This document shows positions 1 through 64,000 of a stretch of 64,000 nt of DNA, piece by piece (positions within the stretch are counted from its first letter, which is position 1; each line of letters begins with the position of its first letter). Source of the stretch: Micromonospora polyrhachis (GTDB lineage: Bacteria > Actinomycetota > Actinomycetes > Mycobacteriales > Micromonosporaceae); contig NZ_JACHJW010000001.1 in the NCBI RefSeq assembly GCF_014203835.1, positions 5,778,501-5,842,500 of the forward strand, read 5' to 3'. Under the pieces are notes generated by a model. The model was not told the DNA's origin. It did not search any database and was given only the letters and a program-made list of their open reading frames with translations. A program made the translations under genes and the position numbers.

Positions 1-513
1 GACCACCAGGTCGGCGGTGACCTCGGTCGAGGTCCCGTCCGCCTCGGAGACGACGGTGACCGAGGGGCGGTCCCGGTCGAGGCGCTGCATCCGCCAGCCG
101 AAGTGGAACCGGACCCCGGGCTGCGCGTCGGCGGCGTCCACCACCACGGCGATCAGTTCGTCGCGCAGCACCGAATGCAGGATCTGGTGTTCGCGTACGC
201 CGTACGGCTGGAAGCTGACCGTACCGTCGGGGCTGTGCACCACCCGGCCGCGCATCGGGACGCTGCGTTTGAGCACCTCGTCGAGGAGGCCCACCTCGCG
301 TAGCGCGCTCATGCCCCGGGCGGAGAGGCCGAGGTTGATGCTGCGGCCGGCAAGCCCGGCGGGGGCCAGTCGGGGGTCGTCGCGTCGCTCGTAGACGTCC
401 ACCGCGTAGCCGCGCCGGGCCAGGTATACGGCGGCGAGTGAACCTGCCAGTCCGGCGCCGACGATTACGGCCCGGTCCCGGCGGTCGTTGGTCGGGCGGT
501 GCCCGTCCATCAT
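1..513 (-). CDS. Kynurenine 3-monooxygenase-like FAD hydroxylase (partial, runs off left edge)
   Basis: The N-terminal 171 codons of a flavoprotein monooxygenase are visible; the rest lies beyond the left edge. A Rossmann FAD-binding motif GAGLAGSL is at residues 19-26 and the signature GRSINLGLSARG at 56-67. The second motif is characteristic of kynurenine 3-monooxygenase, which makes 3-hydroxykynurenine from kynurenine with NADPH and O2. Two in-frame ATG codons open the gene. The first (511-513) overlaps the stop of the upstream peptide synthetase as ATGA, so translation is probably coupled. In peptide clusters such an enzyme usually supplies 3-hydroxykynurenine or 3-hydroxyanthranilate-type precursors; that role is inferred from position. 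Another aromatic hydroxylase of the same family cannot be excluded without the C-terminus. Confidence 0.85.
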   Translation of the reverse strand, partial: MMDGHRPTNDRRDRAVIVGAGLAGSLAAVYLARRGYAVDVYERRDDPRLAPAGLAGRSINLGLSARGMSALREVGLLDEVLKRSVPMRGRVVHSPDGTVSFQPYGVREHQILHSVLRDELIAVVVDAADAQPGVRFHFGWRMQRLDRDRPSVTVVSEADGTSTEVTADLVV

Positions 514-3500
514 GCGCCCTCCTCGGCGATCAGGGTGTTGAGCAGCTCGTCGATCTCCCCGTCGGAGAGGTCGTCGAGCGAGGCGAGTAGGTCCTCCGGG
601 CTCGGCCGACCGGCCGCGATCCGGTCGGGTGAGGCGATCCGGTCGGGTGAGGCGATCCGGTCGGGTGAGGCGATCCGGTCGGGTGACGCGGTCGAATCTC
701 TGACCGGCTCGGCGGTCCGGGTCGGCCCGGCCGCCGGGGCGTCGACCAGCTCCCCGAGTTCGGCGATGGTCGGCGCGGCGAAGAGCAGGCGTAGTGGCAG
801 GTCGACGCCGAAGGCGGTACGGATCCGGGCGATCAACCGGGTGGCGGTGAGCGAGTGTCCACCGAGGGCGAAGAAGTTGTCGTGCACCCCGACCTCGGTA
901 CGACCGAGCACCTCGCACCAGAGCGCCGCCAGTCGCTCCTCCACCGGGGTACGGGCGGCGGTGTGCTCGGTGTCGCCGTCGGACCAGCTCGGCTCCGGCA
1001 ACGCTCGACGGTCGACCTTGCCGGAGCCGGTACGGGGCAGTTCGTCCAGTACCACCAGGGTCGCCGGCAGCATGTACTCGGGCAGCCGGCGGGCCAGCGC
1101 CGCCCGTACCGGTGGCCACAGTTGGGCCGGCTGCGCGCCCGGCTCGGCCGGTACGACGTAGCCGACGAGGCGGATGTCGTCGGCGCTCGCCTGCCAGGTG
1201 GTCACCACCGCGTCGTGGAGCTGCGGCTGCTCCCGTAGCGCCGTCTCGATCTCGCCCGGCTCGATCCGGTAACCGCGTAGCTTGATCTGGTGGTCGGCGC
1301 GGCCCAGGTATTCCAGCCGGCCGCTCGGCAACCAGCGGGCCAGGTCCCCGGTGGCGTACATCCGGGCCCCGGGCCGACCGGCGTACGGGTCGGGACGGAA
1401 CCGGGCGGCGGTCAGCCCGGCCCGGCCGTGGTAGCCCCGGCCGACGCCCAGGCCACCGAGGTACACCTCACCGACCGCGTCCACCCCGACCGGGTTGCCG
1501 GCCGGGTCAAGCAGATAGATCCCGGTGTTGTCGACCGGGCCACCGAGGTCGACCGGACCGGTCACGCCGACCTGCCCGATCGACGAGTAGATCGTCGTCT
1601 CCGACGGTCCGTAGCCGTTGACGACGGTGGCACCGTCGGTGCGCAGCGCGTCGGCCAGGTCCCGGAGCAGGGCCTCGCCGCCGCTGATCCGGGTCCGCAC
1701 CCCGGCCGGTACGCCCCCGGCCGCCACCAGCATCCGCCAGGTCGCCGGGGTGGCCTGGGCGGCGGTGATCTGTCGGGAGGTCAACTCGGCCCGGAGCGCG
1801 GCGGCGTCCACCGCGGTCCGGGCGTCGATCAGCTCCACCCGGGCACCGGCCAGCAGCGGCAGGATCAGTTCGACCACGGAGATGTCGAAGGCGGGGGTGG
1901 TGATCGCGGCCATCCGGTCGGCGGAGGTCAGGCAGAGCTGCCGGTCGACGGCGGTGAGCAGGTTGACGACCGAGCCGTGGGTCACCACCACCGCCTTCGG
2001 GGTGCCGGTGGAGCCCGAGGTGTAGAGCAGGTAGGCCAGGCTCGCCGGGTGCCCGCTGCGCTCCGGCGCGGTCTCCGGCCGACTGGCCAGGTCCGCCACG
2101 TCGGTCGGGTCGTCGAGTCGGACGACGCGGGTGCCGGCGGGCCAGGCGCCGGTCGTACCTTCGGCGCTGGCGAGGTCGGTGACCAGCACCGGGGGCGTGA
2201 CCTCGGCGGCCATGGCGGCCAGCCGTTCGGTCGGCAGTTCCGGGTCGAGGGGCAGGTAGCCACCGCCGGCCTTCCAGACGGCCAGGATGGCGGTGACCAG
2301 GTCGGTGCCGCGCGACAGGCACAGTCCGACCGGTACGTCCGGGCCTACCCCGTGCGCGCGGAGCAGTTGGGCGAGGCGGTTGCTGGCGGCGGTGAGTTGT
2401 CGGTAGGTCATCTGTGCGCCATCCGGGGCGACCACCGCGACCGCGTCCGGGTCGGCCGGTGGATGCCGGTCCAGCAGCTCCGGTACGCAGCTGTCCAGGA
2501 CGGCCACGGGAGTGGCCAGCCACCGCCGGATGATCTCCTGCCGCTGCGCCGGGCTCAGCAGTGCGAGTTCGGCGACCGGGGTGTCCGGGGCGGCGACGGC
2601 GGCACCGAGCAGGGCGAGGTACTGGTCGGCGAACCGTCGCATCCGCTCGGCGTCGAACAGGTCGGTACGGTAGGTCAACCGCCCGCGTAGGCCATCCGGC
2701 CGCTGCTCGACGGTGAGGGTCAGGTCGAACTTCACCGTGCCGTTCTCGTGCAGTTCCGGGCTGATCCGCAGGCCCGCCACGGTGGTCGGGGCGGGCGGTT
2801 CGTCCAGGGCGAACATGACCTGCACGACCGGTGAGTAGGCGAGGCTGCGGGTCGGTGCGAGCAGGTCCACGACCCGCTCGAACGGCACGTCCTGCCGGGA
2901 CTGGGCAGCCACCGCCGAGGCTCGGGCGACGCGCAGTACCTCGCCGTACGTGGTGCCGGGCTCGAACCGGGCCCGCAGCGCAAGCGTGTTGGCGAAGAAC
3001 CCGACCACCTGCTGGGTCTCCGGCCGGGTACGCCCCGACACCGGCACCCCGACCAGCAGGTCGTCCTGTCCGCTGAGCCGGTGCAGCAGCGCCTGGAAGC
3101 CGCTGAGTAGCACCGCGAACGTGGTCGTGTCGGCCCGGTGGGCCAGCTCGCGTACCCCGGTGGCCAGCTCGGCGGGCAGGTCGAAGGTGGCCAGGCCACC
3201 GGCTGGGGTCTGCTCGGCCGGTCGGGGCCGGTCGGCGGGCAGGTCGAGCAGGGTGGGTGCGGCGGCCAACTCGGACCGCCAGAATTCCAGGTTCTCGGCG
3301 AAGGCGTCGCTGGTCGCCTGTTCGCTCTGCCAGACGGCAAAATCGGCGTACTGGATCGGTGGTGGTGGCAGGGACGGGTCGATGCGAGAGACGGCGGCCT
3401 GGTAGGCGTGACCCAGTTCGGCGAAGACGGTGTTGAACGACCAGCCGTCGGCGACGATGTGGTGCACCACGACGACCAGCAGGTGCTCGTCGGCGGCCAG

Positions 3501-3881
3501 CCGGATCAACTGGAGCCGCAGCAGCGGCCCGGCGGCCAGGTCGAAGGGAGCCTGGCTGGTCGTGTCGACCAGTTCGGCCCGCCGTCGCTCCAGGTCGGCC
3601 GGTGGCAGGTCGGCGAGGTCGGTGACGGTGAGCCGGATCGCCCAGGGTTGCTGGATCCGTTGCGCCGGCTCGCCGTCGACGGCGGTGAAGGTGGTACGCA
3701 GCGCCTCGTGCCGGTCGACCAGCCAGCTCCACGCGGCTTCCAGGGCGTCATGACGCAGCGGGCCGGTCAGCCGGACCGACCAGGCGATGTTGTATTCCGG
3801 GGAGCCGGGGGTCAGCTGGTCGAGTAGCCACAGTCGACGTTGCGTCGAGGAGGCGGGCAGGACCCAGGTGTCTCCGGTCAT
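510..3881 (-). CDS. Nonribosomal peptide synthetase, one C-A-T module
   Basis: A 1123-residue single-module synthetase. The condensation domain fills about residues 5-440, with catalytic HHIVADG near 140. The adenylation domain spans about 465-960, with YTSGSTGTPK near 622, NGYGPSETT, the MYATGDLARW core and the closing lysine motif GSGKVDRRALP. A carrier domain follows, with its phosphopantetheine serine in GGHSLTAT near 1004. No epimerase, reductase or thioesterase follows, so chain release must be encoded elsewhere. The tail carries four SPDRIA-type hexapeptides and then an acidic helix (LDDLSDGEIDELLNTLI) that could be a docking element. Reading the specificity residues by eye gives roughly D-I-V-Q-I-G-G-I-Y, which I cannot assign. 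The start overlaps the stop of the upstream synthetase as ATGA, and its stop overlaps the monooxygenase start. Confidence 0.95.
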   Translation of the reverse strand: MTGDTWVLPASSTQRRLWLLDQLTPGSPEYNIAWSVRLTGPLRHDALEAAWSWLVDRHEALRTTFTAVDGEPAQRIQQPWAIRLTVTDLADLPPADLERRRAELVDTTSQAPFDLAAGPLLRLQLIRLAADEHLLVVVVHHIVADGWSFNTVFAELGHAYQAAVSRIDPSLPPPPIQYADFAVWQSEQATSDAFAENLEFWRSELAAAPTLLDLPADRPRPAEQTPAGGLATFDLPAELATGVRELAHRADTTTFAVLLSGFQALLHRLSGQDDLLVGVPVSGRTRPETQQVVGFFANTLALRARFEPGTTYGEVLRVARASAVAAQSRQDVPFERVVDLLAPTRSLAYSPVVQVMFALDEPPAPTTVAGLRISPELHENGTVKFDLTLTVEQRPDGLRGRLTYRTDLFDAERMRRFADQYLALLGAAVAAPDTPVAELALLSPAQRQEIIRRWLATPVAVLDSCVPELLDRHPPADPDAVAVVAPDGAQMTYRQLTAASNRLAQLLRAHGVGPDVPVGLCLSRGTDLVTAILAVWKAGGGYLPLDPELPTERLAAMAAEVTPPVLVTDLASAEGTTGAWPAGTRVVRLDDPTDVADLASRPETAPERSGHPASLAYLLYTSGSTGTPKAVVVTHGSVVNLLTAVDRQLCLTSADRMAAITTPAFDISVVELILPLLAGARVELIDARTAVDAAALRAELTSRQITAAQATPATWRMLVAAGGVPAGVRTRISGGEALLRDLADALRTDGATVVNGYGPSETTIYSSIGQVGVTGPVDLGGPVDNTGIYLLDPAGNPVGVDAVGEVYLGGLGVGRGYHGRAGLTAARFRPDPYAGRPGARMYATGDLARWLPSGRLEYLGRADHQIKLRGYRIEPGEIETALREQPQLHDAVVTTWQASADDIRLVGYVVPAEPGAQPAQLWPPVRAALARRLPEYMLPATLVVLDELPRTGSGKVDRRALPEPSWSDGDTEHTAARTPVEERLAALWCEVLGRTEVGVHDNFFALGGHSLTATRLIARIRTAFGVDLPLRLLFAAPTIAELGELVDAPAAGPTRTAEPVRDSTASPDRIASPDRIASPDRIASPDRIAAGRPSPEDLLASLDDLSDGEIDELLNTLIAEEGA
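618..689. repeat. 18-bp tandem repeat, four copies, in NRPS tail
   Basis: Four perfect or near-perfect 18-base units starting at 618, 636, 654 and 672 encode SPDRIA-type hexapeptides between the carrier domain and the C-terminal helix of the synthetase. The period is six codons, so the frame is kept. Confidence 0.95.
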
Positions 3882-6800
3882 GACGTCTCCTCGCTGGTTC
3901 GCTTCGAGGCGGGGTGGCTGTCGCGGGTGTCCACGCTGCCGTGGGTGCCCAGGCCGGGGCGGGTGTCGGAGCGGGGGCGGGAGTCCGCGCTGTCGCGGGT
4001 GTCCACGGCGACCAGGCGGAACTCGGCGGTTCGCCGGCCACCGGCCGGGTCGGTCAGCCAGAGCTGGTCGGGAGAGGGCAGCATCTCGGTCAGTCGCAGG
4101 GTGGCCGTCGGCCCCTCGCCGTCCACCGTGCGCCGGATCGACCGGGCGAACCAGTCGACGGCGGCGAGGCTGGCGAAGTCGAGGAAGAACGGCTTCTTCT
4201 CCACCGGTGTCTTGACGAAGACGTACCGGGGCAGGCCAGCGGCCAGTTGCCAGCGGCGCACCTGCTGGAACCGTTCCGCCTCGTCGGCGGTACGGGCGAA
4301 GTCCAGTTCGGCCGCCCGGAACCGCCAGCTCTCCCGGGCGATGGTGACCCGGTCCACGGTGATCCGTGGCTGGTGGTCACCGGGGGGCAGGATGTCGAAG
4401 CGTTGCAGCAGTTGCAACATGATCGTCTCGCCGATCATCTCGGTGAACGGCACCGAGTGACGGCCGTCGCGGGTACGAACCACGAGCGTCCCGTCCCGGG
4501 GTTCGAGCACGCAGTCGGCGACCGCCGCCGCGGTCTTCGGGTCGAGCCCGCCGCTGTCGTGGCCGAACATCAGCCGCAGGTCGCGCTCGGTGATCAGCTT
4601 GTCGGTGATCCGGGACGGCGCTCCGCCCTCCTCGCCCGTGGCGGCCAGCGCCACCCGGGGACCGGGTAGGTCCGCCCGCATCGCCGCCACCAGCTGCTCC
4701 GGGTCGGGATGCTGGGCCACGAACAGCGCCGAGCGCAGGGTGTTCACCCCGGGGTGCACCTCGCCGACCACCCACTGGAAGTCGCCTCGGGCCACGGCTT
4801 CGGCCCCGTCGGCGACCAGCATGACGTCGGGACTGTGCTGGTAGGCGCCCATCCAGCCGGGTCGGGGCGCGGCGAACGCGGTGGCCGCCCGGTCGGCGAT
4901 CGCCGCCGAGTCGACCTGCACCCGACGTTGGCCGGCGAGCTCCGGCAGGATGCTCGCCCAACGGTCCCGCAGCCCGCGTACCACCGGGGCGATCAGCTTC
5001 TCCGGCAGGTCGAAGAGGAGGTCGTTGGCCCAGAGCCAGAAGTCGGTGAACGGCACCGAGGTCTGGCCGGTCCGGGCGACCAGCTCCTTGTAGCGTTCGA
5101 CGCAGGCCCGGCGGAACAGGGCGGCCCCGGCGAAGGTGAACCAGCGGGCACTCTCCAGCAGCAGGCTCAACGCCGGCCAGAGGGTGGCGGTCAACTCCGG
5201 GGAGAGCCCGACCTCGGTGCCGGAACGGCAGTCCTCGTAGACCAGGGTGCGTCCGGCGTACACCCGTCCGGCCCGCCTGGTCGGGGCCGCTCCGGTCAAC
5301 TCGGTGAAGGTCTGTTCCAGGCCGACCAGGGCGGCACCGAGCCGGTCGGCGTCCCCAGCCGCCGCCGCGACGGTGTCCCGGGCCTGCTCCAGTCGGTCGA
5401 GGGCGGCCAGGGCCGGGCCGCTTACGGCGGGATCGGTCACGGTGGCGAGCCGGTCCCGCAGCGCTCGTTCGGGGAAGAGGTCCTCTTTGGGGATCTCCAG
5501 CGACCAGCTCACCCGGCGGGTGTCGCGTAGCTCGGCCAGCAGTTGGTAGACCGCCTCCGGAGTGGAGACCTCCACCGTCGGGTCGGCCACCAGCTCGGCG
5601 GCGATCTCACCGGCTGACCGGATCCCGTCACAGGCGGCCAGCAGCCGGGCCACGGCGTGCGGCAGGGGCGTGGGTGGGGTCAGCGGAAGCAGTAGCTGGT
5701 CGTCGAGGACGGCGAGGAAGGGCAGCCGGCGGGGGATCAGCCAGGGCCGCAGCCGGGGATCGCGGTCGGCCAGCGCCTCCGCCAGGCCGGCCACCGCCCA
5801 GTTCTCGAAATAGACGGTACGGGTGGCCAACGAAGCGACCCCGTGTCGCATCCGTAGCGGGGTGTCCTGATGGGGGGCGACGGTAGCCCAGCCCACCGGT
5901 CCGAAGAAGCCGATCGTGTCGTTCTTGGCGCAGTAGCGCTGCAGATAGCTGGCGACCAGCGCCTCGTGCTGGCGATGTTTCGAGCCGCGGGCGGCACCGT
6001 CGGCCGGGTCGTGGGCAAGTAGGGCGTCGATCCCGGTCCGCAGCGCGTGGCGGTTCTGCCAGGTCACCGCCTCCCGGAAGAGGGGGTCACCGGCGGCGGC
6101 CCGTAAGCCCTGCGAGCGGCGGACACTCGCCTGTTCGTGGGACCGGTCGAAGGTGAGCCGGTCGGTGTGCAGCCGGTCGCGGGCGGCGGCGAGGTCGGCG
6201 ACCGCCATCGACAGCGCCTCGCGCAGCGCCGGGTCGGCGGCCTCGGGCAGTGCCTCCGGCAGGCTGCCCTGGCGTACCTGCCGGTCGGCGCGGTTCCACC
6301 GGGATCGCTGTTCCGGTGAACCGGCCCGGCGGGCCTGGTAGAGCAGGTCGGTCAGCCGTCGGCGGGCGGCATCCACCTGGTCCACGCTGGCCAGTACGGC
6401 ATCCGTGGCGGCCAGATGGTCGAGGTCACCCAACCGGGTCAGCGGCTCCACCGGGAAGCCCGCCCCGCGTAGCCCCACCCAGCGCCACATCGCCCACGGG
6501 CCGGGAATCGGCCGGACCAGGTGGCCCGGGGCCGGGGAAACAACGGTTCCGGCATTACCGGCTGTGTCGTTGGCGTCGGCGGTGCCGTGTCCGATTCTGC
6601 CGCTGCCGCTGCCGCTGCCGCTGCCGCTGCCGCTGGTGTTGGTGTTGGTGTTGGCGTGGACCTGACCGTTGGCCGAGTCGGTGGCCGGGCCGGTGCGCAG
6701 GTAGGCACTCCGGTCCCGGGCGGTGATCCTCGGGGCGGTGCCGGCTCCGGTGCCGGCGTGTGCGGTGCGTCGCCGGTCGATCTCGGCCGCCAAGCCGGCC

Positions 6801-9800
6801 AGCTCGTGCTGGTCGTACACCACCCGGATGGGCAACTCGACGCCGAACCGTTCGCTCACCAGGAAGGTCAGCCGGGTGGCGAGCAGCGAGTTGCCACCCA
6901 GGGCGAAGAAGTCGTCGCCGGCATCGCGTACCGCCACCCCGAGCAGTTCGCTCCACAGTGCCGCCAGTCGGGTCTGGGTGGCGTCGGTGAGCGGTACGAC
7001 CGGCGGGGCCGGTGCGGTGGTGGGCGCGGGTAGCGCCGCCCGGTCGACCTTGCCGTTGCGGTTGAGGGGCAATTCCGGCAGGACGAGGTACGCGGCCGGC
7101 CGCAGGTAGGGCGGCAGGTGGGCGGCGGCGTACGCGTCGAGGTCGGCCGGTGCCACCGGCTCCGGCCCGGCCCCGCTACCCGGCGCGAGATAGGCGAGCA
7201 GCCGGCGGCGCTCCCCGTCGCCGTCGACCACCACGGCCACGTCACCGACCCGGGGGTGGGTACGCAGCACCGCCTCGACCTCGGCGGGCTCCACCCGGAA
7301 GCCCCGGATCTTGACCTGTCGGTCGATCCGGCCAAGGAACTCCAGCGTGCCGTCGGGACGCCACCGCACCCGGTCTCCGGTGCGGTACATCCGCGCTCCC
7401 GGGCTGTGGGCGAACGGGTCGGGCAGGAAGCGTTCCGCGGTCGCGGCGGGGCGACCGAGGTAGCCCCGGGCCAGCCCGTCGCCCCCGGTGAAGAGTTCCC
7501 CGGGGACGCCCACCGGCACCGGTCGGAGTTGGGAATCGAGGACGTAGACGGTGCTGCGGGGAACCGGCCGACCGATCGGGACCGAATCGGGTACGGCGTC
7601 CGGGTCGGTCATCCGGTGGCAGCAGGTGAAGGTGGTGTTCTCGGTCGGGCCGTACCCGTTGACGACCGGCCGACCCCGGCGGACCCGCAGCGCGGTGCGG
7701 ACCGCGTCGGCGTCGAGTACGTCGCCACCGGCGAGCAGTTGACCGACCCCGGCCAGACTCCCCGGGTCCTGCTCGATGATCTGGTGGAACAGCCCGGCGG
7801 TCAGCCAGAGCACGCTGACCTGTTCGGCGCGGAGCAGCCGGGTGATCTCGGCGGGGCCGAGCGGTCCGGCCGGTGCGACGACCAGTCGAGCGCCGTTGAG
7901 CAGGCTGCCCCAGATTTCCAGGGTGGCGGCGTCGAAGGCGACCGGCGCGAGTTGCAGGACCGTCTCGTCGGGGCCGAGACGTAGGTAGTCCGGCTCGTGG
8001 ACCAGCCGCAGTACCGCCCGGTGCGGTACGGCCACTCCCTTGGGCACCCCGGTTGATCCGGAGGTGTGGCTGATGTAGGCGAGCCCGGCCGGGGGCACCG
8101 CCACCGCCGGAGCCACCGGGGGCAGGGCGGCCAACTCGGTGACGACCTGGTCGAGTCGGATGGTCGGGTGGCCGGGCGGCAGCGGGACGGCGGCTTCGTC
8201 GGTGGTGACCACCGGTGGATCGCCGCTGCTGGCCAGTAGGTCCCGGATCCGGGTCGGTGGGTCGGCCGGATCGAGGGGCAGGTAGGCCGCGCCGGCCTTG
8301 AGTACGGCGAGCAGGGCGGTCACCATCCGTACCGACCGGGGTAGGGCGACCGCCACCGGGTGGTCCGTGCGGATTTCGTGCCGGATCAGCAGGTGTGCCA
8401 GGCGGTTGGCCTGGGCGTCGAGTTCGGCGTACGTCAGCGTCCCGTCCGGTCCGGTGACCGCCACGGCGTCCGGGCTTCTCCGGACCTGGGCGGCGAACCG
8501 CTCGGGGATGTTGCTGTCGGCCGGGTAGGGCGTCGGGGCGGCCCGCGTTGAGTCGGCCGGGTAGGGCGTCGGGGCGGCTCCGGCCCACTCGCTGGTGAGC
8601 TGCTCGATCTCCTCGGCGTCGAGCAGCGGCAGCGCCGAGACCGGGGCGTCGAGTCCGGCGGCGATCCCGGTCAGGCAGGTGGTCAGGTGGTGCAGTAGAC
8701 GATCGGCGGCGTTATCGGAGAACCGTCGCCGGTCGTGGTAGATCAGCACCTGTAGGTCGGGCTCGCCGAACACGCAGACGGTCAGCGGTGCGCCGGGGTG
8801 CCGATGGACCCGTGTGGTGCGTTCGGCCCAGCCGTCGACCGAGGCGGAGAGCGCGGTCTGTAGGTTGCGGTGCTCGTACATCAGCAGGCTCTCGAAGAGC
8901 GGGCTGGCCGAAGGGAGGCCGAGCCACTGCCCGATGGCGGGTAGCGGGGTGAGCTGGTGACCGCGGATCGTGTCGATCTGGGCCCGTACGTCGACCAGCC
9001 AGTTTCGTACGGTCTGTCGGGAGTCGACGGTGATCCGCATCGGCACCGTGTTGATCATCAGGCCGACGATCGTGTCGGCCTGCTCGATCGTCCCCTGGCG
9101 ACAGGTCCGGGTCGCGCCGAACACCACGTCGTCCCCGCCGCCGTAGCGGTGCAGTAGCAGCGCCCAGGCGGCGGTGACCAGGGTGCCGAGCGGTACGCCG
9201 ACCGCCGTTGCGGCAGCCGCCAGTTCGGCGCGGGCGGTCCGGCTGAGGGTGGTGGTGATTTCCCGGACCGAGTCCGGCGTACGGGGTGGCAGTTCGGCGG
9301 CCGGCTGTAGCGGCAGTGGCGTAGGCAGGGGGAGGTGGGCCAGTTGGGTGCGCCAGAATTCCCGGTCGTCGGCCAGGTCTCGCCGGCTCGCCCAGACGGC
9401 GAACTCCTGGAAGGAGCGTCGGGCCGGGGGCGTGAAGGCGGTGCCCTGGCACAGCGCCCGGTATTCGTCGAGGACCTCGTGGAGTAGCAGATGGATGGAG
9501 CGACCGTCCAACACGGCGTGGTGCAGGCTGAACACCACGGTGTGTCGGTCAGCGGCATGGTCGACGACGCTTACCCGGACCAGCGGGGCGGTCGACGGGT
9601 CGAACTCACGGGACCGGTCTGCGGTGAGGAGGTCCGTCAGGCGCGTGGCCCGGTGCTCGGGGGCGTCGGCTGACCAGTCGTATCGTTCGATGGGGAGGGT
9701 CACCCGGGGGTGGACCTGCTGGATCGTCTCGCCGTGCTGCCAGGTGAACGCGGTACGCAGCACCGCGTGTCGATCGGCGGCGTGCTGCCACGCGGTGGCG

Positions 9801-10006
9801 AAGCTGGCCGGGTCCAGGGGCTCCGGCCAGTCGATGACCACCTGGATGATGTCGACGCCGGAACCGGGCTCGTACTGGTTGTGGAAGAGGAGGCCCTGCT
9901 GCACCGCGAGCGCCTCGTAGGACTCGATCGCGGGTTGGGCAGTCACGGTGGTCGGTTGGTCTCCGTCAATCGCGGAAACACCACTGGTCGTCGACCACAC
10001 GGTCAT
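3878..10006 (-). CDS. Hybrid NRPS (C-A-T) fused to LanB-like lantibiotic dehydratase domain
   Basis: The start is ATG at 10006, preceded by AAGGAGGA (10009-10016); an upstream in-frame extension lacks a better site. The 2042 residues hold a condensation domain (about 27-450, HHAVLDG near 160), an adenylation domain (about 500-985, [11 protein letters not shown] near 649) and a carrier domain (GGNSLLAT near 1039). A Thr/Asn and Gly/Ser linker (about 1090-1170) leads to an approximately 830-residue domain of the LanB dehydratase family, marked by [17 protein letters not shown] near 1364. The SpaB-type elimination domain of full lantibiotic dehydratases is not evident. In that family the N-terminal domain transfers glutamate or another amino acid from aminoacyl-tRNA, and PEARL ligases use the same fold. 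The adenylation pocket read by eye, D-A-L-W-L-G-G-T-F, is valine-like. It is probably first in its operon. What the fused domain does is unknown. Confidence 0.92.
6599..6660. repeat. Hexanucleotide tract encoding the Gly-Ser linker
   Basis: About six repeats of a six-base GCCGCT-type unit encode alternating Ser-Gly on the minus strand. They are followed by three GGTGTT units encoding Asn-Thr. The tract sits exactly between the carrier domain and the LanB-like domain, so it behaves as a flexible inter-domain linker and is a slippage-prone site. Confidence 0.9.
8515..8586. repeat. 36-bp direct duplication between C and A domains
   Basis: A twelve-residue unit containing [10 protein letters not shown] is duplicated in tandem in the linker between the condensation and adenylation domains of the hybrid synthetase. 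The period is 36 bases and the frame is preserved. Confidence 0.85.
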
Positions 10007-10016
10007 TTTCCTCCTT

Positions 10017-10430
10017 GGCGACGCACAGCAGGAAACCGTCGCGCACGCGTTCCTGGGCCGGGCGAACGGCGGCGAGGTATGTGGCGAACGGTTTTGAAAA
10101 GCAGGAGTTGAGGCAAGGGGTCCGGGGGTGTCCAAGAAAATACGAGAGCTATTCGGGGCGTGTCAACAGTCGCCCGAAACCCTGCCGGAGAGTCATCCTG
10201 ATCCTGCGATACGGTCCGATTTGGCGGTCTTAGCTATGATAAAAGACTACGAAGTAAGCGTTGCCGGCTCGTGTCCCGCGTTGGTGGCATACATTCAGGA
10301 TGTTCGGTGCTTTGGGAAATGTCGAAAGCAGGGGGATTGCGTTCGATGATGGCGTGGTTCTGATGAGGATTCTATCGAACTATCTGGATGTCGTGGGTTC
10401 GTTTATCGGAACTGCCGCCCGACATGCCAA
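10017..10430 (-). promoter_or_regulatory. Relatively AT-rich leader upstream of the hybrid NRPS
   Basis: This 414-base gap between the hybrid synthetase and the mbtH terminator is clearly richer in A and T than the rest of the window, mostly from 10095 to 10430. No convincing gene is seen. It probably holds the promoter and operators of the synthetase operon, because the hairpin at 10431-10460 should separate it from mbtH. I could not pick one promoter with confidence. Confidence 0.5.
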
Positions 10431-10460
10431 AACGGGCGCCCCAACTTCGGGACGCCCGTT
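10431..10460 (-). terminator. Intrinsic terminator downstream of mbtH
   Basis: The arms AACGGGCGCCCC and GGGACGCCCGTT form a 12-bp stem with one mismatch and a short loop. On the minus strand TTTT follows the stem. It lies 18 bases after the mbtH stop, so it should end mbtH transcription before the synthetase genes. Confidence 0.75.
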
Positions 10461-10478
10461 ATTTGCTATTTGGTGTGG

Positions 10479-10688
10479 TCAGGGCTGGGTGGCTAGCCAA
10501 TCGCGAAGGCTGCGTGGTCGCAGGTCGGTCCACACCTCGTCGATGTGGGCCAGACACGTTGCCCGATCACCCTCGGTGCCGTCCGGTCGCCAACCCGGTG
10601 GCAGGCTGGAGCCGACAGGCCAGATAGAGTACTGCTCTTCATCGTTGACAACTACGCGATAGTGACGCTGATCCTCGGCGTCTTCCAC
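10479..10688 (-). CDS. mbtH: MbtH-like NRPS helper protein
   Basis: A 69-residue member of the MbtH family, small proteins that bind adenylation domains and make them soluble or active. The family core is plain: NDEEQYSIWP, then LPPGWRPDG and HIDEVWTDLRPRSLR, with the three usual tryptophans. I chose GTG at 10688 because GGAG lies nine bases upstream and the length matches the family; an ATG at 10745 would add 19 residues without a good ribosome site. It reads in the same direction as the two synthetases, and its most likely clients are their two adenylation domains. A hairpin directly downstream makes separate transcription likely. Confidence 0.93.
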   Translation of the reverse strand: MEDAEDQRHYRVVVNDEEQYSIWPVGSSLPPGWRPDGTEGDRATCLAHIDEVWTDLRPRSLRDWLATQP

Positions 10689-10790
10689 GGGGGCACACTC
10701 CACATGCGGCTCAGCTGCCTGGGACGGTGGCTGCCGACTATACATCGATCCGGTACGCGTGGAGTTGGTTGATGATCGGCCGAACGGTCT

Positions 10791-10820
10791 CGGACACGAG
10801 TTTTTCGGACACGAGTTTTT
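10791..10820. repeat. 15-bp tandem direct repeat before rapZ
   Basis: CGGACACGAGTTTTT occurs twice head to tail (10791-10805 and 10806-10820), just before the predicted rapZ start. It could be a duplicated regulator site or simply a slippage product. Confidence 0.8.
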
Positions 10821-10830
10821 TGGGGGCCAG

Positions 10831-11754
10831 GTGACGAGCGAGATGGTCGGAACACCCGAGACTGGGAAGTCGGCGGTCGTGCCGTCGAACCGGTCGGACA
10901 TGACACTCGTGGTGGTCACCGGAGTCTCCGGCGGTGGTCGCAGCACCGTGGCGCGAGCGCTGGAGAACGTCAACTTCTACGTGGTGGACAACCTGCCGCA
11001 GGCGTTGCTACTCGATATGGCCGAACTGGCCTTTCGGGCCGGCGGTGCGGCCCGTAACACCGCGATGGTGCTCGACGTACGCAGCCGGGCCTTCTCGACT
11101 GATCTGGCCGGGGCGATCCGCGATCTCAAGGGCCGCGGCTTCCAGCCCCGGGTGGTCTTCGTCGACGCCGATGACGAAGTGCTGATTCGGCGGTTCGAGA
11201 GCGTACGACGGTCGCACCCGCTGCAGGGTGACGGGCGGCTCGCCGACGGCATCGCGGTCGAACGTGGCCTGCTGGCGGAGGCGCGGGAACAGGCCGATGT
11301 GATCATCGACACCAGTCATCTCAACGTCAACCAGCTCCGGAGTCGGGTGGAGGAGCTTTTCGGCGGCGAGGACGCTCGCCGGTTGCGGGTGACCGTCCTC
11401 TCCTTCGGCTTCAAGTACGGCCTACCGCCGGATGCAGACTTTGTCCTTGATGCCAGATTCCTTCCGAATCCGTACTGGGTGCCAGAACTGCGCGAGCACA
11501 CCGGGCGCGAAGAGGAGGTGAGTCGGTACGTTCTCGGCCAGAATGGCGCGGTGCCGTTCGTGGAGTCGTACGTCCGCCTGATCAATGCAACCGTGCCCGG
11601 GTTCGAACGGGAGGGAAAGCGCTACCTGACCGTGGCGGTGGGCTGCACCGGGGGGAAACACCGCAGTGTGGCGATCGCGGAGGAACTGGCGTCCCAACTG
11701 CGGCATGCCCGACTCGCGGCCAACGCCCAGCACCGCGACCTGGGGCGCGAATGA
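10831..11754 (+). CDS. rapZ: RapZ/YvcJ family nucleotide-binding protein
   Basis: The predicted protein has 307 residues. The N-terminal P-loop GVSGGGRST (residues 31-39) has Arg where Walker A usually has Lys, which I believe is usual in actinobacterial members. The C-terminal RapZ domain ends with GCTGGKHRSV. In E. coli RapZ is an RNA adaptor controlling the glmZ/glmS circuit; in actinobacteria it heads the rapZ-yvcK-whiA block and its role is less clear. I chose GTG at 10831 because GGGGG lies just upstream; ATG at 10843 is the alternative. The stop overlaps the yvcK start as ATGA. uvrC, which commonly precedes rapZ in actinobacteria, is replaced here by the peptide cluster. Confidence 0.93.
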   Translation: MTSEMVGTPETGKSAVVPSNRSDMTLVVVTGVSGGGRSTVARALENVNFYVVDNLPQALLLDMAELAFRAGGAARNTAMVLDVRSRAFSTDLAGAIRDLKGRGFQPRVVFVDADDEVLIRRFESVRRSHPLQGDGRLADGIAVERGLLAEAREQADVIIDTSHLNVNQLRSRVEELFGGEDARRLRVTVLSFGFKYGLPPDADFVLDARFLPNPYWVPELREHTGREEEVSRYVLGQNGAVPFVESYVRLINATVPGFEREGKRYLTVAVGCTGGKHRSVAIAEELASQLRHARLAANAQHRDLGRE

Positions 11755-12728
11755 CGGCGCGAAGGGTGGTCGCGTTCGGGGGTGGCCACGGGCTCTCGGC
11801 GTCCCTACGGGCGCTGCGGCACTGCACGCCGGAACTCGACCTGGACATCACCGCCGTGGTGACGGTGGGCGACGACGGTGGCTCCAGCGGTCGGCTACGG
11901 GCCGAGCGAGGGGCACTGCCCCCGGGTGATCTGCGGCAGGCGCTGGTGGCGTTGGCCGGCGACCACCCGGCCACCCGGCGCAGCGCCGACCTGTTGCAGT
12001 ACCGCTTCGCCGCACCAGCCGCCGGCGCGGCGGCCGACGACTCGTTGGCCGGCCACGCGGTCGGCAACCTCGTGTTGTGTGGGCTGATGGAGCTACTGGG
12101 CGACCCGGTGGCTGCCCTCGACCATGCCGCCGCCATGCTCGGTGCGGTCGGGCGGGTCCTGCCCATGTCCTGCCAGCCGGTGGGGATCGAGGCCGAGGTG
12201 CGCGGCGCCGTACCCGAGCGACCCGACGAGGTGCGGACCGTACGCGGTCAGCACCAGGTGGCCGTGACGACCGGCCGGGTTGAATCGTTGCGATTGGTGC
12301 CGGCCGACCCTGCGGCGTGTCGGGAGGCGGTCGCGGCGGTTGGCGCGGCCGACTGGTTGATCTTCGGTCCGGGCAGTTGGTACACCAGCGTCCTGCCGCA
12401 TCTGCTGGTGCCCGAACTGGCCCGGGCGATCGTGGCCAGCCCCGCCCGCCGGCTGGTCACCCTGAACCTTGCGGCAGAGAAGGAGACCCTTGGGCTGTCA
12501 GTCGCCGATCATCTCGCGGCACTGCGGTGGTACCTGCCCGAACTGCGGGTGGATCTGGTGCTGGCCGACGGGAAGGCGGTGGGGGAACCAGAACCCGTAG
12601 AGCGTGCGGCAGAATCGCTGGGTGCCCGTCTCGTGCTCGCCCCAGTGGCCGTCTTGGACGGCACGCCCCGACATGATCCAGCCGCGCTGGGGGCCGCGCT
12701 GGTGCCTGTCCTGGGCGCCGATCGTTAA
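11751..12728 (+). CDS. yvcK: YvcK/CofD-like gluconeogenesis factor
   Basis: A 325-residue protein of the YvcK branch of the CofD-like family. It opens with the nucleotide-binding glycine motif GGGHGLSASLRAL and has the conserved VGDDGGSSGRLR near residue 42. Bacillus and mycobacterial YvcK (CuvA) bind UDP-sugars and are needed for normal cell wall and growth on gluconeogenic carbon. It is not the F420 enzyme CofD itself, because it sits in the conserved rapZ-yvcK-whiA block. The ATG overlaps the rapZ stop, implying coupled translation. The following whiA starts 55 bases downstream. Confidence 0.93.
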   Translation: MTARRVVAFGGGHGLSASLRALRHCTPELDLDITAVVTVGDDGGSSGRLRAERGALPPGDLRQALVALAGDHPATRRSADLLQYRFAAPAAGAAADDSLAGHAVGNLVLCGLMELLGDPVAALDHAAAMLGAVGRVLPMSCQPVGIEAEVRGAVPERPDEVRTVRGQHQVAVTTGRVESLRLVPADPAACREAVAAVGAADWLIFGPGSWYTSVLPHLLVPELARAIVASPARRLVTLNLAAEKETLGLSVADHLAALRWYLPELRVDLVLADGKAVGEPEPVERAAESLGARLVLAPVAVLDGTPRHDPAALGAALVPVLGADR

Positions 12729-12783
12729 GCACGTACGAACAACCGGCAGCATGCCGGAAACCGGCCCGTGAGGTGACGACAGA

Positions 12784-13764
12784 ATGGCGATGACGGCTGC
12801 GGTCAAGGACGAGCTGAGCCGCGTGGACGTGCCCAAACCCTGCTGCCGTCGGGCGGAGATGGCCGCCCTGCTGCGGTTCGCGGGCGGACTGCACATCGTT
12901 TCCGGTCGGGTCGTGGTGGAGGCGGAACTCGATACCGGAGCGGTCGCCCGACGCCTGCGTCGGGAGGTCGCCGACGTGTACGGCTACCCGAGCGAAATCC
13001 ACGTGCTCGCCCCCGGTGGACTGCGTAAGGGCAGCCACTACATCGTGCGGGTGGTCAAGGACGGCGAGGCCCTGGCCCGCCAGACCGGCCTGCTCGACGT
13101 GCGGGGACGGCCGGTGCGGGGTCTGCCACCCCACGTCGTGGCCGCCAACGTCTGCTGTGCGGTGGCGGCCTGGCGGGGTGCGTTCATGGCCCACGGCTCG
13201 CTGACCGAGCCCGGCCGGTCCTGCGCGCTGGAGATCACCTGCCCGGGGCCGGAATCGGCGCTGGCACTGGTCGGGGCGGCCCGCCGGATCGGCATCACGG
13301 CCAAGTTCCGCGAAGTGCGGGGCGTGGATCGGGTGGTCGTCAAGGACGGTGACGCGATTTCCGCGTTGCTCACCCGGATCGGCGCGCACTCCAGCGTGCT
13401 GGCCTGGGAGGAACGCCGGGTACGCCGCGAGGTGCGGGCCACCGCCAATCGACTGGCCAACTTCGACGATGCCAACCTGCGGCGCTCGGCGCGTGCGGCG
13501 GTGGCCGCCGCCGCCCGGGTCACCCGGGCTCTGGAGATCCTCGCCGACGACGCGCCCAACCACCTGACCTCCGCCGGAGAACTGCGACTCAAGCACCGGC
13601 AGGCCTCGCTCGAAGAACTGGGCGCGCTCGCCGACCCGCCGCTGACCAAGGACGCGATCGCCGGCCGGATCCGCCGGCTGCTGGCCCTGGCCGACAAGCG
13701 CGCCCGGGACCTGGGAATCCCGGACACCGAAGCCGCCGTCACCCCGGACATGCTCGTGGTCTGA
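12784..13764 (+). CDS. whiA: WhiA sporulation/division transcription regulator
   Basis: A 326-residue WhiA protein. It has an N-terminal homing-endonuclease-like (LAGLIDADG fold) region without nuclease function, and a C-terminal helix-turn-helix region around [18 protein letters not shown]. In Streptomyces WhiA works with WhiB to switch growth to sporulation septation; outside sporulating genera it influences division. The start ATG has GAGGTGA about eight bases upstream. A second in-frame ATG lies two codons later. It closes the rapZ-yvcK-whiA block and is followed by a perfect 10-bp hairpin at 13809. Confidence 0.95.
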
Positions 13765-13808
13765 CCGGGTGGTCGAGCCGGGTCGAGCCGGGATCCCCGA
13801 CCGCGCAG

Positions 13809-13838
13809 ATCCGGCCCGGCGAAACCGTCGGGCCGGAT
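13809..13838 (+). terminator. Hairpin terminator after whiA
   Basis: The arms ATCCGGCCCG and CGGGCCGGAT pair perfectly over 10 bp around a ten-base loop. No U-tract follows, which is common for actinobacterial terminators. It separates whiA from gap. Confidence 0.7.
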
Positions 13839-13876
13839 TATGCCCCGACGCAGCGCGGCGCGGCTCGCTCCGATAG

Positions 13877-15070
<1,194 letters not shown>

Positions 15071-15107
15071 GCGTGCGGACCGTGTTCGTGAGCGGAGGGT
15101 CGGCACG

Positions 15108-16307
15108 GTGAGTATTCGTACCCTCGACGATCTCCTTGCCGAGGGTGTCTCAGGTCGGCGCGTGTTGGTGCGCGCCGACCTGAACGTGCCCATTGACAAG
15201 GAGTCCGGCGCCATCGCCGACGACGGTCGGATCCGCGCGGTGCTGCCGACCTTGACCGCGCTCCGGGAGGCCGGCGCGGTGGTCGTCGTCTGCTCGCACC
15301 TGGGCCGCCCGAAGGGTGCGCCGGACCCGAAGTACACCCTCGCGCCGGTTGCCACCCGGCTCGGCGAGCTGATCGACGCGCCGGTCGCGTTCGCGTCGGA
15401 CACCGTCGGGGAGTCGGCTCGGAGCACGGTCGACGCGCTGACCGTCGGGCAGGTGGCCCTGCTGGAGAACCTCCGGTTCAACCCGGGGGAGACCAGCAAG
15501 GACGCCGCCGAGCGGGAGGCTTTCGCCGACCAACTGGCCGGCCTCGCCGAGGCGTACGTGGATGACGCCTTCGGCGCGGTGCACCGCAAGCACGCCAGTG
15601 TCTACGACGTACCGGCCCGGCTGCCGAACTTTGCCGGCCGGCTGGTGCTGCGGGAGGTCGAGGTGCTGTCCCGGCTGACCGGGGAGCCGGACCGGCCGTA
15701 CGTCGTGGTGCTCGGCGGCTCGAAGGTCTCCGACAAGCTCGCGGTGATCGAGGCGCTGCTGCCGAAGGTCGACCGGCTGTTGATCGGCGGCGGGATGTGT
15801 TTCACCTTCCTCAAGGCCCAGGGCCACGAGGTGGGCACCTCGCTGCTCGAAGAGGAGATGCTCGACACCTGCCGGGATCTGCTTGCTCGGGCCGACGGTC
15901 GGATCGTGTTGCCGGTCGACGTGGTGGCCGCCACCGCGTTCGCCCCGGACGCCACGCACGACGTGGTGGCCGCTGACGCGATCCCGCCGAACCGACTCGG
16001 TCTGGACATCGGGCCGCGCAGCGTGGCGGAGTTCGCCGAGGTGATCTCCGGGGCGCGGACGGTCTTCTGGAACGGCCCGATGGGTGTGTTCGAGATGCCC
16101 GCCTTCGCAGCCGGCACCAAGGGCGTCGCCGAGGCGATCACTGCGGTCGACGGCTTCACGGTGGTCGGCGGCGGTGACTCGGCAGCGGCGGTACGCGCGC
16201 TGGGCCTGGACGAGTCCTCGTTCGGGCACATCTCGACCGGCGGGGGTGCCTCGCTGGAATACCTGGAGGGCAAGACCCTCCCCGGTGTCGCCGCTCTGGA
16301 GAAGTGA
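15108..16307 (+). CDS. pgk: Phosphoglycerate kinase
   Basis: The 399-residue glycolytic kinase converts 1,3-bisphosphoglycerate and ADP to 3-phosphoglycerate and ATP. The N-terminal substrate loop [11 protein letters not shown], the CSHLGRPKG motif and the C-terminal [12 protein letters not shown] nucleotide region are all present, and the length is normal. The start is GTG, 37 bases after gap. Its stop is followed at once by a GTGAGCGG-type sequence resembling the repeat near zwf. Confidence 0.97.
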
Positions 16308-16414
16308 CGTGAGCGGGAGGCGCGAGCGTTTCGGGGCGGCTCGCGTGGGACGCGACCGCGCCGGAATGCGAGAAGAGCTTGCGAGCCCCGCAGTCGCGAA
16401 CGAAAGGGGACTCA

Positions 16415-17206
16415 GTGCCTAAGGCTGTACGCCGTCCGCTGATGGCCGGCAACTGGAAGATGAACCTCAACCATCTGGAAGCCATCGCCCTGGTCCAGAA
16501 GTTGGCGTTCAGCCTCAACGAGAAGCAGCTCACCGACGTGGAGACGGTGGTCCTGCCGCCCTTCACCGACCTGCGTAGCGTGCAGACGTTGGTCGACGGT
16601 GACAAGCTGCTGATCGGCTACGGGGCCCAGGATCTGTCGCCGCACGCGTCGGGGGCCTACACCGGGGAGATCTCCGGCCCGATGCTGGCCAAGCTCGGCT
16701 GCCAGTATGTGGCGATTGGCCACTCCGAGCGGCGGGCCTACCACCACGAGGACGACGAGCTGGTCAACGCCAAGGTGGTAGCGGCGTTGGCCAACGATCT
16801 CAGCCCGATCCTCTGTGTGGGGGAGGGGCTGGACGTCCGCGAGCAGGGTCGCCAGGTCGCGCACTGTAGCGACCAGCTCGATGCGGCGCTGAAGGGGCTT
16901 ACCCCGGAGCAGGTGGAGAAGGTCGTGGTGGCCTACGAGCCGGTGTGGGCGATCGGTACCGGTAAGACGGCCACCCCGGAGGACGCCCAGGAGGTCTGCG
17001 GCGCGCTCCGCCAGCGACTGGCCGATACGTTCGGCCAGGAGACGGCGGACAAGGTGCGGATCCTGTACGGCGGTTCGGTGAAGGCGGCGAACATCGCCGG
17101 CATTATGGCCAAGCCGGACGTCGACGGGGCGCTGATCGGTGGGGCAAGCCTGGACGCCGAGGAGTTCGTGCAAATCTGTCGGTTCCCGGAGCACATCAAC
17201 CGCTGA
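16415..17206 (+). CDS. tpiA: Triosephosphate isomerase
   Basis: The 263-residue enzyme interconverts dihydroxyacetone phosphate and glyceraldehyde 3-phosphate. Visible landmarks are NWKMN near the start, the catalytic histidine in IGHSERR, the catalytic glutamate in [13 protein letters not shown] and the phosphate-binding LYGGSV. GTG at 16415 was chosen because GAAAGGGGA lies just upstream and the next residues match the family N-terminus. The 107 bases between pgk and tpiA hold no convincing gene; a 37-codon frame from 16308 overlaps the tpiA start but has no family features. Confidence 0.97.
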
Positions 17207-17304
17207 CTGCTCGCTATCCTTGACGAGCCCCGCCCGCCGGTCGGTGCCGATGCGTCCCGGTCGACAGCCGGGCGAGGATCGTGACGAGAGGACTGCCCCC
17301 TACT

Positions 17305-17565
17305 ATGCCGATCTGGTTCGCGTACACGTTGATCGTGTTGCTGATCATCACGAGCGTGCTGCTCACCATGCTGATCCTGCTGCATCGCGGTAAGGGCGGC
17401 GGGCTGTCGAGCATGTTCGGTGGCGGTGTCAGCTCCAGCCTTGCCGGCTCGTCGGTAGCGGAGAAGAACCTGGACCGCTATACGGTTTTGGTGGGGATTG
17501 TCTGGTTTGCCTGCATCGTCGGCCTGGGCCTCTGGCTCAAGCTGGCGACGAATGGCGCAGCCTGA
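17305..17565 (+). CDS. secG: SecG preprotein translocase subunit
   Basis: The predicted protein has 86 residues and two membrane helices (about residues 3-22 and 54-74). Between them is a glycine-rich loop containing HRGKGGGLSSMFGGG, the hallmark of SecG, the small subunit that helps SecYE export proteins. ATG at 17305 fits the family; GTG at 17281 would add eight residues. It ends the glycolytic gene run, as in many actinobacteria, and is followed by an 18-bp terminator. Confidence 0.95.
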   Translation: MPIWFAYTLIVLLIITSVLLTMLILLHRGKGGGLSSMFGGGVSSSLAGSSVAEKNLDRYTVLVGIVWFACIVGLGLWLKLATNGAA

Positions 17566-17588
17566 CGCCGTTCTGGTACAGCAGCTCT

Positions 17589-17630
17589 ACGACTGAGCGC
17601 GGCCCGTTCCCACGGGCCGCGCTCAGTCGT
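17589..17630 (+). terminator. Strong hairpin terminator after secG
   Basis: An 18-bp perfect inverted repeat (17589-17606 with 17613-17630) has the six-base loop TTCCCA and is followed by TTCTTCG. It lies 24 bases after the secG stop. Confidence 0.9.
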
Positions 17631-17745
17631 TTCTTCGTATCGTTGTCGCTTCCTCTGGCCGCACACCGGTAGTGCCAGCCCGGCGGGTATCGCTCTTCCG
17701 CCGCGACGAGTCCTCCCACCTGATCAACCACTGCGTTCTGACCCG

Positions 17746-17804
17746 TTGATCAAGAGATTCACGTCGCCGGGCCTGCCCTGAGCTGACGCAAATCTCTTGA
17801 TCAA
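17746..17804. repeat. Inverted repeat between convergent secG and pgl
   Basis: TTGATCAAGAGATT (17746-17759) pairs with AATCTCTTGATCAA (17791-17804) across 31 bases, and partial matching continues inward. It begins 13 bases after the pgl stop on the minus strand, so it may terminate that operon. It also resembles a mobile or interspersed repeat remnant. Confidence 0.7.
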
Positions 17805-17817
17805 AACGAAAAGGGGG

Positions 17818-18588
17818 TCAGCGCAGACTACGGAAGGTGGGCTTCACGTCGGCCGCCGCCGCTCGGTCCAGCAGCCAGAGGGTACGGCTCACCCCGCACG
17901 CCCCGGCCGCCGGCAGCTGCACCGGGCCCGCCCCGGCCAGCGCCATGCCGACCGCCCGGGCCTTGTCGGTGCCCGTCGCCAGCAGCCACACCTCGTCCGC
18001 CGTGTTGATGGTGGGCAGGGTCAGGGTGGTGCGAACCGGTGGCGGCTTCGGGCTGCCCCGTACGGCACTCACCGGGCGGGTCTCGTAGGTGACCGGGTGC
18101 CCCGGGAAGACCGACGCGACATGCCCGTCCTCGCCAACACCGAGCAGCAGCACGTCGAAGTGGGGCAGCGTCGCCGTACCGGGCCGGGCAGCGGTGGCCA
18201 GGGCAGCGGTGTAGGTGGCCGCAGCGGCCTCTGGATCGTCACCCTCCGAGCCGTCCGAGGCCGGCATCGGATGCACCCGGGACGGATCCAGGGGCAACGC
18301 GTCGAGCAGCGCCTCCCGGGCCTGGGTCTCGTTGCGGTCCGGGTCGCCAGCCGGCAGGAAGCGCTCGTCCCCCCACCACACGTCCACCCGGGACCAGTCG
18401 ACCGCGTCCCGCGCCGGCAGGTCGCGCACCGCCCGGTAGACGGCGGCGGCGACCCGCCCGCCGGTCAACACCAGCCCGGCCTGGCCCCGCTCGGCCTGGG
18501 CGTCGATCAGCCGGACGATCAGGCGGGCGGCGACCGCCTGGGCGAGCACGTCCCGGTCCGCGTGCACCACCACACTGGTCTCGCTCAT
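17818..18588 (-). CDS. pgl: 6-phosphogluconolactonase
   Basis: A 256-residue lactonase (DevB type) that hydrolyses 6-phosphogluconolactone in the oxidative pentose phosphate pathway. The family motifs LTGGRVAAAVY, WWGDERFLP and LLLGVGEDGHVASVFPGH are clear. The start ATG at 18588 overlaps the opcA stop as ATGA. It is the last gene of the tkt-tal-pgi-zwf-opcA-pgl operon, and a long inverted repeat follows. Confidence 0.96.
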   Translation of the reverse strand: MSETSVVVHADRDVLAQAVAARLIVRLIDAQAERGQAGLVLTGGRVAAAVYRAVRDLPARDAVDWSRVDVWWGDERFLPAGDPDRNETQAREALLDALPLDPSRVHPMPASDGSEGDDPEAAAATYTAALATAARPGTATLPHFDVLLLGVGEDGHVASVFPGHPVTYETRPVSAVRGSPKPPPVRTTLTLPTINTADEVWLLATGTDKARAVGMALAGAGPVQLPAAGACGVSRTLWLLDRAAAADVKPTFRSLR

Positions 18589-19631
18589 ACCACCCCACCC
18601 TGCGGCAGATCGGGACGCCCGGTCTCGCTCGTCGTGGCGTGCGAGGTGATTCCCGCCTCCGCCCGTTGCGCGGTCGCCGGATCCTTCCAGACGTGCACCC
18701 GCCGGTCCGGTCGTGCCTGCAGGCCGGGTGTGCCGGCCATCGCCCCCAGAGCCTCCGCGTAGATCTGGTCTGGGTCCAGTCGCCGCAACTCCTCGGCCAG
18801 TTCCTCGCCGAGGGGACGTCGGACCAGCGGCAGCTGTCGTTCCGCCTGGCCGGTGCGTTGGAACGTCGCCACGCTGTCCTCCCGGGTCAGCAGCAGGTGG
18901 TCGCCGCTGGCGGTGCACAGCTCCACCGACCGCATCCGCTGGAAATGGTCCGACTGCTCCCATTTCGGGATAATCCCCAGTCGGGCGGAGAGCCAACCGC
19001 ACATCAGCGCCGCGGTCGGGTCCGAGGTCGGTGCGACGACGGTGGCCTCGGTGATCTCCGCGTTGACGGTGTCGAACGCACCGGCCACCAGGGTCCGCCA
19101 GAGGGTGATGCGGGTCCAGGCGAGGTCGGTGTCGCCCGGAGCGTAGTCCGCTGCCCGCAACCGCAACGCCTCGATCGGGTTGGCCGCCTGCGCGGAGTCG
19201 GTGATCCGGCGGTCGGCGACCACCCCGAGGAAGTCGGTGGCGATCTCCTCCGGCGGCTCCCCGTGCCACCAGGTCACCACCGGTACGTCCGGCACCAGCA
19301 GCGGCATCACCACCGACTCGGCGTGCAGGGCGAGCCGTCCGTACATCCGCATCACCACGGCCTCGCACGGGCCGAGCCGGCCACCGACCACGATCTCGGC
19401 GTCCAGCCGGTCCCGGTCCCGGTCCACATCAGAGCGTACGACCACCAGCAGTCGGCACGGGTGGGCGGCTGCCGCTATGGTCGCGGCGGCCTCGGCCTCC
19501 CGGACCTGCCGCTCGTCGGCCACCACGATGAGGGTGAGCGCCATCCCGCTGGCCACCCCACCAGCGCTGCGCCGCTCGGCGGCCAACGCCTTGACCACCT
19601 CGTTGCCGGTGGTGTCCCACAGCCCGATCAA
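18585..19631 (-). CDS. opcA: OpcA, glucose-6-phosphate dehydrogenase assembly protein
   Basis: A 348-residue OpcA, which in actinobacteria and cyanobacteria activates or assembles glucose-6-phosphate dehydrogenase. I set the start at TTG (19631-19629) because the protein then begins M-I-G-L-W-D-T-T-G, as in OpcA homologs as I recall them, and GGAGG (19637-19641) lies five bases upstream. The frame stays open much further upstream only because it reads through the 75-bp repeats. The central motif VVTWWHGEPP and the position between zwf and pgl support the call. Its stop overlaps the pgl start. Confidence 0.93.
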   Translation of the reverse strand: MIGLWDTTGNEVVKALAAERRSAGGVASGMALTLIVVADERQVREAEAAATIAAAAHPCRLLVVVRSDVDRDRDRLDAEIVVGGRLGPCEAVVMRMYGRLALHAESVVMPLLVPDVPVVTWWHGEPPEEIATDFLGVVADRRITDSAQAANPIEALRLRAADYAPGDTDLAWTRITLWRTLVAGAFDTVNAEITEATVVAPTSDPTAALMCGWLSARLGIIPKWEQSDHFQRMRSVELCTASGDHLLLTREDSVATFQRTGQAERQLPLVRRPLGEELAEELRRLDPDQIYAEALGAMAGTPGLQARPDRRVHVWKDPATAQRAEAGITSHATTSETGRPDLPQGGVV

Positions 19632-19654
19632 CGGAACCTCCAGGTTGGTTCGGT

Positions 19655-19879
19655 CACGCCGCCCCTCGCCATGCTCGGCGGCGTCGTGACCTGGTAACTG
19701 AGCCTGCCGGTTCGCTCGCTCCGCTCGCTCACGCCGCCCCTCGCCATGCTCGGCGGCGTCGTGACCTGGTAACTGAGCCTGCCGGTTCGCTCGCTCCGCT
19801 CGCTCACGCCGCCCCTCGCCATGCTCGGCGGCGTCGTGACCTGGTAACTGAGCCTGCCGGTTCGCTCGCTCCGCTCGCT
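19655..19879. repeat. 75-bp tandem repeat, three copies, between zwf and opcA
   Basis: Three head-to-tail 75-base copies start at 19655, 19730 and 19805 and look identical by eye; a partial fourth begins at 19880. Each unit contains a GAGCGAGCGGAGCGAGCG-type motif (minus strand). The zwf stop codon lies at the edge of the array. The unit length is 25 codons and stays open in the opcA frame, encoding [13 protein letters not shown]-type peptide if read. I treat it as intergenic. Confidence 0.95.
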
Positions 19880-21414
19880 CACGCGCGCCGCCAGGAGCGG
19901 CCGTCGCGGGCGAGCATCTCGTCGGCCGAGCGGGGACCCCACTCGCCGGCCCGGTACGGGTCGGGAGTGGTGTCCTGCCACGCGGCCTCCAGCGGGTCGA
20001 TGACCTGCCAGCTCTGCTCGACCTCGGCGGCGTCGGGAAAGAGCGTCCGGTCCCCGATGAGTACGTCGAGCACGAGCCGCTCATACGCCTCGGGGCTCGA
20101 CTCGGTGAACGCCTCGCCGTACTGGAAGTCCATCGCGATGTCCCGGACCTCCATGGCGGTGCCGGGCACCTTGGAACCGAACTTCAGCACCACGCCCTCG
20201 TCGGGCTGGACCCGGATGACGAGCTGGTTGTTGCCGAGCATCTCCACGTCGGCATGGTTGAACGGCAGGTGCGGGGCGCGTTTGAACATGACGGCGACCT
20301 CGGTGACCCGCCGGGGGAGGCGCTTACCGGCCCGGATGTAGAACGGCACCCCGGCCCAGCGCCGGTTCTGGATGCCCAGCCGCACCGCGACGTACGTCTC
20401 GGTGGTGGAGTCGGCTGGCACCCCCTTCTCCTCCAGGTAGCCGACCGCCCGTTGGCCGGCCACCCAACCGGGCAGGTACTGCCCGCGTACGGTGCCGCTG
20501 GCCACGTCCCGGGGGATGGTGATGGCCCGCAGCACCTTCAGCTTCTCGGCCCGGATCTCGGCGGCGTCGAAGCTGGTCGGCTCCTCCATCGCCACCAGGG
20601 CCAGCAGTTGCAGCAGGTGGTTCTGTAGCACGTCGCGGGCCGCGCCGGCCGAGTCGTAGAAGCCGGCCCGGGAGCCGATGCCCACGTCCTCGGCCATGGT
20701 GATCTGCACCGAGTCGACGTACTTGGTGTTCCACAGTGGCTCGAACAGGTTGTTGGCGAACCGCAGGGCAAGGATGTTCTGTACGGTCTCCTTGCCCAGA
20801 TAGTGGTCGATCCGGAACACGTCGTCGCGGGTGAACACGTCGTCGACCAGCTCGTTGAGCACCTTGGCCGATGGCAGGTCGAAGCCGAACGGCTTCTCCA
20901 CCACGACCCGCCGCCACCCGCCCGACTTGGCGTTGTCCGCCATGCCGGTACGGGCGAGCTGCTTGAGCACCACCGGGAAGGCGGCCGGTGGGATGGAGAA
21001 GTAGAAGGCGGCGTTACCCGCGATGCCGTGGCTGCCCCGCAGTTCGTCGAGCATGACGGCCAACTGGTCGAAGGCCTCGTCGTCGTCGAACGAGCCGCCG
21101 ACGAACTTGATGTTGCCGACGAGCCGGGCCCAGACCTCCTCCCGCCAGGGGGTACGGGCGTGCTTGCGAGCCGCCTCGTAGGCCAACGACTCGAAGTCGC
21201 CGTCCCCCCAGTCACGCCGGGCGAAGCCGAGCACCACGAATCCGGGTGGGAGTAGACCCCGGTTGGCCAGGTCGTACACGGCCGGCAACAGTTTCTTGCG
21301 AGCCAGGTCGCCGGTCACCCCGAAGATCACCAAAGCGCATGGTTCGGGGATGCGCGGCAGCCGCCGGTCCTGCGGGTCGCGCAGCGGGTTCACGCCGCCT
21401 CCTTGTTCGTTCAT
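19879..21414 (-). CDS. zwf: Glucose-6-phosphate 1-dehydrogenase
   Basis: A 511-residue enzyme for the first step of the oxidative pentose phosphate pathway, making NADPH. The cofactor motif [12 protein letters not shown] is near residue 31 and the substrate/catalytic motif RIDHYLGKE is intact. It lies between pgi and opcA, and the three 75-bp repeats separate it from opcA. Ten bases separate its start from the pgi stop, so co-transcription is expected. Confidence 0.97.
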
Positions 21415-21423
21415 CGCGGCGGA

Positions 21424-23085
21424 TCAGGACCGCAGGCTGCGGATCGTGTCGAGCAGTTGGGCCAGCCCGGCCGTCCGGTCGGTCAGGTGCAGCCGTACCA
21501 CCGGCCGTTGCCGCTCGGCCAACGCCTGCCGGTCACCGGCGGCCTGCGCCGCCTGCAACTCCCCGAACGTGTACGGCTTGCCCGGTACCGGCAGGTCGTC
21601 ACTGACCGCGCCGGTAACCTGCAGGAAGGAACCGACCTGCGGGCCACCCTTGTGGTACTGGCCGGTGGAGTGCAGGAATCGTGGCCCCCAGCCGAAGGTG
21701 ACCGGGCGGCCGGCGACCTCGGCCAGTGCCGGCCGGGTCCGAGCCGCGTCGGCGTCGGCGAACCGGTCCAGGTAGGCCATGACCGCCAGGTAGCCCTCCG
21801 TGCCCAGCCCGGCCACCAGCCAGCGCAGCACACCGGCCAGGTCACCGGGGGTACCCGCCGGGGCGTACACCTCGATCGAGCCTTCGGTGAAGGCCGGTGC
21901 CTCGGCCGGCAGGCCCGAGCCCAGCAGCCGGTTGGTGTTCTCCTTCGACTCCGTCACGTTGGGCTGGTCGAACGGGTCGATGCCGAGCAGCACGCCGGCG
22001 ATGGCGGTGGCGTACTCCCAGGCGAGGAAGTGCGCGCCCAGCGGGCCGTTGACGGCCAGGTGCGGGCTCACCCCGTTGCCGGGTACCGCACCGGCCGACA
22101 GCGCGCCGCCGTAGGTCACGGTCAGCACATCGTCGCCGGTGGCACCCGGGCTGTGCGGGCCCTCGACCACGACCGGCAGGATGCCGATTCCGGTCTTGCC
22201 GGTCGACTCGGCGATCAGCTGCTCGATCCAGTCGCCGAGTCCTTCGATGCCGGTGCCGTCGGAGACCAGGGCGATCTTGTCCCGCCCGGTCGTGGCGGCG
22301 GTGCCGAGCGCCGCACCGAGGGCCAGACCCGGGTTGCCCTCGTTACCGGCCAGCGACTGGGCCAGGGCCTCGGCCTGGTCCAGCAACTCGGCCACGTCCA
22401 CGCCGGCCAGGGCCGCCGGGACCAGGCCGAACGCGGTCAGCGCGGAGTATCGGCCACCGACGTCCGAGTCGGCGAGCACCACGTACGCGCCCATCTCGTT
22501 GGCGGTGGTCGCCAGCGGCGAGCCGGGATCGGTGACGATGACGAACCGCCGGCCCGCCTCCGCCTCGGTCAGGCCGGAGTCGAGGAACGCCTGCCAGTAG
22601 GCCCGCCGGTGGCTGTCGGTCTCCACCGTCGAGCCGGACTTGCTGGCCACCACCACGACGGTGCGGTGCAGCCGCTTGGCGAGGGCAGCCCGGACCTGTC
22701 CCGGGTCGGTGGTGTCCAGCACGGTCAGTGGCCGGCCGGTGGTGCGGGCGATGACCTCGGGGGCCAGCGATGATCCGCCCATTCCGGCGAGCACCACGTG
22801 GTCGAGGTCGGCCAGTTCGGCCTGTAGTTCGGCGAGTTGGGGGAGCAGTTCTCGGCTGCGGCGGAAGGTGTCCACCCAGCCGAGCCGGATCTTCGCCTCG
22901 TCCTGGGCCTCCGGCCCCCACAGGGTCGGGTCCTTCTCGGCGAGCCGACGCGCGGCATCGTCGGCGGCGAGGGCGGTCCGGGTGGAGGCGGGCGCGGAGC
23001 GGTCGATTGCCTCCGCGCCGTATACGGCCAGCCCGGCCGCTGCCTCGACCGGGCCGTCGAACAGGTCGCTGGTCGCCTGGCTCAC
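21424..23085 (-). CDS. pgi: Glucose-6-phosphate isomerase (GPI/phosphoglucose isomerase family)
   Basis: A 553-residue protein of the sugar-isomerase fold that interconverts glucose 6-phosphate and fructose 6-phosphate. [15 protein letters not shown] and the phosphate-binding SKSGSTVET are conserved landmarks. It belongs to the actinobacterial form found between tal and zwf. The start is GTG at 23085 with AGGAGG upstream, and it overlaps the tal stop by four bases. Confidence 0.92.
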
Positions 23086-24260
23086 GCGTTGCCTCCTGCC
23101 TGCTGTGCGGCCTGGGCGTGCCCCTGGGCGGCCCGGTTGGGCTGGCCTTCGCCCTGTGTCGCCGCTTCGAGCGAATCGCGTACGCCGTCGAGTAGTTCCT
23201 GCCAGCTGACCGCGAACTTCTCCACGCCCTCACGCTCCAGGGTCTCGATCACGTCGTCGAAGTCGATGCCCTGGGCGGTCAGGTCGGCAAAGACCTGGCG
23301 GGCCTCGGTGTAGCTGCCGGTGACCGCGTCACCCCGGGTCTCACCGTGGTCGGCATAGGCGTGGATGACCGGCTCCGGCATGGTGTTGACGGTGCCGGGG
23401 GCGACCAGTTCCTCGACGTAGATCACGTCGCGGTAGTCCGGGTTCTTGGTGGAGGTGGAGGCCCAGAGCGGGCGTTGCGGGTGGGCTCCCGCGTCCGCGA
23501 GCGCCTGCCAGCGGCCCGAGGAGAACACCTCGGCGTAGCGCTCGTAGGCGAGGCGCGCGTTGGCCAGGGCGGCCTTGCCCCGCAGCGCCTTGGCCTCGGC
23601 CGAGCCGGTCTTCTCCAGCCGCTTGTCGACCTCGGTGTCGACCCGGGAGACGAAGAACGACGCCACCGAGCCGATCTTCGACAGGTCGTGCCCGTTGGCC
23701 TTGGCATGCTCCAGTCCGGCCAGGAACGCCTCCATCACCTGCGAGTAGCGCTCCAGCCCGAAGATCAGCGTCACGTTGACGCTGATCCCCTCGGCCAGGG
23801 TCGCGGTGATGGCCGGCAGACCGGCCTCGGTCGCCGGGATCTTGATGTAGAGGTTGGGCCGGTCCACCAGCCACCACAGTGCCTTGGCCTCGGCCACCGT
23901 CTTCTCGGTCTCGTAGGCCAGCCGCGGGTCGACCTCGATGGAGACCCGGCCGTCCACCCCGCCCGAGGCGTCGTACGCCGGGCGCATCACGTCGCACGCC
24001 CACCGCACGTCGTACGTGGTCAGCATGCGGACCGCCTCCTCGACGGTCACCCCCCGCTGGGCGAGGTCACGCAGCTGCCAGTTGTACTCGTCGGCGTCGC
24101 TGAGCGCCTTGGCGAAGATGGTCGGGTTGGTGGTCACCCCGACCAGGTGCTGCTCCCGGCGCAGCTGGTCCAGCCCGCCGGAGCTGAGCCGTACCCGGGA
24201 TAGATCATCGAGCCAGACCGCCACGCCGGCGGCGGTCAGTTCACTCAACCTGTCCGTCAT
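23082..24260 (-). CDS. tal: Transaldolase
   Basis: A 392-residue transaldolase of the non-oxidative pentose phosphate pathway. The Schiff-base lysine sits in [11 protein letters not shown], and the GVTTNPTIF signature is near the N-terminus. It moves a dihydroxyacetone unit between sugar phosphates. It lies 16 bases after tkt and overlaps pgi by four bases, consistent with one operon. The last 30 residues are Ala/Gln-rich and variable. Confidence 0.97.
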
Positions 24261-24276
24261 TGTCGACCTCGCTCTC

Positions 24277-26415
24277 TCAGTTGCCGGTGGTGCTGCCGGT
24301 GATCTGACCGATCCGGGTGAGCGACGCGTGCGCGGCGGCCACGATCCGGTCCGGGGTGAAGCCGAACTGCTCGTACAGGACGCTGTACGGTGCGCTCGCC
24401 CCGTAGTGCTCCAGGCTCACGGTCTCGCCGCAGTCGCCGACCAGGTCCCGCCAGGACATCGCGATGCCGGCCTCGACGCTGACCCGGGCCCGCACGCCGC
24501 GTGGCAGCACCGACTCCCGGTACGCCTCGTCCTGCGCTCGGAACCACTCCTGGCAGGGCATCGACACGACCCGGGTGGGCGTGCCCTCGGCCTCCAGCCG
24601 TTCCCGGGCGGTGAGGCAGAGCTGCACCTCGGAGCCGGTGCCGATGAGGATCACCTGGGGCTGGGCGTCGGAGGCCTCGGCCAGCACGTATCCGCCCTTG
24701 GCCGCCCCGTCGGCGGCGGCGAGCGTGCTGCGGTCCAGCACCGGCACCGGCTGGCGGGTCAGCGCCAGGGCGGTCGGCCGGTCGGTGTGCAGCAGCGTCT
24801 CCCGCCAGGCGATGGCGGTCTCGTTGGCGTCGGCCGGACGGACCACGTCCAGGCCGGGGATGGCCCGCAACGCGGTCAGGTGCTCCACCGGCTGGTGGGT
24901 GGGGCCGTCCTCGCCGAGGCCGATCGAGTCATGTGTCCAGACGTAGGTGACCGGCAGCTTCATCAGCGCGGCGAGCCGTACCGAGGGGCGCATGTAGTCG
25001 CTGAACACCAGGAAGGTGCCGCCGTACGGGCGGGTGCCGCCGTGCAGGGCGATGCCGTTGAGGATGGCGCCCATGGCGTGCTCACGGATGCCGAAGTGCA
25101 GGGTGCGGCCGTACTCGTGGCCGGGGAACGCCTTGGTGGCGTACTCGGCGGGGATGAACGACGGCTCGCCCTCCATGGTGGTGTTGTTGCTTTCGGCCAG
25201 GTCGGCCGAGCCGCCCCACAGCTCGGGCAGCACCGGGGCGAGGGCGTTGAGCACCTTGCCGGAGGCGGCCCGGGTGGCGACCGGTTTGGCGTCCGCGGCC
25301 CACTCCGGCAGCGCGTCGGTCCAGCCGGCCGGCAGGGCCCGGGAGGCCAGCCGGTCGTGCAGCGCCTTGCGCTCCGGATTGGCCTGCGCCCACGCCTGGT
25401 ACGCCTCGTCCCACTCGGCGCGCGCCTGCCGGCCGCGTTCCAGCACCTCACGGGCGTGGGCGAGCACCTTGTCGTCCACGGCGAAGTGCTGTCCCGGGTC
25501 GAAGCCGAGCAGTTCCTTGGTGGCGGCCACCTCGTCGGCGCCGAGCGCCGAACCGTGGATCTTGCCGGTGTTCTGCTTCGTCGGGGCGGGCCAGCCGATG
25601 ATGGTGCGCAGCGCGATGAACGAGGGCCGCCCGGTCTCCGCCTTGGCCGCCATCAGCGCGGCGTACAGCGCCTGGAGGTCCTCCTTGTAGTGCCCGTCGT
25701 CCGGATCGTCGGCCCGCCAGTCGACGGTCTGCACGTGCCAGCCGTACGCCTCGTAGCGGGCGGCCACGTCCTCGCTCTTGGCGATCCGGGTGTCGTCCTC
25801 GATGGAGATCTCGTTGTCGTCGTAGATCAGCGTGAGGTTGCCGAGCTTCTGGTGGCCGGCGAGGGAACTGGCCTCGTGGCTGATGCCCTCCTCGATGTCC
25901 CCGTCCGAGGCGATGCAGTAGACGTGGTGGTCGAAGACCGAGTTGCCGGGTTCGGCGTCCGGGTCGAGCAGGCCCCGCTCCCGTCGGGCCGCCATCGCCA
26001 TGCCGACCGCGTTGCCGACGCCCTGCCCCAGCGGGCCGGTGGTGGTCTCGACGCCCTTGGTGTGCCCGTGCTCGGGGTGGCCCGGGGTGAGCGAACCCCA
26101 CTGCCGCAGCGACCGCAGGTCGTCCAGGCTCAGTCCGTAGCCGGCGAGGTAGAGCTGGACGTAGAGGGTGAGGCTGGTGTGTCCGGCGGAGAGCACGAAG
26201 CGGTCCCGGCCCGCCCAGTCGGGGGCGGTCGGGTCGTGCCGCATGACCTTGTTGAACAGCAGGTAGGCGGCGGGCGCCAGGCTCATCGCCGTGCCCGGAT
26301 GGCCGTTGCCGGACTTCTCCACGGCGTCGATGGCCAGGACGCGGGCGGTGTCGACGGCGCGGCGGTCGAGATCGGACCAGTTCAACGGGTCTTGCGTGGG
26401 TCGGTTGGCAGCCAC
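24277..26415 (-). CDS. tkt: Transketolase
   Basis: A 712-residue thiamine-diphosphate enzyme that transfers two-carbon units in the pentose phosphate pathway. The cofactor region [19 protein letters not shown] and the N-terminal [14 protein letters not shown] are typical. GTG at 26415 was chosen because AAGGAG lies 11 bases upstream and the protein then begins near the family N-terminus; an upstream extension of the frame has no support. It is the first gene of the pentose phosphate operon and diverges from ctaB. Confidence 0.97.
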
Positions 26416-26683
26416 GATTGTCTGTGCTCCTTGGCAGTGGGCGGAACCCTCACTGTTGACCCTAGCGATCGTCCCTAAACGTACGCCTGCGGATCGTGTA
26501 TGCCCGTTCCGCGAGACATGTGCCGACCGGCCGGATTCCGCCCGGACGTGTGATCGCGGGCACCGTTGCTGGGTCGCCCGGGCAGCGCAAATATCGCCGC
26601 GTAGGCTGTCGGTCGGCGTGCAGATCGTGCCCGGTCGCCGCTGATCCGAAACTCCCGCGCCGACGCTGGAAGGTTGGCAGTTC

Positions 26684-27646
26684 GTGAGCATGATCACCGA
26701 GCCACCGGTCACCACCGGCCCCAGCAGATCGACGGCCGAGCAGTCCACGGCCGGTGTTCGGGGGCAGCAACGCAGTGGTGCCGGCGAGGTGGTTCGGGCG
26801 TACGTCTCGCTCACCAAGCCCCGCATCGTCGAGTTGCTGCTGGTCACGACGATCCCGACGATGATGCTGGCGGCCGACGGGCTGCCGTCGCTGTGGCTGA
26901 TGGCCGTCGTGCTGGTCGGTGGCGCGCTGGCCGCCGGTGGGGCCAGCGCGCTCAACTGCTACATCGACCGGGACATCGACCAGTTGATGCGGCGCACCAA
27001 GCGTCGTCCGCTGCCGACCCACGTCGTGGCACCGCGCAGCGCGCTGATCTTCGGGTTGGTGCTCGCCGGGGTCTCGGTCGCCTTGATGGCGGCCTTCACC
27101 AACTGGCTGGCCACCATCCTGACCATCGCCTCGATCGCCTACTACGACCTCGTCTACACGCTGTGGCTCAAGCGCACCACCGCGCAGAACACCTTCTGGG
27201 GTGGCATCTGTGGGGCGGCACCGGTACTGATCGGCTGGGCTGCGGTCACCGGGTCGTTGAGTCCGGCGGCATGGGCGCTGTTCGCGTTGGTCTTCTTCTG
27301 GCAGTTGCCGCACTTCTACGCTCTGGCGATCAAATACAAGGTCGACTACGCGCGGGCCGGCATTCCGATGTTGCCGGTGGTGGCCTCGGTCCGGCGGGTC
27401 AACCTGGAGATCGTGGCCTACACCTGGTTGACTGTGTTCGCCTCGCTGGTCGCCTGGCCGCTGGGGTTGAGCCCGATCTACGGGGTCACCGCGGTGGTGG
27501 CGGGGGCGGTCTTCCTGGTGGAGGCCCACCGATTGGCCAGACGGTCTGCCCGGGGAGAGGCGATCAAGCCGATGCGGTTGTTCCACTGGGCCAACACCTA
27601 CCTGACCATCCTGTTCGCCGTCATCGCGCTTGATGCGCTGATCTGA
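26684..27646 (+). CDS. ctaB: Protoheme IX farnesyltransferase (heme O synthase)
   Basis: A 320-residue UbiA-family membrane prenyltransferase that converts heme b to heme O for cytochrome oxidase. Multiple hydrophobic helices and the aspartate-rich motif [20 protein letters not shown] are visible. GTG at 26684 and ATG at 26690 are both possible starts; the first 30 residues are hydrophilic and variable. It diverges from tkt across 268 bases. Its pathway partner ctaA lies 1.8 kb downstream on the other strand. Confidence 0.95.
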
Positions 27647-27899
27647 ACCGCTAGTCGCCGATAAGTGGCGGAATGTTCCGTTTGTCTTGTTTGTCGCCGA
27701 AGTAGCGAAATCTCACTATCTGTCGGTCCGGCTGGTCACGCGCCCATTCTGGCCGTTTTGCCGGGCTGCAAAATCGGTAGATATCCGGATAAAGTGGTCG
27801 AAACTGCCGTCCGTAATTTATTCGTGATGAGGTAATGGGCATCACAAATAATCGGTAGCCATCAGGCACGTGAGCTGAGTTCTGCTTACGCTTCGCGCT

Positions 27900-28235
27900 A
27901 TGGCAGATGGTTCCGATACAACGCTGACGGCCGATCAGACCGTCACGACCCAGACCGCCACCGGTCTGGTTTCCGGTATCCGCGAGTTTGCCGCCGGCCA
28001 CGGCGGCGCGAAGGCGGTCATCGAGTACGTCGGTAAGCGGGGCGCCCGGATCGTCCTGGTCGGCGCGGACGGCGTATGGGCCGACCAGTTCGCCGAGGGC
28101 ACCGATGTCGCCCGTCTCGCCTGCGCCCGCGCGGGCGTCACCGTCGAGAACGAGTGGGAGCGGGAGTTGATGGACGAGATGCGTCCCAACCGGGACCTCT
28201 GGCGGTCCATGGCCCGCCGTACGTTGGCCCGCTGA
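27900..28235 (+). CDS. Small conserved protein of unknown function
   Basis: I do not recognise this 111-residue protein. It has an N-terminal Thr-rich segment, then a compact mixed region with AVIEYVGKRGARIVLVG and WADQFAEGTDVARLAC, and an acidic then basic C-terminus. No membrane helix or catalytic motif is evident. TACGCT at 27887-27892 sits seven bases before the ATG and no ribosome site is visible, so the transcript may be leaderless. The stop abuts the ATG of the ATP-grasp gene, so the two are probably co-translated and functionally linked. Confidence 0.75.
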   Translation: MADGSDTTLTADQTVTTQTATGLVSGIREFAAGHGGAKAVIEYVGKRGARIVLVGADGVWADQFAEGTDVARLACARAGVTVENEWERELMDEMRPNRDLWRSMARRTLAR

Positions 28236-29147
28236 ATGCCGACACCCCACCCCGGCGGTGCGCCCGGGGAGCCCCGGGTCGCGCTCGTCACCTGCACCGA
28301 GCTTCCCGAACTGGAGGATGACGACCGGCTGGTGTTCGGACCGCTCGCCGCCCTGGGAATCCGGGCCGAGGCGGTCGTCTGGGACGCCCCCGGTGTCGAC
28401 TGGACCGCCTACCGGTCGGCCGTGCTCCGTTCTCCCTGGGACTACGCGACACGGCGCGACGAGTTCGTCGCCTGGGCCGCCACCGTGCCGGTCCTGGCCA
28501 ACCCGGCCGACATCGTCGAGTGGAACACCGACAAGCGCTACCTGGAGGCGCTGACGGCCTCGGGGGTGCCGACGGTGCCGACGACCTGGGTCCGGCCGGG
28601 GGAGGGCTGGACAGCTCCGCTCGACGGCGAGTACGTGATCAAGCCGGCTGTCGGCGCAGGCAGCGTGGACACCGGCCGGTACGACTGCGCCGACGAGGAG
28701 CACCGGCGGCTGGCCGCCGCACACGTGGCCCGCCTGTCCACCGCCGGCCGGGTCACCATGGTGCAGCCCTACCTGGCGGACGTGGACACGGCGGGGGAGA
28801 CCGCGCTGATGTTCTTCGCCACGCCGGACGGTCTCGGGTTCAGCCACGCGATCCGCAAGGGGCCGATGCTGACCGGGCCGGACTATGGCGTCGAGGGTCT
28901 CTACCGAACCGAGAAGATCACCGCCCGTATCCCGAGCGATGTGGAACGGACGGTCGCCGAGCGGGTGCTGGCGGCGGTACCGGGTGGCCCGGAGCGGTTG
29001 CTCTACGCCCGGGTCGACCTGATTCCCGGCCCGGATGGTTCCCCGGTGCTGGTCGAGTTGGAGCTGACCGAGCCGTCGCTCTTCCTCGGCTACGCCGATG
29101 GGGCCGCCGAGCGGTTGGCGCAGGCCATCGCCCTGCGTCTCGGCTGA
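28236..29147 (+). CDS. ATP-grasp domain protein
   Basis: A 303-residue protein with an ATP-grasp fold, resembling the DcsG/RimK-like group that makes amide-type bonds with ATP. Supporting parts are the pre-ATP domain with LRSPWDYATRRDEF, the lysine motif GEYVIKPAVGAGS, and the metal-binding end LVELELTEPSLFLGY. The substrate is unknown. It starts directly after the stop of the small upstream protein. The end of the gene runs into a degenerate copy of the 27-bp repeat, and the stop lies inside it. Confidence 0.85.
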   Translation: MPTPHPGGAPGEPRVALVTCTELPELEDDDRLVFGPLAALGIRAEAVVWDAPGVDWTAYRSAVLRSPWDYATRRDEFVAWAATVPVLANPADIVEWNTDKRYLEALTASGVPTVPTTWVRPGEGWTAPLDGEYVIKPAVGAGSVDTGRYDCADEEHRRLAAAHVARLSTAGRVTMVQPYLADVDTAGETALMFFATPDGLGFSHAIRKGPMLTGPDYGVEGLYRTEKITARIPSDVERTVAERVLAAVPGGPERLLYARVDLIPGPDGSPVLVELELTEPSLFLGYADGAAERLAQAIALRLG

Positions 29148-29288
29148 GCCCGGCTCCGCCCACGGCTGGGGGGAGCCCGGCACCGCCCGCGGCTGGGGGG
29201 AGCCCGGCACCGTCCACGGCTGGGGGGAGCCCGGCACCGTCCACGGCTGGGGGGAGCCCGGCACCGCCCGCGGCTGGGGCTAGCCCCC
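29142..29288. repeat. 27-bp tandem repeat
   Basis: Four full 27-base units start at 29164, 29191, 29218 and 29245, flanked by a degenerate 22-base copy (29142-29163) and a partial copy from 29272. Units differ only at a few positions (CGCCCGC or CGTCCAC). The first degenerate copy contains the stop codon of the ATP-grasp gene. Confidence 0.95.
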
Positions 29289-29306
29289 CACCTCGACCCC
29301 GTCAGG

Positions 29307-29343
29307 AAGTGGAGCCCGCACCAGACCGGTGCGGGCTCCACTT
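29307..29343. terminator. Bidirectional terminator between convergent ATP-grasp gene and ctaA
   Basis: A 16-bp perfect stem, AAGTGGAGCCCGCACC with GGTGCGGGCTCCACTT, has the five-base loop AGACC. TCTT follows on the plus strand. It lies between two converging genes. Confidence 0.85.
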
Positions 29344-29404
29344 TCTTGCTGACGAGGTGGGCCCGGAGCAGGCGGGCCAGGCCCGTTCCCGCGTCCTGGG
29401 CCAA

Positions 29405-30364
29405 TCAGTGCGCGGCCACGGGTTCCGGCTGCCGGGCGTCGTCAGTCGACGGGGCGGCCGGGCCGGTGGTCGCCGTCGGCTGGTGGATGCGGGTGGCCCG
29501 GAGGACGGCGAGAGTGGCGAGCCAGACCAGGCAGGAGCCCAGCATGTGCGCGCCGACCAGAATGCCGGGCAGGTGGGTGAAGTACTGCACGAAGCCGATC
29601 AGACCCTGGCCGAGTTCCACCGCGATCAGCACCAGCGCGGCTCGGGCGGCGACCGTCGCGCCGACCGCGCGGAACGCGAACCACAGCGCCACCGAGAGCC
29701 CGAGCAGCAGGAAGACCAGGTCGACGTGCGCCTGCGAGATCGACTCAGGGTCGAAGCCGAGGCGCTTGGCGTCCTGGTCGCCGGCGTGCGGCCCGCTCCC
29801 GGTCACCCAGGTGCCGACCACCAGCACCGCGGCGCTGACCACGGTGGTGATCCAGCTCAGTGTGCGCAGCGGGGCCGGCGTCTCGGCCGGTGCGGTCTCG
29901 CCCGGCTCGAACGCCGCCCGCCAGAACACGTACGCCGCCGCGATGACCGCCATGGAGGCGAGGAAGTGCAGCCCGACCACCCAGGGGTTGAGATCGGTGA
30001 GCACCGTGAAGCCACCGATGACGGCCTGGGCCGGGACACCGAGGAACACGAGGATGGAGAGTTGGACCAGTGACTTGCGTCGGGGACGCTGGGCCAGCGC
30101 CGAGAGGATCCCGAGCAGGGCGATCAGGCCCACCGCGAAGGTCAACAGCCGGTTGCCGAACTCGATCATCCCGTAGATGCCCATTTCGGGCGTCGTGACG
30201 TAGGAGTCCTCGGTGCAGCGGGGCCAGGTGGGGCAGCCGAGGCCGGACCCGGTGAGCCGTACGGCGCCGCCGGTGACGACGATGCCGATGTTGGCGATGA
30301 TCGAGGCCAGGGCGAGCCGGCGTAGCACGCGCGGACTGCCGAAATACCCGGCGATTCCGTTCAC
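29405..30364 (-). CDS. ctaA: Heme A synthase (COX15/CtaA)
   Basis: The predicted protein has 319 residues and about eight membrane helices, and oxidises heme O to heme A. The N-terminal GGAVRLTGSGLGCPTWPRC and the repeated histidine helices (EFGNRLL, VGLHFLASM, AHMLGS) match the family. GTG at 30364 was chosen; GTG at 30382 would add six residues. It partners with ctaB upstream. It diverges from sufR across about 120 bases. Confidence 0.94.
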   Translation of the reverse strand: MNGIAGYFGSPRVLRRLALASIIANIGIVVTGGAVRLTGSGLGCPTWPRCTEDSYVTTPEMGIYGMIEFGNRLLTFAVGLIALLGILSALAQRPRRKSLVQLSILVFLGVPAQAVIGGFTVLTDLNPWVVGLHFLASMAVIAAAYVFWRAAFEPGETAPAETPAPLRTLSWITTVVSAAVLVVGTWVTGSGPHAGDQDAKRLGFDPESISQAHVDLVFLLLGLSVALWFAFRAVGATVAARAALVLIAVELGQGLIGFVQYFTHLPGILVGAHMLGSCLVWLATLAVLRATRIHQPTATTGPAAPSTDDARQPEPVAAH

Positions 30365-30446
30365 GGCGCTGATCCTACGCACTGTAGTTCTTGTCGGTTC
30401 GGGCAGTGTCCTGTCACCCGGTGGTGTGGATCACCGCCGGTGGGAT

Positions 30447-30482
30447 TTGCAGGCACTCCCCGAAATACGTAACGTTGGCGTA
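30447..30482 (+). promoter_or_regulatory. Candidate leaderless promoter of sufR
   Basis: TTGCAG (30447-30452), a 17-base spacer and TAACGT (30470-30475) form a good vegetative promoter. Seven bases later is the GTG start of sufR, with no ribosome site between, so transcription probably begins at the start codon. Confidence 0.65.
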
Positions 30483-31271
30483 GTGAAAAACGCGGCGGAG
30501 CTCTCTGAGCGTGAGTCGGTGGCCGGTACGGCCGCCGATACCGCCGTGCCCGCTGCCGGCGTCGACCTGCGCCCCCGCGACTTCGCGGATCTGCGTACCC
30601 GGGACCGGGTGACCCAACTGCTGCTGGAGCATGGTGCCGCCACCGCTGCCCAGCTCGGCGCGGAGCTGGGACTCAGCCCGGCGGCGATCCGCCGACACCT
30701 CGATGCGATGCAGGCCGACGGGGACGTGATCTCCCGCGAGCAGTCCGTACGCGGACGTCGCGGCCGGGGTCGGCCGGCCAAGGTCTTCCTGCTCACCGAT
30801 GCGGCCCGGATCCGCTGCGGCACGCACACCTACGACGGTCTGGCCAGTTCCGCGCTGCGCTGGATCGCCCAACAGGGCGGTCCGCAGGCGGTGCTCGCCT
30901 TCGCGGCGGAGCAGGTGGCCGCGCTGGAGGCGCGCTGTGAGGCGGTGCTGGCCGGTGCCGCCGACGACCCGATCTCCCGGGCCGAGGCGCTTGCCGCCGC
31001 GCTGACCGCCGAGGGATACGCTGCCAACGCGTCCACGATCGCCTCTGGCGGTCAACTGTGCCAACACCACTGCCCGGTGGCGCAGGTAGCCGCCGAGTTT
31101 CCCCAGCTGTGCGAGGCCGAGACCGAGGTCATCTCCCGACTGATCGGCACCCACGTACAGCGCCTCGCCACCATCGCGCACGGCGACGGGGTGTGCACCA
31201 CGCACATTCCGGCCCAGTCCGGGCGTGCTCAGACCGGTAACACCGTCACCACTGTGAGGACAGATAGATGA
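30483..31271 (+). CDS. sufR: SufR, iron-sulfur cluster-sensing repressor of the suf operon
   Basis: A 262-residue protein with an N-terminal winged helix (about residues 40-100) containing [20 protein letters not shown], followed by a dimer/sensor region. Four cysteines at 193, 197, 210 and 238 give C-x3-C-x12-C-x27-C, the pattern expected for the Fe-S ligands of actinobacterial SufR. It should repress the suf genes when its cluster is loaded. The start is GTG at 30483, seven bases after TAACGT, so the mRNA is probably leaderless. The stop overlaps the sufB ATG. Confidence 0.93.
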
Positions 31272-32698
31272 CCGAGCAGATCGTTCAGCCGATCAGCCAG
31301 GAGGAGCACCTCGCCGCCCTCGGCCGTTACGAATACGGCTGGGCCGACTCCGACGTGGCCGGCGCGGCCGCTCAGCGTGGCCTCAACGAGGCGGTGGTCC
31401 GGGACATCTCGGGCAAGAAGAACGAGCCCGCCTGGATGCTCGACCTGCGGCTGAAGGGTCTGCGGCTGTTCGGCCGCAAGCCGATGCCGGCCTGGGGGGC
31501 CGACCTCACCGGCATCGACTTCGACAACATCAAGTACTTCGTCCGGTCCACGGAGAAGCAGGCCGCCAGCTGGGAGGACCTGCCCGAGGACATCAAGAAG
31601 ACGTACGACAAGCTGGGCATCCCCGAGGCGGAGAAGCAGCGGCTGGTCGCCGGCGTCGCGGCGCAGTACGAGTCCGAGGTCGTCTACCACAAGATCCGTG
31701 AGGACCTTGAGGAGCAGGGCGTCGTCTTCCTGGACACCGACACCGCGCTCAAGGAGCACGAGGAGCTCTTCAAGGAGTACTTCGGCACGGTGATCCCGGT
31801 CGGCGACAACAAGTTCGCCGCGCTGAACACGTCCGTGTGGTCGGGTGGCTCGTTCATCTACGTGCCGAAGGGCGTGCACGTGGAGATCCCGTTGCAGGCC
31901 TACTTCCGGATCAACACGGAGAACATGGGCCAGTTCGAGCGGACGCTGATCATCGTCGACGAGGGTGCGTACGTGCACTACGTCGAGGGCTGCACCGCCC
32001 CGATCTACTCCTCCGACTCGCTGCACAGCGCGGTCGTCGAGATCATCGTGAAGAAGAACGCGCGGTGCCGCTACACGACCATCCAGAACTGGTCGAACAA
32101 CGTCTACAACCTGGTCACCAAGCGCGCCGTCTGCCACGAGGGCGCGACCATGGAGTGGGTCGACGGCAACATCGGCTCCAAGGTGACCATGAAGTACCCC
32201 GCCGTCTACATGACCGGTGAGTACGCCAAGGGCGAGGTGCTCTCGGTGGCCATGGCCGGCGAGGGGCAGCACCAGGACGCCGGTGCCAAGATGGTGCACG
32301 CCGCGCCGCACACCTCCTCGACCATCGTGTCGAAGTCGATCGCCCGGGGCGGCGGCCGTACCTCGTACCGGGGTCTGGTGCAGGTGCTGGAGGGCTCGCA
32401 CCACAGCAAGAGCACGGTCAAGTGCGACGCGCTGCTGGTCGACACGATCTCCCGCTCGGACACCTACCCGTACGTCGACATCCGCGAGGACGACGTGGCG
32501 ATGGGGCACGAGGCGACCGTCTCCAAGGTCAGCGAGGACCAGCTCTTCTACCTGATGAGCCGGGGCCTGAGTGAGGACGAGGCGATGGCGATGATCGTGC
32601 GCGGCTTCATCGAGCCGATCGCCAAGGAACTGCCGATGGAGTACGCCCTGGAACTCAACCGTCTGATCGAGCTGCAGATGGAGGGCGCGGTCGGCTGA
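31268..32698 (+). CDS. sufB: SufB, Fe-S cluster scaffold subunit
   Basis: A 476-residue SufB, the scaffold protein of the SufBCD complex on which Fe-S clusters are assembled. [17 protein letters not shown] and the conserved beta-helix core are plain. The C-terminal motif [15 protein letters not shown] is shared with SufD. The ATG overlaps the sufR stop, so repressor and first structural gene are translationally coupled. The intervening 49 bases before sufD hold only a ribosome site. Confidence 0.97.
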
Positions 32699-32747
32699 CG
32701 CCGCCCGTACCCGCTCGGAGAGTCCGCGAGACGAACGCAAGGATGAG

Positions 32748-33893
32748 ATGACTACGCAGGCTTTCGCGCCGCCCACGACCAAGTCAGAGGTGCTGCGCTC
32801 GTACGATGTCGCCGACTTCCCCGCCCTCACCGGGCTGGAGGAGGACTGGCGTTTCACCCCGCTGAAGCGGCTGCGTGGGCTGGCCGACGGTAAGTTCACC
32901 GCGACCGCCGGCAAGCTGCGCTACGAGTTCGACGCGCTGCCCGAGGGCGTCACCTTCGGCGGCGCGCACGAGGGCGACCCGCGGATCGGCAGCGTGCTGA
33001 CCCCGTTCGACCGGATCAGCGCGCTGGCCCACGGTGAGACCAGCGAGGCGGTCGTCATCGCGGTCGCGCCGGAGACCCGGCCGGCCGAGCCGGTGGCGAT
33101 CCGCCTGGTCGGGCAGGGAGCCGACGGCGCGTCGTTCGGGCACACCTTCGTCGAGGTGGGCCGGTTCGCCGAGGTGACCCTGGTGCTGGAGCAGACCGGT
33201 TCGGTCACCCTCGCCGACAACGTCGAGGTCGAGGTGGCCGAGGGTGCGAAGCTGACCCTGGTCACGGTCACGGACTGGGCCTCGGACGCGGTCCAGGCCC
33301 AGCACCTGCGGATCCGGCTCGGGCGCGACGCCAAGGTCACACATGTCCAGGTCACCCTCGGCGGCGACCTGGTCCGCCAGTTCACCAGCGTCGACTACGC
33401 CGGCCGGGGTGGCGAGGCCGAGCTGTACGGGCTCTACTTCGCCGACGCCGGGCAGCACCAGGAGCACCGGCAGTTGGTGGACCACACCGTGCCGGACTGC
33501 CGCAGTTACGTCGGCTACCGGGGAGCCCTCCAGGGCGACAGCGCGCACACCGTCTGGGTGGGTGACGTGCTGATCCGGGCCGCCGCGACCGGCACCGACA
33601 CCTACGAGATCAACCGCAACCTGCTGCTGAGCGACGGGGCGCGGGCGGATTCCGTACCCAACCTGGAGATCGAGACGGGTGAGGTGGCCGGGGCCGGGCA
33701 CGCCAGCGCGACCGGTCGGTTCGACGACGAGCAGCTGTTCTACCTGATGGCCCGGGGCATCCCGGAGACCGAGGCACGCAAGCTGGTGGTCCGGGGCTTC
33801 TTTGCCGAGCTGATCAACAAGATCCCGGTCGAGGCGCTGCGCGACCGGCTCGGCGAGACCATCGAGGCCCGGCTCTCCAAGGCCGGTGCCTGA
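32748..33893 (+). CDS. sufD: SufD, Fe-S assembly subunit
   Basis: A 381-residue SufD, the paralog of SufB that forms the SufB-SufC2-SufD complex. It shares the C-terminal LFYLMARGIPETEARKLVV with SufB and has the beta-helix segment RSYVGYRGALQGDSAHTVWVG. Its TGA and the ATG of the Rieske gene share a base, so translation is tightly coupled. Confidence 0.95.
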   Translation: MTTQAFAPPTTKSEVLRSYDVADFPALTGLEEDWRFTPLKRLRGLADGKFTATAGKLRYEFDALPEGVTFGGAHEGDPRIGSVLTPFDRISALAHGETSEAVVIAVAPETRPAEPVAIRLVGQGADGASFGHTFVEVGRFAEVTLVLEQTGSVTLADNVEVEVAEGAKLTLVTVTDWASDAVQAQHLRIRLGRDAKVTHVQVTLGGDLVRQFTSVDYAGRGGEAELYGLYFADAGQHQEHRQLVDHTVPDCRSYVGYRGALQGDSAHTVWVGDVLIRAAATGTDTYEINRNLLLSDGARADSVPNLEIETGEVAGAGHASATGRFDDEQLFYLMARGIPETEARKLVVRGFFAELINKIPVEALRDRLGETIEARLSKAGA

Positions 33894-34215
33894 TGATCCG
33901 GATCTGCTCGGTCGAGGACGTGCCCAAGGGCACCGTGATCAGCGCCGACGTCGAGGGCACCAAGATCGCCATCGTGCACGCCGAGGACGGCGACGTCTAC
34001 GCCATCTACGACGAGTGCTCGCACGCCGCGGTTGCCCTCTCCGAGGGCGAGGTGGACGGCTGCACCCTGGAGTGCTGGCTGCACGGCTCCCGCTTCGACC
34101 TGCGTACCGGTGAGCCGACCGGGCTGCCCGCCACCGAACCCGTACCCGTCTATCCCGTCGAGATCCGCGACGGCGACATCTACCTCAGCCTTACGCCAAG
34201 TAATGGAGTTACCCC

Positions 34216-34219
<4 letters not shown>
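33893..34219 (+). CDS. Rieske-type [2Fe-2S] protein of the suf operon
   Basis: A 108-residue non-heme Rieske ferredoxin. The ligand pairs are CSH at one end and CWLHGS about 16 residues later, giving C-x-H and C-x2-H. This gene recurs in actinobacterial suf operons between sufD and sufC, and is thought to supply electrons or be a ready target for the new clusters. No signal peptide is present, so it is cytosolic. It overlaps both neighbours by a few bases. Confidence 0.93.
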
Positions 34220-34989
<770 letters not shown>

Positions 34990-35023
34990 CCAGGCCGAGG
35001 CCCGAGGAACCTGAGGAAAGGGT

Positions 35024-36340
35024 GTGCTGCCGGAGATGACCACCATCACGATCCCGCGCGGGATGCCGCAGTACGACGACGTACCCCGCCTGGACGTGGA
35101 GAAGCTGCGCGCAGACTTCCCGATCCTGGGCCGGGAGATCAACGGACATCCGATGGTCTACCTGGACAGTGCCAACACCTCGCAGAAGCCCCGGCAGGTG
35201 CTCGACGCGATCCGGGAGCACTACGAGCGGCACAACGGCAACGTGTCCCGCTCGGTGCACACCGTGGGCACCGAGGCGACCGAGGCGTACGAGGGGGCGC
35301 GGGCGAAGGTGGCCGCCTTCATCAACGCGCCGGGGGCCGACGAGGTGGTGTTCACCAAGAACTCCACCGAGGCGATCAACCTGGTGGCGTACGCCTTCTC
35401 CAACGCCTCCCTCGACCCGGCCGCCGACCCGCGGTTCCGGCTCGGTCCCGGCGACGAGGTGGTCATCTCCGAGATGGAGCACCACTCCAACATCGTGCCC
35501 TGGCAGTTGCTCTGCCAGCGCACCGGCGCGACCCTGCGCTGGTTCGGCATCACCGAGGGCGGCCGGCTGGACGAGTCGAACCTCGACGAGCTGGTCAACG
35601 AGCGGACGAAGCTGGTCTCGCTGGTGCACATGTCCAACATCATCGGTACGGTCAACGCCACCGCCCGGATCACCGAGCGGGTTCGCCAGGTGGGGGCGTT
35701 GCTGCTGCTCGACTGCTCGCAGTCGGTGCCGCACCAGCCGATCGACGTGGTGGACCTGGATGCCGACTTCATCGCCTTCACCGGGCACAAGATGTGCGGC
35801 CCGACCGGCATCGGGGTGCTCTGGGGCCGGTCGGAGCTGCTGGCGGCGATGCCGCCGGTGCTCGGCGGCGGTTCCATGATCGAGACGGTGGCGTTGTCGG
35901 GTTCGACGTTCGCGCCGCCGCCGGCCCGGTTCGAGGCGGGCACCCCGCCGATCGCCGAGGCGGTCGGACTCGGTGCGGCGATCGACTACCTCTCCGCCAT
36001 CGGCATGCGGGCCATCCAGTGGCACGAGAAGGAGATCACCGCGTACGCGCTGGACGCGCTCGCCACCGTACCGGGGCTGCGGATCTTCGGTCCGGTGGTG
36101 CCGGTCGGCCGGGGCGGCACGATCTCGTTCGCCCTGGACAGCGTGCACCCGCATGACGTGGGGCAGATCCTCGACTCGGTGGGAGTGCAGGTGCGGGTCG
36201 GCCACCACTGTGCCCGACCGGTCTGCGTCCGGTACGGCGTACCGGCCACGACTCGCGCCTCGTTCTACCTGTACACCACCACGGGTGAGATCGACGCGCT
36301 GGTGCGCGGCCTGGAACAGGCGCGGAAGGTGTTCGGCTGA
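35024..36340 (+). CDS. sufS: SufS cysteine desulfurase
   Basis: A PLP enzyme of about 438 residues that takes sulfur from cysteine. The PLP lysine is in FTGHKMCGPTG and the catalytic cysteine in GHHCARPVC. Two starts compete: GTG at 35024 with AGGAAAGG at good spacing, and ATG at 35036 with GGAG too close. I prefer 35024; the difference is four residues. The stop overlaps the sufU ATG. Confidence 0.95.
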   Translation: MLPEMTTITIPRGMPQYDDVPRLDVEKLRADFPILGREINGHPMVYLDSANTSQKPRQVLDAIREHYERHNGNVSRSVHTVGTEATEAYEGARAKVAAFINAPGADEVVFTKNSTEAINLVAYAFSNASLDPAADPRFRLGPGDEVVISEMEHHSNIVPWQLLCQRTGATLRWFGITEGGRLDESNLDELVNERTKLVSLVHMSNIIGTVNATARITERVRQVGALLLLDCSQSVPHQPIDVVDLDADFIAFTGHKMCGPTGIGVLWGRSELLAAMPPVLGGGSMIETVALSGSTFAPPPARFEAGTPPIAEAVGLGAAIDYLSAIGMRAIQWHEKEITAYALDALATVPGLRIFGPVVPVGRGGTISFALDSVHPHDVGQILDSVGVQVRVGHHCARPVCVRYGVPATTRASFYLYTTTGEIDALVRGLEQARKVFG

Positions 36341-36816
36341 TGCAGATCGACCAGCTCTACCAGGAGATCATCCTGGACCACTACAAGCACCCGCACGGAC
36401 GTGGGCTGCGCGAGCCGGCCGGGGGCGACTGCCCGGTCGGCGAGGCACACCACGTCAACCCGACCTGCGGTGACGAGGTGACCGTGCGGGTCGTGGCGGA
36501 TGCCGACACGCTGGCTGACATCTCGTACGACGGTGCGGGCTGTTCGATCAGCCAGGCGTCGGCCAGCGTGCTGTACGAGCTGCTGAACGGCCGTAGCCCG
36601 GACGAGGCGTTCACGGTGCACGAGGCGTTCGTCGAGTTGCTCTCCGGCCGGGGCCAGGTCGAGCCGGACGAGGACGTGCTCGGTGACGGGGTGGCGTTCG
36701 CGGGCGTGGCGCGCTATCCGGCCAGGGTCAAGTGTGCGTTGCTGCCGTGGATGGCGTTCAAGGACGCTGCGGCACGCGCTGGGGTGGGCGCGAGCCCGGA
36801 GGTGAAGACATCATGA
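36340..36816 (+). CDS. sufU: SufU sulfur-transfer protein
   Basis: A 158-residue zinc-dependent SufU that accepts sulfur from SufS. The three ligand cysteines lie in NPTCGDEV, GAGCSISQAS and RVKCALLPW, with the SufU-specific insert between the second and third distinguishing it from IscU. It overlaps both sufS and sufT by a few bases. Confidence 0.95.
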   Translation: MQIDQLYQEIILDHYKHPHGRGLREPAGGDCPVGEAHHVNPTCGDEVTVRVVADADTLADISYDGAGCSISQASASVLYELLNGRSPDEAFTVHEAFVELLSGRGQVEPDEDVLGDGVAFAGVARYPARVKCALLPWMAFKDAAARAGVGASPEVKTS

Positions 36817-37226
36817 GTTCCGAGGAGAGCACCGCCATGACGGAGCCGACTTTCGCGGAGGCGAACGTCCCAGCCGAACCACGTACCGGAGCGGTCGCCA
36901 CCAAGGCCGCCGTCGCCGACGTCGAAGAGGCGATGAAGGACGTCGTCGACCCGGAGTTGGGCATCAACGTGGTCGACCTGGGCCTGGTCTACGGGGTGCA
37001 CGTCGACGACGACAACGTGGCCACCATCGACATGACGCTCACGTCGGCGGCCTGCCCGCTGACCGACGTCATCGAGGACCAGGCGCGGCAGGCGCTGACC
37101 ACCGGCCCCGGGGGCGGGCTGTGTGAGGACATCCGGATCAACTGGGTGTGGCTGCCGCCATGGGGTCCGGACAAGATCACTGACGAGGGTCGCGAGCAGC
37201 TCCGGGCGCTCGGCTTCAACGTCTGA
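36813..37226 (+). CDS. sufT: SufT/PaaD-like metal-sulfur cluster assembly factor
   Basis: The 137-residue protein holds a MIP18 (DUF59) domain with DPELGINVVDLGLVY and the conserved cysteine in TSAACPLTDVI. Such proteins help deliver Fe-S clusters to client enzymes. The first 35 residues are acidic and variable. ATG at 36813 was chosen because GGAGGTGA lies eight bases upstream, and the start overlaps the sufU stop as ATGA. It ends the suf operon; a 20-bp hairpin follows. Confidence 0.93.
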   Translation: MSSEESTAMTEPTFAEANVPAEPRTGAVATKAAVADVEEAMKDVVDPELGINVVDLGLVYGVHVDDDNVATIDMTLTSAACPLTDVIEDQARQALTTGPGGGLCEDIRINWVWLPPWGPDKITDEGREQLRALGFNV

Positions 37227-37243
37227 GCCCGCGATTGTCGTGA

Positions 37244-37289
37244 ATGTTGACGAGTTGTCGTCGCTACCTCGACAACAACTCGTCAACAT
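37244..37289 (+). terminator. Hairpin after the suf operon
   Basis: ATGTTGACGAGTTGTCGTCG (37244-37263) pairs with 37270-37289 over 20 bp with one mismatch and a six-base loop. No U-tract follows. It lies 17 bases after sufT and just before the next start. Confidence 0.7.
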
Positions 37290-37307
37290 CCCGGGTGGGA
37301 TGTCCCC

Positions 37308-38261
37308 ATGCGGATACCACCCGATGACGCCAGCGATCTGGACTGGTTGCTCTTCGACCAGAGCGGTGTACTGACCTGGGCCCAGGCGGCCCAGGCCCTG
37401 ACGCCGGCCCGGGTGCGCCATCTGGTGGCGTCCGGTCGGTGGCGACGCTGGTGCCGGGGTGTGCTGGTCACACATGCCACCGAACTGACCCGCCAACAGC
37501 AGTTGTGGGTGGCGGTCCTGTCGGTGGGCCGGGATGCCGTGCTCGCCGGCTTGGGTGCCGCCGTCGCGTCGGGGCTGCGCGGGTTTCGGCCCGAGCCGAT
37601 CGATCTGCTGGTCCGGGAAGGGCGCAGCAGCGCCGTCGCGCGGCGGCGGCTCCAGCCCGGCATGCCCGGGGTGCGGGTACATCGGGCCCGCACCCTGCCG
37701 AGTGAACACGTTCAGCCGGCCCGGCCGATGCGTACCGTGACGGCCCGCTCATTGGTCGACGCGGCGAGTTGGGCCCGCAGTGACGACGAGGCCCGCCGGG
37801 TGGTCGCGGCCGGATGCCAGCAACGGCTGGTGACGCCGGCGGAGATCGCGGCGGTGGTGGATCGGTTGCCCCGGGCACGGCGGCGGGCATTGGTGCTTGA
37901 GACGGCCCGCGATGCGCAGGGCGGAGCGGAAGCCCTGTCCGAGATCGACTTTCTTCGACTCTGCCGACGGTACGGATTGCCCCGGCCCGATTTGCAGGAG
38001 CGACGGCGGGACGCGAGTGGCCGGGTGCGTTACCTGGACGCGTATTGGCGGTTGTGGCGGCTGCACGTCGAGGTCGATGGCGCGCATCACCTGGATGTGC
38101 GTCATTGGGAGGCGGATATGCGTCGGCAGAACGATGTCTGGATCAGCGGAGATCGCGTGCTGCGATTCTCCGCTTGGCAGGTACGACACGCCCCGGCGGA
38201 GGTGGCGCAGCAGCTCCGCCGGGCACTCGCCGCAGCCGGTTGGGCCCCCGATGGGATGTAG
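37308..38261 (+). CDS. AbiEi-like N-terminus with DUF559/Vsr-like endonuclease fold
   Basis: The predicted protein has 317 residues. The N-terminal 60 residues resemble the winged helix of AbiEi-type regulators (LTWAQAAQALTPARVRHLV). The C-terminal 90 residues resemble a DUF559 or Vsr-like PD-(D/E)XK fold, with EIDFLRLCRRYGLPRPD, HVEVDGAHHLD and DRVLRFSAWQVR. Such proteins are common and numerous in actinobacteria and their function is unknown; nuclease activity is a possibility only. No partner toxin is adjacent. It lies alone after the suf terminator. Confidence 0.75.
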   Translation: MRIPPDDASDLDWLLFDQSGVLTWAQAAQALTPARVRHLVASGRWRRWCRGVLVTHATELTRQQQLWVAVLSVGRDAVLAGLGAAVASGLRGFRPEPIDLLVREGRSSAVARRRLQPGMPGVRVHRARTLPSEHVQPARPMRTVTARSLVDAASWARSDDEARRVVAAGCQQRLVTPAEIAAVVDRLPRARRRALVLETARDAQGGAEALSEIDFLRLCRRYGLPRPDLQERRRDASGRVRYLDAYWRLWRLHVEVDGAHHLDVRHWEADMRRQNDVWISGDRVLRFSAWQVRHAPAEVAQQLRRALAAAGWAPDGM

Positions 38262-38354
38262 ACCTTGTCGACCTGTTGCTGTTCAGTGCGCAAGAAATCG
38301 ACAAGATCGGCAGCGGGTCGGGCTGGTGCCGACCGGGTGCCGTACCGTCGGGGC

Positions 38355-39008
38355 ATGCGTAGCCGACCCGCCGCCGGGGGCGGCCGGTGGGTCGAGGTGG
38401 CCCCGGCCCGCCTCGCCCGCTGGATCGACGGTTTCACCGCCCGGCACGGCACCCCGGAGACCACCACCGAGGCGTACGGCGTGCTGCTCGCCGCACCCGA
38501 CGGCGCGCTCGCCGAACTGCACACCCCGCCGGGGGCGGCTGCTACGGCGAATCTCGCCGACTTCGTCGCGGAGGCGGGGCGGCCACGGCGGCTCGGGCTG
38601 CTGCTGGCCCGCAAGGGCGCCGTGGCGGTCGGCGTCGCCGACGGCACCGAGTTGGTGAGTTCCAAGGTGGACCGCGCCTACGTGCAGGGGCGTACCGCTG
38701 CTGGCGGCTGGTCCCAGCAGCGGTTCGCCCGCCGCCGGGACAACCAGGCCAAGGCAGCGATGGCCGACGCGGGGGAGTTGGCCCTCCGGCTGCTTCTACC
38801 CGAGGTGGACAGCCTCACCGCCCTGGTGCCCGGCGGTGACCGGCGGGCCATCGACACGATTCTGGCCGACCGACGTCTCGCCCCGATCGCGGCGCTGCGC
38901 GCCAAACGCCTGCTCGATGTGCCCGAGCCTCGGCACGCCGTCTTGGTGGAGGCAGTCGCCGCTGCCTGGGCGGTGCACATCCTGGTACGTGAACCGGTCG
39001 CGGACTGA
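38355..39008 (+). CDS. acVLRF1-type peptidyl-tRNA hydrolase / release factor (Vms1-like)
   Basis: The 217-residue protein matches the actinobacterial VLRF1 family related to eRF1 and yeast Vms1, which release nascent chains on stalled ribosomes. The central region has LLLARKGAVAVGVADG and the catalytic-type loop AAGGWSQQRFARRR. The start is ATG at 38355: TACCGT (38343-38348) lies six bases before it and no ribosome site is seen, so a leaderless message is likely. The ribosome-rescue role comes from the family; nothing nearby is linked to it. Confidence 0.85.
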   Translation: MRSRPAAGGGRWVEVAPARLARWIDGFTARHGTPETTTEAYGVLLAAPDGALAELHTPPGAAATANLADFVAEAGRPRRLGLLLARKGAVAVGVADGTELVSSKVDRAYVQGRTAAGGWSQQRFARRRDNQAKAAMADAGELALRLLLPEVDSLTALVPGGDRRAIDTILADRRLAPIAALRAKRLLDVPEPRHAVLVEAVAAAWAVHILVREPVAD

Positions 39009-39013
39009 GCCGG

Positions 39014-39430
39014 TCAGGCCTGCTCGTTGTCCTTGAGCGCACCCCAGCCGTGCCAGCGGTCGATCTCGATTAGCGCGCTGAACCGCTCCCGGTCGCGGCG
39101 CGGGTACGGGCTGCCGGTGTAGTGGCGCGCGAGGCGATCGATGTCGGCCAGCTCGGTGTCGGCACGGAACTCGACGACCCGGCCGATGAGGCTCACATGG
39201 GTGTACCACCCTGCCTCGTCCAGGACCGTCAGCGTGGTCCGTGGATCGGCGCGTAGGTAACCGAGCCGCCTGCGTCCGGCGTCCAGGTTTACCAGAATTC
39301 GGCCGTCCTCCCAGAGGTACCACGTCGCCGTGGAGACCGGCTGGCCGTCCGGGCGCAGCGTGGTGATGACGGCGGGGTTCGCCTTTCGCAGCAGGGCGAC
39401 GGCTTCGTCGGGCAGCGGCGGCTTCGACAT
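39014..39430 (-). CDS. PPOX-class flavin/F420-dependent oxidoreductase
   Basis: A 138-residue split-barrel protein of the pyridoxamine-phosphate-oxidase-like class. VITTLRPDGQPVSTATWYLW and GSPYPRRDRERF are typical. In actinobacteria many of these use F420, others FMN or heme; the cofactor is not clear from the sequence. GGAGAAG sits six bases before the ATG. It converges with acVLRF1 with only five bases between, so transcripts overlap. Confidence 0.85.
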   Translation of the reverse strand: MSKPPLPDEAVALLRKANPAVITTLRPDGQPVSTATWYLWEDGRILVNLDAGRRRLGYLRADPRTTLTVLDEAGWYTHVSLIGRVVEFRADTELADIDRLARHYTGSPYPRRDRERFSALIEIDRWHGWGALKDNEQA

Positions 39431-39520
39431 CTCGACTTCTCCTCAACCGGTGCGGATCCTCTCACCGTAGTGCCGCCACACGGCAGCAACAGGTGGGCGC
39501 GGGGAGCAAGGTGAATCGGA

Positions 39521-40441
39521 TCAGAGGGTGCCGCTGAAGGTGTCACAGGACTTCGGGTCGCCGGTGGTGTGGCCTCGACCGAACCATTCCTGGCGCTGGG
39601 CGGACGTCCCGTGGGTGAACTGTGACTCGTCGATTCGGCCGCCGGAGCGCTGCTGGATGGCGTCGTCGCCGATGGCCGCCGCCGTGTCCAGCCCCTGCTG
39701 GATGTCCTGTTGGCTGATGCTCTTGAAGATCTTCTGGCCGGTCTCGTCCGCCGTACCGGTGGCGTTGCGGGCCCATGCGCCGGCGTAGCAGTCGGCCTGT
39801 AGTTCGAGTAGGACCGAGAGCTGGTTGGCGTTAGCCGGGGTGCGCTGCTGCTGGCGGCGGACCTGCTCGTTGGTACCGAGCAGGTTCTGCACGTGGTGGC
39901 CGTACTCGTGGGCGAGCACGTACGGCTGGGCGAACTCACCGCCGGCACCGAGTTGCTGGGCGAGGGTCTGATAGAAGTTCAGGTCGATGTAGACCTTGCT
40001 GTCGGCGGGGCAGTAGAACGGGCCGACGCCGTAGTCGGCCACCCCGCAGCCGCTGCGTACCGACTGGTTGAACAGCACCGTGGTGGTTGGCTCGTACGGG
40101 CGGCTGAAGTGCTGCGGCAGGGCGGTCTGCCACCATGCCTGGATCGAGTTGACGTAGAGGGTGTTGCGGCAGTCGAGCTGCTGCAACGCGTCGCTGGCGT
40201 CGCACTTCTGCTCCAGCTCGGTGTTGTCACCCGACTCGGAGCCGCCGGTCACTGCGTTGAGCCCGAAGCCGCCGCCGACCAGGGCGAGTAGGACCGCGAC
40301 GACGACGCCGATCAGTCCGCCCTTGCCGCCGCCACCCGGGATCGGGATCGGGATGCCCGCCCCACCCAGGCCACCACCACCGGAGCCGCGCTGGTCGTCG
40401 ATCTGGTCGGTATCGATCCGCGCGTTCTCGTTGAGTTCCAT
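39521..40441 (-). CDS. Membrane-anchored neutral zinc metallopeptidase (YpfJ family)
   Basis: A 306-residue protein with a Gly-rich cytosolic N-terminus, one membrane helix (about residues 45-65, IGVVVAVLLALVGGGFGL), and an extracellular domain with the zinc motif HEYGHHVQ. The downstream glutamate ligand is probably in ELQADCYAGAW. The family is widespread and its substrates are unknown. ATG at 40441 was preferred to GTG at 40447. It diverges from the ABC-F gene. Confidence 0.88.
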   Translation of the reverse strand: MELNENARIDTDQIDDQRGSGGGGLGGAGIPIPIPGGGGKGGLIGVVVAVLLALVGGGFGLNAVTGGSESGDNTELEQKCDASDALQQLDCRNTLYVNSIQAWWQTALPQHFSRPYEPTTTVLFNQSVRSGCGVADYGVGPFYCPADSKVYIDLNFYQTLAQQLGAGGEFAQPYVLAHEYGHHVQNLLGTNEQVRRQQQRTPANANQLSVLLELQADCYAGAWARNATGTADETGQKIFKSISQQDIQQGLDTAAAIGDDAIQQRSGGRIDESQFTHGTSAQRQEWFGRGHTTGDPKSCDTFSGTL

Positions 40442-40561
40442 CGCCACCCCGATCGTTGGTCGATCCGTCGTTGACCGTCTGGCCGGACCGGGTCCGGACG
40501 TCCTGTTCCGTACCCGATGATCTTGATTGGGAATCCCGTGGGGCGATCCGAGGTCGGCGGG

Positions 40562-40681
40562 TACACTTGCCGCGTGCTGCTTTGCGAAGGCTGAACCGCC
40601 CCGTGCCGACGGCAGAGTTTTCCCGTCGGCACTTCCGTGTGCCCTGAGTCAGCCTTCGAACCCGGAAGCGAGTCCCCTGAG
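40562..40681 (+). promoter_or_regulatory. Structured leader (candidate attenuator) of the ABC-F gene
   Basis: TACACT (40562-40567) looks like a -10 element six bases before a GTG. An outer stem pairs CGAAGGCTGA (40585-40594) with TCAGCCTTCG (40649-40658). An inner stem pairs GTGCCGACGG (40603-40612) with CCGTCGGCAC (40623-40632). Both are perfect 10-bp stems, and the short reading frame ends in the outer left arm. Confidence 0.6.
40574..40594 (+). CDS. Candidate leader peptide MLLCEG upstream of ABC-F
   Basis: GTG at 40574 opens six codons (M-L-L-C-E-G) ending with TGA at 40592-40594. TACACT lies six bases upstream, fitting a leaderless start. Its stop codon is the last three bases of the left arm of the outer stem, so a ribosome on it would block that stem. 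This is a prediction from position only. Confidence 0.45.
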   Translation: MLLCEG

Positions 40682-42286
40682 ATGATCACTGCCACCGGCC
40701 TGGAACTGCGCGCCGGAGCCCGGATCCTGCTGTCCGACACCACCCTGCGAGTCCAGCCGGGCGACCGGATCGGCCTGGTCGGGCGCAACGGCGCGGGCAA
40801 GACCACCACCCTGAAGGTGCTGGCCGGTGAAGGGCAGCCCTACGCCGGTCAGATCGACCGCCGGGGCGCGGTGGGCTATCTGCCGCAGGATCCACGCACC
40901 GGCGACCTCGATGTCACCGGTCGCGATCGGGTGCTCTCCGCGCGCGGCCTCGACGTGCTGATGGCCGAGATGAAGAAGATCGAAGAACAGCTCGCGGAGC
41001 GCACCGACGACAAGCTGGTCCGCCGATACGGGGCGCTCGAAGATCAGTTCGCCGCCCTCGGCGGGTACGCCGCAGAGGCCGAGGCCGCCCGGATCTGCGC
41101 CAACCTCGGATTGCCGGACCGGGCGCTCGCCCAGACCATCGGCACCCTCTCCGGCGGTCAGCGCCGCCGTATCGAGCTGGCCCGCATCCTGTTCCGCGAC
41201 GCTGGCGAGAACGGCGGCGGCATCCTGTTGCTCGACGAGCCGACCAACCACCTGGACGCCGACTCGATCACCTGGCTGCGCAGCTTCCTCGCCAACCACA
41301 AGGGCGGCCTGATTGTGATCAGCCACGACGGCTCGTTGCTGGAGTCGGTAGTCAACAAGGTCTGGTTCCTCGACGCCACCCGTTCCGAGGTAGACCTCTA
41401 CAACCTCGGCTGGAAGGCGTACCTGGAACAGCGGGAGACCGACGAGCGGCGGCGTCGCCGGGAACGGGCCAACGCCGAGAAGAAGGCCGGCGCACTGATG
41501 GCCCAGGCGGACAAGATGCGGGCCAAGGCGACCAAGACCGTCGCCGCGCAGAACATGGCCCGCCGGGCAGAGAAGCTGATCAGCGGGCTGGAGGAGGTGC
41601 GGGTTTCCGACCGGGTGGCGAAGGTGCGTTTCCCCAACCCCGCGCCCTGCGGTAAGACGCCGCTGACCGCCACCGGCCTCTCCAAGTCGTACGGCTCGTT
41701 GGAGATCTTCACCGACGTCAACGTGGCGGTCGACCGGGGCTCCCGTGTCGCGATCCTCGGCCTCAACGGTGCCGGCAAGACCACCCTGCTGCGTATGCTC
41801 GGCGGCCTGCTGGAGTCGGACACCGGTGAGGTCAAGCCGGGGCACGGGCTGCGGTTGGGCTACTACGCCCAGGAGCACGAGACACTCGACGTGGACCGTA
41901 GCGTGCTCGATCACATGCGGAGCGCGGCCTTCGAGCAGTCCGACACCGACCTACGCAAGATCCTCGGTGCGTTCCTCTTCTCCGGTGACGACGTGGACAA
42001 GCCGGCCGGGGTGCTCTCCGGCGGGGAGAAGACCCGGCTGGCCCTGGCTACCCTGGTCTGCTCGGGTGCCAATGTGCTGCTGCTCGACGAGCCCACCAAC
42101 AACCTCGACCCGGTCAGCCGGGAGCAGGTGCTCGACGCGATCGCCCGTTACCCCGGGGCCATCGTCCTGGTCACCCACGACCCGGGCGCGGTAATGGCGC
42201 TCAAGCCGGACCGGGCGATCCTGCTGCCCGACGGCGACGAGGACGCGTGGAGTGACGACCTGTTGGAGCTCGTCGAGTTGGCCTGA
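40682..42286 (+). CDS. ABC-F family ATPase (ribosome-associated, Rv1473-like)
   Basis: A 534-residue protein with two ABC domains and no membrane helices, so a ribosome-acting ABC-F protein rather than a transporter. Walker A motifs are GRNGAGKTTT and GLNGAGKTTL; signatures are LSGGQRRR and LSGGEKTR; a basic Arg-rich linker lies between. Some relatives protect ribosomes from macrolides or lincosamides, others regulate translation. ATG at 40682 starts the family-like MITATGLEL; GTG at 40637 is an in-frame alternative. The leader carries nested hairpins and a six-codon frame, as in antibiotic-inducible ABC-F genes. Confidence 0.9.
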   Translation: MITATGLELRAGARILLSDTTLRVQPGDRIGLVGRNGAGKTTTLKVLAGEGQPYAGQIDRRGAVGYLPQDPRTGDLDVTGRDRVLSARGLDVLMAEMKKIEEQLAERTDDKLVRRYGALEDQFAALGGYAAEAEAARICANLGLPDRALAQTIGTLSGGQRRRIELARILFRDAGENGGGILLLDEPTNHLDADSITWLRSFLANHKGGLIVISHDGSLLESVVNKVWFLDATRSEVDLYNLGWKAYLEQRETDERRRRRERANAEKKAGALMAQADKMRAKATKTVAAQNMARRAEKLISGLEEVRVSDRVAKVRFPNPAPCGKTPLTATGLSKSYGSLEIFTDVNVAVDRGSRVAILGLNGAGKTTLLRMLGGLLESDTGEVKPGHGLRLGYYAQEHETLDVDRSVLDHMRSAAFEQSDTDLRKILGAFLFSGDDVDKPAGVLSGGEKTRLALATLVCSGANVLLLDEPTNNLDPVSREQVLDAIARYPGAIVLVTHDPGAVMALKPDRAILLPDGDEDAWSDDLLELVELA

Positions 42287-42339
42287 TCCGGGCCGTTCCC
42301 ACTTCCGCCCCCGGTCTGGGCGCTGAGTACGCTGCCGAC

Positions 42340-42900
42340 ATGTCGGCGAACCCGCGAAGTGGCCTGCGACGTGACGCTACGGTCAATCGACAGCGTTTGC
42401 TGGAGGCCGCCCGTCATCTGTTCGCCGAGCGCGGGCCTGACGTGGCGCTCGAGGAGGTCGCTGCTGCCGCAGGAGTGAGCCGCACAACGCTGTATCGCAA
42501 CTTCGAGACGCGGGAACAGCTGGTGGCCACGGTGTACGAGAGCGCGGTCGAGCTGGTGGAGGCGCGGGCGAGGGAGCTCGCCGATCGGTCGACCGGTGTT
42601 GTCGAGCTCTTCGACTTCGTGCTCGACCTGCAGCGGGCGAATCGCAGCCTGGTGCGTGTGCTCGCCGGAGCGGACATCTCCTGGTTCGGAAGCCTGGCGG
42701 AACGGACGGTGACAGCGTTCGAGGTGGTGCTCGTGCGGGGGCGCGTCGGCGGGGTGGTGCACGCGGGCGTCGGGATGGCCGAGATCTTCCTGGCGTTGCA
42801 GATGGCAGAGGGTGCGATGGCTCAGAACGAGCGCGTAAGCCGCGAGCGCTGGGACGAACGCATTCGCGAGATGCTCCATCGGGCGCTCTTCGTGGCCTGA
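42340..42900 (+). CDS. TetR-family transcription regulator
   Basis: A 186-residue TetR protein. The N-terminal helix-turn-helix EEVAAAAGVSRTTLYRNFET lies at about residues 40-60, and the C-terminal ligand domain is unassigned. TACGCT (42328-42333) sits six bases before the ATG, so a leaderless start is possible. It lies 160 bases before an alcohol dehydrogenase gene on the same strand, and the gap contains a perfect palindrome over the predicted -10, making it the likely regulator of that gene. Confidence 0.9.
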   Translation: MSANPRSGLRRDATVNRQRLLEAARHLFAERGPDVALEEVAAAAGVSRTTLYRNFETREQLVATVYESAVELVEARARELADRSTGVVELFDFVLDLQRANRSLVRVLAGADISWFGSLAERTVTAFEVVLVRGRVGGVVHAGVGMAEIFLALQMAEGAMAQNERVSRERWDERIREMLHRALFVA

Positions 42901-42919
42901 GGCGATCCACCGCACGATC

Positions 42920-42957
42920 TTGTTGCACCCGTACGGCTAAGCGTACACTTGTGTACG
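42920..42957 (+). promoter_or_regulatory. Promoter with operator palindrome for the alcohol dehydrogenase gene
   Basis: TTGTTG (42920-42925), an 18-base spacer and TACACT (42944-42949) form a promoter. CGTACAC-TT-GTGTACG (42942-42957) is a perfect dyad covering the -10, well placed as a TetR operator. Confidence 0.55.
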
Positions 42958-43059
42958 GATATTCGCGTCGCTGTGCGCATGCCGGATCGCAGATCGGGCA
43001 CGTCTCGGTGCTGTCGCGTGTGGGCTGTCATCGGGACCATCATCGGAAGGAGACCGCGC

Positions 43060-43995
43060 ATGAGAGCTTGGCAGTTCGAGGGGACGGGCAAACCGATCGC
43101 CCTTAACGAGGTGCCGGATCCGCAGCCGGGTCCCGGCGAGGTGATCATCGACGTGAAGGCTGCCGGGCTCTGTCACAGCGATCTCATGTACATGGAGATC
43201 GGCGAGGCCACGATGCCGTTCCTGCCCATGACGCAGGGGCATGAGAACGCGGGTGTGATCAGCGCGCTCGGTGCGGGGGTCGAGGGCTGGAAGGTCGGCG
43301 ACGTTGTGGGTGTCTGTTCCTCCGGTGTCCGGCCGCCGCTGGGCATGTTCACGCACGGTGGCTTCGCCGGCAAGCTGGTCGCCAACGCGCCGGACCTCGC
43401 CCGCGTCCCCGCGGGACTGGACCTTTCCCTGGCCGCCCTGGCGACCGATGCGGGCATGACGTCCTACCACGCGATCATCAAGGCCGGCGGGGCGACGGCC
43501 GGAATGAAGGTCGGCGTCATCGGCTACGGCGGCCTGGGTCAGATCGGTACCCGCGCCGCTGTCCTCACGGGTGCCGAAGTGCACGTCGCCGAGATGAAGG
43601 AGGAGGTCTGGGGGCTCGCCACGGCCGCGGGCGCCGCATCGGTCGTCCGTGACGCGGCCGAGTGGTCCGGTCAGGACTTCGATCTCGTCGTCGACTACGC
43701 CGGGTTCGACACGACGCAGAAGGCGATCGACGCCGTGAAGCGTGGCGGCGAGGTGGTACAGGTCGGTCTGGGCCGACCGACGTTCACGATCGCGACCGCC
43801 TCGATCCTCGGCAAGCGCATCGTCGGGTCGCTCGGGGGCACGGTGCAGGACATCGAGGAGGTCTTCGACCTGTTGCTCAGGAGGGAGATCGAGCCCGCCT
43901 ACACCGAGATCGCTTTTGAGGAGATCGGGGCAAGCCTCGAACGGCTCCGCAACAACGAGGTCACGGGCCGGCTCGTCGCCCGGTTCGGCGATTGA
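43060..43995 (+). CDS. Zinc-type alcohol dehydrogenase, short form
   Basis: A 311-residue medium-chain dehydrogenase. Catalytic zinc ligands are in LCHSDLMYMEIG and TQGHENAG, and the NAD(P) motif is VIGYGGLGQIG. The four-cysteine structural zinc lobe seems to be missing, which explains the short length. ATG at 43060 was chosen because AAGGAG lies just upstream. The substrate is unknown; the TetR neighbour and its palindrome suggest induction by a small molecule. A U-rich terminator follows. Confidence 0.88.
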   Translation: MRAWQFEGTGKPIALNEVPDPQPGPGEVIIDVKAAGLCHSDLMYMEIGEATMPFLPMTQGHENAGVISALGAGVEGWKVGDVVGVCSSGVRPPLGMFTHGGFAGKLVANAPDLARVPAGLDLSLAALATDAGMTSYHAIIKAGGATAGMKVGVIGYGGLGQIGTRAAVLTGAEVHVAEMKEEVWGLATAAGAASVVRDAAEWSGQDFDLVVDYAGFDTTQKAIDAVKRGGEVVQVGLGRPTFTIATASILGKRIVGSLGGTVQDIEEVFDLLLRREIEPAYTEIAFEEIGASLERLRNNEVTGRLVARFGD

Positions 43996-44049
43996 GCTTC
44001 ACAGCCACGACTTTGCCGGGGCACTGGTTCCCCGCTGCTGATGTCGGTC

Positions 44050-44100
44050 AGCGGTCTCCCGAAAATCCTTCGGTACGGATTCCCGGGAGACCGCTTTTCT
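44050..44100 (+). terminator. Intrinsic terminator after alcohol dehydrogenase
   Basis: AGCGGTCTCCCG (44050-44061) pairs perfectly with CGGGAGACCGCT (44084-44095), with a further inner stem AATCC/GGATT. TTTTCTT follows, giving a classic U-tract. Confidence 0.9.
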
Positions 44101-44248
44101 TCACCATCGGCGTAATCACGCTATCGGGAAACTGACACTGCTGTGCGTGTCGGTTGGCGAAGAGTTGATATCTAGCGCATGATCGTTCGAGGCGGTCTAA
44201 TAGGTGGGACCGTATCGAACCGCACAGTCTGGGACGTGAGGAATCAAC

Positions 44249-44476
44249 ATGGCAGCCACCGGCACAGCCACCAGCACTGAGAAGGGTCGCCGGATCGTCG
44301 GAGCCGAGCGCCAGACGCTCGCCAAGGACCTGGTCAAGCGGTACACCTCCGGCGAGAGCATCCGCGCCCTGGCGGCCTCGACGGGCCGTTCCTACGGGTT
44401 CATCCACCGGGTGCTCACCGAGTCCGGCGTACAGCTGCGCCAGCGCGGCGGCGCTCGCCGTCGCAAGAAGGCGTGA
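44249..44476 (+). CDS. Small basic helix-turn-helix protein
   Basis: A 75-residue DNA-binding protein. The helix-turn-helix is in SIRALAASTGRSYGFIHRVL (about residues 37-56), and the tail is strongly basic (RGGARRRKKA). The family is widespread in actinobacteria, with a likely nucleoid or regulatory role that is not established. GAGGA lies seven bases before the ATG. The 150 bases upstream are comparatively AT-rich and should hold its promoter. Confidence 0.85.
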   Translation: MAATGTATSTEKGRRIVGAERQTLAKDLVKRYTSGESIRALAASTGRSYGFIHRVLTESGVQLRQRGGARRRKKA

Positions 44477-44522
44477 CCCGCTCAACGAACTGGTCCGCCC
44501 CCGCTCGTCGAAGGCTCGATCA

Positions 44523-45287
44523 GTGACCGAAGACGTCGGAGTGCGGCTGGAATGCGAAGGGCCGGTAGCGACCGTCACGTTGTGCCGGCCCGACGTGCTC
44601 AATGCGCAGACTCCCGCAATGTGGCGGGCACTGCGGCGGTTTTCCCGCGATCTTCCCGGTAGCATCCGGGTCGTCGTCGTGCGCGGAGAGGGCCGGGCCT
44701 TCTCTGCCGGCCTCGACCTCTCGGTCGCCCAGGGTACGGGTGCCGACTCGTTCGCCGAGTTGGTCACCCTGTCACCCGAGCAGTGCGCGGATCGTATCGC
44801 CGAGTTCCAGACCGCGTTCACCTGGCTGCACCGACCGGACATCATCTCGGTGGCGGCGGTGCAGGGGCATGCGATCGGGGCAGGTTTCCAGTTGGCGCTC
44901 GCCTGTGACCTGCGGGTGCTGGCCGACGACGCGAAGTTCTCGATGGCCGAGGTGACCCTGGGCCTGGTGCCTGACCTGGCCGGGACGGGGCGACTGGTCG
45001 ACCTGGTCGGCTACGCCCGGGCGCTGGAGATCTGTGTGACCGGCCGTCGTCTGGACGCCACCGAGGCGCACCGGCTGGGGCTGGCGACGGTGGTCGTACC
45101 CGGTGCCGAGCTGTCCGGGGCGGTGCGTGACCTGAGCTCGGCGATCCTGGCCGGCAACCGGGACGCGGTGGTCGAGATCAAGGCGCTCCTCGCCGGTGCC
45201 GCCAACCGCTCGCCGGCCGAGCAGCAACGGGCAGAGCGAGAGGCGCAGGCCCGACGGCTGCGTGATCTGGCCGGTATCGGAGAATGA
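44523..45287 (+). CDS. Enoyl-CoA hydratase/isomerase family protein
   Basis: A 254-residue crotonase-fold protein. The oxyanion-hole segments EGRAFSAGLDLS and QGHAIGAGFQLALACDL and the helix MAEVTLGLVPDLAGT are present. Of the two catalytic glutamates of classical hydratases, the first is Gln here (GAGFQL) while the second is kept (AEVTLG). It may therefore be an isomerase or another crotonase-family activity rather than a true hydratase. The start is GTG at 44523, 46 bases after the small HTH gene. Confidence 0.88.
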   Translation: MTEDVGVRLECEGPVATVTLCRPDVLNAQTPAMWRALRRFSRDLPGSIRVVVVRGEGRAFSAGLDLSVAQGTGADSFAELVTLSPEQCADRIAEFQTAFTWLHRPDIISVAAVQGHAIGAGFQLALACDLRVLADDAKFSMAEVTLGLVPDLAGTGRLVDLVGYARALEICVTGRRLDATEAHRLGLATVVVPGAELSGAVRDLSSAILAGNRDAVVEIKALLAGAANRSPAEQQRAEREAQARRLRDLAGIGE

Positions 45288-45536
45288 CCGTCATGTTTCG
45301 CTTGGTGTGAGGCGACCGTCCCTTCGATTGCGTGCCGCAGTGGGTGGCTGATCCGTCGTCCGGGCGCGATGTCCGATTCGAGCCTGCGCGGACAATCGGA
45401 TTCGTAAGGACCGACTGGGAAGAAACCGGTTACCAGTGAGGTTGTCGTAGTCGTCGAGGAGACTGACTCGACGAGGTGTGGGCGGGCCGTTGTAGCCGAG
45501 CCGGCACCGGTGACAGCGATGACACGGAGGTGACGG

Positions 45537-47504
45537 GTGTCCCATCCGATGGGCGGCGGTGGCAGCATGGGCGGCTGGCACATGCTGCGTTCGATGCGTA
45601 GCCACGACGAGGTAACGACGCACCGGTTGACCCGGGGCACAAGTCGGCGCATCGTCGCATTTGCCGGGCCCTACCGGCGGGACATCGCCGTCTTCCTGGT
45701 CACGGTGATCCTCGCCGCCGGCATCGGTGTCGCCACCCCGGTCCTCGCCGGTGACGTCATCAACACCATCAGCCGGGGCGGCCCGCAGGCCGGCAGCATC
45801 ATCGTGCGGCTGGCGCTGTTCATTGCCGGGCTCGCCGTCATCGACGCCCTGCTCTCCCTCGCCCAGCGGTGGTACTCGGCCCGGATCGGGGAGGGGATCA
45901 TCCTCGACCTGCGTACCCGGGTCTACGACCACGTGCAGCGCATGCCGTTGCAGTTCTTCTCCCGTACCCAGACCGGGGCGCTGGTCAGCCGACTCAACAA
46001 CGACGTGATGGGGGCGCAGCGCGCCTTCACCTCCACGCTCTCCGGTGTGGTCAGCAACATCATCCAACTGGTGCTCACCGCGGCCGTCATGTTCACCCTG
46101 TCGTGGCAGATCACCGCGCTGTCGCTGGTACTGCTGCCGATCTTCATCATTCCGGCCCGCCGGGTCGGCCGCCGGCTCGCCGAGATCACCAAGGAGTCGT
46201 ACGACCTCGACGCCAAGATGAACGCCACCATGACCGAGCGCTTCGGCGTGGCCGGTGCGCTACTGGTCAAGCTCTTCGGACGGCCCGACGTCGAGGCGCG
46301 GCGGTTCGCCCAACGGGCCGAACGGGTTCGGGACATCGGCATCCAGTCGGCGATGTACTCGCGTACCTTCTTCGTGGCGATGCTGCTGGTGGCCTCGCTG
46401 GCCCAGGCGCTCACCTACGGCCTGGGCGGCTGGCTCGCGGTCAACGGCAACGTCAGCGCCGGCACCGTGGTCACACTCGCCCTCCTGCTCACCCGGCTCT
46501 ACGGCCCGCTGACCGCCCTGTCCAACGTCCGGGTGGACGTGATGAGCGCGCTGGTCAGCTTCGACCGGGTCTTCGAGGTGCTCGACCTGAACCCGACCAT
46601 CGCCGAGAAGCCCGACGCGGTGGCCATCCCCCGCAGCGCCGGGCGGCTGGAGTTCCGTGACGTCCGGTTCCGCTATCCCACCGCCGACGAGGTGTCACTC
46701 GCCTCCTTGGAGGACGTGGCGACGTTGGATCGTACGATCACCGAGCCGGTGTTGCGTGGCGTCTCGTTCACCGTCGAGCCGGGGCAGATGGTGGCCCTGG
46801 TCGGACCCTCCGGGGCCGGCAAGTCGACCACCTCGATGCTGGTCTCCCGGGTCTACGACGTGACCGAGGGCGAGGTACGCGTCGGCGGGGTGGATGTCCG
46901 CGACGCGACCCTGGAGTCGCTTCGCGACGAGATCGGTGTGGTGACCCAGGATTCGCACCTGTTCCACGAGACCATCGCCGAGAACCTCCGGTACGCCAAG
47001 CCCGACGCCACCGACGAGGAACTGTGGATTGCGCTGCGCGGTGCGCAGGTCGAGGAACTGGTTCGGGACCTGCCCGACGGACTCGACACCATGGTCGGCG
47101 AGCGCGGCTACCGGTTCTCCGGTGGCGAGAAGCAGCGCATCGCGATCGCCCGACTGCTGCTCAAGGCCCCGTCGATCGTCATCCTCGACGAGGCGACCGC
47201 GCATCTCGACTCCGAGTCCGAGGCGGCCGTGCAGCGGGCGCTGGCGGTGGCCCTGAACGGCCGTACCGCCCTGGTCATCGCACACCGGCTCTCCACCGTC
47301 CGGGAAGCCGACCAGATCCTGGTACTCGACCGGGGGCGGATCGTGGAACGCGGCCGGCACGAGGAACTGGTCGCCCAGAACGGCCTCTACGCCGAGCTCT
47401 ACCGGACGCAGTTCGCGGTCGCCGACTCGCCCGCCCCACACGTCGACAGCGTCGGGCCGGATCCGATGATCACCGTACCGCTACGCGACTACGACCGGCC
47501 CTGA
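45537..47504 (+). CDS. ABC exporter half-transporter (TMD-NBD)
   Basis: A 655-residue type IV ABC exporter. Six membrane helices span about residues 45-330; the nucleotide domain has Walker A GPSGAGKST, signature FSGGEKQR and Walker B IVILDEATAHLDSE. The N-terminus is Gly/Met/His-rich (MGGGGSMGGWHM), a little unusual. It is probably a homodimer exporting a lipid, drug or peptide; the substrate is unknown. GTG at 45537 is preceded by GGAGG. Confidence 0.93.
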   Translation: MSHPMGGGGSMGGWHMLRSMRSHDEVTTHRLTRGTSRRIVAFAGPYRRDIAVFLVTVILAAGIGVATPVLAGDVINTISRGGPQAGSIIVRLALFIAGLAVIDALLSLAQRWYSARIGEGIILDLRTRVYDHVQRMPLQFFSRTQTGALVSRLNNDVMGAQRAFTSTLSGVVSNIIQLVLTAAVMFTLSWQITALSLVLLPIFIIPARRVGRRLAEITKESYDLDAKMNATMTERFGVAGALLVKLFGRPDVEARRFAQRAERVRDIGIQSAMYSRTFFVAMLLVASLAQALTYGLGGWLAVNGNVSAGTVVTLALLLTRLYGPLTALSNVRVDVMSALVSFDRVFEVLDLNPTIAEKPDAVAIPRSAGRLEFRDVRFRYPTADEVSLASLEDVATLDRTITEPVLRGVSFTVEPGQMVALVGPSGAGKSTTSMLVSRVYDVTEGEVRVGGVDVRDATLESLRDEIGVVTQDSHLFHETIAENLRYAKPDATDEELWIALRGAQVEELVRDLPDGLDTMVGERGYRFSGGEKQRIAIARLLLKAPSIVILDEATAHLDSESEAAVQRALAVALNGRTALVIAHRLSTVREADQILVLDRGRIVERGRHEELVAQNGLYAELYRTQFAVADSPAPHVDSVGPDPMITVPLRDYDRP

Positions 47505-47575
47505 CCGGGCCGGAAGACGGCATCGCCAACACGTCGGCGGCTCACCCGGCCTCCCTCATTCAGTTGCGCGGCGGC

Positions 47576-48337
47576 TCACAGGCTGCGTAGTGCGCCGCCG
47601 TCGACCGGGATGGTCACCCCGGTCAGGTAGCCAGCGGCGGGAGAGAGAGCGAAGGCGGCGACCCGGCCGAACTCGGCGGGCTCGCCCAACCGGCGCAACG
47701 GAATGGCCAGCTCCACCTCGGCCTGTGCCCGCGCCGGATCGCCGGTCGCAGCGAAGAGTTCCCGATTCCGGTCGGTCATGATCCGCCCCGGCAGCAGCCC
47801 GAAGACCCGTACGCCCCGAGGACCGTACTCGTCGGCCATGTCCTTGGCCACGCCGGCCAGGCCGGGACGCAGACCGTTGGAGATACCGAGACCGGCGATC
47901 GGGCTACGTACCGATGTGGACAGCACGAGACCAATGGCACCCCCGTCGGGGAGTTCCGCCGCGACCGTACGGGCGGTGCGGACCGTGCCGAGGAAGACCG
48001 TCTCGAAGGAGTCACGCCACTGCGCGTCGGTCGCTGTGGCGGCGGTGCCCGGCGGGGGACCGCCCACCGAGACGAGTGCCCCGTCCAGCCGGCCGAAGTG
48101 CTCACGTGCCGCCTCGACCAGTCGTCCGGGTGCGGCCGGGTCGGCCAGGTCGGCGGCCACCCCGACCGCCTGCCGTGGGTTGCCGAGCCGCTCGACCGCC
48201 GCCGCCACCCGATCGCCGTCGCGGGCGGAGAGCACCACCCGTGCTCCGTCGGCCACCAGGCACTCGGCGGTGGCGTAACCGAGGCCCCGGGAGGCTCCGG
48301 TCAGCACGTACACCCGGTCTGCGAGTCCGAGATCCAT
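47576..48337 (-). CDS. SDR-family oxidoreductase with altered active site
   Basis: A 253-residue short-chain dehydrogenase fold. The cofactor motif TGASRGLGYA is near residue 13. The usual Tyr-x3-Lys catalytic pair is not seen: the corresponding stretch reads GLGISNGLRPGLAG, so the typical tyrosine and lysine are replaced. It may bind NAD(P) without classical catalysis. ATG at 48337 was chosen because AGGA lies seven bases upstream. It is the last gene after the DUF692 operon, 32 bases downstream of the partner gene. Confidence 0.88.
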   Translation of the reverse strand: MDLGLADRVYVLTGASRGLGYATAECLVADGARVVLSARDGDRVAAAVERLGNPRQAVGVAADLADPAAPGRLVEAAREHFGRLDGALVSVGGPPPGTAATATDAQWRDSFETVFLGTVRTARTVAAELPDGGAIGLVLSTSVRSPIAGLGISNGLRPGLAGVAKDMADEYGPRGVRVFGLLPGRIMTDRNRELFAATGDPARAQAEVELAIPLRRLGEPAEFGRVAAFALSPAAGYLTGVTIPVDGGALRSL

Positions 48338-48369
48338 GCGTCGATCCTGCCGTATCGGCGGGGCGGTCG

Positions 48370-48840
48370 CTAACCGCGCTGCCACCTGCGCAGGATCCGG
48401 ATCCGGCCGGCGAACTGCACCACCACGCCGTCGGCGACCCGTCGTACGGCGGGTAGTCGGCGTGGGCGCGGTGCGGTGCGGCCGTCGTAGCGCCAGGCCG
48501 CCTCGCGGATGGCGAACTCCTCGGTGGCCGGTACGGGTAGGGGGCCCTCGGCCGTCAGGCTGCGGGCCAGGTCCCAGCCATCCCGGAGCGATCCCTGGGT
48601 CGGACGGGTGGCGGCCCACCGGGTGAAGGTGGGCAGCCACCGGTCGGCGAGCCCCGCCGCCAACAGCGGCCAGTGCCGGGCGACGTCACCGGCGCGCTTA
48701 CGCAGCAACGCCTCCCGGGCTACGCCGATGAGCCGGGGGTCGAAGCCGGACGGCACCGCCGCGCCGGAGACCAGCGTCGCGACCAGTTCCGCCTGTCGGC
48801 TGGCGAGGTCGGCGCGGGAAGTGTCGACCGACCCGGTCAC
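48370..48840 (-). CDS. Putative partner protein of the DUF692 enzyme
   Basis: A 156-residue protein that I cannot place in a named family with certainty. It has an N-terminal helical segment SRADLASRQAELVATLVSG, then PSGFDPRLIGVAREALLRKR, and a basic C-terminus. DUF692 enzymes are usually paired with a small helical partner (MbnC, ChrI, TglI or DUF2063-type) that presents the substrate, and this protein is in that position. GTG at 48840 overlaps the DUF692 stop as GTGA, so stoichiometric co-translation is likely. Confidence 0.75.
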   Translation of the reverse strand: MTGSVDTSRADLASRQAELVATLVSGAAVPSGFDPRLIGVAREALLRKRAGDVARHWPLLAAGLADRWLPTFTRWAATRPTQGSLRDGWDLARSLTAEGPLPVPATEEFAIREAAWRYDGRTAPRPRRLPAVRRVADGVVVQFAGRIRILRRWQRG

Positions 48841-49658
48841 GTGATCACCGGGTAGCCGGAGGCGGCACTGATGGCGTCGAGCTCGCGGCGCAACAGCTCC
48901 GCCGGCGGGTAGCGCCCGTCGCGTTCCAGCAACAGCGCCGGGGGACGGTGTCGGGCGCACAACTCGCCGATGAGGTCGAGCACCGGTGCCGGGACCGGGT
49001 CGGTATGCGTGTCGTGGTAGATGCCGTCGTGTTCGCTGCCACCCGCGACGTGCGTGTAGGCGATCCGTTCCAACGGCAGCCGGTCGAGCAGGGCGACCGG
49101 ATCGGTGCCTCGGTTGTGGGCGTTGGCGTAGATGTTGGCGATGTCCAGCAGCAGCCAGGCGTCGGTCCGGTCGAGGATCTCGGTGATGAAGGCCGCCTCG
49201 TCCAGTTCGTCGTCGGGCCAGTCGAAGATGGCTGCGATCGGTTCGAGCGCGATCGGCACCGGCAACTCGGCCTGGGTCCGGCGTACGTTGGCGACCATCG
49301 CGTCCACCGCATCCCGGGTCCGGGGCAGTGGTAGCAGGTGACCGGCCTCGACCCCGCCGGCTCGGACGAACGCGATGTGCTCGCTGACCAGCGGTGCGGA
49401 GAGCGACTCGGCGACCCGGGCGAGGTGGGTGACCCGGGCTGCTTCGACCGGTTCCGCGCCGCCGAGGGAGAGCCGCACCCCGTGCGGTACGACGGTGACA
49501 CCGCGTTCGCGTAGTGCGGTCAACATCTCCGGTGGCGACGGGTTGGCGGTGATCGACTCGGCGACCACCTCCACGAATCGCAGTCCGGGTAGGTCGGCGA
49601 CAATGCCGGCGATGTCGGGCCGCCAGCCGATGCCCACACCGAGTTGGGGCAAGCTCAT
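48837..49658 (-). CDS. DUF692 family multinuclear iron enzyme (MbnB/TglH/BufB class)
   Basis: A 273-residue TIM-barrel protein of the DUF692 family. Conserved metal-site stretches include VVAESITAN, VVPHGVRLSLGG, SEHIAFV, LDIANIYANAHNRG and THVAGGSEHDGIYHDTH. Characterised members modify cysteines in ribosomally made peptides (oxazolone/thioamide in methanobactin, carbon removal in 3-thiaglutamate, bufferin thiooxazole). ATG at 49658 overlaps the stop of the upstream Cys-tailed membrane protein as ATGA. The likely substrates are the Gly/Cys tails of the two upstream proteins; that is inference. Confidence 0.9.
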   Translation of the reverse strand: MSLPQLGVGIGWRPDIAGIVADLPGLRFVEVVAESITANPSPPEMLTALRERGVTVVPHGVRLSLGGAEPVEAARVTHLARVAESLSAPLVSEHIAFVRAGGVEAGHLLPLPRTRDAVDAMVANVRRTQAELPVPIALEPIAAIFDWPDDELDEAAFITEILDRTDAWLLLDIANIYANAHNRGTDPVALLDRLPLERIAYTHVAGGSEHDGIYHDTHTDPVPAPVLDLIGELCARHRPPALLLERDGRYPPAELLRRELDAISAASGYPVIT

Positions 49659-50584
49659 CCGCCGCACCCACCACAGCCGCCGCACCCGCCGCCTCCGCCG
49701 CAACCGCCCCCGTCGCCGCCGTTGCCACCATCCCCACCGCCGCTGCCGCCGTTCCCGCTACTGGCAATGGAGTGGCGTTCCACCTCGGCCGCGGCGGCGA
49801 AGCCCGGGTCGAGCCCCCACAGTGCGGCACCGCCGAAGAGCGCGACGCCCATCGCCGCGCCAGCCGCGCCGTAGGTCGCGTAGGCGGGCGAACTCCTGGG
49901 GGAGAGGTACGCGTGGTGGATCCGTAGTTGGCGGAGGGCGGAGCTGGCGGCCCGGGTACGCAGGGGCAGGACCAGGAGCAGCACCAGGGTGACGACGCTG
50001 AGGACGGCGAGCAGGAGGACGAGTAGGAGCACCGGTTTGCCGTCGGCGAGCCCGGCGACGAGTCGGACCACCCCCAGCCCCATGAGGCCGACGAGCAGCA
50101 GCGGGATCATTCGCGCCGATTGTCGCTGTTGGGTGGTCGCCACGAGGCCGGCGGCCTCGAGCCCTTGCCGGAGTTGGTCGAGCGCGGCGACCACCTGCGG
50201 GTTGGTCCGCAGATCCCGAGGGCGGATTCGCTGGCCGGCGGCGTGGTAGACCGCCTGATCCAGTGGGGTCACGTCGTGCGGTAGGGGCCCGGTGACGACG
50301 AGGTGACCGCCCTGTGTTCCGAGGGCCCCGGCGGCGCGCAGCCCGCCCAGCGCGGTGTCGACGGTGAGCTGGGGGCGATAGGCCCGCGAGGCACTGTTGA
50401 GGTAGGCGACCTGTTGTGGGTGTAGCCGGGCCACTTCCTGGAAGCCGGTGGGACCGGCGAAGAGGAACCGACGGTGCACCAGGGTGGCCACGGTCAGCCC
50501 GGCGGCGGCGAGGAGGAAGAAGAGCGCGAACACCGGACCGGAGATGCCCCAGGTGTCGGCAGTTACTGCCAGGACAGCCGTCAT
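49655..50584 (-). CDS. TIGR04222-type membrane protein with Gly/Cys tail (copy 1)
   Basis: The 309-residue protein has an N-terminal membrane helix (about residues 15-36), a cytosolic or extracellular globular segment with LHPQQVAYLNSASRAY, and two or three further helices (about 160-210 and 240-260). The last 40 residues are almost only Gly, Ser, Asp and Cys and contain four cysteines, ending CGGCGGCGG. ATG at 50584 aligns with the start of the paralog. The stop overlaps the DUF692 start. The tail looks like a modified-peptide substrate held at the membrane. Confidence 0.85.
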   Translation of the reverse strand: MTAVLAVTADTWGISGPVFALFFLLAAAGLTVATLVHRRFLFAGPTGFQEVARLHPQQVAYLNSASRAYRPQLTVDTALGGLRAAGALGTQGGHLVVTGPLPHDVTPLDQAVYHAAGQRIRPRDLRTNPQVVAALDQLRQGLEAAGLVATTQQRQSARMIPLLLVGLMGLGVVRLVAGLADGKPVLLLVLLLAVLSVVTLVLLLVLPLRTRAASSALRQLRIHHAYLSPRSSPAYATYGAAGAAMGVALFGGAALWGLDPGFAAAAEVERHSIASSGNGGSGGGDGGNGGDGGGCGGGGGCGGCGGCGG

Positions 50585-50635
50585 TGCGTCATTGTGAAGC
50601 ACCCTCGCCCCCGTCCCTTTGGTCTTCCGACCGGC

Positions 50636-51538
50636 TCATCCGCCACACCCGCCGCCACCACACCCGCTGCCACCACCCCCGTCGCTGCCGCCACCCCCAC
50701 CGCATCCACTGCTCCCGCTGCTGCCACCGCTGGCGATGGCATTGCGCTGCACCTCGGCCTCGGCGGCGAATCGCGGGTCGAGCCCCCACAGTGCGGCACC
50801 GCCGAAGAGTCCGACCGCCATCGCCGCGCTGGTCGTCCCGTAGGACGAGTAGGAGGGAGAGTTGCCGGGGCTGAGGTGGACGTGGCGGATGCGCAGTTGC
50901 CGCAGTGCCGACTTGGCTGCCCTGGTCTGCCGGGGTACGACCACCAGCAGCACCACGGTGACCACCGTGACGATGGCGAGCAGGGCGATGAGGAAGCCCA
51001 CCGGCTTGTCGGCGCTGAGCCCGGCGATGAGCCGGACCGCGCCCAGCCCGACGAGGCCGACCAGCAGCAGTGGGACCAGTCGGGCCGTACGGCGTTGCGC
51101 GAGGGTCGGCACGAGGCCGGCGACCTCCAGTTGCCGGCGCAGTTGGTCGATTGCCTGCACCACCCACTGGTGGGTTCGCAGGGCGCTGGGCCGGATTCCC
51201 TGGCTGACGGCGTTGTAGATCGCCTGGTCCAGCTGCGTCGCGCCGACCGGCAGCGATCCGCTGCTGACGATGCGTTCGTTGCGGCCGCTGAGCGCCCCGG
51301 CGGCGCGTAGCCCGCCCAGCGCGGCGTCGACGGCGAGTCGGGCCCCGCCGTTGAGGTAGGCGACCTGCTGCGGGTGCAGTCGGTCCGCGTCCCGGAAACC
51401 ACGGGGGCCGGCGAAGAGGAGGAACCGGTGCGCCAGGGTGGCGAAGACCAACAGGTCGGCGGCGATGAAGTAGACCAGAAGGAAGACCGGCCCGGAGATG
51501 CCCCAGGTGTCACCCGCCGCGGCGAGGCTGATCGTCAT
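50636..51538 (-). CDS. TIGR04222-type membrane protein with Gly/Cys tail (copy 2)
   Basis: A 300-residue paralog of the next gene, with the same topology and matching segments DTWGISGPVF, LHPQQVAYLNGGARL and DPRFAAEAEVQRNAIAS. The tail has Gly, Ser and three cysteines (ending CGGGGCGG). ATG at 51538 is the position matching the paralog; ATG at 51547 is possible. The two genes also share the untranslated sequence GCGAGGGTG before their starts, showing duplication of the whole unit. Confidence 0.85.
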   Translation of the reverse strand: MTISLAAAGDTWGISGPVFLLVYFIAADLLVFATLAHRFLLFAGPRGFRDADRLHPQQVAYLNGGARLAVDAALGGLRAAGALSGRNERIVSSGSLPVGATQLDQAIYNAVSQGIRPSALRTHQWVVQAIDQLRRQLEVAGLVPTLAQRRTARLVPLLLVGLVGLGAVRLIAGLSADKPVGFLIALLAIVTVVTVVLLVVVPRQTRAAKSALRQLRIRHVHLSPGNSPSYSSYGTTSAAMAVGLFGGAALWGLDPRFAAEAEVQRNAIASGGSSGSSGCGGGGGSDGGGGSGCGGGGCGG

Positions 51539-51584
51539 GGCGCCCATTGTGGGACACCCTCGCCAATCCGGCCATCCTCGTAGA

Positions 51585-52181
51585 TCAGTGGCTGGCCGGC
51601 CCGCCCTCGGGGCGGCGTACCGCCTCCTCCACCAGGTCGAGGACCTGGTTCAGGTCACCGGCAGGGCGGCCCATGGCCAGGTGTAGAACCAGGCCGTCGT
51701 AGGCCAACTCCAGGAACTGGGCGAGCACCTCGATGGGTACGTCGTCGCGGAGTACCCCCGCGTCCCGTTGCCGGCCGAGCCGGTCCCGGGTGGCTTCCGC
51801 GATGGCGGCCGACCGTTGGGCCCAGCGTTCGGCGAAGGCCGGGTCGGTGCGTAGTCGACGGGACACCTCCAACTGGCTGCCGAGCCAGCCGGCGGTGTCC
51901 GGGGCATCCGCCCGGACCAGCAGGTCCCGCATCACCTGGACCAGACCGTTGCGGGCCACGGTCTCCACCATCGTCACCGCGTCGTCCTCGGCCACCGCCA
52001 GGAAGAGCGAGTCCTTGTCCCGGAAGTGGTGGAAGATGGCTCCCCGGGAGAGCCCGGTGGCCTCTTCCAGTCGGCGTACGGTGGCACCCTCGTAGCCGTG
52101 CCGGGCGAAACAGGCCCGGGCTGCGGCGAGGATCTCCTGGCGGCGTGCGTCGAGTTGGTCCTGGCTTACCCTGGGCATCAT
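51585..52181 (-). CDS. TetR-family regulator, AcnR-like
   Basis: A 198-residue TetR protein whose N-terminus (MPRVSQDQLDARRQEILAA, then RRLEEATGLSRGAIFHHFRD) closely resembles AcnR, the aconitase repressor of corynebacteria and mycobacteria. No aconitase gene is in the window. It lies 46 bases upstream of the Gly/Cys-tail genes on the same strand, and a 20-bp near-palindrome (52211-52230) sits 29 bases before its start. It may regulate itself and possibly the operon. The start is one of two adjacent ATG codons. Confidence 0.88.
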   Translation of the reverse strand: MMPRVSQDQLDARRQEILAAARACFARHGYEGATVRRLEEATGLSRGAIFHHFRDKDSLFLAVAEDDAVTMVETVARNGLVQVMRDLLVRADAPDTAGWLGSQLEVSRRLRTDPAFAERWAQRSAAIAEATRDRLGRQRDAGVLRDDVPIEVLAQFLELAYDGLVLHLAMGRPAGDLNQVLDLVEEAVRRPEGGPASH

Positions 52182-52210
52182 CTGATCGTTCCAGCTGACC
52201 ACCGGCGATG

Positions 52211-52230
52211 CAAACCGTACGTACGGCTTG
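52211..52230. promoter_or_regulatory. TetR operator-like palindrome
   Basis: The 20 bases around CCGTACGTACGG (52215-52226) form a palindrome with one mismatch, in the divergent gap between the AcnR-like gene and the nitrilase-family gene. It is a good candidate for autoregulation. Confidence 0.55.
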
Positions 52231-52316
52231 GTCTCGTCAGTTCGGTAGCGACGAGTGAGGAACAGGCGAGAAGTCGGGTGTCCCGACGCGCTGGCGGTCC
52301 CGGTTAGGATCCTGCC

Positions 52317-53183
52317 GTGCCTCCCCTCGCCACCCCAGCCCCGCTGGGCCCGCTGACCGTCGCCGCCGGACAGGCCGAATCGGTCCCCGGCGATCTGACC
52401 ACCAATGTCGCCACAGCCGCCCGGCTCGTCCGTCGGGCCACCGATCTCGGCGCCACCGTGGTCGTACTCCCGGAGTTGTTCCTCCCCGCCTACCACCCAC
52501 CGGCGCTGCGCGTCGACCCCGCCGGCACCGACCTGGCCGCCTCCGCCGATCGGCGGGTTGCCGACGCTCGGCTCGATCCGCTGCAGGCCGCCACCCGGGA
52601 CGGTTCGGCGGTGCTGGTCGTCGGGGCGGCGGTACGCCACCCGGACGGGCGTCGTACCTGTTCGTCCCTTGTGGTCGATCGCAGCGGCGACGTGACCGTG
52701 GGGTACGACAAGCAGCACCTCTGCGGGCCGGACGAGATCGAACTGTTCACCCCGGGGCCGTGCGGTGCGACCCTGGTGGTCGAGGGCTGGCGGCTGGGGT
52801 TGGGCATCTGTTACGACGCCTGCTTTCCGGAGCACGGACGGGCGGCTGCCGACGACGGCGCACACGGATATCTGTGTCCGAGTGGCTACCTGACCGGCTC
52901 GGCCCACCGCCGAGACCTCTACTATCCCGCTCGGGCGCTGGACAACGGCATGTACGTCGTCTTCGCCAACATCGTCGGTGGGACCCCGCCGTGGCAGTTC
53001 AACGGTGGCGCGGCGATCTACGACCCGGAGGGCCGACCATTGGATCGAGCGGCGGACGAGGGTGAGGCGGTGGCCGTGGCCACCCTCGACCCGGCCGAGC
53101 TGACCCGGGTGCGGACCGCCCACACCATGCTCGTCGATCGGCTGGCTGACCAGGGGACCGGTCGTGGCCTGCTGGTCGGCTAA
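52317..53183 (+). CDS. Carbon-nitrogen hydrolase (nitrilase superfamily)
   Basis: A 288-residue amidase-like enzyme. The Glu-Lys-Cys triad is visible in VVVLPELFLPAY, VGYDKQHLCGPDE and GLGICYDACFPEHGR. Such enzymes cleave amides such as carbamoyl compounds or glutamine; the substrate is unknown. GTG at 52317 has TAGGAT (52305-52310) six bases upstream and no ribosome site, so it is probably leaderless. Confidence 0.9.
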   Translation: MPPLATPAPLGPLTVAAGQAESVPGDLTTNVATAARLVRRATDLGATVVVLPELFLPAYHPPALRVDPAGTDLAASADRRVADARLDPLQAATRDGSAVLVVGAAVRHPDGRRTCSSLVVDRSGDVTVGYDKQHLCGPDEIELFTPGPCGATLVVEGWRLGLGICYDACFPEHGRAAADDGAHGYLCPSGYLTGSAHRRDLYYPARALDNGMYVVFANIVGGTPPWQFNGGAAIYDPEGRPLDRAADEGEAVAVATLDPAELTRVRTAHTMLVDRLADQGTGRGLLVG

Positions 53184-53260
53184 GTAAAAATCTGATTGAC
53201 CGCGCAGTTTGTTTAGCTGGCGGACTGTTGCCGAGTCCCCGGGTCACGTAGGGTCGCGGC

Positions 53261-53905
53261 GTGCCACTGCTGCTCCTCGATCTGGACAACACCCTGCTCG
53301 ACCGGGCCGGGGCCTTCCGGTCCTGGGCGCAGAGCTTCCTGGCGGAGATCGGGGCACCGGACAGCGACATCGACTGGCTTCTGTCGGTGGACGCGGACGG
53401 GCTGACCGACCGGTGGGATGTCGCTGACGCGATCCGGGACCGCTACGGCCTGCATACTCCCGCCATCGACCTGGTCGATGCGCAGGATGAAGGGGTGGGT
53501 GCCTATCTCCGACTCGATCCGCTGAACGCCTGTGCCCTGCGCATCGCCAGCGATGCGGGCTGGGTACCGGTGGTGGTCTGCAACGGTACGGTCCGCCAGG
53601 AGGATACGAAGATTCGCCGGACCGGCCTGGACCGCTACGTCGCGGACTGGGTCATCTCCGAGGAGGCCGGGGTGAGTAAACCCAACCCCCGGATCTTCGC
53701 GCTCGCCGCCCAACGGGCCCGGATGCACCTACGCGGTGCCTGGATCGTTGGCGACGGCCCGGAGGCCGACATCGGTGGTGCGGCGGCGATGGGCCTGCCC
53801 AGCGTGTGGCTGCATCGCGGCCGCCGGTGGATGGAACCCCGGTTCGCCCCCACCCGGGTCGTGGACGGGCTGATTCCGGCGCTCGCCACCGTACTCGCCA
53901 GCTAA
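53261..53905 (+). CDS. HAD-superfamily hydrolase
   Basis: A 214-residue phosphatase of the haloacid dehalogenase class. Motif I is DLDNTLLD at the N-terminus, the lysine motif is VSKPNPRIF and motif IV is VGDGPEADIGGA. Substrates are probably small phosphate metabolites. GTG at 53261 is preceded by TAGGGT (53249-53254) and six bases, again a leaderless arrangement. Confidence 0.9.
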   Translation: MPLLLLDLDNTLLDRAGAFRSWAQSFLAEIGAPDSDIDWLLSVDADGLTDRWDVADAIRDRYGLHTPAIDLVDAQDEGVGAYLRLDPLNACALRIASDAGWVPVVVCNGTVRQEDTKIRRTGLDRYVADWVISEEAGVSKPNPRIFALAAQRARMHLRGAWIVGDGPEADIGGAAAMGLPSVWLHRGRRWMEPRFAPTRVVDGLIPALATVLAS

Positions 53906-53961
53906 TTCGGTTGCTCCACCAATCCGGTGGGCGCAAGATGGCGCCGGCTGCCGAATCCGGC

Positions 53962-54049
53962 GTGCCCCTGAACGAACGAGAGGAGAGGGCAATGGTTGCT
54001 TCCAGGTCCCACTTCGTCATGTCTTCTCTCACCTCGTTCAAGGGGACAC
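53962..54049 (+). promoter_or_regulatory. Hairpin leader sequestering the ribosome sites before the RIO kinase
   Basis: GTGCCCCTGAACGA (53962-53975) pairs with TCGTTCAAGGGGACAC (54034-54049) with two bulges. GAGAGGAG (53978-53985) pairs with CTTCTCTC (54023-54030). The ribosome sites of both the short upstream frame and the kinase lie in the stem. Confidence 0.55.
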
Positions 54050-54141
54050 CGCTGTGCGTGAGCACGACCAGACTTCATCGGCCTCCCAGCGCCGAGCCCG
54101 TGGCAACCGTCGTTTCGACGATGACGAGCCGCGTTTCCTGA
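53992..54141 (+). CDS. Candidate upstream reading frame of 49 codons before the RIO kinase
   Basis: ATG at 53992 follows a strong AGGAGAGG and opens 49 codons starting M-V-A-S-R-S-H-F-V. It overlaps the kinase start in another frame. The peptide has no recognised family. It may be a leader whose translation opens the hairpin and frees the kinase ribosome site. Confidence 0.4.
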   Translation: MVASRSHFVMSSLTSFKGTPLCVSTTRLHRPPSAEPVATVVSTMTSRVS

Positions 54142-54998
54142 AACGGTCCCGGCACGAGCCGGCACCGAGCTTCGACACCAACGCCGACACCGACGAGCCG
54201 TCGAGCGGCGACCGCTGGTCCAGTTGGGACCAGGCGGTGACCGGGCCGACCCCGTACCCGGATTGGCTGGTCACCGAATTGGCCGCCGTCGACACCGAAC
54301 TCGGCGTACTCAAGACCGGCAAGGAAGCCGAGGTGCACCTGATGCGCCGGGGCGTACCCGACACGGACCGGTCCTGTCTGCTGGCGGTCAAGCGCTACCG
54401 GGCGGCCGAGCATCGACTCTTCCACCGGGACGCCGGCTATCTGGAGGGCCGTCGGGTCCGCCGGTCCCGGGAGAACCGGGCGATGGAGGGCCGCACCGCC
54501 TTCGGACGCCAGATGATCGCCGGCCAGTGGGCGGCTGCCGAGTTCGCCGCCCTGTCCCAGCTCTGGCAGATCGGTGCCGAGTACGGCACCATCGCGGTGC
54601 CCTATCCGGTCCAGCTGCTCGGCACCGAGCTGATGTTGGAGTTCGTCGGCGATGCCGCCACGGGCAACGCCGCCCCCAGGTTGGCCCAACTGCGACCCGA
54701 ACCCACCGAACTGCGCGACCTGTGGCACCAGCTGGTCGACGCGCTGGTCGTACTGGCCAGGGCTGGGCTGGCGCACGGTGACCTGTCGCCGTACAACCTG
54801 CTGGTGCGCGATGGTCGGCTGGTGCTCATCGACCTGCCGCAGGTGGTGGACGTGGTGGCCAATCCGCAGGGCGCGGAGTTCCTGGCCCGGGACGTACAGG
54901 TGGTGTCCAAGTGGTTCGCGGCCCGGGGGCTGCCGGTCGAGCTGATCGACCCGGGCGAGCTGACCCGGCAACTCCTCGCGGAGGTGGGACTGCGGTGA
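54054..54998 (+). CDS. RIO-type serine/threonine protein kinase
   Basis: A 314-residue RIO1-like kinase. Landmarks are the ATP-loop region LKTGKEAEVHL, the lysine in LLAVKRYR, the catalytic HGDLSPYNLL and the metal-binding aspartate in VLIDLPQ. The first 60 residues are charged and disordered. The bacterial role is unclear; archaeal and eukaryotic relatives act in ribosome maturation. GTG at 54054 has AAGGGGA eight bases upstream, inside the leader hairpin. Confidence 0.9.
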   Translation: MREHDQTSSASQRRARGNRRFDDDEPRFLKRSRHEPAPSFDTNADTDEPSSGDRWSSWDQAVTGPTPYPDWLVTELAAVDTELGVLKTGKEAEVHLMRRGVPDTDRSCLLAVKRYRAAEHRLFHRDAGYLEGRRVRRSRENRAMEGRTAFGRQMIAGQWAAAEFAALSQLWQIGAEYGTIAVPYPVQLLGTELMLEFVGDAATGNAAPRLAQLRPEPTELRDLWHQLVDALVVLARAGLAHGDLSPYNLLVRDGRLVLIDLPQVVDVVANPQGAEFLARDVQVVSKWFAARGLPVELIDPGELTRQLLAEVGLR

Positions 54999-55043
54999 GC
55001 CGCCGACCCTCGCCGGTCGGTCACCGGAGGTATCGTCAGTCGA

Positions 55044-55289
55044 CTACTGGAGGTAGCGCTCGACCTCGGTCTTGCTGGGCGTGTGGGCGGTCTCCGGATC
55101 GGCACCGGCCTGTCGGGCCGCCCGTCGCCGACGCAGCAGGTCCCAGCACTGGTCGAGGGACTGCTCCAACTCCCGGAGCCGGTCCCGGTCCTCGTCGGTG
55201 CTGCCCTGCGCTGACTGGGCGCTCCCACGCAGCCGGCGTTCCTCGTCGACGAGTTCGGTGATCCGGCTCAGAATCGTGCTGTCGTCCAT
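55044..55289 (-). CDS. DUF2630 protein
   Basis: An 81-residue highly charged protein with helical heptads (SRITELVDEERRLR, RLRELEQSLDQCWDLLRRRR), matching the actinobacterial DUF2630 family. Likely a coiled-coil; the function is unknown. It converges with the RIO kinase gene. Confidence 0.85.
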   Translation of the reverse strand: MDDSTILSRITELVDEERRLRGSAQSAQGSTDEDRDRLRELEQSLDQCWDLLRRRRAARQAGADPETAHTPSKTEVERYLQ

Positions 55290-55351
55290 GACCCGAGCCT
55301 GTCACAGGCCCCCGGCCGCCGCCCGGATTCTCCGCGCGCGGCCGGGGCGAC

Positions 55352-55407
55352 CGGCATACGTCCGGCGGCCGGCTCAACTCGGCATACGTCCGGCGGCCGG
55401 CTCAACT
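55352..55407. repeat. 28-bp tandem direct repeat
   Basis: The 28-base unit beginning CGGCATACGTCCGGC occurs twice head to tail (55352-55379 and 55380-55407) in the gap between DUF2630 and the P450 gene. Confidence 0.9.
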
Positions 55408-55439
55408 ACCGCTGTCTGGCGTACCCGCGTACGCCTCGG

Positions 55440-56759
55440 CTACCGCTGGCTGACGTTGGCCAGCACCAGGCGGCTGTTCGGCAGGGTGGGCATTTGCCGC
55501 AGACTGACCCGAAGGTCCTGGTCCGGTACGTCGTAGCTCATCCCACTGGCCAGCAGGGTGACGGCGCTCTGGATCAGCTCGATAGTTATCCACTCACCCG
55601 GGCAGCGGTGGTTCACGTGATGGTCGCCCCCACCCTGCGGGATCAACGTCCACGGGTCCTCCGGACGGTCCACGAACCGCTCCGGTCGGAACTGGTCGGG
55701 ATCCGACCAGAGCCGCGGATCGTGGTCCGTACCGTAGAGACCCAGCAGCACCCGCCGACCCTGCGGGAACCGCACCCCGTTCCAGTCGAAGTCGGTCCGG
55801 ACCCGGGCCACGACGGCCGGGAAGAACGGGTAGAACCGGCGTACCTCCTGGGTGAACCGCCGGGCGACCTCGGGATCGGAGCCGTCGGACAGTTGCTCCC
55901 GGCACCGCGGGTGCAGGTGCAGGGCGAGCGCCGCGAAGGTGATGAACCGGTCGACGGCTACCACGGGCCGCAGGATGTTCAGCAACTCCACCGCCGCGAC
56001 CCGGTCGGGTAACAGTTGCCTGTCCGGCTCGCGATGCTCGGCGAAGGTGTGCCCGTCCGGCTCGCGATGCTCGGCGAAGGTGTGCAGGACGCCGCCGACC
56101 GGAGCCGTCAGTTCCCCCCGCCGGACCTGCCGCACGATCTCCGCCAGCCACCGCTCGCAGTCCCGTCGGGCCCGCCGCCCTCGCCAGTAGGCGGGACCGA
56201 CGGCCGCCGGGGCGGCGATCAGCGCCTGGAGGTCCGCGGTGCGCCGACGTACGTCGTAGGCGGCCAGTGGCACCCCGGCCCATCGGCACACCGCCCGGCA
56301 CAGCACCCAGGAGACCTCCTCGTAGAGGACGATCGACTGGACCCGTTTCCATCGGTCGAGGGCGGCCTGCCATTCCTGCTCGAAGATGTCGACCAGGTCG
56401 CGGATGCTCTCCGGCGTCATGATCGACATGAACATCCGCTTGCGGGACCGATGGGCCGCATCGTCCAGCCCCTGCACCCCGCCCTGCCCGAAGAGCGTCT
56501 TCGGCAACCGAGCCGGCGCGGCCCCGGCCCGCTCGAACCGGTCCGGATCGTAGAAGACCTTCGCTGCCTCGGCGCCGACCAGGCACAGGGTGCGTTCGAA
56601 CAGCAGTCGGGTCTCGAAGACCTCGGAGCCGTACCGGCGGCACCGGTCGGAGATGAAGTCGTATCCGTCCCGGACCAGGGCCAGGGTGCTGTCGAGGCCC
56701 CTGGTACGGGGGACCGGCGTGTCCCGGAGGGGTGGCGTGTCCCGGAGGGTCGTTCGCAT
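55440..56759 (-). CDS. CYP152-type fatty-acid peroxygenase P450
   Basis: The 439-residue protein matches the H2O2-using CYP152 family (P450 BS-beta, SP-alpha, OleT). The heme ligand lies in IPQGGGDHHVNHRCPGE, and the Arg-Pro pair that binds the fatty-acid carboxylate is in LLNILRPVVAV, replacing the acid-alcohol pair of ordinary P450s. It should hydroxylate or decarboxylate fatty acids with peroxide and needs no reductase. An 11-residue segment containing HTFAEHREPD is duplicated in tandem. GGGAG lies six bases before the ATG. It is 16 bases downstream of an SDR gene. Confidence 0.93.
   Translation of the reverse strand: MRTTLRDTPPLRDTPVPRTRGLDSTLALVRDGYDFISDRCRRYGSEVFETRLLFERTLCLVGAEAAKVFYDPDRFERAGAAPARLPKTLFGQGGVQGLDDAAHRSRKRMFMSIMTPESIRDLVDIFEQEWQAALDRWKRVQSIVLYEEVSWVLCRAVCRWAGVPLAAYDVRRRTADLQALIAAPAAVGPAYWRGRRARRDCERWLAEIVRQVRRGELTAPVGGVLHTFAEHREPDGHTFAEHREPDRQLLPDRVAAVELLNILRPVVAVDRFITFAALALHLHPRCREQLSDGSDPEVARRFTQEVRRFYPFFPAVVARVRTDFDWNGVRFPQGRRVLLGLYGTDHDPRLWSDPDQFRPERFVDRPEDPWTLIPQGGGDHHVNHRCPGEWITIELIQSAVTLLASGMSYDVPDQDLRVSLRQMPTLPNSRLVLANVSQR
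56022..56087. repeat. 33-bp in-frame duplication in the P450 gene
   Basis: Two 33-base units (56022-56054 and 56055-56087) encode an 11-residue repeat containing HTFAEHREPD in a surface loop region. Confidence 0.9.
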
Positions 56760-56775
56760 GATGGCTCCCGTGATC

Positions 56776-57642
56776 TCAGCCGGGCAGGGTGAGGCCGCCG
56801 ATGGGGGCGAGCACCTCGCCGCTGTAGTACGACGACAACTGGTTGCTGGCGAAGAAGACGTACGACGGGGCGATCTCGTCCGGCTGTGCCGGGCGGCCCA
56901 TCGGCACCTGCTGGCCGAACTCCTTGACCTGCTCGGCCTCGAAGGTGGCCGGGATCAGCGGCGTCCAGACCGGGCCGGGGGCGACACAGTTCACCCGGAT
57001 CCGCTTCTCCATCAGCGACTGAGCCAGCGAGTAGGTGAAGGCGATGATCGCACCCTTCGTGGCCGAGTAGTCGATCAGATGGTCGTTGCCCTTCAGCCCG
57101 TTGATCGAGGCCGTGTTGATGATCGCCGACTGCTCCGGCAGGTGGGCCAGGGCCGCCCGGGTCACCCGGAAGTAGCTGTGGATGTTGACGTCGAAGGTGT
57201 GTAGCCACTGCTCGTCGCTGATCTCGGTCAGCGAGTCGGCGTTCTGCTGGTAGGCGACGTTGTTGACCAGGAGGTCCAGCCCACCCAACTCACGTACGGT
57301 CTGGGTGACCACGTGCTGGCAGTGCTCGGCCTCGGCCAGGTTGCCGGGGATCAGCACACAGCGCCGGCCGGCCGCCTCGACCAGTTCGGCGGTGTGCCGG
57401 GCGTCCTTCTCCTCACTGAGGTAGGCGATCGCGACGTCGGCGCCCTCCTTGGCGAAGGCCACCGCGACCGCTCGCCCGATGCCGGAGTCGCCGCCGGTCA
57501 CCAGCGCGCGCCGGTTTTCGAGGAGACCGCGACCGACGTAGTCGGTCATCTCGTCGCGCGGGTGCGGGTCCATCCCCTCGGTCTGACCGGGGTACGGCTG
57601 TTCCTGGGCGGTGGGCAGTGGTGTTTGTTCCGGTGTGCTCAT
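56776..57642 (-). CDS. SDR-family oxidoreductase (YghA/glucose dehydrogenase type)
   Basis: A 288-residue classical short-chain dehydrogenase. Nucleotide motif VTGGDSGIGRAVA, catalytic serine in INTASINGLKGN and the YSATKGA Tyr-x3-Lys pair are all intact. The Pro-rich N-terminal extension is typical of the YghA/YhdF subgroup. ATG at 57642 lacks a strong ribosome site; GTG at 57684 is the alternative. It lies just upstream of the peroxygenase, so the pair may act on the same substrate. Confidence 0.92.
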   Translation of the reverse strand: MSTPEQTPLPTAQEQPYPGQTEGMDPHPRDEMTDYVGRGLLENRRALVTGGDSGIGRAVAVAFAKEGADVAIAYLSEEKDARHTAELVEAAGRRCVLIPGNLAEAEHCQHVVTQTVRELGGLDLLVNNVAYQQNADSLTEISDEQWLHTFDVNIHSYFRVTRAALAHLPEQSAIINTASINGLKGNDHLIDYSATKGAIIAFTYSLAQSLMEKRIRVNCVAPGPVWTPLIPATFEAEQVKEFGQQVPMGRPAQPDEIAPSYVFFASNQLSSYYSGEVLAPIGGLTLPG

Positions 57643-57704
57643 TTTGCGCAGGTACCCCGGCTGATCGGCCGGGAAACGGCGCACGGGTCAGTTCTGCGCG
57701 CTGG

Positions 57705-58313
57705 TCAGCGCGGTGACGAGGGCCCCTTCGGCAGTGTCCACGGGCTGACTCCGAGTCGGCCGGTCGTACCCAGGTCGAGGCCGCCGTCCACCGCCACCAC
57801 CTGCGGGCTCTGCCCGTCAGCAGGGGCGATCTCCAGGTAGGTGGCGGTCGTCGCGGTCACCGACGCGTCCGTCACCGTGTTGCGCCAGACTACGACGGCC
57901 GCTGCTGCCTGGCCGGGTGGCAACTCGACCGGCTTCGGTGCGCCGTCGAAGCCCGTGATGGACGAGGTGATGGCCGAGAAACCATCGAGGACGTCGATCG
58001 CCATGGGCTTGTGTTCCGCGTCAAGGACGCGGACCGCCGGATATCCGGTGACCTGGTATGGGTCGTTCCCGCAGTTGATCATCTCCAGGCGGGTCACCCG
58101 GAGTCCCATGGCGGCTTCGACCGGACCAGATTCGATCATTACGCCCGCTTCCGGGCAGGCGGGAGTCACGCTGGTGGGGGCGGCCGGAGGGGTAGCGGCA
58201 GGGGTCGGCGCGGGCGATTTCGTACACCCGGTCACGAGCACGGTGATCAGGATCAGTGGGCTGAAGAGCCGGATTGACGCTACTCGCCGGGTGCCGACGG
58301 ATGCCAAGTTCAC
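57705..58313 (-). CDS. DUF4232 lipoprotein
   Basis: The 202-residue secreted lipoprotein has a basic N-terminus, a hydrophobic stretch and the lipobox VLVTGC, so it is lipid-anchored outside the cell. The mature part has a Pro/Ala/Thr linker and the DUF4232 domain (GLRVTRLEMINCGN, YQVTGYPAVRVLD). The function is unknown. GTG at 58313 is preceded by GACAAT at six bases, which might be a leaderless promoter. Confidence 0.82.
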   Translation of the reverse strand: MNLASVGTRRVASIRLFSPLILITVLVTGCTKSPAPTPAATPPAAPTSVTPACPEAGVMIESGPVEAAMGLRVTRLEMINCGNDPYQVTGYPAVRVLDAEHKPMAIDVLDGFSAITSSITGFDGAPKPVELPPGQAAAAVVVWRNTVTDASVTATTATYLEIAPADGQSPQVVAVDGGLDLGTTGRLGVSPWTLPKGPSSPR

Positions 58314-58482
58314 CGGGTGATTGTCTCGGCCCGACCAGAGCGGCCTGCGGGAAGCCCCGGCCGGTGTTCGGTGCGGCACATCGGGCGTCGCCGACCGACC
58401 AGCCCCGGCCCGCGCCGGTGTGCCAACACCCCGGGCGGGAAATCCGCTCGCCCCCGGATCGTCGCGGGCCGACCATGGGTCG

Positions 58483-59106
58483 GTGAGCAGCGACAACCGC
58501 CAGATTCGAGCCGAGTACGACGATTCGACCCTCACCGTCTACCAGGCCTATCCGCCGCACATAGCCGAACCCACGGTAGAGCGAGGGGGATTCCCCGACT
58601 GGTACAACCGGGGCCGGATGACCTGGATCAAGCCGTCCTTCCGCTGGATGATGTATCGCTCCGGGTGGGCCACCAAGCCGGGGCAGGAACGGGTGCTGGC
58701 GATCCGGATCCGGCGTGACGGCTTCGAGTGGGCGTTGGCGCACGCCGCACTCAGCCACTTCGACCCGCAGCTACACGCCAGCCGGGATGCCTGGCGGAAG
58801 TCGCTGCGTGCGTCCCCGGTGCGGGTCCAGTGGGATCCGGAACGGGACCTGCACCTCGCCCCACTGTCGTACCGGGCGATCCAGGTGGGACTCTCCGGTC
58901 CGGCGGTCACCCGCTATGTCGACGACTGGGTGACCGCCGTCGAGGACGTCACCGACCTCGCTCACGAGATCCACACCCTGGTCCGACAGGGAGACCTGGC
59001 GCAGGCCGCCCGACTCCTGCCGGTCGAGCACGCCTATCCGCTGCCCCCACCACCTGCGATAGGTGCTCGTGTTCATGCACCTCGGCTCAGTAGGGTTTCC
59101 ACATGA
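58483..59106 (+). CDS. DUF4291 protein
   Basis: The 207-residue protein matches the DUF4291 family through IRAEYDDSTLTVYQAY, DWYNRGRMTWIKPSFRWMMY and the Trp/Tyr-rich core. The function is unknown. GTG at 58483 starts the conserved part; longer frames upstream look non-coding. The stop overlaps the ATG of the GNAT gene as ATGA. Confidence 0.85.
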   Translation: MSSDNRQIRAEYDDSTLTVYQAYPPHIAEPTVERGGFPDWYNRGRMTWIKPSFRWMMYRSGWATKPGQERVLAIRIRRDGFEWALAHAALSHFDPQLHASRDAWRKSLRASPVRVQWDPERDLHLAPLSYRAIQVGLSGPAVTRYVDDWVTAVEDVTDLAHEIHTLVRQGDLAQAARLLPVEHAYPLPPPPAIGARVHAPRLSRVST

Positions 59107-59591
59107 GGATCCGAGCCGCCGACGACGACCGGGACTGGCCGCAGATATTTCCGTTCTTCTCGCGAATCGTCGAGGACGGCGAGACGTACGCCTATCCCGA
59201 CGGGATGACCGCTGATACGGCCCGATCACTGTGGATGGAGCCGCCCCCGGGGCAGACCGTGGTGGCCGTACGCGGTGACCAGGTGGTGGGTTCGGCGAAG
59301 ATGGGGCCGAACCGCCCCGGGCGTGGTGCCCACGTGGCAACCGCCAGCTTCATGGTCGACGCGGCCCACCAGGGTACTGGCGTCGGCCGAGCATTGGGCA
59401 GCTATGCCGTCGAGTGGGCCCGTGCCGCCGGCTACCACGGCATGCAGTTCAACGCGGTGGTCGAGACGAACAGCGTCGCGGTACGCCTGTGGCTCTCCCT
59501 CGGTTTCGAGATCCTCGCCACCGTGCCGGAGGCGTTCGACCACCCGAGGTTCGGCCTCGTCGGCCTGCACGTGATGTACCAGAAGTTCTGA
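59103..59591 (+). CDS. GNAT-family N-acetyltransferase
   Basis: A 162-residue acetyltransferase. The acetyl-CoA site is in FMVDAAHQGTGVGRALGSYA, followed by NAVVETNSVAVRLWLSLGFEI. The substrate is unknown. The ATG overlaps the DUF4291 stop and also has TAGGGT (59091-59096) six bases upstream, so it may be made both by coupling and from its own leaderless message. Confidence 0.9.
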   Translation: MRIRAADDDRDWPQIFPFFSRIVEDGETYAYPDGMTADTARSLWMEPPPGQTVVAVRGDQVVGSAKMGPNRPGRGAHVATASFMVDAAHQGTGVGRALGSYAVEWARAAGYHGMQFNAVVETNSVAVRLWLSLGFEILATVPEAFDHPRFGLVGLHVMYQKF

Positions 59592-59612
59592 CCGGCACCC
59601 GGGGCGGTCCGC

Positions 59613-59981
59613 CTAGCCTGCGCTGCGGCGGATCGCCTCGGCCAGCGCCTCCGGGGTACGACCGACCAGCGCCGAGCCGTCGTCGAGGAGCAGGATCGGC
59701 CGCTGGATGAGTTCGGGTGCCTCGACCATCGCCTCGATCCAGCGGTGGGCGTTCGCCTCGTCGCGAGGCCACTGCGCCATGCCCCGCGTTGCCGCCGCCG
59801 GTTCGCCGGTGCGGCAGATGTCCCACGGTTGCGCGTCGAGGCGGCGCAACACCTCGGTCAACTCCGCGGCGGTCGGCGACTGCTCCAGGTAGGCCCGTAA
59901 CCGGTACGGCACGCGTGCCTCGTCCAGCGTGTTCCGCGCACCGGCACACTTCGAGCAGGACGGGTTGTTCCACAACTCCAT
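59613..59981 (-). CDS. ArsC/Spx-family thioredoxin-fold protein
   Basis: A 122-residue protein with the N-terminal redox motif CSKC and the ArsC/Spx fold. It resembles glutaredoxin-dependent arsenate reductases, but no ars genes are near, so a general thiol or regulatory role is equally possible. It converges with the GNAT gene and diverges from the RNA ligase. Confidence 0.85.
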   Translation of the reverse strand: MELWNNPSCSKCAGARNTLDEARVPYRLRAYLEQSPTAAELTEVLRRLDAQPWDICRTGEPAAATRGMAQWPRDEANAHRWIEAMVEAPELIQRPILLLDDGSALVGRTPEALAEAIRRSAG

Positions 59982-60126
59982 ACCACCGATCCTGCCAGCC
60001 GGTCCCGTCCGGCCGGAGCCGGCCCGGTGCGGCCAGCCGAGGGGAGCGGCGGCTATTCGGTGGACCGACGACGCTTGCGCCTCCTACAGTTCCGCGCAGC
60101 GTTTCATCGGTCATCGGGGGCAGGGT

Positions 60127-61965
60127 ATGCGGGTGCACTATCCACGTACGCCGCACCTGCCCTGGTCACCCGGGGCAGGGGCGGACGACGTACGGGCCGG
60201 GGACCTGTCCGGACTGGTCGGCCGGGAGGTGGTGGTCACCGAGAAGCTCGACGGCGAGAACACCACCATGTACGCCGACGGGCTGCACGCCCGCTCGTTG
60301 GACTCCGCGCACCATCCGTCCCGGGCCTGGGTGAAGGCCCTGCACGGCCGGATCGCGCGAACGATCCCCGACGGGTGGCGGGTGTGCGGGGAGAACCTCT
60401 ACGCCCGACACTCGATCGCCTACCACCAGTTGGAAAGCTGGTTCTACGCCTTCTCCGTCTGGACCGGCGAACACTGCCTGGACTGGGACCGGACGGTACG
60501 GTTCGCCCGCCGGCTGGGCGTACCGACCCCACCGGTGTTGTGGCGGGGCAACTTCGACGAGCGGGCCCTACGGAAACTGCGCCTGGACCGCACCCGCCAG
60601 GAGGGGTACGTCGTACGGACCGTCGACGGCTTCCACCGGGACGAGTTCGCCCAGCGGGTGGCCAAGTGGGTGCGGCCGGGGCACGTACAGACCGACGAAC
60701 ACTGGATGCTCGCCCCGGTCGTCGAGAACGGCCTGGGGGTGGCCGCCCCGCTGTGGGCGGTGCGCTCCGGAGCCGATCCAGGTCTGTCGTCGCTGCTCGC
60801 GGCGGTCGGCGTCGGTACCTCGGAACTGAGCGCGGCGGACGTACCGGAGCCGGTCGCGGTCGCGCGGGCCGAGGCAGGGCTGGTCGACGTCCGCACCCGG
60901 CTCGACCTGTTGGGTCGCTGCGGCGATACCCGGTTGGCCGGCGTGCTGGCGGCGCTGTTCCACGGCTGTCACCGATCCTGGTTGGCTCCCCGGCTGGTGG
61001 CTCCGCTCGGTATGCCGCTGGCCCGCCGGATCGCCGACCTGGTCGGGTTGCACACCCGGCTGCACCGGCCGTTTCCGGACAATGCGCGTCGAGCCGGCCT
61101 GGTCCGGTGGACCGCCGTCGCCGACCTGGGGGTGCTGCACGCGGTCGCCGCCGCCAGCCTGGCCGCCCGAGCTGTCGTCGATGGTTCAGCCCACGCCGAC
61201 CGCCGAGCTGTCGTCGACGGTTCAGCCCACGCCGACAGTCAAGACGCTGCCGACGCCCGGGAACAGGTCGACTGGTCCGCCCTGTACGCCGAGAAGGCGG
61301 GTCTGCTCGGCGAGACGCCGTTGGCGTCCCTCCGGACCGGACTACGGCAGGCGTTGCGCGGGTGCGCCGCCGACGCGGCGGACCGGTGCTGGGCCGAGGC
61401 ACGGGAGGCGTACGCGCTGGGGCGGGTGACCACCGCCGACTCGGCGGTAGCGGCGACCTGGCGGTGGCGCGACGGCGACTTTCCCCGGCTGGTCCTCATG
61501 GTGGGGCCCTCGGGCAGCGGAAAGAGCAGCCTGGCCCGGCGTCTGCCCGGCGTCGACGATGTCGTCTCCCTCGACGACCTGCGCGCCGCCCACGGTTCCC
61601 GGGCCGACCAACGGGCGAACGCGGCCATCCTGCACCACGGGCTACGCCAGCTCGACGATCTGCTGACCGATCGGCGAACCGTGGTCTGGGACGCCACCGC
61701 GCTGAACCGGCAGCAGCGTTCCCTGGTGCATGCCGTGGCCCGACGCCGCAACGCGTCGACCACCCACGCGGTCCTGCTGGTCCCTGAAGACGTGCTGATC
61801 CGGCGTAACGCCGAACGTCTCCACCAGGTGCCGTCAGCCGTGCTGGCCGCACAGCTACGGCGCTTCTGCCCGCCGTATCCGGGGGAGGCGCACCACACCT
61901 GGTATGTCGACGCGACTGGGGCGGTCCGCGACGTCGCCGGGACCCTGGCCGGCGAGGAGGACTGA
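60127..61965 (+). CDS. RNA ligase fused to polynucleotide-kinase-like domain
   Basis: The 612-residue RNA-repair enzyme has an N-terminal RNA ligase with the nucleotidyl lysine K40 in EKLDGEN, then WFYAFSVW, EGYVVR and the final-motif lysine in VAKWVRPGH, so all covalent nucleotidyltransferase motifs are present. A helical middle region carries a 12-residue duplication containing AVVDGSAHAD. The C-terminal kinase has P-loop GPSGSGKSS and VVWDATALNRQQRS, as in T4 Pnkp-type kinases. It should prepare 5' ends and seal RNA. The next gene starts one base after its stop, implying a joint operon. Confidence 0.9.
   Translation: MRVHYPRTPHLPWSPGAGADDVRAGDLSGLVGREVVVTEKLDGENTTMYADGLHARSLDSAHHPSRAWVKALHGRIARTIPDGWRVCGENLYARHSIAYHQLESWFYAFSVWTGEHCLDWDRTVRFARRLGVPTPPVLWRGNFDERALRKLRLDRTRQEGYVVRTVDGFHRDEFAQRVAKWVRPGHVQTDEHWMLAPVVENGLGVAAPLWAVRSGADPGLSSLLAAVGVGTSELSAADVPEPVAVARAEAGLVDVRTRLDLLGRCGDTRLAGVLAALFHGCHRSWLAPRLVAPLGMPLARRIADLVGLHTRLHRPFPDNARRAGLVRWTAVADLGVLHAVAAASLAARAVVDGSAHADRRAVVDGSAHADSQDAADAREQVDWSALYAEKAGLLGETPLASLRTGLRQALRGCAADAADRCWAEAREAYALGRVTTADSAVAATWRWRDGDFPRLVLMVGPSGSGKSSLARRLPGVDDVVSLDDLRAAHGSRADQRANAAILHHGLRQLDDLLTDRRTVVWDATALNRQQRSLVHAVARRRNASTTHAVLLVPEDVLIRRNAERLHQVPSAVLAAQLRRFCPPYPGEAHHTWYVDATGAVRDVAGTLAGEED
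61189..61260. repeat. 36-bp in-frame duplication in RNA ligase-kinase gene
   Basis: A 36-base unit encoding AVVDGSAHADRR-type sequence is present twice in the central linker region. Confidence 0.8.
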
Positions 61966-61966
61966 G

Positions 61967-64000
61967 ATGCGGACCAGCGAGGAGATCTACCACCGGATTC
62001 GCTGGGATCCGCGCTTCGACCCGGCCCGGTTCGTGCTCGGGATCAACGTACGCGGAGCCTCGCCCAAGCGGGTGCCGCTGCCCGCGTTCGTTCCGGGCGG
62101 CGACATTCCCTGGCACCGGGTCCTGTTCATCGAGGCGGACGGTGAGGTGGTCTGGGACCGGTCGGCGGGGGTGGACGACCTCGACTCGTCCCAGCTTGGC
62201 CGGGTCCGGCAGCCACGCCTGCTGCGGGCACCCCTGTTCACCGCCCGCTCGCCGTACGTCTGGGATCCGGTCGCGGGTTGGTGCCCGGCGGCGACCAGCC
62301 CGACTGGGCGGGTGGCGTCGGCGTCCCCGATGTCGGCGGCGCTGCGGGTGCTGACCTGGAACACGTTGTGGGACCGCTACGACAGCGACCGCATCGACAC
62401 CGCCCGGCGCAGGCCGCTGCTGCTGGCCGCGCTGGAACGCGCCGACGCGGACCTCATCGCGCTCCAGGAGGTCGAGGTAGACCTGCTCGCCCTGCTGGCC
62501 GGCAGCCCGTGGATCCGTTCCCGCTACGCCCTGACCACCGATCCCACGTCCCGTGAGGTCGACGGCGACGGCCTCCTGTTGCTCAGTCGACTGCCGGTAC
62601 GGGAAGCGGGCCGGCTGCCCCTCGGCCCGTACAAGGCCGTCGTGGCCATCACCGTGGAGTCGGCCGCCGGTCCGGTCGTGGTGGCCACGACCCATCTCAC
62701 CAGCGACCATGCCGACGATGGTCCGGGTCGGCGGGACGTCGAACTGGCCCGGGTCGCCGAGGCGCTGACCACGGTGGACACCAACCTCATCCTGGTGGGC
62801 GACTTCAACGACGGTGGCGACCGACCCGCCGAGGCGCTGCGTCTGCGGGACGCGTGGACCGAGGTGTACGGGTCCGACGACCGCACCCCGACCTTCGACC
62901 CGCAGGCCAATCCGCTGGCGGCGGTCTCCTCGCTTTCCGGTCGGGCGGGGCGACTGGACCGCGTACTGCTGCGGGGGCCGGACCTGCGGGTCGCCGACGC
63001 GGCCGTACGGGGTGACTCGCCGGCCACCCCGGACAACCTGTTCGTGTCCGACCACTACGGCGTGGCCGTGGACGTGGTCGTTGGTGGGACCCCCGGGGGC
63101 AGCGACTACGCCGATGTCCTCGACGCCCATCCGACCGCCCGGACGGCGCTGGTCTGGCTTCCGCCGGAACAGCTCTGGTCGGCGATCCAGGAGATCCGTT
63201 CGGCGCATGACCCGCAACTGCACCGATGGCCGCCGCATGTCTCTGTGATGTTCGGATTCGTGCCGGAGGCCGACTTCGAGGCGGCGGTTTCGTTGCTGGT
63301 CGATGTCGTGGCGGAGATCGCCCCGTTTTCGGTGCTACTCCGGGGCGTACGCGCCTTTTCGCACGGCGACGACGCGACGGTCTGGCTCGATCCGGCAGCG
63401 GCCGGGGCAGCACCGTGGATCGGGCTACGGGACACGGTGGAACGGAGGTTCCCGCGCTGTCGTGGTCGTGGTGCGGGATTCGTGCCGCATCTGAGCCTCG
63501 GTCGGTCGCGGAAACCGGATCGGCTCGCCGCTGACTTCGAGGTGCGACTCGGCCACCATCGTGCCCAGGTGGGGGAGCTGGTCCTGTTGTCCCGGCGGGG
63601 TGTGGAGCCCATGCGCCCCCGGGCGACCGTCGCTCTCGGTACCGGAGCGGTGCGCTGGGTGGACCAGATCGGTGCCGTGGCTCCGATCGATGTTGTCGCC
63701 GGGACGGGCCGGGTCGAACGGCTAGTGGGACGACTACGGGACGCACTGCCGGATGCGGTCGTCCACGTCGTCGGATCTCGCCGGCTGGGCTGTGCGGTGG
63801 CCGGCGCGGATCTGGACCTGGTGGTGGCGCTGCCCGATTCGGTGGACCTGACCGAGCTGGCGGTACGGGTGGCAGCCGCGCTGCCGGCGGCGACCGACGT
63901 ACGACCGGTGGTCGGTGCCCGGGTGCCCGGCCTACGCCTACGCGTCGGCGACCTGGACGTGGACCTGGTCGTCGTCGCCACCGCGGGGATTCCCCCGGTC
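61967..64000 (+). CDS. Multidomain RNA-repair protein: MJ1316, EEP nuclease, 2H phosphoesterase, nucleotidyltransferase (partial)
   Basis: 678 codons are visible; the gene runs off the right edge. The first 80 residues match the MJ1316 (DUF504) RNA-end recognition domain (IYHRIRWDPRFD, RVLFIEADGEVVWDR). An exonuclease-endonuclease-phosphatase domain follows, with LIALQEVEV near 166, GDFND near 278 and SDHYG near 361. A 2H phosphoesterase domain has two H-x-S motifs (HVSVMFGF near 423, HLSLGR near 507). A nucleotidyltransferase domain begins at GSRRLGCAVAGADLDLVV near 602, poly(A)-polymerase-like. With the upstream ligase-kinase it makes a full RNA end-processing set. The start is ATG at 61967, one base after the ligase stop. 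Confidence 0.9.
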   Translation, partial: MRTSEEIYHRIRWDPRFDPARFVLGINVRGASPKRVPLPAFVPGGDIPWHRVLFIEADGEVVWDRSAGVDDLDSSQLGRVRQPRLLRAPLFTARSPYVWDPVAGWCPAATSPTGRVASASPMSAALRVLTWNTLWDRYDSDRIDTARRRPLLLAALERADADLIALQEVEVDLLALLAGSPWIRSRYALTTDPTSREVDGDGLLLLSRLPVREAGRLPLGPYKAVVAITVESAAGPVVVATTHLTSDHADDGPGRRDVELARVAEALTTVDTNLILVGDFNDGGDRPAEALRLRDAWTEVYGSDDRTPTFDPQANPLAAVSSLSGRAGRLDRVLLRGPDLRVADAAVRGDSPATPDNLFVSDHYGVAVDVVVGGTPGGSDYADVLDAHPTARTALVWLPPEQLWSAIQEIRSAHDPQLHRWPPHVSVMFGFVPEADFEAAVSLLVDVVAEIAPFSVLLRGVRAFSHGDDATVWLDPAAAGAAPWIGLRDTVERRFPRCRGRGAGFVPHLSLGRSRKPDRLAADFEVRLGHHRAQVGELVLLSRRGVEPMRPRATVALGTGAVRWVDQIGAVAPIDVVAGTGRVERLVGRLRDALPDAVVHVVGSRRLGCAVAGADLDLVVALPDSVDLTELAVRVAAALPAATDVRPVVGARVPGLRLRVGDLDVDLVVVATAGIPPV

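Follow-up and report, generated by a model that had tools for sequence, protein, structure and literature searches.

A condensation-adenylation-thiolation module fused in one chain to a putative peptide-aminoacyl-tRNA ligase in Micromonospora polyrhachis

The closest worked-out system we found for a LanB-like protein in nonribosomal peptide synthesis is the SnaA/SnaE pair of Stackebrandtia nassauensis. In the threopeptin pathway (PMC11212132), the ureido-forming condensation (C) domain of SnaA leaves a free carboxylate, and a separate ATP-dependent peptide-aminoacyl-tRNA ligase (PEARL), SnaE, carries out the extension. The signature EHHxxHDG is apparently both sufficient and necessary for ureido formation, and LanB-like genes reportedly occur in about two thousand NRPS/PKS clusters; the authors leave undecided if the substrate of SnaE is a carrier-bound or a free intermediate (PMC11212132). 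We found no other NRPS-linked PEARL in the literature whose role has been worked out, and the titles and abstract openings listed (for one query, 25 of 182) yielded no description of a single-chain protein in which a C-adenylation (A)-thiolation (T) module is combined with a PEARL. New here is the fusion of a PEARL-type domain to C-A-T; an NRPS-linked PEARL as such is already known from SnaE.

The window, i.e. the whole stretch of 64,000 nucleotides of the M. polyrhachis genome that was analysed, had been interpreted in a sequence-only reading as containing a C-A-T module joined in one frame to a complete LanB-like domain. Pfam searches located exactly this arrangement, with the coordinates originally given, on the minus strand (Table 1). 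A single open frame matches Condensation (3.5e-65), AMP-binding (2.4e-77), PP-binding (1.1e-12) and, in three stretches of the same frame, Lant_dehydr_N (1.7e-26); the HHxxxDG motif, the core motifs of the A domain and the carrier serine are all present, and the LanB marker quoted in the sequence-only reading starts at window position 5935, reading downward. That the two parts are in truth separate, and only seem joined through a mistake in frame or assembly at 6590-6700, is very unlikely because the coding bias is alike in both halves (G+C by codon position 0.76/0.51/0.88 and 0.76/0.53/0.90), the genome was assembled as one 7.15-Mb contig, and the same domain order, when looked for in other genomes, recurs, including in other soil actinobacteria. 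The fusion is real.

Table 1. Features of the fusion gene and its downstream neighbours (window positions; domain numbering in brackets)
Feature	Position	Strand	Basis or remark
C-A-T-PEARL fusion protein, 2042 aa	3878..10006	minus	ATG at 10006, stop 3878-3880
C* condensation domain, motif LHHAVLDGR	8594..9922	minus	Pfam, motif, tree
Adenylation domain, specificity code DALWLGGTFK	7049..8497	minus	Pfam, code
Thiolation (carrier) domain, GGNSL, Ser1040 at 6887-6889	6782..6970	minus	Pfam
Low-complexity linker, Gly/Ser and Asn/Thr runs	6539..6781	minus	
LanB/PEARL-type domain, 848 residues modelled	3995..6538	minus	Pfam, alignment, model, structure matches
Y1354, R1357 (Y198, R201)	5936..5947	minus	Y-x-x-R pattern, matched to BhaBC-Trp Y205/R208
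D1727, E1749, H1751 (D571, E593, H595)	4754..4828	minus	Presumed ATP/Mg site
R1891, F1930 (R735, F774)	4217..4336	minus	Matched to TbtB adenine-binding Arg743/Phe783
E1995-x-R1997 (E839, R841)	4016..4024	minus	Matched to TglB Glu801/Arg803; Arg PEARL-specific
Next module, C-A-T, 1123 aa	510..3881	minus	4-base overlap with fusion gene
Kynurenine 3-monooxygenase (KMO) gene start, 459 aa	1..513	minus	Runs out of window (L014:1134-2513)

Judged by its AlphaFold2 model (pLDDT 91.3), the LanB part is a complete glutamylation-domain fold without an elimination domain, as had been proposed. In structure comparisons the model aligned over nearly its full length to TbtB (Z 22.5, rmsd 4.6 over 723 residues), MibB, MadB, NisB and GodF, and an RRE-like fold matching PqqD and other peptide-binding domains is kept at residues 260-348. 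Glutathione synthetases of the ATP-grasp type also matched (Z 6.9 over 277 and Z 6.4 over 264 aligned residues), a likeness that is weak alone; such an ancestry has been published for PEARLs (PMC11117183). Searched by itself, the LanB domain matched no NCBIfam family (E≤0.01), and phmmer found no PDB match to the single domain (E≤1), matches being obtained with a profile only. The elimination domain PF14028 was found neither in the 2042-aa fusion protein (Pfam, E≤1) nor in 17 neighbouring or paralogous proteins scanned (E≤0.001).

Published work gives residues that tell PEARLs from dehydratases (PMC11962472, PMC11117183), with Glu801/Arg803 of TglB taken from PMC11117183; Y205/R208 of BhaBC-Trp, at the site of the tRNA 3'-CCA end, come from PMC11962472. 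The corresponding positions in the fusion protein were matched indirectly, via the TbtB alignment, published numbering and spacing; the match of R1891/F1930 is an alignment to 6ec7 that assumes a three-residue numbering offset, and D571 was matched to TglB residue 542, which is printed as Asp in PMC11117183 and as Glu in PMC11962472. Loss of every tRNA-binding and catalytic residue had been named as an observation that would speak against the sequence-only reading; the positions aligned with the tRNA and ATP sites are retained. In the 34-row family alignment, D571, E593, H595, R735, F774, E839 and R841 are invariant, R201 occurs in all rows and Y198 in 33 of the 34. Both Y198 and R201 are also present in all of 30 comparison LanBs (30 loci from the same bacterial family, called canonical from near-full-length PF04738 matches) and are therefore not PEARL-specific. 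The shared Glu was likewise found in 30/30 of these proteins, Arg at the R841 column and Asp at the D571 column in 0/30 each. At the C-terminus, columns were taken from the profile-profile alignment and from motifs, since MAFFT could not be relied on there for the comparison LanBs (it set an Arg in column 841 of 29/30). Assignment of the domain as a PEARL rather than a dehydratase is thus supported at the level of sequence, the dehydratase reading being rejected in view of the PEARL-type residues and the absence of PF14028 in the proteins scanned.

The C domain of the fusion protein contains the motif HHAVLDG preceded by L, and a ureido-type C domain was rejected for this protein as the signature EHHxxHDG does not occur in it. 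The window type, termed C*, is HHxx(L/I)DGR. Among 200 genomes of the family, query included, with at most 8 candidates scored per genome, 15 best C* hits reached at least 228 bits, with 40 further hits below this score, and LanB linkage, read for the 15, was present in 14/15: in 13 the two are fused, for one of these by inference over two contig ends, and one hit has an adjoining LanB gene. The remaining hit (G059) has no LanB match nearby. Compared with the PDB, C* scored highest against the C domains of PvdL and McyB, neither of which is known to use a dicarboxylate. The A-domain code probably reads as valine-like and aliphatic, in keeping with the valine-like carrier-bound residue of the sequence-only reading, and it presumably does not correspond to a Ser/Thr code. 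A side-chain carboxylate of the module-1 residue was considered as the PEARL substrate and set aside, the code being probably aliphatic.

Fused relatives were sought in 40 fetched regions and in 78 named loci, the latter from a scan of genome contigs in which the best 80 of 413 relatives were kept; no Stackebrandtia occurred among these 78 loci. In a LanB tree of 144 rows, the 30 fused rows, from at least two families, all fall into one supported 34-row group together with four stand-alone rows, and the genome itself harbours a second copy of the fusion with a LanB part 52% identical. There are also relatives whose LanB part shows 69-76% identity. This distribution rules out a recent fusion, which had been suggested from the Gly-Ser linker. 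The linker between T and LanB comprises 10-86 residues in 13 fused relatives, LanB following T in all of them. The gene after every fused gene read codes for C-A-T (for C-A in L130, where the contig ends), and in Saccharothrix luteola (L124) the gene is split into C-A and T-LanB, with the C domain in the preceding open frame. Two loci from two genera, L085 (the same place as L137) and L086, show the order A-T-C-A-T-LanB with the C motifs EHHFVHDG and EHHFIHDG, respectively; as they group with the window-type fusions in the LanB tree, one PEARL lineage appears to work behind either kind of C domain. In a Ktedonobacteraceae MAG (L126), C* and LanB adjoin but are unfused, so that their partnership may be older than the fusion. 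Around the stand-alone members (L087, L088, L089, L111) no NRPS domain was detected within 20-kb stretches, and given these four the LanB domain may also have other substrates. In a class-wide sample (E≤1e-200, two candidates scored per genome), 1/394 genomes matched, namely that of M. polyrhachis itself, so that beyond a few families the fusion would appear to be uncommon. Sixteen plasmid records matched, all with <60% identity.

The fusion protein is the first member of a four-module NRPS line, being followed by C-A-T, C-A-T and C-A-T-R. The operon also codes for a DUF6875 haem-type protein, KMO and an O-methyltransferase; its genes overlap or abut, leaving little room for a RiPP precursor gene, and no cap-making gene was recognised in it. 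KMO and DUF6875 co-occur at the window and at 20/28 fused loci scanned and were not seen at the other eight or beside the paralogous fusion of M. polyrhachis, in flanks that reach 9-10 kb or stop where the contig does and are in several cases short; the products would thus differ between subclades.

On balance we consider it probable, from domain content and conserved residues, that synthesis starts with a valine-like residue which the module caps with a group exposing a carboxylate. From this carboxylate the fused PEARL would build backwards, drawing on aminoacyl-tRNA, as the assembly line builds forwards; the fusion protein would then be a chain-reversing initiation module. The A domain would load the valine-like residue onto the T domain, and C* would acylate its amine with a group ending in a carboxylate, the donor probably being a small dicarboxylate as CoA ester that replaces the SnaA-type ureido link. 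The PEARL would phosphorylate the carboxylate with ATP and join it to the amine of aminoacyl-tRNA, the tRNA being hydrolysed off afterwards. As gene order suggests, the thioester end would pass to the downstream modules and be released reductively, and the DUF6875 protein, KMO and the O-methyltransferase may supply or tailor a tryptophan-derived residue. The link between aminoacyl-tRNA and carrier-bound chemistry foreseen in the sequence-only reading would be upheld in this scheme; the attachment site would differ, since PEARL chemistry joins the amine of aminoacyl-tRNA to an activated free carboxylate and the tRNA-borne residue would hence go to the cap and not to the valine amine. The more specific proposal of a single-chain, two-direction initiation module in which the cap extended by the PEARL ends in a carboxylate, has no ureido link and is made by an undescribed C class, HHxx(L/I)DGR, is put forward tentatively, as a possibility somewhat short of probable.

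That the PEARL works at a late stage, its substrate being either the released product or an intermediate of another protein, and that the fusion only co-localises the activities, would agree with the undecided substrate of SnaE (PMC11212132) and with the stand-alone members of the same group; fusion to the first carrier in 30/34 group rows, and the tie to particular C-domain types, make it unlikely. Alternatively, the LanB-like domain could replace condensation and transfer a tRNA-borne residue to the carrier-bound valine amine, which is the apparent role of L/F transferases in the case of livipeptin: according to PMC10548850, such an enzyme, from another family, works with a C-minus NRPS and is apparently fused to it in places. 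The retained tRNA-site-matched residues would suit this role as well. However, the invariant PEARL-specific ATP/carboxylate residues would be useless for acylating an amine, the C domain is kept in all fused genes uncut by contig ends (in L124 in the preceding frame), and the predicted free group of the ureido-type fused relatives is a carboxylate, so that we regard amine acylation as quite unlikely. Off-loading, in which aminoacyl-tRNA attacks the T-domain thioester with its amine, so removing the chain, and tRNA hydrolysis yields a C-terminally extended peptide, fits the position of the PEARL behind T in the 13 fused relatives measured, but is decidedly improbable in view of the further C-A-T modules, the terminal reductase module in the window and G067 clusters, and the ATP-site residues, which are conserved although ATP is not required for reaction at a thioester. 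The Pfam name and the RRE-like segment might point to a glutamyl transferase of the dehydratase type, or to an inactive remnant that serves only for docking; this is most improbable given the absence of an elimination domain in the proteins scanned, the invariant matched catalytic positions and a module-1 code that is presumably not for Ser/Thr.

As ligase and partner module reside in one polypeptide, the nature of the PEARL's intermediate is testable on a single purified protein. If capping by C* and backward extension by the PEARL are correct, C*-type linkage would offer a sequence rule for finding more chain-reversing modules, and calling such genes dehydratases would mispredict products. 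Recurrence of the fusion in other soil actinobacteria suggests an assembly line that could grow its peptide from both ends.

Among known systems, that of livipeptin (PMC10548850) likewise pairs a tRNA-using enzyme with an NRPS that has a reductase domain; there the L/F transferase replaces the C domain, which the fusion protein retains. With TbtB (a split LanB), MibB and NisB (PDB 6ec8, 5ehk, 4wd9) the window domain shares the fold over nearly its whole length and, with TbtB, the adenine-binding Arg/Phe, but it differs from them in the PEARL-specific Asp and Arg and in that no elimination domain or partner was found. TglB, BhaB and AmmB (PMC11962472, PMC11117183) have in common with it the fold family, the missing elimination domain and the matched ATP- and tRNA-site residues; they extend ribosomal carrier peptides, whereas here no gene for a precursor was noticed among the overlapping or abutting genes. 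The resemblance to SnaA/SnaE (PMC11212132) lies in the pairing of a LanB-like PEARL with an NRPS and in the proposed carboxylate extension at the start of the chain, and the fused L085 and L086 share even the order A-T-Curea-A-T and the ureido signature. The window type, by contrast, lacks this signature and a loading A-T, and where SnaE is a separate protein, C-A-T and PEARL here form one chain.

The fusion of an NRPS module to a LanB-type domain proposed in the sequence-only reading is correct in substance. The gene is a single open frame of 2042 codons, codon bias is common to its two halves, the carrier domain retains its serine (Ser1040), and the linker contains Asn/Thr as well as Gly/Ser runs. 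The elimination domain PF14028 was not found in the protein at E<=1, as that reading had claimed. The fusion gene heads a tight row of genes which continues past the left edge of the window (see table). The A-domain specificity codes of the four modules, read at residue positions that we assumed, are DALWLGGTFK, DIVQIGGIYK, DILQLGCVWK, and DAGDMGHVCK; the first we take to be valine-like.

Location of the fusion gene, its neighbours and related loci (L numbers denote genomic stretches; C* is the condensation domain type of the window's fusion)
Feature	Location	Strand	Remarks
Fusion gene	window 10006 to 3878	minus	Condensation, AMP-binding and its C-terminal part, PP-binding, Lant_dehydr_N
PqqD-like segment, LanB-type domain residues 260-348	window 5495-5761		
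C-A-T gene, next after fusion gene	window 510-3881	minus	four-base overlap with fusion gene
Kynurenine 3-monooxygenase (KMO) gene	fusion gene row	minus	top PDB match Kynurenine 3-monooxygenase, 8.3e-92
DUF6875 protein gene	fusion gene row	minus	domain match 4.4e-67
C-A-T gene after DUF6875 gene	fusion gene row	minus	
C-A-T gene with terminal reductase	fusion gene row	minus	NAD_binding_4
MFS transporter gene, then O-methyltransferase gene	fusion gene row	minus	
RapZ, YvcK, WhiA, GAPDH, phosphoglycerate kinase genes	window 10759-16307	plus	~750 bases from fusion gene
Second fusion, same genome	L011:7843-16741 (C1:7079842-7088740)		MFS and MbtH genes before, C-A-T after
Tandem stand-alone LanB/PEARL-like genes, same genome	L012:11787-17194 (about C1:6947800-6953200)		beside A-T-C-T NRPS genes
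Separate LanB gene, then C*-A-T gene, Ktedonobacteraceae MAG	L126:8938-14753		
C*-A piece	L194:7840-9678		no LanB match within its 20 kb

In the excerpts consulted of PMC11117183 and PMC11962472, peptide-aminoacyl-tRNA ligases (PEARLs) are marked by TglB residue 542 (printed as Asp in the former, as Glu in the latter) and Arg803, split LanBs have an equivalent of Glu801, and adenine is held by Arg743/Phe783 in TbtB. R735 and F774 of the LanB-type domain fall on the latter pair in the HMMER alignment to 6ec7, a three-residue numbering offset being assumed. E839-x-R841 reproduces the spacing Glu801-x-Arg803, and the interval from D571 to E593 equals the one between TglB residues 542 and 564; the PEARL-type residues were thus placed via TbtB and published spacing rather than by direct alignment to a PEARL sequence. 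D571, E593, H595, R735, F774, E839, and R841 are invariant in 34/34 sequences. In a profile-profile alignment, 30 LanBs from the host's family, taken as canonical, have Glu in 30/30 cases, and the PEARL-type Arg and Asp in none. Y198 (33/34) and R201 (34/34), pattern-matched to the tRNA CCA site of BhaBC-Trp, are not PEARL-specific, because all 30 comparison LanBs share them; they would speak for tRNA use in general, without bearing on PEARL membership. The domain is likely a PEARL-type ligase.

The AlphaFold2 model of the domain (848 residues, 34-sequence alignment, mean pLDDT 91.3) has TbtB as its best structural match (Foldseek 1.2e-26; VIA Z 22.5, rmsd 4.6 over 723 residues), followed by MibB, MadB, NisB, and GodF. 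Within model residues 231-848, human (Z 6.9, rmsd 5.8, 277 residues) and potato (Z 6.4, rmsd 5.5, 264 residues) glutathione synthetases also matched, a Z under 8 being weak alone; descent of PEARLs from the ATP-grasp family, which includes these synthetases, has been proposed (PMC11117183, in part consulted). One segment resembles PqqD-type RiPP recognition elements (PqqD 5sxy, Z 6.9; profile match 0.0071). Although this fold is kept, no ribosomal precursor peptide gene was recognised; the segment's partner might instead be the carrier domain or the linker.

DUF6875 proteins are described, in the part of PMC13307353 consulted, as binding haem, being able to oxidise L-tryptophan, and sharing a motif with C-7 hydroxylases. 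By its gene content, the NRPS line has four modules and releases its product reductively, and one of the building blocks probably derives from tryptophan. KMO and DUF6875 genes are both present in the window and at 20 of the 28 fused loci scanned; neither was found at the other eight, nor in the stretches scanned at the genome's second copy (L011). Since the genes from RapZ to phosphoglycerate kinase lie so close, the cluster seems to end at the fusion gene; the biosynthetic row thus adjoins a housekeeping block.

That the fusion is recent, as had been supposed from the linker, does not hold. The same genome encodes a second C-A-T-LanB protein, followed by C-A-T, the LanB parts being 52% identical. 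Past this C-A-T lie a 241-aa protein that matches no Pfam family, along with very long NRPS open frames. Fused genes occur in 13 of 40 regions from same-family relatives (one cut by a contig end) and at 17 of 78 named loci from a contig scan of the best 80 of 413 relatives, partly the same places. The hosts of these 17 are five Micromonospora, one Salinispora pacifica, eight Saccharothrix, one Actinophytocola gossypii, and two other actinobacterial MAGs; one locus is split as C-A / T-LanB, and in two a contig end cuts the gene off ahead of its C domain. A quick tree built from 144 distinct LanB rows puts all 30 fused rows and four stand-alone ones in one group (99% SH-aLRT). The stand-alone members are L087, L088, L089, and L111, in whose 20-kb stretches no NRPS domains were detected save weak A-domain matches (L088). 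In a class-wide sample scoring two candidates per genome, the fused type appeared in 1/394 genomes, the host itself. Pairs resembling the L012 tandem occur in relatives L101, L105, L107, L108, L109, and L196.

Just outside the fused group, the LanB gene of L126 is separate and the next gene is a C-A-T gene bearing the C* motif, perhaps the state before fusion, and at L091/L152, as a further variant, a C*-A-T gene adjoins a stand-alone LanB gene in opposite direction (motif FHHSVLDGR; L152 is Salinispora pacifica CNR114, L091 a relative at the same place as L157). Because of these unfused neighbours, the C*/LanB partnership may have preceded the fusion.

The C-domain motif of the window type, [FL]HH..[LI]DGR, occurs in 24 of 27 fused genes, window included; the others are two ureido types and one without a motif found (contig-edge gene). 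In the C-domain tree, the 24, six unfused DGR domains and four others form a group set apart (99% support; the 30 DGR rows alone, 88%), while the ureido domains sit among ordinary C domains. The position after HHxxxDG is Trp in 90/106 other C domains with readable motif, and Arg in C*. Among the 15 best matches of the window C domain in 200 family genomes (at least 228 bits, query included; 40 further matches score lower), 13 are fused to a LanB domain, one of them inferred across two contig ends, and one (L091) adjoins a LanB gene. The sole unlinked match is a C-A piece (G059; L194), which looks like a remnant.

A precedent is threopeptin, where, according to the part of PMC11212132 consulted, a C domain with the signature EHHxxHDG links two amino acids head to head via urea, leaving a free carboxylate which the NRPS line cannot extend and to which SnaE, a separate PEARL, adds threonine. 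The order A-T-C-A-T-LanB, with the motifs EHHFVHDG and EHHFIHDG, is seen in the fused relatives L085 and L086, which group in the LanB tree with the window-type fusions L130 and L132 (the latter cut before the C domain). One PEARL lineage thus stands behind either C type, and the A codes are alike (DALWLGGTFK, DAWWLGGTFK); read most simply, C* would likewise make an N-terminal cap ending in a carboxylate. No loading module or cap-making gene was recognised in the gene row, so a small dicarboxyl-CoA would be the likeliest acyl donor, and the Arg following HHxx(L/I)DG could pair with its carboxylate. The fusion is real and conserved, and is probably a functional chain-reversing initiation module; that the domain acts by chain reversal in this protein is slightly more likely than not.

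In the literature searched, we found no description of a conserved C-A-T-PEARL architecture, the single-chain ureido variant (A-T-C-A-T-LanB), the C-domain type that goes with it, or the gene set of fusion, KMO and DUF6875. PEARLs as such and an NRPS-linked PEARL were already known; in the parts consulted, a single sentence mentions LanB-like proteins fused to thiolation or thioesterase domains (PMC11212132), and a different tRNA-using enzyme is reported to be apparently fused to an NRPS (PMC10548850). Compared with threopeptin, L085 and L086 unite parts like its SnaA and SnaE within one chain.
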